Shown piece after piece: positions 1 through 35,668 of a DNA stretch of 35,668 nt (the stretch's first letter is position 1; each line of letters opens with the position of its first letter). Origin of the DNA: Anaeromyxobacter sp. RBG_16_69_14 (GTDB lineage: Bacteria; Myxococcota; Myxococcia; Myxococcales; Anaeromyxobacteraceae). Where the stretch lies: contig MEMX01000122.1 of the NCBI GenBank assembly GCA_001768075.1, positions 107,537 to 143,204 on the forward strand. Reading direction: 5' to 3'. Both the position numbers and the translations under genes were made by a program. The notes under the pieces were generated by a model. The model was not told the origin of the DNA, made no database searches, and saw only the letters and a list, made by a program, of their open reading frames with translations.

Positions 1-101
1 CAAAGTGCGGATGTCCATGCTCGGCGGTCCGACCCGCACGAAGGGCGCCCTTGCCGCCGCGCTGTGGATGTCCGGACCTCCGGTTATGTCTCTCACACGC
101 C

Positions 102-1145
102 ATGGCCGTTGCGCTCGACACCGCGTTCGTGAAGGAGGCATCCCTCGCGATCGGGTTCCACAAGGTGGGCGTCGCCCGCGCCGCGGCGCTCGATCCAGCG
201 CCGCTCGATCGCATGCTCGCCTCGGGCTGGGATGCCGACATGACCTGGCTGCGCGCGACGCGGGCGCAGCGACTCGACCCGGCGCGGCTCCTCCCCGGTG
301 CGCGAAGCGTCGTGGCGCTGGCGCTCTCGTACCTGGAGGGCGATCTCGCGACGCGCGAGCCGGCCGAGGCGAGGGTGGCGCGCTACGCCCGCGGCCGCGA
401 CTACCACGCGGTCATGAAACGGAAGCTCAAGGCGCTGGTGGCGCGCCTGCGCGAGCGCGATCCGGGGATAGGTACCTTCGCCAGCGCCGACGTCGCGCCG
501 GTGATGGAGAAGGCCTGGGCGCAGCGAGCGGGCCTCGGCTGGGTGGGCAAGAACGGCTGCCTCATCACGACCGATCTCGGGAGCTGGGTGCTCCTCGCGA
601 CCGTGATCCTCGACCGCGAGCTGGAGCCCGACGCGCCGCACAAGGAGCACTGCGGCTCCTGCGCGGAGTGCCTCTCGGCTTGTCCTACCGCCGCCCTCGT
701 CTCGCCTGGATTCGTGGACGCGCGCCGCTGCATCTCCTTCCAGACCATTGAACGGCGGGGATCCATCCCACAGGAGGTGGCCGAGCGCCTCGGCCCCTGG
801 GCGTTCGGTTGCGACGACTGCCAGACCGTCTGCCCCTGGAACCGGGCGCCTGCCGCGCGCTGCGACCCGGAGCTCTCGGCCCGCCCTGGGCAGCGCGGCC
901 TCGACCTCGACGCGCTGCTGACGCTCACGCTCGAGCAGTACCAGCGCCGCTTCTACGGGACCGCGCTGGCGCGCTCCCGCTACGAGGGGCTGCTGCGCAA
1001 CGCTGTCCTCGCCGCAGGGCACGCAGGCGATGCGCGCCGGCTCCCGGCCGTCCGTGCGCACCTCGACAGCCCGTTCGAAGGCGTGCGCCAGGCGGCGTGC
1101 TGGGCGGTGACGCGGCTCGAGCGTGCGAGCCCGACGGCCCCCTGA
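102..1145 (+). CDS. queG: Epoxyqueuosine reductase QueG
   Basis: Translation MAVALDTAFVKEASLAIGFHKVGVARA...; ferredoxin-like clusters CGSCAECLSACPTAAL and CDDCQTVCPWNR; RRCISFQTIERRGSIP is typical of QueG. Start placed at the internal ATG 102. Confidence 0.95.
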   Translation: MAVALDTAFVKEASLAIGFHKVGVARAAALDPAPLDRMLASGWDADMTWLRATRAQRLDPARLLPGARSVVALALSYLEGDLATREPAEARVARYARGRDYHAVMKRKLKALVARLRERDPGIGTFASADVAPVMEKAWAQRAGLGWVGKNGCLITTDLGSWVLLATVILDRELEPDAPHKEHCGSCAECLSACPTAALVSPGFVDARRCISFQTIERRGSIPQEVAERLGPWAFGCDDCQTVCPWNRAPAARCDPELSARPGQRGLDLDALLTLTLEQYQRRFYGTALARSRYEGLLRNAVLAAGHAGDARRLPAVRAHLDSPFEGVRQAACWAVTRLERASPTAP

Positions 1146-1199
1146 CAGCCCCTGCAGAAAACAGCTGCAGGAGGCGAGGCCGCGTCCTAACGTAGCCCG

Positions 1200-2114
1200 A
1201 TGAATTCTCTCTCCGACAGGCTTGACGCGGCCCGCTCCGGTGCCGCCGTCGGTCCGGTGCTCTCGCGCGGGCTGCTCCGCGTGACCGGCAAGGACCGGCA
1301 GGACTACTTGCACCGCATGTGCACCCAGCGGGTGAACGGGCTCGCCCCTGGCGCCGCGGTGCACGTCGCTTTTCTGAACGTGAAAGGCCACGTCCTGGCC
1401 GAGGGCGTGCTCGCCCTGCGGGAGGAGGACGTGTTGCTCGACGTCGATCCGCGGGCGGCCGAGCCACTTCGGGCCCACCTCGCGAAGTACGTCATCATGG
1501 ACGAGGTGGAAATCGAAGACGTGTCGCCGGTCTGGCGCGTCGTCCCGGCGTTCGGCCCGGCCGGGGTGAAGGGCGCGCGCCTCCACGCGTCCGGCGCCAG
1601 CGCGTGGGAGAACCCGCGCCGCGGTGCCCCCGCGCTGGACGTGCTTCTCGCGGCCGACTCGGCGGAGCCTTTTCGGGCGGAGCTCGTCGCCACCGGCGCG
1701 ACGCCGCTCTCGGAGGACGACCTCGAGGCCCTGCGCGTGCTCGCTTCCGTGCCACGCTTCGGGGCGGACGTGGACGAGAGCCGGCTGCCGATGGAGGCGG
1801 CGCTCGTCGCCACCGCGATCAGCTTCGACAAGGGGTGCTACATCGGGCAGGAGGTGGTCCTGCGCGGCACCTTTCGCGGCCAGGTCCAGAGGGGTCTCGT
1901 CCAGCTCGAGCTGCCCGCGGGTGCCATGCCGGGCGCTCGCCTCGCGGCGGGCGGGCAGGATGTGGGCGTGGTGACGAGCGCGGTCGACACGCCCGAGGGC
2001 CGCCTGGGCCTCGGCTACCTGCGCCGCGCCCACTGGAAGGAAGGGGAGCGCCTCGCTGTCACGGGAGGCGAAGCGGTGGTGCGGAAGGTGCTGGTGGTGG
2101 AGAAGGATCGCTAG
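1200..2114 (+). CDS. ygfZ: YgfZ/GcvT-like folate-binding protein
   Basis: Signature KGCYIGQEVVLRGTFRGQVQRGL (K-G-C-Y-x-G-Q-E), aminomethyltransferase-like fold sequence. Confidence 0.9.
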   Translation: MNSLSDRLDAARSGAAVGPVLSRGLLRVTGKDRQDYLHRMCTQRVNGLAPGAAVHVAFLNVKGHVLAEGVLALREEDVLLDVDPRAAEPLRAHLAKYVIMDEVEIEDVSPVWRVVPAFGPAGVKGARLHASGASAWENPRRGAPALDVLLAADSAEPFRAELVATGATPLSEDDLEALRVLASVPRFGADVDESRLPMEAALVATAISFDKGCYIGQEVVLRGTFRGQVQRGLVQLELPAGAMPGARLAAGGQDVGVVTSAVDTPEGRLGLGYLRRAHWKEGERLAVTGGEAVVRKVLVVEKDR

Positions 2115-2361
2115 ACTGGCGCAACCGCGTGGTGGCGCTCTTCGACCGCGAGTGGGCGATGCGCACGGCCGAGGAGCTCCACCCGGAGCTGGCCCTCGCC
2201 GAGGCCGCCACCGGGATCGCCGTCCGCAGCCTGATCCGGGGGGGGCCTGGCGGGCGCGTGTACAGGGGGCGTCCGCGCGCGACCGCGTTGCGGTGGGTAG
2301 CCGCTCCGGACATAAAGGAGGGTGCCGCCCGACGGGCGGAACTCGCACACCGGAGCCCACC

Positions 2362-2565
2362 ATGAAGCGCTTCGTTCACGCCTTCTCCGCCATCGCACTG
2401 ATCGCCGTCGCCACCCCGGCGCTGCCCTGCGATTCCATGAAGTCCAAGACCACCGCGGAGAAGGCGGACTCCGCGGCCAAGAAGCAGGCGGTCGCGAAGT
2501 CGGACGCCACGAAGGCCGACCCCAAGGCGAAGGCGGCCCCCAAGGCGCCGACCGCGGCGAACTGA
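2362..2565 (+). CDS. Small secreted Lys/Ala-rich hypothetical protein
   Basis: MKRFVHAFSAIALIAVATPALPCDSMKSKTTAEKADSAAKKQ...; signal peptide then Lys/Ala-rich tail. Confidence 0.55.
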   Translation: MKRFVHAFSAIALIAVATPALPCDSMKSKTTAEKADSAAKKQAVAKSDATKADPKAKAAPKAPTAAN

Positions 2566-2588
2566 CCAGGATGCGCGGCTGCTCGAGT

Positions 2589-2915
2589 TCATCCAGGCTG
2601 GGACGCAGTACGCCGCCCAGGGCGCGCCTGTGACGCACTGAACGACCCCTCCTGGACGAACTTGTCCGTCAGGTTGGGGTCATCTTCGATCGGCCCGGTC
2701 GGCTCGACGATGTAGATCCTGCCCGGCCCGTCACCGACCGCCAGCTCAGCTCCCCAGGTGGCTGCGTCCAACGTGGCGGTCAGGTACACGTAGGCCGCCT
2801 TCTTCTTCTTGCCGAAGTTGGAGTTGCGGCCGGCCTCGATCAGGTCGCCCGGCCTCAGATCAGCCTTCGTGCCGTGGAAGTACTGCTGCGAGCCCTGATC
2901 GTCGATGACAGCCAT
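2589..2915 (-). pseudogene. arr: C-terminally truncated rifampin ADP-ribosyltransferase (Arr) remnant
   Basis: YFHGTKADLRPGDLIEAG...YVYLTATLDAATWGAELAVGDGPGRIYIVEPTGPIEDDPNLTDK matches the Arr N-terminal half; the expected continuation (KFPGNPTxSYR...) is missing and replaced by unrelated residues. Confidence 0.75.
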
Positions 2916-3024
2916 CGGGCCTAGTTTCGGATGTGCTGCCGCCGTCAGCAAGGGTCGAGATCGGCGCGCGTGTCCTCGGGTGACCTGTGTGCTCAGCCGC
3001 CTCCGCAGGTACAATGCGCCCGTC

Positions 3025-3399
3025 ATGGCCAAAGCCAAGCGCGCCCGAACGACGGGCAGCAATCCGGCGAGCATCGACGCCTACCTCGCCACCGTCACGG
3101 GTGAGCGTTGCGTCGCGCTGGACCGGCTGAGGAAGGCGATCAAGTCCATCGTGCCCGGCGCCGTTGAGTGCATCAGCTACGGGATGCCGGCCTTTCGGGT
3201 TGATGGCCGGGTGGTGGCAGGCTTCCTGGCCACCGCGAAGGGTTGCTCGTACTACCCCTTCAGCGGATCGACGCTGGCGGCGTTGGCCGCTGATCTCGAT
3301 GGCTACAAACAGACCCCTGGCTCCTTGCACTTCGATCCCGAGGCGCCGCTGCCGCTGCGCCTGGTGCGTAAGCTGATCAAGACGCGCCTCGCCGAATGA
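3025..3399 (+). CDS. DUF1801 family protein
   Basis: ASIDAYLATVTGERCVALDRLRKAIKSIVPGAVECISYGMPAFRVDGRVVAGFLATAKGCSYYPFSG.. typical DUF1801. Confidence 0.85.
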   Translation: MAKAKRARTTGSNPASIDAYLATVTGERCVALDRLRKAIKSIVPGAVECISYGMPAFRVDGRVVAGFLATAKGCSYYPFSGSTLAALAADLDGYKQTPGSLHFDPEAPLPLRLVRKLIKTRLAE

Positions 3400-3643
3400 G
3401 GCCCGTCACCGGCCGCGCGAAGAACGCGGTCGCGAAGGTCCACCGACCAAGCGGTGGGGACCGCTACCCGGGGAAGGTGGGCTTCGACGCCGAGCGCACC
3501 GGACGTGGCGGGCGTCCAAGGCGGTGCTACGCCTGCACGCTCCCGCGCCGCCCGATCAGAGCCCGAACAACTCCCTCGGCTTGGGCGTGCACCCCAGTCG
3601 GCCGGCTGTCAGACCCACGCGTACAATATCCGCCGAATTCAAG

Positions 3644-3709
3644 ATGGCACGGCCCATGAAAAAGGCGAAGCAGGGCGAGCTCGAGTTTCGATCCTGGGGC
3701 GGGAGACGC
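3644..3709 (+). pseudogene. 5' remnant of an IS200-like/REP-associated tyrosine transposase (RAYT)
   Basis: MARPMKKAKQGELEFRSWGGRR resembles the N-terminus (…GELxFRxWGGRRKGAGRKP…) of this transposase family; reading then diverges. Confidence 0.5.
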
Positions 3710-4134
3710 GCGGGGACGTCGGCGACAGCCTTGGTCCGCCGAGCACGCCGAGCACACCGAGCACGACCATCCCGAGCGCGGCCGAGCGGGGGCTGCCCGC
3801 TGCGCGAAGCCGGCCCAGATTCCGATCGAGTATGGGCCGGAGTGCGGCCGCGATCTAACCGCCGGGGCTCGGGGTGTGTTGCCATCGGACAGGTCGTCGT
3901 GGTCGTCGGGTTGATGGCGTCCGGCGACCTACTGCTAGGCGCTTGCGAATCCGACGAGATGGCAGCATTCGCGGAGTGCATGGCGGAAAAGCTCGCAGAG
4001 CATGAGTACTCGGAGCTGCACCCCAACAACGGGTAAAACCTTAGCTCGGGGCTGGACCCCCAGCGGCCGCGAGCTGAACCCTGGCCCAGGCGGATCAAGT
4101 GGCGCGTCGGGCTCATAACCCTTCGGCGGCGCTC

Positions 4135-4701
4135 TCAGCGTGATCCACTTCCAGCTACCTTGGTGAGCACCGCTGCGACGAAGTCGGGAACGACTCGAGC
4201 AAGCCGCTCAAGGAGCCTGTCGAACGTCACCGGCGGCCTCGTGAGATCGGTGGCCTGTCCACGAAGCATGCTGACGAATGCGTCCGGGTCGAGGTCGAAG
4301 AGGTTGCACAGGAACTCGTCCGGCGACTGCGCCTCGATGCCTTCGGGCAAAGGAGAGAAGTCCTTGAGGTTCGAGGTCGTGATCACCTGAGCGCCAGCCT
4401 TCACGGCCGCAGCGACGACGTGGCGATCCTTCTCATCGTTTCGCATCACGCTCACGAGTGAGCGGTAACCCGTGACTTCCGCTTCCGGAAAGAACCTCTC
4501 CATCGTGGCGCGCAGCCGCGCGGCCTTGTCGCTCGACATCGTGCCCGTCGACACGAGGTTGCGCTCCATCTCGTCCAGGATCTCGGCGCTCCATCGCAGC
4601 TGATAGAAGCCCGCCGCCGCGGCGCGCAGCATCGTGTCCCGGAGCGTGAGCGGGAAGAGAACGTTCGCGTCCAGAACGACGACGAAGGCCGCTGGGACCA
4701 T
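4135..4701 (-). CDS. PIN-domain protein, probable type II toxin
   Basis: VVLDANVLFPLTLRDTMLRAA...ILDEMERNL...DEKDRHVVAAAVKAGAQVITTSNLKDF: PIN acidic residue pattern; adjacent to an HTH protein. Confidence 0.85.
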   Translation of the reverse strand: MVPAAFVVVLDANVLFPLTLRDTMLRAAAAGFYQLRWSAEILDEMERNLVSTGTMSSDKAARLRATMERFFPEAEVTGYRSLVSVMRNDEKDRHVVAAAVKAGAQVITTSNLKDFSPLPEGIEAQSPDEFLCNLFDLDPDAFVSMLRGQATDLTRPPVTFDRLLERLARVVPDFVAAVLTKVAGSGSR

Positions 4702-4731
4702 GGAGCCTCGCGCCCTTAGGCCCCCTCCCTG

Positions 4732-5235
4732 CTACTCCTCGGAATCGTACCCGCCGAACTCCTCCGTCAGCCGGGAGAGCTCTCGAAGCCCTGCGCGTCG
4801 ATCCTTGTCGCGCCTCTCCTTGAACTCGAGCACGTCGTCGATCCGCAGTCGACGGTGCTTGCCCGTCTTCCGAAATGGGATGCGGCCCTCGTCGAGGAGT
4901 CGCACGAGGTACTGGCGAGACACGTTCAGAAGATCGGCCGCTTGCTGGGTCGTGACTTCCTTCCCAACCGGCACGATGGTGATCGAGTCACCTCGCGCCA
5001 TGACCTCAGCCACGCGTTCGAGCATGTAGAAGACCGACTCGGGGATGGGGATCGTCTTCCCCTTCGAATCCACGAGTTGGCACCTTGGCGCTCGCCGTTT
5101 CGCCGTCGATGGCTGAACCATGTCCTCGATCGCCTTGAACAGCGCAGCAATCTGGTTCTGCTCCTCGCGCGGAGCCGCGACAGGCGTCATCCGGCGGATC
5201 AGGCCTTCCATCGTGTGGTTGGCTGCAGTGGTCAT
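4732..5235 (-). CDS. Excisionase-type HTH DNA-binding protein, probable antitoxin
   Basis: VTTQQAADLLNVSRQYLVRLLDEGRIPFRKTGKHRRLRIDDVLEFKERRD (MerR/excisionase-like HTH), 30 bp upstream of the PIN gene. Confidence 0.85.
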   Translation of the reverse strand: MTTAANHTMEGLIRRMTPVAAPREEQNQIAALFKAIEDMVQPSTAKRRAPRCQLVDSKGKTIPIPESVFYMLERVAEVMARGDSITIVPVGKEVTTQQAADLLNVSRQYLVRLLDEGRIPFRKTGKHRRLRIDDVLEFKERRDKDRRAGLRELSRLTEEFGGYDSEE

Positions 5236-5662
5236 GGCGGAAGCTTAACCATTAATCGACCCAGACGCAACCCAGGACGACCCAACCGCAACACCGTCCT
5301 CGCCGCCGGACATCTGGACGTCCAGGCGCTCAGAGGCCCCGGGGAGGCAACCGGGTCCCGGGGGCAGTTCTGGCGTCCTCTGCAGCCGTGTCAGGCGTTG
5401 GATTCGAGGGGAACCGGGTCCGCCCCGCGCACCGGCATATCCTCGCCGCCATATGCCTGCGGCATGAGCGGCCGCGGATCATCGACCTGTCCCATCATCG
5501 CGCTCCAGACGATGCGCAGGTCGGGTCCGCCGCGCCCAGCGGCACCGCTATCTCACGTCGCATCACATGGCCCTCCCTACGCTCCGATGCCGACTACCCG
5601 GCTGACGTGCTACCACGCGATCTCGTCGATCCGTGCAGCCTCGTCTCCGGCAGTGGGAGCAC

Positions 5663-6700
5663 ATGCGATCGTTTGTAGGTGCAGGCCTGTTGCTGTGTCT
5701 CGGGCTCGCCGCGTGCGGCAGCTCGTCGAGCAGATCCTCGGACATCACGCTCGGCGGCCGTCCGGTCGCCCCGCCCTCCCCCTCGTGCTCCGCCGCCGCT
5801 GGCGGGAGCGCGGAGGTGGAGGAGCCCGGTTCCCCGGTTGCGCTCTCGGCCTCGGCGGACGAGGGGTGGCTCGCCTCGGCCGCCGTGGCGGATCTCGACG
5901 GCGACGGTACCCCGAGATCGTCGTCGCCCGCGAGGGCCGCGTCGCCGTGTTCCACGCGGACGGCAGCGTGGTCTGGCAGGCCCGCGTCCAGGGACGCATC
6001 TGGGCCTCGCCGGTGGTGGCGGACATCGTCCCCGCGAGCCAGGGCCTCGAGGTAGCCGTCGCCGCTCGAGGGGTGCTGCACGTCTACACCGCCGGTGGCA
6101 GCGAAGCGTCCGGGTTCCCGGTCAGCTGGCGCGACGAGCTCCGCGCCCTGGCCGTGGGCGACATCGACGGCGACGGGGAGCTGGAGCTGGTGGCCGTCAC
6201 CACCAGCGACCTGGACGCGAACGGCCAGACCGACATCCTCATCGCGTGGAAGAGCGATGGCCGGGTCGTGCCCGGCTTCCCGTCGAACACGACTGGCCAC
6301 TCCGGCTGCGACGACGCCTGCTACGTGCACGCCGGCTTCGACCAGACCCTGGCGCTCGGCGATGTGAACGGGGATGGCGTCGTCGACATCTTCGCCCTCC
6401 AGCGACGGCGCGCCCGAGATCGTGTTCTCGAGTTACTCGACTGCCGAGGCCCAGAGCCATCTCTTCGTGCTCGACGGCGGCGGCAACCAGCTCTTCAAGA
6501 TCCCCCTGCCCGGACGCGGCTCCATGGCCGTGCCCACGGTGGCGAACGCGGATGCGGATCCCGGGCTGGAGATCGTCGTCCCCCTCAAGGATGAGGGCGG
6601 ACCGCTGGCGCTCGTCTTCCAGGTGGACGGGTCGAGGGAGAACTGCCTACCCTGGCCCACCGGGCGCGCGAACCTGCACCGCAACGGCTACGTCCCGTAG
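5663..6700 (+). pseudogene. FG-GAP/VCBS-repeat surface lipoprotein, frameshifted
   Basis: MRSFVGAGLLLCLGLAACGSS... then ADLDGDGTP | PEIVVAREGRVAVFHADGS...GDVNGDGVVDIFA | SDGAPEIVFSSYSTAEAQSHLFVLDGGG... spread over three frames. Confidence 0.75.
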
Positions 6701-6718
6701 CCTGACGGATACATACGA

Positions 6719-8245
6719 TCAAAGGCCGAGGCGCAGCGCGATCCCGGCATCCACCAGAGGCGTGCCCACGGCGATGGCGGGGATGACGGTGCCGTTGATG
6801 TTCTGGGAGGGCACATCGAGGGAGAGGCGGAACTCGCCGTCGTACGTGCCGAGATGGCCTTGCGCGTAGAACTCCACCGTGAGGTAGGTCAGGAACGTCA
6901 CGGACCAGTCGAAGCGCGCGAGCACGCTTCGATCGGACGCGTTGGTGATGCCGGTGAGGGTGAAGGTATGGCGGTCCCACGAACCCGGCTTGGGCAAGGA
7001 CAGATACGCCGCCGCATAGTGCCGTCCGAGATAGAAGGGCGTGAACGCGTTGTTGACGACGAGCACCGGATAGAGCCCCCGCTCGGCGAACCGGTAGCCG
7101 TTCGAGTTGTAGAGGTACTCGAAGCCCAGCGTGAACGTGTCGTTGTCGGAGTACTTGTGCGACCACTCGACGCCTCCCACCGCCGACGGCCGCATGCCGG
7201 ACGGCGCGTACGTCTGGAAGGACGCTGCCGTCCCGCGGTAGAGCGTCACGTCGGAGGAGGTCCGGAGAGACAGCTCTCCGCGCAAGTCGAACTCCCAGAT
7301 TCCGCCGGTCAGGTCGACGCCGAAGCGCGGGCGGATCCCTCGCTGCGCCAGGGCGTCGACGCCGAGCTGCCAGGAGCCGAGTGCGATCTCGGCGCGCGCG
7401 CCGCCTCCCACCCCGCCGATCTGGTTCGAGGTCTGTCCCTGGGTCGTGGTCGTGCTGGTCGCGCCGGCCGGGGTGGTCGTGGACACGCTCGTCACGAAGA
7501 CCGAAGTCGCCTGCGTGACGAGCGGCTCGAAGACGGCGACGGCGGAGAAGTTCCAGCCTAGCCTCTCCCACGGGAGCTGCACGCGCGCCATGTAGGTCCC
7601 GGTGCGCTCGTCGAGCAGGGCCAGGGGGTCGCGGCGGACGGCGTGGAGATAGTCGGTGGGGTTCCAATAATGGCCCACGCCCCACTTCACGTGCTGTCGG
7701 CCGAGCGTCACGAAAGCGGTCCGCCCCACGTCGAAGGTCAGCCAGAGCTGGTCCAGGAGGACGTGCGGGTTCGGGGACGACGCGGAGCCGGAGAGTGGGC
7801 TGCTCGCGCTCGAGGTGAGAGTAGGGTCGAAGAACATCCGCCCCAGGACGAACCCCCGTACGCGATCGAGCGGCCGCGCGTCGAGATAGAGATCGGTCAC
7901 CGACGGCATGGAGAGGTCCCATCGCGACGGCGGCGCGTGTTCCCGCGAGTAGAGATTCGAGCGCAGGTACAGGAGGCCGCCGATCTTCAGCGGGTCCTCG
8001 GTCTTGAAGAGCGTCCCCATCAGTCGCTCTTCCGTGCTCGCCTCGGATCCCTGTGGGATCTCCGCCTTCGAAGCCGGCGGTTCTTGCTGGGCGGGCGACT
8101 CTGGCTGGCCTGTCGGCGCCTCTCGGGGGACTTCATCGGCGGGCTTGCCGAACATGTCCTCGTCGGTGGGTCGCTCGGGCTCTTGAGCGAGGGTCCTCGA
8201 GGCGGCGATGAGCAGGGAGAGCGCGACAGCGCGACCGTGGATCAT
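6719..8245 (-). CDS. Outer-membrane beta-barrel (porin-like) protein
   Basis: Signal peptide MIHGRAVALSLLIAASRTLAQ; alternating aromatic/hydrophobic strands; ...LGRQHVKWGVGHYWNPTDYLHAVRRDPLALLDERTG; C-terminal ...VDAGIALRLGL. Confidence 0.7.
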   Translation of the reverse strand: MIHGRAVALSLLIAASRTLAQEPERPTDEDMFGKPADEVPREAPTGQPESPAQQEPPASKAEIPQGSEASTEERLMGTLFKTEDPLKIGGLLYLRSNLYSREHAPPSRWDLSMPSVTDLYLDARPLDRVRGFVLGRMFFDPTLTSSASSPLSGSASSPNPHVLLDQLWLTFDVGRTAFVTLGRQHVKWGVGHYWNPTDYLHAVRRDPLALLDERTGTYMARVQLPWERLGWNFSAVAVFEPLVTQATSVFVTSVSTTTPAGATSTTTTQGQTSNQIGGVGGGARAEIALGSWQLGVDALAQRGIRPRFGVDLTGGIWEFDLRGELSLRTSSDVTLYRGTAASFQTYAPSGMRPSAVGGVEWSHKYSDNDTFTLGFEYLYNSNGYRFAERGLYPVLVVNNAFTPFYLGRHYAAAYLSLPKPGSWDRHTFTLTGITNASDRSVLARFDWSVTFLTYLTVEFYAQGHLGTYDGEFRLSLDVPSQNINGTVIPAIAVGTPLVDAGIALRLGL

Positions 8246-8255
8246 GGAGTGATGG

Positions 8256-10358
8256 TCAGGGCGAGGTGAAGTTCGCCGTCACGGAGTGATCGGCGGTCAT
8301 CGTCACGGTGCAGGTCTCGGTGCCGCTGCAGTCGTCCGACCAGCCACTGAACGAGTATCCGTCGGCTGGCGTGGCGGTGATCGTGATCGGTGTCGTGCTG
8401 GGCCTGTAGTGCGTGAAGCAGGGGGATCCGTCGCAAGAGACGCTCCCGGAGCCGGACGGGCTGACTCTCGTCGACAGCGTGTAGCTGTTGGCCGTGAAGT
8501 TCGCCGTCACGGAGTGATCGGCGGTCATCGTCACGGTGCAGGTCTCGGTGCCGCTGCAGTCGCCCGACCAGCCGCTGAACGAATATCCCTCGGCTGGCGT
8601 GGCAGTGATCGTGATCGGCGTCGTGCTGTATACGTAGCTCGTCTCGCAATCGGCTCCGTCGCAAGAGACGCTCCCGGAGCCGGACGGGGTGATCGTCGTC
8701 GAGAGACTGTACGTGCTTGCCGCGCAGGACACGCTCGCGGTGACGTTGGCGGTGCCGATCGTTCCGGCGCCGTTCGAGACGGAGCAAGTTTGGCTGGCGG
8801 GTTGCTGGCCGACCGTCACCTCGTAGCTCGCGCCGCTCGCCACGGCAGTCGGGAAACCGACCGTGCCGTTCCTGCTCACCGCAAGGGAATCGTCGCCGTT
8901 GTGCAGCACGAGCCCCGTTCCCGTGAGCCCCGTGACCGTGGCTCCTACCGTGTAGGTCACGACGAGTGCGCCTGAATCGACCTGGGCGGCGCTCACGACC
9001 TGCTGGCTGTTGGCGTCGTTGCCGCGGGCGCCGGCGGAAAAGGTCCCGCCCGCTGACGCACCGATCGTATAGACCCAGTTGAAGGTGCGTGACTCGCCGC
9101 CAGGCACGTCCTGGCTCGTCGGGGCCGTCCCAGGCGTGACGCCGGCGGGAGCGGAGACGATGGAGGCGGTGACCCCCGTCGCGGTTGCGCCGCCGGTGTT
9201 GCGGACGATCATCGACGCGGTGACGGTGTTGCTCTGGTTGCCGGCCACCGTGGCCGGGGAGATGCGGAGCGTTGCCGCGAGCGCTGCCGGAGTCTGCAAG
9301 GTCACGTTCGCCTGCGCCGTGGAGACGGTGATCTGCTCTCCGGTGGCGGAGTCGGTCCCGCTGGCGCTCGCCGTGAAAGCGGCCGTCCCTGCTCCGGCGG
9401 CGCTGTAGGTCCACCGGAAGGTGCCCGAGCTGCCGCCAGCCAGGCTCGCCGCAGCAGGCTCGCCGACCAGGGTCACCGGACCGGAGGCCGTGATGGCCGG
9501 TGTGACGCGGGCGGTGTCCGTGGCGTGGTTCGTCACCTCGAGCGCGACGGTGACGACCTGGCCGACGCTCGCTCGCGCGGGCGTCGCGACGCTGGTGCAG
9601 GAGAGGAAGGAGCGGGGATTGAGGAGCACCTCGTTCGTGCTCACGGGCTGCGTCGCCACCGGCTGGCTGGTGTCGGCTGCGGTACCGCCAGCTTCGACGG
9701 TGAAGACGCCGCCGCCCATGGCGCTCGCAGTGTAGGTCCAGGTGAAGGTTCGGGCCTCGCCGGCCGGCACCTCTTGGGGACCTGGCCCCGCGGCCGGTGC
9801 GGTGAGCCCGGCGGGTGCCGAGGTGACGGACGCCGTGACGCCCTTCGCTGTGGCGAGGCCGCGATTCTCGACCGATGCGGTGACGGTCACGGACTCCCCC
9901 ACCACGACGGTGGACGGTGCCGCGACAGCGCTGGTGATGACGAGCGCCGCCGTCTCTACCGGGCAGGGCGCGTCGCTCGCCTGGAACGCCTCTTCCTTGG
10001 TGACCGGGCCCCCGAGTGGCCCCTGGAGCATGAGCGGGTACCTGCCGGCGGCCATGGGGGGGACGACCGCGGCCAGGGTCCGACGATCGACCCACTTCAC
10101 GTCCGTGAGCTCCGAGGTGCCCATCCACGCGCGGTACGCGATCCGGACCGGGCTGCCGTTCGAGTCCACGACCGAGACCAGGGGTTTCTCGGGCATGTTG
10201 CCCGTCACGGTCAGCTGGGTGCTGTCCGCGCTGCTGCCGCAGGATGGGGCGACCTCGTCGATACGAACCGTGAGATCATCCTCTCCGCTCGACCCGCCAC
10301 AGGCACCGACTGCGCAAAGCGCCGCGCAAAGGGCCGCGACATGGGCCGGCGATGCCAT
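8256..10358 (-). CDS. Lipoprotein with CARDB/DUF11-like domains and C-terminal InlB B-type repeats
   Basis: Start MASPAHVAALCAALCAVGACGG (lipobox); repeated TVTASVxNxGxATAxGV... modules; two copies of ITITATPAxGYSFSGWSxDCSGTETCTVTMTADHSVTANF. Confidence 0.75.
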   Translation of the reverse strand: MASPAHVAALCAALCAVGACGGSSGEDDLTVRIDEVAPSCGSSADSTQLTVTGNMPEKPLVSVVDSNGSPVRIAYRAWMGTSELTDVKWVDRRTLAAVVPPMAAGRYPLMLQGPLGGPVTKEEAFQASDAPCPVETAALVITSAVAAPSTVVVGESVTVTASVENRGLATAKGVTASVTSAPAGLTAPAAGPGPQEVPAGEARTFTWTYTASAMGGGVFTVEAGGTAADTSQPVATQPVSTNEVLLNPRSFLSCTSVATPARASVGQVVTVALEVTNHATDTARVTPAITASGPVTLVGEPAAASLAGGSSGTFRWTYSAAGAGTAAFTASASGTDSATGEQITVSTAQANVTLQTPAALAATLRISPATVAGNQSNTVTASMIVRNTGGATATGVTASIVSAPAGVTPGTAPTSQDVPGGESRTFNWVYTIGASAGGTFSAGARGNDANSQQVVSAAQVDSGALVVTYTVGATVTGLTGTGLVLHNGDDSLAVSRNGTVGFPTAVASGASYEVTVGQQPASQTCSVSNGAGTIGTANVTASVSCAASTYSLSTTITPSGSGSVSCDGADCETSYVYSTTPITITATPAEGYSFSGWSGDCSGTETCTVTMTADHSVTANFTANSYTLSTRVSPSGSGSVSCDGSPCFTHYRPSTTPITITATPADGYSFSGWSDDCSGTETCTVTMTADHSVTANFTSP
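8264..8718 (-). repeat. Tandem ~228-bp coding repeat (two 76-aa units)
   Basis: Near-identical DNA: gtgaagttcgccgtcacggagtgatcggcggtcatcgtcacggtgcaggtctcggtgccgctgcagtcg occurs twice, 228 bp apart. Confidence 0.85.
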
Positions 10359-10719
10359 CGGGACGCAAGCAGCTCGCACGGCGGGCCCCTTTCCACGGTC
10401 CCGAGGCGGTGTTCCGACGCGGCGACGTGGCTGTGTCGCGAACCTATCCCCCTTACGACACGCGGGATTCACGCGTCGCCAGCGCGAGCATCTCGCACAG
10501 ATTCACCCGCCGCACGGCAAGCTACATGGACGAGTCGGACCATGAGCGAGTACTGCGCTGCACCATGACTGCGCTCGACCAATGCCAGGTTACGCCCTTG
10601 CGCACGACCAGGCGGCTCGCCTTTAGGGGTCCCTCCTGTTCGCGATCCCGACCTCGGCGCCCGGCTCGGCGAGGGCATCGTGTGCGTCGCGATGGCACCA
10701 GACCAACCGGTCTCCGCTG

Positions 10720-10935
10720 TTACTCCTCGCCCGCGCGGACGCCGTCCAGTCGGTCGCCGGGCTGCGCCACGCGGTCCAGATCCCGGCGCAACTCGGCGAT
10801 CTCCGCCTTCAGTTCGGCGCGGGTGGCGCGCAGCTCCGCGCGCACGTCCTCGAACGTGTAGCGGATCTCCTCCGCCGAGAGCCCCAGCACCCGCCGCTCC
10901 AGCGCGGTGAGAGCGCGCGCCAGGAGGCGCCTCAC
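10720..10935 (-). CDS. Small coiled-coil hypothetical protein, translationally coupled to the peroxiredoxin
   Basis: GTG start overlaps the peroxiredoxin TGA (GTGA); VRRLLARALTALERRVLGLSAEEIRYTFEDVRAELRATRAELKAEIAELRRDLDRV, heptad-rich. Confidence 0.55.
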   Translation of the reverse strand: MRRLLARALTALERRVLGLSAEEIRYTFEDVRAELRATRAELKAEIAELRRDLDRVAQPGDRLDGVRAGEE

Positions 10936-11426
10936 GAGCCCGCCGGGTGAATGGGGCAGGCGCTGATCGCCGCCGACGGATCGACCGCGGCGCTGCCGGT
11001 GACGACCTCCTTCACGATGCCGTCCTCGCCCACGACGATGTTCGCGCGGCTCGCCAGGCCGATCACCGGCATGAGCCCGGCGTACTGCCTCGCGACCTTT
11101 CCGCCCGGATCCGACAAGAGCGGGAACGGCGCCTTGGTCTCCGCCTTGAACCGCTTCAACGTGTCCTGGTCGTCCACCGAGATGCCCACCACCTGCCCAC
11201 CCTTCTCCTCGACGCTGGCGTACCGGTCCCGGTACGCTTTGGTCTGTCTCGTTCAACCCGACGTGAATGCCTTTGGAAAGAAGAACAGGATCGCCGGTCC
11301 CTTCTCCAGCATCGTGGAGAGGGTTACCTGGCGCCCCTCGGTGTCGTCGAGCGTGAAGTCGGGCGCCTTGTCGCCGACCTTGATGGACGACGCGCCGAGT
11401 AGCGCAGCGAGCAGCGGGATGGGCAT
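10932..11426 (-). CDS. Peroxiredoxin (AhpC/TSA, BCP-like), candidate selenoprotein with Sec at an in-frame TGA (11253-11255)
   Basis: Single frame: [117 protein letters not shown]...; the TGA is in frame with both ATG 11426 and the downstream ORF; PxxxTxxC motif reads PKAFTSG(TGA); GAGGAGG upstream of the ATG. Confidence 0.82.
11218..11237 (-). promoter_or_regulatory. Candidate bacterial SECIS hairpin downstream of the Sec TGA
   Basis: RNA-sense GCGUACCGGGACCGGUACGC: perfect complementarity (e.g. 7-bp stem with GGGACC loop), starting 15 nt after the UGA. Confidence 0.6.
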
Positions 11427-11492
11427 GGTGATCCCTCCTCGGGTGGTCTAGCGCTGCGCGAGCCCGGGCGCCAGCCCAGAGACCGTTTCCCC

Positions 11493-11903
11493 TCAGGCCC
11501 GCAGGCGCTCGTAGCGTGCCGCGAGCACCGCCAGGTCGTCCCGGTGCCACAGGCCCACCTGGTCAGGAAGCTCCCCCATCGGACGCAGTGAGAAGCCGGT
11601 CACCGGGGGTGCCGGGGCGGGCTCGCCGCCGAGCGCTCCCGCCACCACCAGTCCGAGGTGCCAGGCGTCGCCAACCCGCTGGGGGCGCGCTCCGACGAGA
11701 ACCGCGTCCTCGAGGTCAAGCCCCACCTGCTCCTTGATCGCGCGCACGGCCACCTCCGACGGCGACTCGCCATCACCCAGTGCGGCGCAGGGCAACCACC
11801 AGCGCCCGAGGGCGGCCTGACCGAAGAACCCGCCCAGCACCTCCGCCACGAGCAGACGGCGGGCCTCGAGCAGGATCCCGAGCGCGTCGACACGGACGAT
11901 CAC
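11493..11903 (-). CDS. NUDIX-like protein with degenerate Nudix box
   Basis: RWWLPCAALGDGESPSEVAVRAIKEQVGLDLEDAVLVGARP aligns with the GX5EX7REUXEEXGU region but as A..E..RAIKEQVGL. Confidence 0.65.
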   Translation of the reverse strand: MIVRVDALGILLEARRLLVAEVLGGFFGQAALGRWWLPCAALGDGESPSEVAVRAIKEQVGLDLEDAVLVGARPQRVGDAWHLGLVVAGALGGEPAPAPPVTGFSLRPMGELPDQVGLWHRDDLAVLAARYERLRA

Positions 11904-12063
11904 GTTGCCTCTCCGCTACCCATCGATGTCACCCATGATCCAGATTAGCCCCAGGCGTTCACCACCCCATCCAAGCGCACGTCGAAGCGGGTGGCAAGGG
12001 ATGTAAGGTTCTACCTTCGGCGGGGACAAGCCCCCGCCCAACATCTACCAGGAGGGAAACCTC

Positions 12064-13092
12064 ATGAAGGCGATCGCGATCCGGATGCACGGCGGCCTCG
12101 ACGTCCTGCGCCTCGAGGACCTTCCCGATCCCGAGGCGAGCGCTGGCCGCGTGGTGGTGCGCGTGAAGGCGGTGGCGCTGAACCACCTCGACATCTTCGT
12201 GCGGGAAGGCTGGGCGGGGCTCAAGCTCGCCTTTCCGCACGTGCTCGGCGCCGACGTGGCGGGCGTGGTGGAAGCGATCGGTCCCGGGGTGAAAGGGGTC
12301 GCGCCTGGCGACGAGGTGGTGGTGAACCCCGGCGTCTCGTGCGGTCGTTGCAGGGCGTGCCTCTCCGGCGACGACGTCATGTGCCGCGAGTACTCCATCC
12401 TGGGAGAGCACGTCTCGGGCGGCTACGCGCAGAAGGTGGGCGTGCCCTCCCAGAACGTGGTCCCGAAGCCGAAGAACCTCTCCTTCGACGAGGCCGCGTG
12501 CGTACCGCTCGTCTTCCTCACCGCCTGGCACGCGCTCGTCGCGCGCGCGGGTCTGCGCGCCGGGGAGACCGTCCTCGTGCACGCCGCGGGGTCGGGGGTT
12601 GGTAGCGCCGGGATCCAGATCGCGAAGCTGCTCGGCGCGACCGTGATCGCCACCGCCGGCAGCGACGCCAAGTGCGAGCGCGCGCGGCGGCTCGGCGCGG
12701 ATCACGCGGTGAACTACTCGAGGCAGGACTTCCTCACCGAGGTGCGCCGCATCACCGGCAAGCGCGGGGTGGACGTCCTCTTCGAGCACGTCGGCAAGGC
12801 GACCTGGGAGAAGTCACTCCTCGCGCTCGCCCGCGGTGGGCGACTCGTCACGGTCGGGGCGACCACCGGCTACGATCCCCCGACCGATCTGAGACACGTG
12901 TTCTACCGGAGCCTCTCCATCCTCGGGTCCACGATGGGTTCCAAGGGCGAGCTCTTCGACGTGCTCGCGCTGGTCGAGCAGGGTAAGCTCAAGCCCGTGC
13001 TCGATCGGGTGCTCCCATTGGCCGAGGCGGGTGCCGCGCAGAAGCTGCTGGAGGATCGCGCCCAGTTCGGCAAGATCGTGCTGAACCCGTGA
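12064..13092 (+). CDS. Zinc-type alcohol dehydrogenase / quinone oxidoreductase (MDR family)
   Basis: MKAIAIRMHGGLDVLRLEDLPDPEA...VLGADVAGVVEAIGPGVKGVAPGDEVVVNPGVSCGRCRACLSGDDVMC...VHAAGSGVGSAGIQIAKLLGATVIATAGSDAKCE; SD-like ggagg upstream. Confidence 0.93.
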   Translation: MKAIAIRMHGGLDVLRLEDLPDPEASAGRVVVRVKAVALNHLDIFVREGWAGLKLAFPHVLGADVAGVVEAIGPGVKGVAPGDEVVVNPGVSCGRCRACLSGDDVMCREYSILGEHVSGGYAQKVGVPSQNVVPKPKNLSFDEAACVPLVFLTAWHALVARAGLRAGETVLVHAAGSGVGSAGIQIAKLLGATVIATAGSDAKCERARRLGADHAVNYSRQDFLTEVRRITGKRGVDVLFEHVGKATWEKSLLALARGGRLVTVGATTGYDPPTDLRHVFYRSLSILGSTMGSKGELFDVLALVEQGKLKPVLDRVLPLAEAGAAQKLLEDRAQFGKIVLNP

Positions 13093-13172
13093 AGAAAGAC
13101 CGGCTGGCGTCCGTCCCGAACCCCGTGACTCACCGGAGGCCCCTCTCCATGTCGCTCCCCAAGTCGCTCTCC

Positions 13173-13583
13173 ATGAACCGATTCCTCGCGCTGGTTCCCG
13201 TTGCCGTCCTCCTCCTCGCCGGGTGCGGCGGTGACACGTGTAGCTCGAGCGCCGCAGAGGCCGAGCTGCTCCCATCGAGCTGTACGCTCGCCCCAAACAC
13301 CACCGCCACCATCCAGGTCCAGCTCTGCGCCAAGTGCAGCGACTCGAGCCCGGCATGCACGGGCGAGTTCGTGAACGACCAGATCGAGCTCGACCCCACC
13401 TTCCAGCAGTGCCAGGCCAACGCCGGTTGCGCCGAGACCGGGTGCGCCATCAGCAACTCGCTGGTGACCTGCAGCGTGACGACCCCCGCCAGCGAAGGAC
13501 CCGTCACCGTGGTCGCCGGCTCCACCCTGCTGACTGGAACCGTGAACATTGCTGAGAGCGGTGGTACGAGCTGCACGCTGTAG
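13173..13583 (+). CDS. Cys-rich lipoprotein, hypothetical
   Basis: MNRFLALVPVAVLLLAGCGGDTCSSSAAEAELLPSSCTLAPNTTATIQVQLCAKC... lipobox LLAGC. Confidence 0.65.
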   Translation: MNRFLALVPVAVLLLAGCGGDTCSSSAAEAELLPSSCTLAPNTTATIQVQLCAKCSDSSPACTGEFVNDQIELDPTFQQCQANAGCAETGCAISNSLVTCSVTTPASEGPVTVVAGSTLLTGTVNIAESGGTSCTL

Positions 13584-13731
13584 CTCCCGGCGATCGGCCG
13601 CCGCGAGCGCCCAGGAAGAAGGCCTCCAGAGCGCTCACCAGACGGTCCGCACGAAGGCCGCTCGCGGGGGGGAGCGCGTCCCTGGTTCCCAGCAGTGGGG
13701 CCCGGCGGCCGGAGCTGCGCTCCCGTGGCGA

Positions 13732-14661
13732 TCAGGCGTACCTGACGCCGCGCCTCATCTCGCGCAGCCGTCGCACGCGCTCCTCGACGGGCGGGTGGGT
13801 CGAGAAGAGGCTCAGCATCTTGCCGCCGACGCCAGACAAGGGGTTCACGATGAACAGGTGAGCGGTGGCGGGGCCGCCGTACTGGTAGGGCAGGGCCTCG
13901 TTGCCGCGCTCGAGCGCGAGTAGCGCCTCGGCGAGGGGCTCGGGATCGCCCACGAGCTCGGCGCCACCCGCGTCGGCGGCGAACTCGCGCGAGCGCGAGA
14001 CCGCGAGCTGCACCACGAGCGCGATGAGCGGCGCCAGGATGGCCCAGGCGAGCATCTCGATCACGCTGCCACCGCGGTCGTCGTCGCGTCGCGAGAAGCC
14101 ACCCAGCATGGCGCCCCACTGGATGGCATGGCCGAGCGAGCTGATGAGGCCGGCCACGGCGGCTGCGATCGTGGAGATGAGGATGTCACGGTTGCGCACG
14201 TGGGTGAGCTCGTGCGCGAGCACGCCCTCGAGCTGGCGTGGGTCGAGGATGCGCAGGATCCCCTGCGTCACGGCGACCGCCGCGTGCGAGGGGTTGCGGC
14301 CGGTCGCGAAGGCGTTGGGCGTCTCGGATGGGATGACGTAGACGCGAGGCATGGGCAGCCCGGCCTTCCGGGCGAGCCGCTCGACGATGTCGTAGACTTG
14401 GGGCAGCTGCTCGCGCGAGACCTCCTGCGCGCGGTGCATCATGAGCGCGATGCGGTCGGAGAACCAGTACGAGGCGAAGTTGAAGACGAGGCCGATGCTG
14501 CCAAAGAGCAGCATGCCCTGGTGGCCGCCCCAGACGCTGCCGCCGATCGCCAGCACGGCGATGAGGAAGGCCATCAGCATGCTGGTCTTGATGTAGTTGC
14601 GGCCCACACCAGGATTGCCGCGGGGCATGCCACGTACGGGTGCGGATTCTGACCAAGCCAT
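13732..14661 (-). CDS. htpX: Zinc metalloprotease HtpX
   Basis: VLAHELTHVRNRDILISTIAAAVAGLISSLG (HExxH), four-TM architecture, PMPRVYVIPSETPNAFATGRNPSHAAVAVTQGIL. Confidence 0.93.
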   Translation of the reverse strand: MAWSESAPVRGMPRGNPGVGRNYIKTSMLMAFLIAVLAIGGSVWGGHQGMLLFGSIGLVFNFASYWFSDRIALMMHRAQEVSREQLPQVYDIVERLARKAGLPMPRVYVIPSETPNAFATGRNPSHAAVAVTQGILRILDPRQLEGVLAHELTHVRNRDILISTIAAAVAGLISSLGHAIQWGAMLGGFSRRDDDRGGSVIEMLAWAILAPLIALVVQLAVSRSREFAADAGGAELVGDPEPLAEALLALERGNEALPYQYGGPATAHLFIVNPLSGVGGKMLSLFSTHPPVEERVRRLREMRRGVRYA

Positions 14662-14927
14662 GCAGGCAACATAGCCAGCCGCGCATCTCCGTCAAACGGT
14701 TTGTCCCCTGAGCCCCGCCCGCCCCGCTGCCCCTTGCGGGCGGGAATGCGCCCTGATCTCTGCCCGTTATCTGGCCTCTCGCGCCCTGCGGCAGTGACCA
14801 GCCCTGCGCCGCGGAGCCGAGAACGCGGGACAAGCCCGTGCTCGACGCATGGCGGGCTGCGGCGTTTCTCGCAACGCCCTGGTTCCCGTGCTAAGGCGAG
14901 GGCGGCGATATCGTTGGAGGAGCGTGG

Positions 14928-17072
14928 ATGGCAGCGAAGGTCAAGGGAGCCAGGGACGACGCGGCGACCGAGAAGGTCGAGAAGCGCCGCGTCGTGGCGC
15001 AGATCGAGCTCGTCATGACGGGTGACGCCAGGACCACCGCCCGTCCAAGGCGCGCCGCGTCCGCCGCGGCAGAGGACCCGGCAACGGACTCCGAGCCCGT
15101 TCCGGTTTCCGCGCCGGTGCAGGCGGGCGCGCCGGCGTCCGGCCCGCCGAAGTCCCCCACGCGCCGCGCCACCGCCGAGCAGATGGCGCAGAAGCAGCGC
15201 GAGATCTCCATCTCGGAGTTCTTCACCAAGAACCGACACCTGCTCGGCTTCGACAACCCCTCGAAGGCGCTCCTCACCACGATCAAGGAGGCCGTCGACA
15301 ACTCCCTCGACGCCTGCGAGGAGGCGGGCATCCTCCCCGAGATCACGGTCGAGGTGCGTGACCTCGCGTGGGAGTCGTCCCTGGCCGGCGATCTCACCAA
15401 GGGGGAAGGGCGCTTCGTGGTGGTGGTGGAGGACAACGGGCCCGGCATCGTGAAGGCGCAGGTGCCGAAGATCTTCGGCAAGCTCCTCTATGGCTCGAAG
15501 TTCCACCGCCTCAAGCAGTCGCGCGGCCAGCAGGGCATCGGCATCAGCGCGGCGGCCATGTACGGGCAGCTCACCACCGGCAGTCCCATCCGCGTGACGA
15601 GCCGCACCGGGAAGGGAAAGCCGGCCCACCTCTTCGAGATCCAGATCGACACGCGCAAGAACAACCCCGTGGTCAGTCGCGACGACGAGCTTGCGGAGTG
15701 GCATCAGGAGCACGGCACGCGGGTCGAGCTCGAGATCGTGGCCAACTGGCAGCAGGGCCAGCGCTTCGTGAACCGCTACGTCGAGCACACCGCCCTCGCC
15801 AACCCGCACGCCACGCTCCACTACCAGCGCCCGAGGCAGGAGAAGCTCACCTTTCCCCGCGCGACCTCCGAGCTGCCCAAGGAGGCGCTCGAGATCAAGC
15901 CGCACCCCCATGGCGTGGAGCTGGGCGCGCTCATGCTCATGGCGGCGGAGTCGAAGAGCCACGACGTGAAGGGTTTTCTGCAGACCGCTTACTCGCGCAT
16001 GTCGCCGGCCGTCGCCGATGAAATCCTGGAACGGGCGGCCTTCAAGGGCCGTGTACGCCCGCGTAACCTGGCCGAGGACCGCGCCCTGGCGGAGAAGCTG
16101 CAGAAGGCCATCGGTGACACCAAGATCATGGCTCCGCCCACGAACTGCCTGTCGCCCATCGGCGACGAGCTGATGAAGAAGGGCCTGGTGAGCTTCCTCG
16201 GCGTCATCGAGACCGAGGCCCCTGAGGAGGAGGAGCAGCTCGACCTCGACCACGCCGGGAAGAAGAAGACCTCGAGGAAGGAGAAGGAGGCCAAGGCCGA
16301 GGCGCCGGAGGTGCCGGACGCGTCACCGGAGGAAGGGGTCGAGAAGATCAAGGGCCACAATTACTTCATCTCCACCGTCACCCGTCCACCCAAGGTGTAT
16401 CGCGGAAACCCCTTCCAGGTGGAGGTGGGCCTCGCCTACGGCGGCTCCTGGCCGGCCGACAAGCCCATCGAGCTCTTCCGCTTCGCGAACCGTGTCCCGC
16501 TCCTCTTCCAGCGGGGCGCCTGCGGTGTCACGGACGCGATCGTCAAGACCGACTGGCGGAACTACCTCCTCTCGCAGCCGAAGGGCTCGCTGCCGGTCGG
16601 CCCCATGGCCCTCCTCGTCCACATCGCCTCGGTGTGGGTGCCCTTCACGAGCGAGTCGAAGGAGGCTGTGGCGCACTATCCGGAGATCATCCGCGAGATC
16701 CAGCTCGCTGCGCAGGAGTGTGGACGCAAGCTGGCCGGCCACATCCGCAAGAAGCAGCACGCCGACTACCAGGCGCAGCGCCGCGGCATCTTCGAGCTCT
16801 ACATCGAGGAGGTGGCGCAGGCCCTGGGTAAGATCACCGGCAAGAGTCCGCAGCCCATCAAGCGCGAGTTCATGCGCGTCGCCGAGAAGGTCACCGAGGC
16901 GGAAGCCGAGAAGATCGGCGGCGCGGAAGCCGAAAAAGTCGGCGGTGCGGAGGCCGAGCGGGTCAGCGACGCCGATCTGGAAGAGCAGGACAAGGAGCCG
17001 TCGGCCGCTCCCGAGGAGGGCAAGAAGCCCACCCGGCGGCGCAAGCGGCGATCGGAAGCGGAGGGGGAGTAG
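14928..17072 (+). CDS. top6B: DNA topoisomerase VI subunit B (GHKL ATPase)
   Basis: EFFTKNRHLLGFDNPSKALLTTIKEAVDNSLDACEEAGILP...VVVEDNGPGIVKAQVPKIFGKLLYGSKFHRLKQSRGQQGIGISAAAMYGQLTTG. Confidence 0.95.
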   Translation: MAAKVKGARDDAATEKVEKRRVVAQIELVMTGDARTTARPRRAASAAAEDPATDSEPVPVSAPVQAGAPASGPPKSPTRRATAEQMAQKQREISISEFFTKNRHLLGFDNPSKALLTTIKEAVDNSLDACEEAGILPEITVEVRDLAWESSLAGDLTKGEGRFVVVVEDNGPGIVKAQVPKIFGKLLYGSKFHRLKQSRGQQGIGISAAAMYGQLTTGSPIRVTSRTGKGKPAHLFEIQIDTRKNNPVVSRDDELAEWHQEHGTRVELEIVANWQQGQRFVNRYVEHTALANPHATLHYQRPRQEKLTFPRATSELPKEALEIKPHPHGVELGALMLMAAESKSHDVKGFLQTAYSRMSPAVADEILERAAFKGRVRPRNLAEDRALAEKLQKAIGDTKIMAPPTNCLSPIGDELMKKGLVSFLGVIETEAPEEEEQLDLDHAGKKKTSRKEKEAKAEAPEVPDASPEEGVEKIKGHNYFISTVTRPPKVYRGNPFQVEVGLAYGGSWPADKPIELFRFANRVPLLFQRGACGVTDAIVKTDWRNYLLSQPKGSLPVGPMALLVHIASVWVPFTSESKEAVAHYPEIIREIQLAAQECGRKLAGHIRKKQHADYQAQRRGIFELYIEEVAQALGKITGKSPQPIKREFMRVAEKVTEAEAEKIGGAEAEKVGGAEAERVSDADLEEQDKEPSAAPEEGKKPTRRRKRRSEAEGE
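16899..16970 (+). repeat. 24-bp coding tandem repeat x3 in the Top6B C-terminal tail
   Basis: AEAEKIGG/AEAEKVGG/AEAERVSD encoded by gcggaagccgagaagatcggcggc-like units. Confidence 0.8.
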
Positions 17073-17075
17073 GCC

Positions 17076-18179
17076 ATGGCCAGGCTCGACGCGCGCGACA
17101 AGCAGACCATCCAGAAGATCGAGAAGCTCGCCGAATCAGTCCTGAAGAGCGTCACCGGGGGGAAGAACCCGTTCGTCGAGATCCCCGTTCGCTCGCTGGC
17201 CAACGTCGAGTTCAACACGCGCAGGCGCCTCATCGAGCTCCGGGACCAGAAGCAGAAGCGCTACTTCTTCAACGTCGGGATGGCCAAGAAGTTCATGCAG
17301 ACCTTCCTGGTCTCCGACGCATGCAGGGAGCTCATCGAGTCGAAGAAGACCACCAGCATCCGCGACCTGTACTACATGACGAAGCACACCCTCGGAGAGA
17401 CGAAGCAGAACACCTTCGAGGAGCAGGAGGAGTCGGATCCGATCATCGAGGATCTCGAGGTGGCGATCGACTCGCTCCGGGAGGAGCTGCACCTGTTCGC
17501 GACGGGGCGCGGCTCCATGGTCGGTCCCATGACCATCCGCGACTCCGGTGACACCATCGACCTGCGACGCATGGGCTCGGGCGGATGGTCGGTCCCGTCC
17601 ATCGTCGAAGAGCACGTCGTCGAGCTCAAGAAGCACGAGGCGAAGTACGTCCTGCTCCTCGAGAAGGACGCCGTCTGGAAGCGCTTCAACGAGGACAAGT
17701 TCTGGCAGCGGGAGAAATGCATCATCGTCACCGGACAGGGGCAGCCTCCGCGCGGTGTCCGGCGCCTCGTCCAGCGCCTCCACAGCGAGCTCGGCCTGCC
17801 GGTCTACGTACTGGTCGACAACGATCCGTGGGGCTTCTACATCTATTCGGTGCTGAAGCAGGGCTCGATCAACCTCGCCTACGAGTCGATGCGGATGGCG
17901 GTGCCCAAGGCGCGCTTCATCGGCCTGTCGTCGTTCGACAAGGCCAAGTTCGAGCTCCCCTCCAACGTCGCCATCAAGATGAACGAGCAGGACAGCTCGC
18001 GCGCCAAGCAAATGCTCGCCTACCCGTGGTTCAAGGACGCCAGGTGGCAGCGCGAGATCGGCGAGATGCTACGCTCGGGCGAGAAGTACGAGCTGGAAGC
18101 GCTCTCGCGGCGCGGCATCAGCTTCATCACCGAGGAGTACCTGCCGAGGAAGCTCAGGGAGCGCGACTGGCTGGAGTAG
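17076..18179 (+). CDS. top6A: DNA topoisomerase VI subunit A (Spo11-like)
   Basis: TTSIRDLYYMTKHTLGE (catalytic Tyr region), IVTGQGQPPRGVRRLVQRLHSELGLPVYVLVDNDPWGFYIYSVLKQGSINLAYES (Toprim). Confidence 0.95.
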   Translation: MARLDARDKQTIQKIEKLAESVLKSVTGGKNPFVEIPVRSLANVEFNTRRRLIELRDQKQKRYFFNVGMAKKFMQTFLVSDACRELIESKKTTSIRDLYYMTKHTLGETKQNTFEEQEESDPIIEDLEVAIDSLREELHLFATGRGSMVGPMTIRDSGDTIDLRRMGSGGWSVPSIVEEHVVELKKHEAKYVLLLEKDAVWKRFNEDKFWQREKCIIVTGQGQPPRGVRRLVQRLHSELGLPVYVLVDNDPWGFYIYSVLKQGSINLAYESMRMAVPKARFIGLSSFDKAKFELPSNVAIKMNEQDSSRAKQMLAYPWFKDARWQREIGEMLRSGEKYELEALSRRGISFITEEYLPRKLRERDWLE

Positions 18180-18325
18180 TGTGGTAAAGGAGTCGATCCG
18201 ACCTCTCGCTCGTCTCGCGGCGCGGCTACCGCCGCCGGAGCGGCGGGTGAGACCGACCGGTCTCCGCCTTACTTTCGCCCCCGGCGGGGGAAAAGCCCCT
18301 GCCTACCCACCGTGGAGCAACGACA

Positions 18326-18454
18326 ATGCCGACGCCGAAGGGTAACCGCTCGAAGCGCAAGGTCTCGAACCGCTCCAAGACGAAGCGCGCCCAGGCCACG
18401 CGCAAGCGCGGGCTCAGCATCAAGCGCAAGCGCCGCGCGAAGAAGGTGGCGTAG
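18326..18454 (+). CDS. 42-aa highly basic micro-protein (not in the ORF track)
   Basis: ATG at 18326 with GGAG 9 nt upstream: MPTPKGNRSKRKVSNRSKTKRAQATRKRGLSIKRKRRAKKVA*, nearly half Lys/Arg. Confidence 0.65.
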   Translation: MPTPKGNRSKRKVSNRSKTKRAQATRKRGLSIKRKRRAKKVA

Positions 18455-18476
18455 CGCCCAAGGGAGAAACTGGAGC

Positions 18477-19103
18477 TCAGGTGTGCTCGCCCGCCCCGCA
18501 GTGCAGCTCGCTGCAGAGCTCGCACAGGGAATGCGTGGCGCGCACCGGCTCCGCCAGCATCGCCGGGACGAGGTCCCATCGGTCCGGTTCCGCGGGATCC
18601 CGCACGCGCCGGCAGCAGGAGCACTCGACGATCTCGCCCCGAGCATCCCGGTAGGCTTCCGGCGGTCTGTCGACAAGGTCGTAGACCTCCGCGATCGGCC
18701 GCTCGCGAACCGTGCTGTGCACGATAGTGATGGCGAGCGCTTCTCCCCCCTGCAGCACGGTCTCGAGCCGGGTGGAGAGGAGCGCCGCCATGGTCGGAGT
18801 GTTCGACTCGCCCACCTGGATGATCGGTCGCGGGTGGGGGCCACGCGCACGGAGGGCGCGCTCGAGGAGGCTGGCGTGGAGCTGCCGCACCTCCTCGCCG
18901 TGAATGTGATCGAGCCAGCTCGTGCCGATGAGCGAGGAGCCGAGGCAGGCCGGAGCGCCGCCGTTCGCCAGGGCGTGGCGGTCCCAGGCCTCGTTCACGA
19001 ACAGGAACGTGCCCTGGGTGTCGAGCAGGCAAGCCGGACTCTTTTCGGCGGCGAGGCCCCGGATGACTGTCGCGAGCGTGTTGTGGTGACCGGCAGGCCG
19101 CAC
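18477..19103 (-). CDS. PAS-like domain protein with C-terminal Cys cluster
   Basis: TLATVIRGLAAEKSPACLLDTQGTFLFVNEAWDRHA...; C-terminal CSCCRRVRDPAEPDRWDLVPAM...HSLCELCSELH resembles the C-x-x-C-K-x-I-R-D...W...SHxxCxxC tail of some PAS/GGDEF/response-regulator proteins. GTG start assumed. Confidence 0.5.
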   Translation of the reverse strand: MRPAGHHNTLATVIRGLAAEKSPACLLDTQGTFLFVNEAWDRHALANGGAPACLGSSLIGTSWLDHIHGEEVRQLHASLLERALRARGPHPRPIIQVGESNTPTMAALLSTRLETVLQGGEALAITIVHSTVRERPIAEVYDLVDRPPEAYRDARGEIVECSCCRRVRDPAEPDRWDLVPAMLAEPVRATHSLCELCSELHCGAGEHT

Positions 19104-19149
19104 ATCGTTCCCTCTATGCCAGGAGGGTGCCAGGCCTAAGCACGCGAGA

Positions 19150-20112
19150 TCACAGGGTTCTAGCCGGGGGTAGCTCCAGCCCCGGGGCGTTCCTGCTCCG
19201 AGTGCTGCCGCTCTGCGCCGGTGTCGTCGTCGTGGCAGGCTCGGCGACGCCTTCGTCGCGCGGCAGCTCGAGCAGCTCGTCGAAGAAGGCCCGGCAGCGA
19301 TCGAGAAAGCCGGCCAGGAGGCCGCCGGTGGCCGGATCGAGCCGTTGCGCGAAGAGCGCCGGTAGTTCATCGCGGCACGCGGCCACGCTCACCATGTACC
19401 CGGAAGGCGAGAGGGTGCCCGAGAAGAGCCGGAAACGCAGGTAGAGGAGCCACGTCTGGACAACGTCGCTCATGCAGTAGCCGGCGATCTGGTCGAACGC
19501 GCCCTGTCCGTAGAGCTTGGCGACGTCCTTGCCGGCCACGCTCTCCTTGCCAGGCAGCCCGACCAGCTTGGCGTAGAGATCGAGCGGGGCCGACGGCGAC
19601 GCGCCGCCGTTCGAGAGCAGCTCCAGCAGGTCGTGGTGAGCCTCCGTGGTGCTCGCCTGCCGCGGCGTGCCCAGCCGCCCCGCCAGCAACCACGATGGCA
19701 TCGAAAGCCCGAGCTTGAGCGAACGCAGCTCGAGCACCGGCAGGTCGAAGCCCCGTCCGTGAAACGTGACCAGCGTCCGCCCGTCCAGCCGATCCCACGT
19801 TTGCTTGAGAAAGGAGCCTTCGGAGCTGCACCTGTCGGTCCAGCAGCCGACATCGTGGACGACGAGGGCGCCGTCCCGCTCTACCGCCTCGAGCGAGCAA
19901 GCCACCACCGGGCGGTGAAAGGGGACCGGGAGGAAGTCGCTCCGGCCACCGCTGCGGGCGCGCCGAGCGGCGAGCAGCCGACCGACCTTGTCAGCGTAGG
20001 GGCGGGATGGTTCACGATCGACGGCCGAGACGAGCTCCTCATCGGGCACCGTCTCGAGGTCCAGCGTCACGTAGCGTCTCACGGATCCAAGAGTGCCGGA
20101 GGGGTCTGACAC
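19150..20112 (-). CDS. Predicted PolB-type 3'-5' exonuclease (DNA_pol_B_exo2-like)
   Basis: RYVTLDLETVPDEE...DGRTLVTFHGRGFDLPVLELRSLKLG...HHDLLELLS...LPGKESVAGKDVAKLYGQGAFDQIAGYCMSDVVQTWLLYLRF: DEDD exonuclease motifs. Confidence 0.88.
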   Translation of the reverse strand: MSDPSGTLGSVRRYVTLDLETVPDEELVSAVDREPSRPYADKVGRLLAARRARSGGRSDFLPVPFHRPVVACSLEAVERDGALVVHDVGCWTDRCSSEGSFLKQTWDRLDGRTLVTFHGRGFDLPVLELRSLKLGLSMPSWLLAGRLGTPRQASTTEAHHDLLELLSNGGASPSAPLDLYAKLVGLPGKESVAGKDVAKLYGQGAFDQIAGYCMSDVVQTWLLYLRFRLFSGTLSPSGYMVSVAACRDELPALFAQRLDPATGGLLAGFLDRCRAFFDELLELPRDEGVAEPATTTTPAQSGSTRSRNAPGLELPPARTL

Positions 20113-20123
20113 GACCGGGCTCT

Positions 20124-20293
20124 GCCTCGCCTTTCGCCGTTTCTAGTGCTCGCGAAACGCAGTCCTAGGCGAGTCAGAGCGATTTCCGGTCGAACTGCGC
20201 TCTCGCGCAGGTCGACCTCAAGAGGGGGGAGCGACCGCCGCTCCCCCCTGACCCCCCACCGCAGCTTCCGAAAAAAGGGCGAAACACGAGTCT
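20124..20293 (-). repeat. Dispersed structured intergenic repeat, copy 1
   Basis: Reverse complement of the 31627-31785 region with high similarity; contains hairpin ggtcgaactgcgc-tctc-gcgcaggtcgacc at 20188-20217. Confidence 0.85.
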
Positions 20294-20402
20294 GCGGTAG
20301 CCCCAGTTGGCCCAGTAGCATCCGTCGTGTCGCCCCATGTGCGTCGGGTCACGCCCGATCAGGCAGGCGCGAGCAGTCAGCAGGCGGCAGGCGAGCCGCG
20401 CC

Positions 20403-22011
20403 CTACTGCGGGAATGACTTCGGCGGCACGTCCTCGTAACCGGTGCCGTCGAGCGCCTGGAGGAACGCGACGAGGGGCGCGACGTCTGCGGGGGAGAGAT
20501 CGACCTCCGCCATGGCCGGATCGAGCCACGGGTTCGCCTCGATGGCCACGTAGCGCATCACCGCGTCGTCGAGGTCGGGTGAGGAGCCGTCGTGCATGTA
20601 CGGCGCGTGCTTCGACACCTCGCGCAGGGTAGGCGTCTTGAAGGCGCCGATGTCGGCAGGGTCGAGCGTCACCGCGTACCGCCCCGGATCCGCGAAGCCA
20701 TGCTCGACCATCTGCCCTGACAGCGGGGCGTAGCCGATGCCGATGTTGTGGAAGCGCGCGTCGGTGAAGGTGGGCCCGAGGTGACAGGCGTTGCAGCGGC
20801 CGCGCCCGAAGAAGATCTCGTGCCCCTCACGCGCCTCGGGCGAGAGCGCAGCGTCGTCACCGGCGTCGAAGCGATCGAAGGCGGAGTCGCCGGAGAGGCG
20901 CGTCGTCTCGTACGCTGCGATGGCGTCGGCGACGCGGTCGATGTCGAGCAGCGCGTCGCCGTACACCTCCCGGAAGGCGCGCCCATAGCCCGCGATGCCC
21001 GAGAGCGTGCGCACCGCGTTCTCGTGCGTGTTCCCCATTTCGACGGGGTTCGCGATGGGTCCCTTCACCTGCTCGGTCAGCGAGCTGGCGCGGCCGTCCC
21101 AGAAGTAGTCGTCGAAGACGAAGAACGCCACGTTCACTATTGGTGGCGCCTTGCGCGCGCCCTCCTGGCCGCCGATGCCCCTCGAGCGGGGTCTCGGCTC
21201 GGAGAAGGCGTGCTCGGGGCGGTGGCAGGTGGCGCAGGAGACGGTGTGGGACTGGCGAGCGAACGGGAGCGGAGATCCGCGGCGCTCGAAAAGGCGGCGC
21301 ACGCGTGAATACCTGACGAGCAGACTGCCCTCACGGGGCGTCTCGGCCGGCGCCGCGTCGGAGAAATGGCGCTCGCTTGTTCGCCCTTGGAGGCCGGTTA
21401 CTATCAGTGAACTATTCAGCTGGCCGCGGCGGCGGGGAGGCGTCGAGAAACCGGTCCGATCTGCCCCGCTCGAACCGAACGCGCGGGGTGACCGTGTCGT
21501 AGGATGGCGGTGAGATGCGCTCATTCAGTCGCGCGCTGCTCGCCCTCGCCTTCGTCACGCCGAGCGTGACATCGTGCCGTTGCGCCTGGACCCGCGACGA
21601 GGCTCCCGCTCGCGATGTCCCGTGGGAGAGAGAGACCCCAGCCGTGCCCCTGCCCGTGCCGCCGCTCGGCACGGGGATCGACATCGCCCGGTCGACGGTG
21701 AAGCTGACGCCCGAGAAGGTCCGGCTCGGGCGGTGGCTCTTCTTCGACGGGCGCCTGTCGAAGGACGGCACCGTCTCCTGCGCCACCTGCCACCGCCCGA
21801 GCCGGACCTTCTCGGGCGTCAGCTTCACCGTCGACCGGGCGATGTCGATCCCCGTGCCGAGCGGCGGCACGGGCAGGGGCACGGCTGGGGTCTCTCTCTC
21901 CCACGGGACATCGCGAGCGGGAGCCTCGTCGCGGGTCCAGGCGCAACGGCACGATGTCACGCTCGGCGTGACGAAGGCGAGGGCGAGCAGCGCGCGACTG
22001 AATGAGCGCAT
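20403..22011 (-). pseudogene. MauG/cytochrome-c peroxidase family di-heme protein, split by an inverted duplication
   Basis: C-terminal part (20403-~21260) has [14 protein letters not shown]...APPIVNVAFFVFDDYFWDGRASSLTEQ...GRCNACHLGPTFTDARFHNIGIG...; N-terminal part MRSFSRALL...[11 protein letters not shown] lies at 22011 leftward; separated by the palindrome. Confidence 0.85.
21247..21737 (+). repeat. Left arm of a 491-bp inverted repeat
   Basis: Exact reverse complement of 21789-22279 as judged by identical ORF translations and boundary inspection; symmetric about 21763. Confidence 0.93.
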
Positions 22012-22279
22012 CTCACCGCCATCCTACGACACGGTCACCCCGCGCGTTCGGTTCGAGCGGGGCAGATCGGACCGGTTTCTCGACGCCTCCCCGCCGCCGC
22101 GGCCAGCTGAATAGTTCACTGATAGTAACCGGCCTCCAAGGGCGAACAAGCGAGCGCCATTTCTCCGACGCGGCGCCGGCCGAGACGCCCCGTGAGGGCA
22201 GTCTGCTCGTCAGGTATTCACGCGTGCGCCGCCTTTTCGAGCGCCGCGGATCTCCGCTCCCGTTCGCTCGCCAGTCCCA
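21789..22279 (-). repeat. Right arm of a 491-bp inverted repeat
   Basis: See left arm; 51-bp unique spacer 21738-21788. Confidence 0.93.
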
Positions 22280-22578
22280 GGCCCCGGCCAACCGCGACGG
22301 GACTCGGGCGAACCGAAGGGCTCCTCCGCCGCAAGCACGGCAGAATCACGTGTCTTTCTGGAGCTAGCTGCGCCCTCCGCAAGGGAGGAGCGACCTCCCT
22401 TCCGGAGCTGGCCGGCGGCGCGTCGCCGGCGCCGGTTGGGGTGGAACGCCGAGTGCAAGGCGAATGCAAAGGGATAACCAACCCAATGAAGGTCTGCCCT
22501 ACGCAAGGCCTCGCGCGGGCCCACGCGTTCATCGGCTGGACCGGTCAGGGCCAAGATTAGGCTCGACGGAGGAAAGTG

Positions 22579-23046
22579 ATGATCGAAGCCCCCCGGCACG
22601 CCCAGGCCGGCGACGCCTCGTTCCTGCGAGAGCTCGTGCGACAGTTCCGCGCCCAAGGCGCGCACGGCGCCTGGGATGGCAAGACCGACTGGGAGCTCCT
22701 CGCCCCGCTCATCGTGACGAAGGAGAGGCGGAGGGAGCTCATGCTCCTCGACGAGCTCGATCCTGATGTCTTCTGGCGGATCGAGCTCTTCTACAACGCT
22801 GTCGGCCTCGCCATCGAGGCGCGCACCGGAGTCGTCTGCGCGCCCATGCTGAAGATGCACCACGAGGGCTTCGGCCGGCTCGTGCTCCTCGGCGGGCGGC
22901 TGGTCGTGTTGAATAAATTCCTTAACGATGTCCATAGGTTCGGCTTTGAGAGCCTGGAGAAGCTCAACGAGGCGGGAGAGAAGCTGGTCGCGAGCGGTGT
23001 CGAGATGATCGACCGTTTCCCCGAGGCGGCGCGATACGGCGGGTGA
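22579..23046 (+). CDS. NifX-associated nitrogen fixation protein (DUF269)
   Basis: FLRELVRQFRAQGAHGAWDGKTDWELLAPLIVTKERRRELMLLDELDPDVFWRIELFYNAVGLAIEARTGVVCAPMLKMHHEGFGRLVLLGGRLVVLNKFLNDVHRFGFESLEKLNEAGEKLV: family-typical end to end. Confidence 0.9.
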   Translation: MIEAPRHAQAGDASFLRELVRQFRAQGAHGAWDGKTDWELLAPLIVTKERRRELMLLDELDPDVFWRIELFYNAVGLAIEARTGVVCAPMLKMHHEGFGRLVLLGGRLVVLNKFLNDVHRFGFESLEKLNEAGEKLVASGVEMIDRFPEAARYGG

Positions 23047-23245
23047 ACTCGCGAGACGGGCCTGGGTCATCCGAATGGCTTGAAATCGCACCAGCTCCTC
23101 ATGGAAGGCCACCCGCTCAGCTCCACCATCATGAGCCCGCGCAGGACGCGGGCGGGGCAGAATCGACAAGCACGGCCTCGGGCTCACCGGTGCTGTCCTC
23201 CGTCGCGAGGGATGCTAAGAATCCATCCCCGCAGCCGGAGAAGAG

Positions 23246-24460
23246 ATGGCCACCATTCGACCGTTTCGTGCCCTTCGCCCCGACCCCGCCAACGCGGTGC
23301 GCGTGGCGTCGCCGCCCTACGACGTCATCAGCACCGCCGAGGCGCGCGCGCTCGCCCGGGGCAACCGGGACAGCTTCCTGCGCGTCTCGCGCCCCGAGAT
23401 CGACCTGCCCGAGGGCGTCGGCGAGCACGATGCCGCCGTGTACGAGCAGGGGAAGGAGAACCTCGAGGATCTCCTCGCGCGCGGAGTGCTGCACAGGGAC
23501 CCCGAGGCGCGCTTCTACGTGTACGCGCAGAGGATGGGTGCGCACGGGCAAACCGGCCTGGTGGCCTGCGCGTCGGTGGAGGAGTACGGCCGGGGCGTCA
23601 TCAAGAAGCACGAGAAGACGCGGCCGGACAAGGAGGACGATCGGACGCGCCACGTCGATGCGCTCTCGGCGCACGACGAACCGGTGTTCCTCACGTACCT
23701 CGCGCGCGCGGAGATCGACGCGGTGATCGAGCGCGTGAAGCAGGCGCGGCCCGAGTACGACCTCACCACGCAGGACGGAGTCGAGCACAGGCTGTGGGTC
23801 GTGCCGGCCGAGGTGGGCGCGCAGGTGGAGGCGCTCTTTCGCGAGGTACCCGTGCTCTACGTCGCCGACGGGCACCACCGTTCGGCGGCGGCCGCGCGCG
23901 TCCACGCGCAGCGTGCGGGGAAGCCCGGGGAGCACGGTGCCTTCCTCTCCGTCGTCTTCCCACACGACCAGATGCAGATCCTGGCCTACAACCGACTGAT
24001 CCGCGATCGACAGGGCCGCTCTCCGGAGGCCCTCCTGGAGGAGCTGCGCCGGAGGATGGACGTCGAGCCCGCCGCGCTGCCCGAGCCCGAGAGGCCCATG
24101 TCGTTCGGGGTCTTCTGTGCCGATCGGTGGTGGCGCGCGCGCGTGAGGGCGGGCAGCTTCGACGCGAAGGATCCGGTGGCCTCGCTCGACTGCTCCCTTG
24201 CGCAGGATCAGATCCTGGCGCCCATCTTCGGGATCGCCGATCCGCGGCGGGACACCAACGTGGACTTCGTGGGTGGCATCCGCGGCGCGAGGGAGCTCGA
24301 GAAGCGCGTAGCGGCAGAGGGCTGGTCGATGGCGCTCCACCTGTTTCCGACCCGCATCGAGCAGCTCATGGCGGTGTCGGACGCGGGCCTGCTCATGCCG
24401 CCCAAGAGTACCTGGTTCGAGCCCAAGCTGCGCAGCGGGCTGTTCGTGCATCCGTTCTGA
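23246..24460 (+). CDS. DUF1015 family protein
   Basis: MATIRPFRALRPDPANAVRVASPPYDVISTAEARALARGN...YVADGHHRSAAAARV...STWFEPKLRSGLFVHPF. Confidence 0.92.
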   Translation: MATIRPFRALRPDPANAVRVASPPYDVISTAEARALARGNRDSFLRVSRPEIDLPEGVGEHDAAVYEQGKENLEDLLARGVLHRDPEARFYVYAQRMGAHGQTGLVACASVEEYGRGVIKKHEKTRPDKEDDRTRHVDALSAHDEPVFLTYLARAEIDAVIERVKQARPEYDLTTQDGVEHRLWVVPAEVGAQVEALFREVPVLYVADGHHRSAAAARVHAQRAGKPGEHGAFLSVVFPHDQMQILAYNRLIRDRQGRSPEALLEELRRRMDVEPAALPEPERPMSFGVFCADRWWRARVRAGSFDAKDPVASLDCSLAQDQILAPIFGIADPRRDTNVDFVGGIRGARELEKRVAAEGWSMALHLFPTRIEQLMAVSDAGLLMPPKSTWFEPKLRSGLFVHPF

Positions 24461-24599
24461 TAGCGCATGCCACATGAACTGACGCTCGAGATGGGGGGCG
24501 CGGGGGGAGAGTTCTCCCCTCCGCTTGAGGCGCCGCAAGGCGCCGGACATCAGCTCACAGCGGCGGCGGTGCCGCTGGAGAATCACATCAACTGGTCGC

Positions 24600-24766
24600 C
24601 GCTGTGAGGCAGCGGGTTCCGACTCCTCGTCGGACAGAGTCAGGAAATTCGCGAGGAGTTGTCGGAGCGGGTCGACGAGGCTCGGCAGGTCCTCGTGCGA
24701 GGTCTTCCACAAGGTCTCGTTCGTGACGTCGAAGTACGCGTGCACGAGACGAGCCGTTCGGACGAC
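24600..24766 (-). pseudogene. HepT-like (DUF86) toxin C-terminal remnant
   Basis: RTARLVHAYFDVTNETLWKTSHEDLPSLVDPLRQLLANFL resembles the RNxxVHxYxxVDxxxVWxxxxxDLPxLxxxLxxLL end of HepT; in-frame TGA lies immediately upstream and no start/N-terminal half is present. Confidence 0.55.
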
Positions 24767-24790
24767 TCACCGACGATTCAGCCCGAGATG

Positions 24791-26014
24791 TCAACCGAGC
24801 CAGTTGAATTGGCTCCACGCCGCCATGAAGAGCGCCTGCAAGGCGATCGCGTTGAAGAGGTAGGCGCGGTCGAACAGCGGATGCCGGCCCAGTTTCGCGA
24901 GCAGCAGGAAGACAGGGAAGGCAACGGCGAGGAACCGCGTGCCGCTCATCAACGTGCCGCTCGTCAACGTCGGGGCGACAAGGAGCAGAAGCAGAATTCC
25001 CACACTCTTGGTACGAAAAGCGAAAAGCCCCCACACGGCCAAGACCACCGAGAGGACGGTCACCGTCCCGTCGATTCGCGTCATGTATCCGTGGAAGCCG
25101 CGCGGGCGAGCGAGCGTCGTCCACGGCCACGAGAGAGATCGCCCCCATCCGGACTGAACGTGGAACACGGCGAGGGTGTCCCCGGTGAGCCGCCAGGAGT
25201 ACACCGCGAAAAGTGCGAGCCCGCAGGGAATGAGCGCGAGCCACGCAGCATCGGCGCGGATGCGGCGCACGTCGAACTCGGCTGCTTCCAGGTACATCCA
25301 GGCGAGAGGCACCAAGAAGAGCACGCCTACCGGGCGCGTCAGCGCGAGGAGGAACCCTGCTGCGCCGGCGAGCGCCCAACGCCGCTGGACACCGAATCGG
25401 AATGTCGCGACACCGAGGAGGAGAAATAGCGACTCGGAGTACGCGCACGACAAGAAGAGCCCGGTCGGAAACGCGAGGAGGTACAGGACGGTGCGTCCGG
25501 CGCTGTCTGCGTCGTCGAGGAGGTCCTGCGCCAGGCGGTACAGCAAGACCAGCGCGCCGACCGCTGCCGCGTTCGAGACCACGAGCGCCGCGATGTAGAT
25601 GGCCCGCGTGGATGGGTGCGCTCCAGTTACTGACGCAACGGCACGCACCAACCCGGGGTAGCCGGGGAAGAAGGCGATCAGAAAACCGCCCTCCGGTGGA
25701 TACCCATCCCGCGCGATCCTCATGTAGTGCGATGTGTCCCAGCGGCTCCACACATCGAGGGCGCGCCACGGGACAGACTCCCACCCGCGCGTGACGGCAT
25801 CGGTGTTGGGGTATCGCATGTCGCGCGGAAAGTACCGCCCGAACCATGACGCCAAGAGCAGCATCACCCGGGACACCACGAACGAGCCGAGCACGTCCCA
25901 CCACATTCTGCCGCCGACGCCCTTGTTCGGCTCCCCGGACCCCATCGCACCGCCGATAGTAGGTCCCGGCGACCGTGATGACCAGCGAAACCCCGGTCCA
26001 GAGCCGGTGCGCAT
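24791..26014 (-). CDS. PIG-V-like integral membrane mannosyl/glycosyltransferase
   Basis: Multi-TM protein; VWSRWDTSHYMRIARDGYPPEGGFLIAFFPGYPGLVRAVA...SCAYSESLFLLLGVATFRFG...SGTRFLAVAFPVFLLLA. Confidence 0.82.
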   Translation of the reverse strand: MRTGSGPGFRWSSRSPGPTIGGAMGSGEPNKGVGGRMWWDVLGSFVVSRVMLLLASWFGRYFPRDMRYPNTDAVTRGWESVPWRALDVWSRWDTSHYMRIARDGYPPEGGFLIAFFPGYPGLVRAVASVTGAHPSTRAIYIAALVVSNAAAVGALVLLYRLAQDLLDDADSAGRTVLYLLAFPTGLFLSCAYSESLFLLLGVATFRFGVQRRWALAGAAGFLLALTRPVGVLFLVPLAWMYLEAAEFDVRRIRADAAWLALIPCGLALFAVYSWRLTGDTLAVFHVQSGWGRSLSWPWTTLARPRGFHGYMTRIDGTVTVLSVVLAVWGLFAFRTKSVGILLLLLVAPTLTSGTLMSGTRFLAVAFPVFLLLAKLGRHPLFDRAYLFNAIALQALFMAAWSQFNWLG

Positions 26015-26096
26015 CGGGTTGTTCGTGCAGCCATTCTGAAGCGCGGGTTCGGAGATTCAAGTGTTGTTGCAGGGCTTGAATCGCGCCTTCCGCAGT

Positions 26097-26132
26097 AAAA
26101 CCCGCCCCCGGGGCGCGGTGCCCGGCGGGGGC
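26097..26132 (-). terminator. Rho-independent terminator downstream of the response regulator
   Basis: Minus strand GCCCCCGCCGGGCACCGCGCCCCGGGGGCGGGTTTTA: GC-rich hairpin followed by T-run, just after the stop at 26141. Confidence 0.7.
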
Positions 26133-26140
26133 ATTCTCCA

Positions 26141-26533
26141 TCAGACGGCGAGCAGCGCGTCGACCTTGTCAGCCAGTTCCCTGAAGTCGAACGGCTTCTG
26201 AAGGAAGTCCGCTCGGCCAGCCGAGGACACCTTCGCGGCGACCTCTTCGATGGGCGACCCCGACACGAAGAGGACGGGAGGGGAGTTGTCACCAAAGAGC
26301 GCCAGAACATTGCGATACACCGCTTCCCCGTCCATGTCGGGCAACCGGTAGTCGAGGACGAGCAGGTCAGGTAGGTCCGTGCGAACGTGCTCCAGAGCGG
26401 CCTGCCCGGACGACAAGCCCTCGACCTCGTGCCCGAGCCGTCGCAGAACGGACACGAGCGCCTTCAGCACGATGTCGTCGTCATCCACGACCAAGACGCG
26501 AGCCAATGCTCTGCCCCTCCTTCCAAGCTGCAT
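26141..26533 (-). CDS. Single-domain response regulator (REC)
   Basis: RVLVVDDDDIVLKALVSVLRRLGHEVEGLSSGQAALEHVRTDLPDLLVLDYRLPDMDGEAVYRNV...VLFVSGSP...FLQKPFDFREL. Confidence 0.93.
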   Translation of the reverse strand: MQLGRRGRALARVLVVDDDDIVLKALVSVLRRLGHEVEGLSSGQAALEHVRTDLPDLLVLDYRLPDMDGEAVYRNVLALFGDNSPPVLFVSGSPIEEVAAKVSSAGRADFLQKPFDFRELADKVDALLAV

Positions 26534-26820
26534 GTGATATTTTCTGAAAGTGAACATACCACGCTTCTGCGAGCGTCTGGCGTCGGGCGATTGTGGGGTG
26601 CGACAGTGTGTCGCTTGCCTCCGGTTCAGCCGGCAGAGCAGGGCATGGGGCGGGCAGGGGGGCTACCGCCCCTCGCTTCGCGTCAGCGGGGCGGACGGCG
26701 GATACCCGACGCGGCCATCATGGTATGGAAAGGGCAGCGCGAGGTTTTGCTGCACGGTCAGTCATGGTAGATTCAGTCACCGTGCGCCGGGAACACTGCC
26801 CCCAACAGAAAGACGTCGCG

Positions 26821-27309
26821 ATGGGTTTTCGTGAACCGCTGGACGAGTTCCGCGATCTCCACGAGAGAGCAAGGAGCGCCACTCTCGGGCCGCCAGACCT
26901 CGCGAAGTACCATGCGCTCCGGGACGAGCTGGCCCAGCTGCTCCTCTCGGCACACCACGTTGCGCTCCTTCCCCGGCAACGGCAGCGGCGCGTGCTGCGC
27001 GTGGCTCGTACGCTTCCGGTGGACATCGAGTTCCGGCACGGCACGGTGCGCGCCATGACGCTCGATCTGTCATCCGGGGGCTTCGGTGCGCTGTTCGAGG
27101 GCACGCCTCTGGTCGGCGAGAAGGCGAAGATCACCCTGTCCCTCCCGGAAGGCCCGCCGCTCCAGGCTACCGCGCGCGTCGTGGCGGTGAAGCAGCAGGT
27201 GGGCATCGCCGGGGGGTCGTTCCAGTTCACTGACCTGGATGAGACGGAAATCGAGCGCCTGGAGGTGTACGTGTTCGACGCGATCCTGGGCCAGGTCGCT
27301 AGTCTGTAG
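26821..27309 (+). CDS. PilZ-domain protein
   Basis: RQRQRRVLRVARTLPVDIEFRHGTVRAMTLDLSSGGFGALFEGTPLVGEKAKITLSLPEG: RxxxR and DxSxxG PilZ-type motifs. Upstream GTG start also possible. Confidence 0.8.
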   Translation: MGFREPLDEFRDLHERARSATLGPPDLAKYHALRDELAQLLLSAHHVALLPRQRQRRVLRVARTLPVDIEFRHGTVRAMTLDLSSGGFGALFEGTPLVGEKAKITLSLPEGPPLQATARVVAVKQQVGIAGGSFQFTDLDETEIERLEVYVFDAILGQVASL

Positions 27310-27374
27310 CCGGGGTGGGTACCGGATGGGGTGCTTCGTCACGTGAATCGTGGCAGTGCGGCGGAGGACCGTGG

Positions 27375-29156
27375 TCACGGCACCCGCTGGACCCGCTCAT
27401 CCGGTGCCCAGGAGACGGGCTGAGGCTGCGCTTTCAGGAAGGCGACGAGCGCGTCCAGGACCAGCGGGCCGACCGTCGCGGGCTTGCCTTCCTTCAGCAC
27501 GGTGAAGCCGTCGCCGCCGGCGGAGAGGAAGTCGTTCATCGCCACGACATAGCTCACGCCTGGCTCGACGCGAGTGCCGTCCGCCTTCCTGACCGAGCCC
27601 GGCACCACCTTCATGCCCGCTGGTGCGCTGGCGCTCCAAGTATAGCCAAACCCGGAGATCTGGAGAATGCTCGGCGCGTCCTGGTTCGCCCACTGCTGCT
27701 CGAGGAGCCGATAGAGCTGCTGCCCGGTCAGCGTCGACGACACCACTCGGTTCGAGAATGGCTGCGCGGCGAAGCAGTCGCCCCAGGTGACGGTGCAGGC
27801 AGGAGAGCCGCACGAGGGGGGGAGGTCGGCGCGCACCCCCCCGGCGTTGGTGATGGCGAAGTCGGCGCCACCCGCCGCGGCGCGCTGGGCGTCCGCCACC
27901 AGCTCACCCAGTGGCGACTCGCCCGCCGCGCTGGGGGTCCTCGAGATGACGCCCGCCACCCTGGCGACGATCCTGCCGGCGACCGGGGCGATCTTCGCCG
28001 CCGCGGCTGCGGTCAGCCGAGCCGCGGCGGGATCGGGCGTAAGCGCCACGTCGGCGAAGGTGGTCACGATGCGGGCTGTCTTTCCCACGACGTCGCCGCT
28101 CGTCCGGTCCACGACGAGGTCGATGTGGGCGAACGCGGTCCCCGCCGAGTTGGCCTGGACCACGAGGACCTCTCGGCCCCCCGCGTTCGGGAGCAGGGCG
28201 TTCGCGAATGCGTGCGTATGCGCCGTCACGAGCACGTCGACGTCGGTGTCGAGCCGCGCCACGAGCTTATTCACGTCGGCGGACAAGCCGGTCGCCGCCG
28301 GATCGGTCGGACCGACGTACGGCGCCTGCCCGCTTCCGCCGTCGTGGACGACGGCGACGATGGCGTGGATCCCCTTGGCCTGAAGCTCGGGCACCTGTGC
28401 GTTGATCGAGGTGGCCTCGTCGTCGAACGCGATCCCGGCCACGCCGGAAGGTGACACGAGGTGCGGCGTGTCCCGCTGCCCTGCTCCCACGAACGCCACC
28501 CGCACGCTGTCGATGACCTTCACGACGTAGGGCCTGAAGAGCGTCTCGCCGCTCGCCTTCCTCACGTTCGAGGCGACGACCGGGAAGCGCGCTCCACGCC
28601 AGGGGTCGTCGAGAAACGGCCCGCTCCTGTGATTGCCTCCGCCGAGGAGCCGCATGAGCTCGGCGACGCCTCTGTCGAACTCGTGGTTCCCGGGGACCCC
28701 GACCAGGTTGCAACCCGGATCGAAGAGCGCGTCGAAGCGGTCCGCCCCCTGCGACTGCCCTTCGGGGGGAGGCAAGGTCCCGCAGCTCGCGTTGGCGAAG
28801 GAGTTGAAAAAGGCGATCGTCGGCTCGTCCTGCAGGAGCGCCGAGCTGGCCGGAGATGCGCTGACGAGGTCTCCGGCCTCGACGAGGACGGTACGGCTCT
28901 CCTTCCCGGCCATCGCCGATCTCAGGTATGCCGCGAGCACGGGAGCGCTTCCTGCGGGCCGGCCGTCCACGAGCTTGCCGGCCGGGAGCTGGCCGTGGAA
29001 GTCGTTGACGGCGAGGATCTTGACCGCGCGCGTGCTGTCGCCGGCGAGCGGCGCGGTGGGGCGATGAGCGCACCCGGCGATCGCGATCGCGATCGCGCAG
29101 CCGAGCCCGACGGCACCGCGCCCGCCCGATCGCCTCGACCCTGAATCGACTCGCAT
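27375..29156 (-). CDS. 5'-nucleotidase / 2',3'-cyclic phosphodiesterase family (UshA/CpdB-like)
   Basis: KILAVNDFHGQLPAGK...VEAGDLVSASPASSALLQDEPTIAFFNSF...GNHEFDRGVAELMRLLGGG...VTAHTHAFAN...GGVRADLPPSC...WGDCFAAQPFSNRVVSSTLTGQQLYRLLEQQ. Confidence 0.92.
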   Translation of the reverse strand: MRVDSGSRRSGGRGAVGLGCAIAIAIAGCAHRPTAPLAGDSTRAVKILAVNDFHGQLPAGKLVDGRPAGSAPVLAAYLRSAMAGKESRTVLVEAGDLVSASPASSALLQDEPTIAFFNSFANASCGTLPPPEGQSQGADRFDALFDPGCNLVGVPGNHEFDRGVAELMRLLGGGNHRSGPFLDDPWRGARFPVVASNVRKASGETLFRPYVVKVIDSVRVAFVGAGQRDTPHLVSPSGVAGIAFDDEATSINAQVPELQAKGIHAIVAVVHDGGSGQAPYVGPTDPAATGLSADVNKLVARLDTDVDVLVTAHTHAFANALLPNAGGREVLVVQANSAGTAFAHIDLVVDRTSGDVVGKTARIVTTFADVALTPDPAAARLTAAAAAKIAPVAGRIVARVAGVISRTPSAAGESPLGELVADAQRAAAGGADFAITNAGGVRADLPPSCGSPACTVTWGDCFAAQPFSNRVVSSTLTGQQLYRLLEQQWANQDAPSILQISGFGYTWSASAPAGMKVVPGSVRKADGTRVEPGVSYVVAMNDFLSAGGDGFTVLKEGKPATVGPLVLDALVAFLKAQPQPVSWAPDERVQRVP

Positions 29157-29446
29157 GACTTCCTCACCCGTTCGTGACTCGCGGATGCGTATCGCAGATT
29201 TCACCGCACTGCCACTGCCTGCTGCCCTCGCCGACATGTCGCCGGCTCCGTCCGTCGCGCAGAGGCGGTAGCCGTAGCTCAGCGGATCGCCGAAGTCGAT
29301 CCGGTTGCGCGTGCGGCACGTATTTCAGAGGGAGCGTCGCCCGCATGAGCCCAAGGCTGCCTTCTCCCCTGTCGGGGTCCGATCCCGCGAATCTCCCGGA
29401 GGGGGCTTTGATCACGCTCCGTCAAGGCTGGTACAATGCCTGCCGC

Positions 29447-30022
29447 GTGAGAGTCTCCGAAAGCAGCGCGGACGCGACGCTGTTGGCCGGGGTGGCGTCG
29501 GGAGATCGGGAGGCACTCTCATGCCTTTACGATCGGTACGGGGGGCAGCTGCTCGCGATCGGCCGCCGGATCCTCGGCGACCGCCGCGAGGCCGAGGATC
29601 TCCTGCAGGATGTCTTCCTGGAAGTCTGGCGCCAGGCGAAGAGCTACGATGCGGCGCGCGGCTCGGTGCGCGCATGGCTCTTCATGCGCATGCGCAGCCG
29701 CGCGCTGGATCTCTTGAGAGCGGTGAGGTCCAGGCGCCTGGTGCCCCTGGAGGAGCAGCCGCAGCCCGAGCTCGCGCAGCCCGGGACGGCAGCGGAGCTG
29801 CCCCTCGCGCTCGATCGCGAGCCCATCCGCAGAGCGATGGCGCAGCTGTCGCCCGAGCAGCTCCAGGTCCTCGAGCTGGGCTACTTCGAAGGGCTCTCTT
29901 CTTCCGAGATCGCCGCGCGGATGGCGGTGCCGATCGGTACGGTCAAGTCGCGGGTGGCCGCTGCGCTGGCCAAGCTGCGCGCCTCGCTCCCGGCCGAGTT
30001 GAGTGTGAGCGGTGTCGCATGA
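29447..30022 (+). CDS. ECF-type RNA polymerase sigma factor
   Basis: DREALSCLYDRYGGQLLAIGRRILGDRREAEDLLQDVFLEVWRQAKSYDAARGSVRAWLFMRMRSRALDLLR...LSPEQLQVLELGYFEGLSSSEIAARMAVPIGTVKSRVAAALAKLR. Confidence 0.93.
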   Translation: MRVSESSADATLLAGVASGDREALSCLYDRYGGQLLAIGRRILGDRREAEDLLQDVFLEVWRQAKSYDAARGSVRAWLFMRMRSRALDLLRAVRSRRLVPLEEQPQPELAQPGTAAELPLALDREPIRRAMAQLSPEQLQVLELGYFEGLSSSEIAARMAVPIGTVKSRVAAALAKLRASLPAELSVSGVA

Positions 30023-30666
30023 TGCACGCCGACGGACAGCTGCCGGAGCTCGCGCTCGGGACCCTGGCGGGAGCCGAGCGGTCGCTCGTCGAGGAGCACC
30101 TCCGCAGCTGCGCACGTTGTCGCGCCGAGCTCGACGCGATCCGCGAGGCCGTCGTGGCGATCGGGTTCGGGCTCACCCCGGTGGCGCCACCACCGCCGCT
30201 CAAGGCCAGGCTGCTACGCGCGGCCCAGGCGCCCGGCCGGTATGCGTTCGTCGATCTGGTGACGCGGGTCTTCGAGCTGACCCGCGAGCGTGCCGAGCAA
30301 CTCCTCGACTCGGTGGTCGATCCCAAGGCCTGGGTGCCGGGCCCGCTCGCCGGCGTCGAGCTGCTCCACTTCGACGCTGGGCCGGGGCTGGCCGGCGCCG
30401 ACGCGGGCCTCGTCCGATTTGCGCCAGGGACTCCATTTCCCAGGCACACGCACCTCGGCCGCGAAGTCATGATCGTCCTCGAGGGCAGCTACACGGAGGG
30501 GGACGACATCCGCTACGGAGCTGGCTCGCGGGTCGAAAACCCGGCCGGCTCCTCGCACGCCTTCGTCTGCGACGCGCGGGAGGGTTGCCTGGCCGGCGTC
30601 GTCCTCTTCGAGGGCATCGACATCGAAGGCTACGGTTCCATCAGCGTCAAGAAGCCCGGCACCTGA
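30019..30666 (+). CDS. ChrR-like anti-sigma factor (zinc-binding N-terminus plus cupin)
   Basis: ATGA overlap with sigma; LVEEHLRSCARCRAEL (HxxxCxxC) and FPRHTHLGREVMIVLEGSYTEGDD...NPAGSSHAFVC cupin. Confidence 0.88.
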   Translation: MMHADGQLPELALGTLAGAERSLVEEHLRSCARCRAELDAIREAVVAIGFGLTPVAPPPPLKARLLRAAQAPGRYAFVDLVTRVFELTRERAEQLLDSVVDPKAWVPGPLAGVELLHFDAGPGLAGADAGLVRFAPGTPFPRHTHLGREVMIVLEGSYTEGDDIRYGAGSRVENPAGSSHAFVCDAREGCLAGVVLFEGIDIEGYGSISVKKPGT

Positions 30667-30678
30667 GCGCATCAAGGC

Positions 30679-31626
30679 ATGGGGAACGGCGAGCCCCGGG
30701 TGCACGTATGGCGGCGAAGAGGCCAGCCGCATAACTCGAAGGGCGTGATCCGTTTTGGACCCGCGGGGTGGGACTACCCTGACTGGAGCGGGGCCGTCTA
30801 CCCGAAGCCGGCCCCGCGCGGCTTCGATCCGCTCGCGTACCTCTCGCGCTGGTTCGACGCCGTGGAGGTGAACTCGACCTTCTACCGCCCGCAGCGTCCC
30901 GAGGTGGCGCGCGCCTGGTGCGAGCGGGTGGCGGCGCGCCGCTCGTTCCGATTCACCGCCAAGCTGTGGAAGCGGCTCACGCACGAGCGCGAGGTGTACG
31001 GCGCGGAGGAGGTCGGGGCGGCGCGGGCGGCGCTCGACGCCATCGCCGAGCAGGGGCGGCTGGGTGCGGTGCTGGTCCAGTTCCCCTGGTCGTTCCGGCG
31101 TGACGCGGCCGCTCTGGAATGGCTGCGAGACCTCTTCCGAGCACTCTCCGGTCTGCCGCTCGTGCTCGAGGTCCGCCACGCCTCGTGGAACGTGCCCGAG
31201 ACCTATGCCGAGCTGGCGGAGCAGGGCGTCGGGTTCGTGAACGTGGACCAGCCGCTGTTCAGGAGATCGATGGGGCCGAGCGCAGTCGCCACCGCGGGCG
31301 TCGGCTACGTGCGTGTGCACGGCCGCAACTACAAGGACTGGTTCCGCGAGAATGCCGGTCGTGACGCGCGGTACGACTACCTCTACACGGCCGACGAGCT
31401 GGCGCCCTGGGCCGAGCGCACGAAGGCCATCGCCGAGCAGGCGCGAGTGGAGGACGTCTACGTCGTCACGAACAACCACTTCCAGGGCAAGGCGGTCGCG
31501 AACGCGGCCATGCTCCAGGCCATGGTGGACGCCCGTCGGGTGGCGGTGCCGCCCGACCTCTTCGCGCGCTACCACGCGGCGCTCGCGCGCTTCGTGAAGG
31601 AAGAAGGCCAGCAGCGGTTGCTCTGA
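30679..31626 (+). CDS. DUF72 (YecE-like) protein
   Basis: IRFGPAGWDYPDWSGAVYPKPAPRGFDPLAYLSRWFDAVEVNSTFYRPQRPEVARAWCERVAARRSFRFTAKLWKRLTHER...YVVTNNHFQGKAVANA. Confidence 0.92.
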   Translation: MGNGEPRVHVWRRRGQPHNSKGVIRFGPAGWDYPDWSGAVYPKPAPRGFDPLAYLSRWFDAVEVNSTFYRPQRPEVARAWCERVAARRSFRFTAKLWKRLTHEREVYGAEEVGAARAALDAIAEQGRLGAVLVQFPWSFRRDAAALEWLRDLFRALSGLPLVLEVRHASWNVPETYAELAEQGVGFVNVDQPLFRRSMGPSAVATAGVGYVRVHGRNYKDWFRENAGRDARYDYLYTADELAPWAERTKAIAEQARVEDVYVVTNNHFQGKAVANAAMLQAMVDARRVAVPPDLFARYHAALARFVKEEGQQRLL

Positions 31627-31785
31627 ACTCGTGTTTCCCCCTTTTTCAGGAGCTGCGGTGGGGGGTCTGGGGAGAGCCACCAGCTGAGGTCGAGCTGCGC
31701 GACAGCGCAGTTCGACCGGAAATCGCTCTGACTCGCCCAGGACTGCGTTTGCGAGCACAAGAAACGGCGAAAGGCGAGTCTGACG
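31627..31785 (+). repeat. Dispersed structured intergenic repeat, copy 2
   Basis: Begins at the DUF72 stop; inverted relative to copy 1; hairpin ggtcgagctgcgc-gaca-gcgcagttcgacc at 31688-31717. Confidence 0.85.
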
Positions 31786-31863
31786 CGGTTGTCGCCCTCT
31801 TGCGTGCTCACCCGCCGCTTCGGAGCGCTGGGGATCGCCGTGAGCAAGCTGTAGAATGCGAAG

Positions 31864-32340
31864 ATGCTCCGTATCCGCAAGGCAGAGGCAGGCGACGTGT
31901 CGCAGATCCTGGCGCTCGTCCGCGAGCTGGCCGAGTACGAGAAGGCATCCCACGAGGTGAAGGCGACCGAGGCCGATCTCCTGCGCGACGGGTTCGCCGG
32001 GACGCCGCGGTTCTTCGTCGAGCTGGCCGAGTGGGAGAGCGCGCCCGCTGGCTTCGCGCTCTGGTTCTACAATTACTCCACCTGGGAGGGTCGGCCCGGC
32101 CTCTATCTCGAGGACCTCTACGTGCGACCCGCGTTGCGCGGCCGGGGCATCGGGAAGGCGCTCCTCGTTCACCTGGCGCGTCGCGCCGCGGCGGAGGGGT
32201 GCGGTCGCTTCCAGTGGCAGGTGCTCGACTGGAACACGCCCTCCATCGATTTCTACGAAGCGCTCGGCGCGAAGGCGCTGAGGGAGTGGATCACGATGCG
32301 CGTCTCGGGTGCGGACATCGTGCGGCTGGCGGAGCTCTGA
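31864..32340 (+). CDS. GNAT family N-acetyltransferase
   Basis: MLRIRKAEAGDVSQILALVRELAEYEKASHEV...LYLEDLYVRPALRGRGIGKALLVHLARRAAAEGCGRFQWQVLDWNTPSIDFYEALGA. Confidence 0.93.
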   Translation: MLRIRKAEAGDVSQILALVRELAEYEKASHEVKATEADLLRDGFAGTPRFFVELAEWESAPAGFALWFYNYSTWEGRPGLYLEDLYVRPALRGRGIGKALLVHLARRAAAEGCGRFQWQVLDWNTPSIDFYEALGAKALREWITMRVSGADIVRLAEL

Positions 32341-32383
32341 TTCTGACCCGGGGCCGTGCTCGTCCTCCGCGTCGGGCGCTCGT

Positions 32384-32989
32384 TCAGCGAGGTCCGCGCG
32401 GCTGGAGCGCGAGCCCGAGCGCGAGGCCGCCGACGAAACCTCCGGCGTGCGCCGCGTTGTCGATGAAGGGGACCATCAGGCCGAGCGCCAGGTTGAGGCC
32501 TGCGACGGTGAGGATCTCCTGGATCATCGCGCGACGAGCCGCGCGAGGGATGCGTGCGCGCTCGCGTACCGCGAAGCCGAGCAGTACTCCCAGGAGCGCG
32601 AAGAGCCCCGCGGAAGCCCCGAGCGACGGCTGCTCGACGTACAGCGTACTGGCGGCGAATCCGGCCGCGCCGCCGAGCAGGAAGATGAGCAGGAACTGCA
32701 CGCGTCCGTACAGCCGTTCCACGGTCGGGCCGATGGTGAAGAGAGCGAACCCGTTCACGGCGATGTGGACGAGGCTCCCGTGCAGGAAGCTGGCGGTGAA
32801 GAGCCGCCACACCTCGCCAGCGCGGACGCGAGCGCTCACCTTGGCGAAGCGCTCGACGAGATCAGGGTCGAGCGTGGACGCCACGAACGCGGTGACGAGG
32901 GCGACGAGGAGCCCACTCGTGGCAGGCGCACCGCGCAGACGGGCGAGGCGGCCTTCCCGCGGCAGATCGTCAGGGGTGGTGACGCTCAC
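32384..32989 (-). CDS. Rhomboid family intramembrane serine protease
   Basis: VWRLFTASFLHGSLVHIAVNGFALFTIGPTVERLYG...PSLGASAGLFALLGVLLGF...NAAHAGGFVGGLALGL: HxxxN, GASAG, and AHAGG motifs; GTG start. Confidence 0.92.
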   Translation of the reverse strand: MSVTTPDDLPREGRLARLRGAPATSGLLVALVTAFVASTLDPDLVERFAKVSARVRAGEVWRLFTASFLHGSLVHIAVNGFALFTIGPTVERLYGRVQFLLIFLLGGAAGFAASTLYVEQPSLGASAGLFALLGVLLGFAVRERARIPRAARRAMIQEILTVAGLNLALGLMVPFIDNAAHAGGFVGGLALGLALQPRGPR

Positions 32990-32992
32990 GTC

Positions 32993-33032
32993 AGGACGAT
33001 AGCGGCATCCGACTCGCCTTTCGCCGTCTTTC
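32993..33032 (-). repeat. Partial copy 3 of the dispersed intergenic repeat
   Basis: Minus strand gaaagacggcgaaaggcgagtcggatgccgctatcgtcct versus copy 2 gaaacggcgaaaggcgagtctgacgcggttgtcgccct. Confidence 0.65.
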
Positions 33033-33174
33033 GCGGCTCACCGAGCGCTCGATATGGGGTTCGCAAGGGCTTGCCTGGCAGGGAGTGCCTGCACCCGGGT
33101 CGCTCTGGACCCATCGTCAGACCAGTGATTCCGTTGACCTCAGCCCTGGCACGCCGACTGCTGCCCATGGCGAC

Positions 33175-33666
33175 ATGCCTCGCGCATCCATCCTCGTCGT
33201 GGACGACGACGACAACACCCGGCACGGTCTCGGTCTTGCGCTCCGGAGCTCCGGTTACCGCGTCAGCTTCGCTGCCAGCGCAGAGTCGGCTCTCGAGCTG
33301 CTCCGCATAGAGACGGTGGACGTCGTCATCTCCGACCACCTCATGTCGGGGATGTCGGGGCTCGAGTTCCTGAAGCTCGTTCGCGATCGTCATCCAGACA
33401 CGGTACGGATCATGCTCACCGGGCACGCCGACATGGAAATGGCCATCAAGGCCATCAACCACGGCGAGATCTACCGGTTCCTCACCAAACCCTGCGATCG
33501 CGTGGAACTGCAGGTCACGCTTCACCTCGCTTGCGAGCGGCTCGAACTCGAGCGAGAGAACCGCCGATTGCTGGCCCTCATCCGGACGACTCCCGAGATC
33601 GCGGCGCGCGTCGAGAAGCTGGAGAATGAGCGCTCGCAGCTGAAGCTCACCACCGGCGGTTCCTGA
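33175..33666 (+). CDS. Response regulator (REC) protein
   Basis: MPRASILVVDDDDNTRHGLGLALRSSGYRVSFAASAESALELLRIETVDVVISDHLMSGMSGLEFLKLVRDRHPDTVRIMLTGHADMEMAIKAINHGEIYRFLTKPCD. Confidence 0.93.
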   Translation: MPRASILVVDDDDNTRHGLGLALRSSGYRVSFAASAESALELLRIETVDVVISDHLMSGMSGLEFLKLVRDRHPDTVRIMLTGHADMEMAIKAINHGEIYRFLTKPCDRVELQVTLHLACERLELERENRRLLALIRTTPEIAARVEKLENERSQLKLTTGGS

Positions 33667-33692
33667 CCTCGAGCGCGCCCGGGCGGATTCGG

Positions 33693-34205
33693 TCAGCGTT
33701 CGGTCGAGGCGGCTCTCGACGCCGCGTCGTGCCGCCGGCGCGACCCACGGGGGCGGCTGGCCTTCGGGAGGGCGCCGCGCACCAGGCGCCGCTCGGACGG
33801 GTTGTGGAGCCGTTCGACTGCGTCTTCCGGCGCTAACCACTCGAGCCGGTCCACCTCGTGGTTGGGCTCGAAATCGGCGGGATCCTCCGCGGACATGTGC
33901 CAGAAGAGCACGAGCTTGGGTCGCTTCTTCACGGAGCAGAGCGTGAATCCCGCGAAGTCGCCCAGGCGCGCGCGGCAGCCCGTCTCCTCGGCGACTTCTC
34001 TCAGGGCGGCGGCGGCGAACGCCTCCCCGGGCTCGAGCTTCCCCTTCGGCAAGGACCAGTCGCGGTGTTTCGGGCGGTGGATCACGGCCAGCTTCGGGCC
34101 GCCTCGTCCGGTGCGCCACACCAGTCCACCAGCTGCCCTTACCAGAACGCGTTCGCGGAGCTTCCGTCCCGAGTTGGCCACGCCGGGAGTGTAGCGGGGC
34201 GCCAC
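33693..34205 (-). CDS. NUDIX hydrolase
   Basis: WSLPKGKLEPGEAFAAAALREVAEETGCRARLGDFAGF: canonical Nudix box. Confidence 0.92.
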   Translation of the reverse strand: MAPRYTPGVANSGRKLRERVLVRAAGGLVWRTGRGGPKLAVIHRPKHRDWSLPKGKLEPGEAFAAAALREVAEETGCRARLGDFAGFTLCSVKKRPKLVLFWHMSAEDPADFEPNHEVDRLEWLAPEDAVERLHNPSERRLVRGALPKASRPRGSRRRHDAASRAASTER

Positions 34206-34509
34206 CCCGGCGCGCGACCTACGGACGGGCTGTCGCAGAGATGTTCGCGGCTCGTCACGGCGCGTTCACGCAGCGACGCGGAAGCGGTGCTCGAGCGCTC
34301 CCTGCGCGGCGCGTGCTCCAGGCGACTCGTCCGCGCCGGTCGGGCGACCGGGCGGTGCGGTCGCGGTACCGGCTGCGGCCCGATCCGAGGAGCCCCGAGA
34401 GAGGCACCATCGTCGCCTCTTCGTCACGGCCGCTTCGCGGGACGGCCATGCACTCCTGGCACCATCAGTCTCACCGGGGCGCGCGTCGCGTCACGAGGAG
34501 GAGCGGGCG

Positions 34510-35668
34510 ATGGCCATGGGTCTCAGTCTCGTCCTGTTCTTGACGGCGGGCCTCGGGCTCGCCGTGATCGCGGCGCAGTACCTCGTCTTGCGGCGGCACG
34601 TGCGCGAGGCATCGCCGGCGCCCCGCTGCACGCCGCTCATCTCGATCCTGAAGCCGCTCTGCGGCGTCGACGACGGTCTCGAGGCGAACCTGGCGGTGTT
34701 CGCCGATCTGGACTACCCCGACTACGAGGTGGTGCTGGGCCTGAGGAGCCCGCGTGATGCGGCGTGGGTGGTCGCATGCACCGCAGCGAGGCGGTGGCCG
34801 GGCCGGTTCCGCGTCGTGCTCCAGCGGGGAGAGCCGGGGCTCAACCCCAAGGTGAACCAGCTCGTGACGCTGGCGCGGGCGGCGCGCGGAGACCTCCTCG
34901 TCGTGTCCGATTCCAACGTACGCGTCGAGCGTGACTACCTCGCCGAGATCGCCGCGCTGCTCGAGGATGACGAGGTGGGCTTGGTCTCGCACCTCATCGT
35001 GGGCGTTGGTGAAGCGCGGCTCGGCTCGCTGATGGATCACTTGCACCTCGCCGGCGCCGTCGCGCCCGGGGTCGTGGCCGCGAAGCGCCTCGTCGGGCGG
35101 GACATCGTGGTGGGTAAGTCGATGGCCCTGCGGCGCCGGGATCTCGGGGAGATGGGTGGATTCGAGGCCGTGAAGGACGTACTCGCGGAGGACTACGTGA
35201 TGGGCCTGATGATCTCGGACGTGCTCGGCAAGCGCGTCGTGATCGGGCGCCGGCCCGTCCAGAACGTGAGCGAGCGTCGGACGCTTGCCCAGTTCGCAGC
35301 GCGTTACAGCCGCTGGAGCGTCCTGCAGCGGCAGGCGGTCGGTCCTGTGATCTACACCTCGTCCGCCTTGCTCAACCCCGTGCTGCTCGCGGCCGCGGCG
35401 GTCGCGGTGGGGCGCACGCCCTCAGCGCTCGCCGGGTTCGCCGCCGCCTGCGCGTTGAAGACGGTGCTCGACGGAGCTGCCGCCCGCATCCTCCGGCCCG
35501 CCTTCCGGTTCAGACAGCTCGCGCTCGTGCCGCTCAAGGACCTCGTCTTCGGTGCCGCGTGGGCATACGGCCTCGTGTCTCGGGAGGTGGAGTGGCGCGG
35601 AACCCGCCTGCGCGTTCGGCGTGGCACACGGATCGAGATGCCCGTTCCAGGCTCCGAGCTGGCGGGCA
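34510..35668 (+). CDS. Ceramide-glucosyltransferase-like GT (HpnI-type), 3' truncated by the window
   Basis: MAMGLSLVLFLTAGLGLAVIAAQYLVLRRHV...PLISILKPLCGVDDGLEANLAVFADLDYPDYEVVLGL...VVSDSNVRV...LAEDYVMG...RYSRWSVLQR (R-x-x-R-W). Open to the window end, hence absent from the ORF track. Confidence 0.85.
   Translation, partial: MAMGLSLVLFLTAGLGLAVIAAQYLVLRRHVREASPAPRCTPLISILKPLCGVDDGLEANLAVFADLDYPDYEVVLGLRSPRDAAWVVACTAARRWPGRFRVVLQRGEPGLNPKVNQLVTLARAARGDLLVVSDSNVRVERDYLAEIAALLEDDEVGLVSHLIVGVGEARLGSLMDHLHLAGAVAPGVVAAKRLVGRDIVVGKSMALRRRDLGEMGGFEAVKDVLAEDYVMGLMISDVLGKRVVIGRRPVQNVSERRTLAQFAARYSRWSVLQRQAVGPVIYTSSALLNPVLLAAAAVAVGRTPSALAGFAAACALKTVLDGAAARILRPAFRFRQLALVPLKDLVFGAAWAYGLVSREVEWRGTRLRVRRGTRIEMPVPGSELAG

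Follow-up and report, generated by a model that had tools for sequence, protein, structure and literature searches.

Selenocysteine (Sec)-containing peroxiredoxin (Prx), characterized by the motif TxxU, has been known since 2001, when Soehling et al. first described it in Eubacterium acidaminophilum (as cited in PMC13188914). In the Sargasso Sea sequence set analyzed in 2005, Sec-peroxiredoxins were the second most common selenoprotein family (PMC1088965). Anaeromyxobacter dehalogenans, which belongs to the same bacterial family as the host of the gene reported here, was listed by Zhang et al. (2006, PMC1794560) with 11 selenoproteins, three of them peroxiredoxins, and the peroxiredoxin selenoproteins of this organism were also used in PMC1914089. 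A literature search for myxobacterial Sec-peroxiredoxins returned no further papers.

This study was concerned with a peroxiredoxin gene in a window of 35,668 nucleotides (the whole stretch of DNA that was analyzed) from Anaeromyxobacter sp. RBG_16_69_14. The host assembly has 5.6 Mb in 157 contigs, is 92% complete and carries the window in contig 122. The gene agrees with the E. acidaminophilum Sec-peroxiredoxin, as far as the latter is described in the article that cites it, in its AhpC/TSA family, its PxxxTxxU motif, the use of Sec for the peroxidatic Cys and a bacterial SECIS (bSECIS) hairpin just past the UGA. A. dehalogenans represents a different genus-level lineage from the host, and the window gene is a new sequence. 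The orthologue in family genome G019, which was taken as A. dehalogenans 2CP-C, is about 64% identical and has TGA at codon 58 and the same hairpin. Because of the 2001 and 2006 papers and this orthologue, the window gene is a member of a known family already reported from Anaeromyxobacter, and the general picture of selenoproteins is unchanged. It might make small additions, namely an invariant C-terminal Cys as a candidate resolving residue and repeated Sec/Cys switching in a family that keeps selA.

The gene forms one frame of 165 codons, beginning with the ATG at 11426-11424, and its sole internal stop is the TGA at codon 58, in the context PKAFTSG(TGA), which occupies the last position of the motif (Table 1). 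The terminal TGA is a normal stop, and TAG or TAA is found there in several orthologues. The first-pass annotation of this DNA was right in the coordinates, the frame and the PxxxTxxC-type motif it gave, and in reading the product as one continuous peroxiredoxin with TGA as codon 58. It had also expected standard annotation to split the gene or call it a pseudogene, and the open reading frame (ORF) caller indeed returned only fragments at this locus, such as an 86-aa ORF at 10932-11192. Judged from sequence, this is almost certainly a functional selenoprotein gene whose product would be a peroxiredoxin with Sec58, and it represents a clean, well-supported case of UGA recoding of the kind that callers lacking Sec models would break up.

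Table 1. Positions of the peroxiredoxin gene, its recoding signals and its upstream neighbor in the window.
Feature	Position	Strand	Remarks
Putative Sec-peroxiredoxin gene (AhpC/TSA, PrxQ/Bcp/AhpE-like)	10932..11426	-	164 residues including Sec58; terminated by TGA at 10934-10932
In-frame UGA, read as Sec58 (peroxidatic residue, PxxxTxxU)	11253..11255	-	Assigned by homologue comparison
Bacterial SECIS hairpin, GCGUACCG-GGAC-CGGUACGC	11218..11237	-	8 bp; loop 23 nt past the UGA
Cys157, candidate resolving cysteine	10956..10958	-	Sole other Cys/Sec in the protein; role inferred
NUDIX-domain protein, upstream neighbor	11493..11903	-	Context only

Among named organisms, the protein has its closest relatives in Anaeromyxobacter, at 55-68% identity. 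Homologues were compared in a family group of 24 genomes (Anaeromyxobacteraceae), the host included. Among 23 family homologues codon 58 is TGA in 16, the window gene included, and TGC in seven, with no TAA, TAG or frameshift. Seven Myxococcaceae-like homologues (group f4), which belong to the same order, use TGC or TGT, and the alignment with Cys homologues that the first-pass annotation had proposed places these codons at exactly codon 58. After this codon the frame stays open in all of the homologues for about 100-127 codons before a stop is reached. A chance nonsense mutation is ruled out, because the relatives have either TGA or a Cys codon at this position and the frame is intact. Random nonsense or frameshift decay in relatives, considered by the first-pass annotation as the opposing outcome, was looked for and none was seen. 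The pN/pS ratios (NG86) against relatives were below 1, yet up to about 0.9 within the family downstream of the TGA, and they add little since synonymous change is saturated and GC-constrained. TGA at codon 58 is shared by more distant homologues from Acidobacteriota, several of them in tandem copies. Five Acidobacteriota contigs (L008, L010, L012, L013 and L014) contain two nearby peroxiredoxin genes with TGA at each peroxidatic codon.

A hairpin beginning 15 nt past the UGA had been drawn in the first-pass annotation. This hairpin is real and its placement was right, with exactly 15 nt between the UGA and GCGUACCG, but the stem extends one pair beyond the 7 drawn. A 54-nt stretch folds into the 8-bp stem and a GGAC tetraloop at -17.2 kcal/mol (z -2.0). 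The bSECIS model specifies an upper stem of 4-16 bp, an apical loop of 3-9 nt with G in the first two loop positions, a UGA-to-loop distance of 16-37 nt and a minimum free energy (MFE) of -7.5 kcal/mol or lower (PMC13188914). The window hairpin lies within all of these published constraints (8 bp, a 4-nt loop GGAC with GG, 23 nt and -14.1 kcal/mol). A scan of the window against RNA families at gathering thresholds gave no match. The hairpin alone is weak evidence and was rejected in a stand-alone role, because an equally good stem (at least 8 bp, with the same spacing and loop-G rule) is available from about 4.6% of all start points in the window, which is GC-rich. The stretch past the terminal TGA also folds strongly, and folding energy alone has no discriminating power.

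The hairpin is placed beyond chance by its conservation across relatives. An 8-bp stem with a GGAC or GGAU loop at the same distance is present in 15 of the 16 TGA forms, and the sixteenth (L118) has a 7-bp stem and an 8-nt loop. Mean hairpin energy in the same 24-nt stretch is -13.3 kcal/mol in the Sec forms versus -5.1 kcal/mol in the Cys forms. RNA folding, also proposed at first pass as a check, showed that the TGA forms keep the hairpin and that most Cys forms have lost it, although one Myxococcaceae Cys form (L124) retains a 7-bp stem. Arg66 is encoded by CGG in 15 of the 16 Sec forms and mostly by CGC in the Cys forms. Over 13 distinct sequences 99% of the cells were paired, compared to 12-39% in slid controls. 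At pair 20/31, three of these 13 sequences (L113, L122 and L123) have U-A in place of A-U, a double change that also alters amino acids 65 and 69. The covariation is supportive, short of overwhelming, because it is two-sided at one pair only and occurs in related genomes.

The genes for Sec synthesis and insertion were searched in the host, as the first-pass annotation had advised; selA, selB and selD are present, but selC (tRNA-Sec) was not found in the assembly. The selA gene, divided into two pieces that share a frame, exceeds the cut-off of 267.9 bits, with 535.4 bits summed, and selA is over the cut-off in 24/24 family genomes. The N- and C-terminal parts of selB flank a run of N (C115:1151-3065), each part singly scoring below the curated cut-off. 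The selD gene scores 398.6 bits against a cut-off of 125. For selC, the best Rfam matches in the 92%-complete host assembly were tRNA-Ser and other tRNAs, and the tRNA-Sec of a same-genus genome used as query gave no match in this assembly. tRNA-Sec was found in 20 of the 23 other family genomes (74-83 bits); the three genomes that lack it have a completeness of 66-80%. ARAGORN identified tRNA-SeC with anticodon UCA in all 15 family genomes examined. To see whether the missing selC falls at a contig break, its neighbor in the same-genus genome G001, a gene with many paralogues that is chemoreceptor-like by ORF reading, was also searched in the host, and it matched eight paralogues instead of a single locus. 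We infer that the absence of selC is an assembly gap.

At least six further host genes have an in-frame TGA in a redox protein: three Prx-like genes, SelD and two formate dehydrogenase-like genes, with the position of the TGA placed for the three Prx-like genes and SelD. In the host selD (L091, about 1531) the in-frame TGA is early in the gene, in HGAG(U)ACKIRP, corresponding to a Sec-containing SelD, and strong hairpins are found downstream. Many SelD proteins have such an in-frame TGA. The Prx-like genes all have the TGA at the redox position; they are a PrxQ-like gene with TSGU (L158, about 1773) and two peroxiredoxin-like genes with UPYC (L159, about 1624) and TPVU (L160, about 1654). The host genome thus resembles an ordinary anaeromyxobacterial genome rich in selenoproteins.

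The draft assembly is fragmented and has N gaps, and selC was not found in it, which could raise the suspicion of a pseudogene or a sequencing error, with the TGA being a nonsense mutation or a miscalled TGC. However, TGA is present at the same codon in 15 other family genomes, some of them single-contig, the frame is intact to the stop in all of them, and the hairpin is retained in the TGA forms. This conservation of the codon 58 TGA, the frame and the hairpin refutes such an explanation, which we give practically no weight. The missing selC could likewise be held in favor of selenium-independent decoding of UGA58, with Cys or Trp inserted there or with mere read-through, and Cys is the alternative residue in relatives. 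Such decoding is very improbable, given that selA, selB and selD are present in the host and selA throughout the family, that TGA is also the true stop of the same gene, and that the SECIS hairpin would be purposeless.

The 86-aa ORF returned by the ORF caller would fit a pair of short selenium-independent products, with translation stopping at the UGA and restarting at the internal GTG (11192), but the cut would fall in the active-site helix of the predicted fold (residues 56-67) and the Cys orthologues are single continuous proteins, so this arrangement is hardly conceivable. A genuine selenoprotein, as the first-pass annotation had proposed, is instead supported by the host selA, selB and selD, by the TGA and Cys homologues and by the hairpin conserved in the TGA forms.

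With the TGA read as a residue, the protein matches Pfam AhpC-TSA (PF00578) over residues 17-140 (E=1.6e-36), and the predicted fold is that of a Prx with a mean pLDDT of 90.7. The predicted model has residue 58 near the start of helix 56-67, in its first turn, where the peroxidatic residue is usually found. By sequence and predicted fold, the closest solved structures are the Bcp/PrxQ and AhpE peroxiredoxins (PDB 5epf, 3drn, 1xxu and 2cx3), which have the fold predicted here (TM-score normalized to the query of 0.72-0.82, identity 28-35%). These structures are of Cys enzymes, whereas the window protein has a Sec codon instead. Also, at the PrxQ resolving position, five residues past the peroxidatic residue, the window protein has no Cys. 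In the clade of the window gene, the conserved C-terminal Cys157 is the only other redox residue. It is invariant in 30 of 30 myxobacterial homologues, whether they are Sec or Cys forms, is also found in both Acidobacteriota homologues aligned (n=2), and sits in a conserved DPxxAxxxC stretch close to the C-terminus. Since Cys157 is the only other redox residue and is invariant, and the PrxQ position has no Cys, a resolving role for Cys157 is most likely on these comparisons.

In the host, SelA and SelD would make Sec on tRNA-Sec, and SelB carrying the Sec-tRNA would bind the hairpin past the UGA and insert Sec at codon 58. This machinery was seen as genes, and the action of SelB at UGA58 is proposed by analogy with the established bacterial pathway. 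The product would be an enzyme of the PrxQ/Bcp/AhpE type, in which Sec58 would attack peroxide to give a selenenic acid. Cys157 would probably resolve the selenenic acid as a selenenylsulfide, and a thioredoxin-like partner may then reduce the selenenylsulfide.

A tree of 41 proteins requires four Sec/Cys changes, three of which are forced by well-supported branches. At least two Cys groups are nested among the Sec forms, all in genomes keeping selA. Some Sec-to-Cys changes within the family are likely from this pattern; the direction of the changes is not settled because many forks of the tree are open. Seven Cys58 members (L102-L104, L109-L111 and L115) are without the hairpin while their genomes keep selA, and these are possible Sec-to-Cys reversals. 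One Cys clade, containing G009, is presumably the one labeled Fw109-5-like. The combined proposal that Cys took the place of Sec one or more times in organisms keeping the Sec machinery (in the Fw109-5-like clade and in another genus-level clade), and that Cys157 is a C-terminal resolving Cys forming a Sec58-Cys157 selenenylsulfide, is given slightly less than an even chance. The 2006 survey counted five Cys-to-Sec and zero Sec-to-Cys changes in peroxiredoxins (PMC1794560), so a Sec-to-Cys change, if true, would be in a direction without a recorded peroxiredoxin case in that survey. The 16 Sec and seven Cys orthologues in one family, all with selA, offer a natural comparison for the benefit of selenium to a peroxiredoxin, and the same set is convenient for following the loss of a SECIS element after Cys has replaced Sec.

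Several other features of the window were observed. Two perfectly matching arms of 491 bp (21247-21737 and 21789-22279), separated by a spacer of 51 bp, form an inverted repeat at 21247-22279. It overlies a gene for a di-haem cytochrome c peroxidase/MauG (20403-21524, minus strand), which has a truncated duplicate on the plus strand. A genuine palindrome seems less likely here than a fold-back artefact of the assembly. On the minus strand at 10720-10935 there is a small coiled-coil-like ORF of 71 codons with no Pfam match. It begins with a GTG that shares bases with the stop codon of the peroxiredoxin gene (GTGA), and coupling of the two genes is only a guess. Lastly, the NUDIX gene upstream of the peroxiredoxin gene is also found within about 1 kb of it in 12 relatives.
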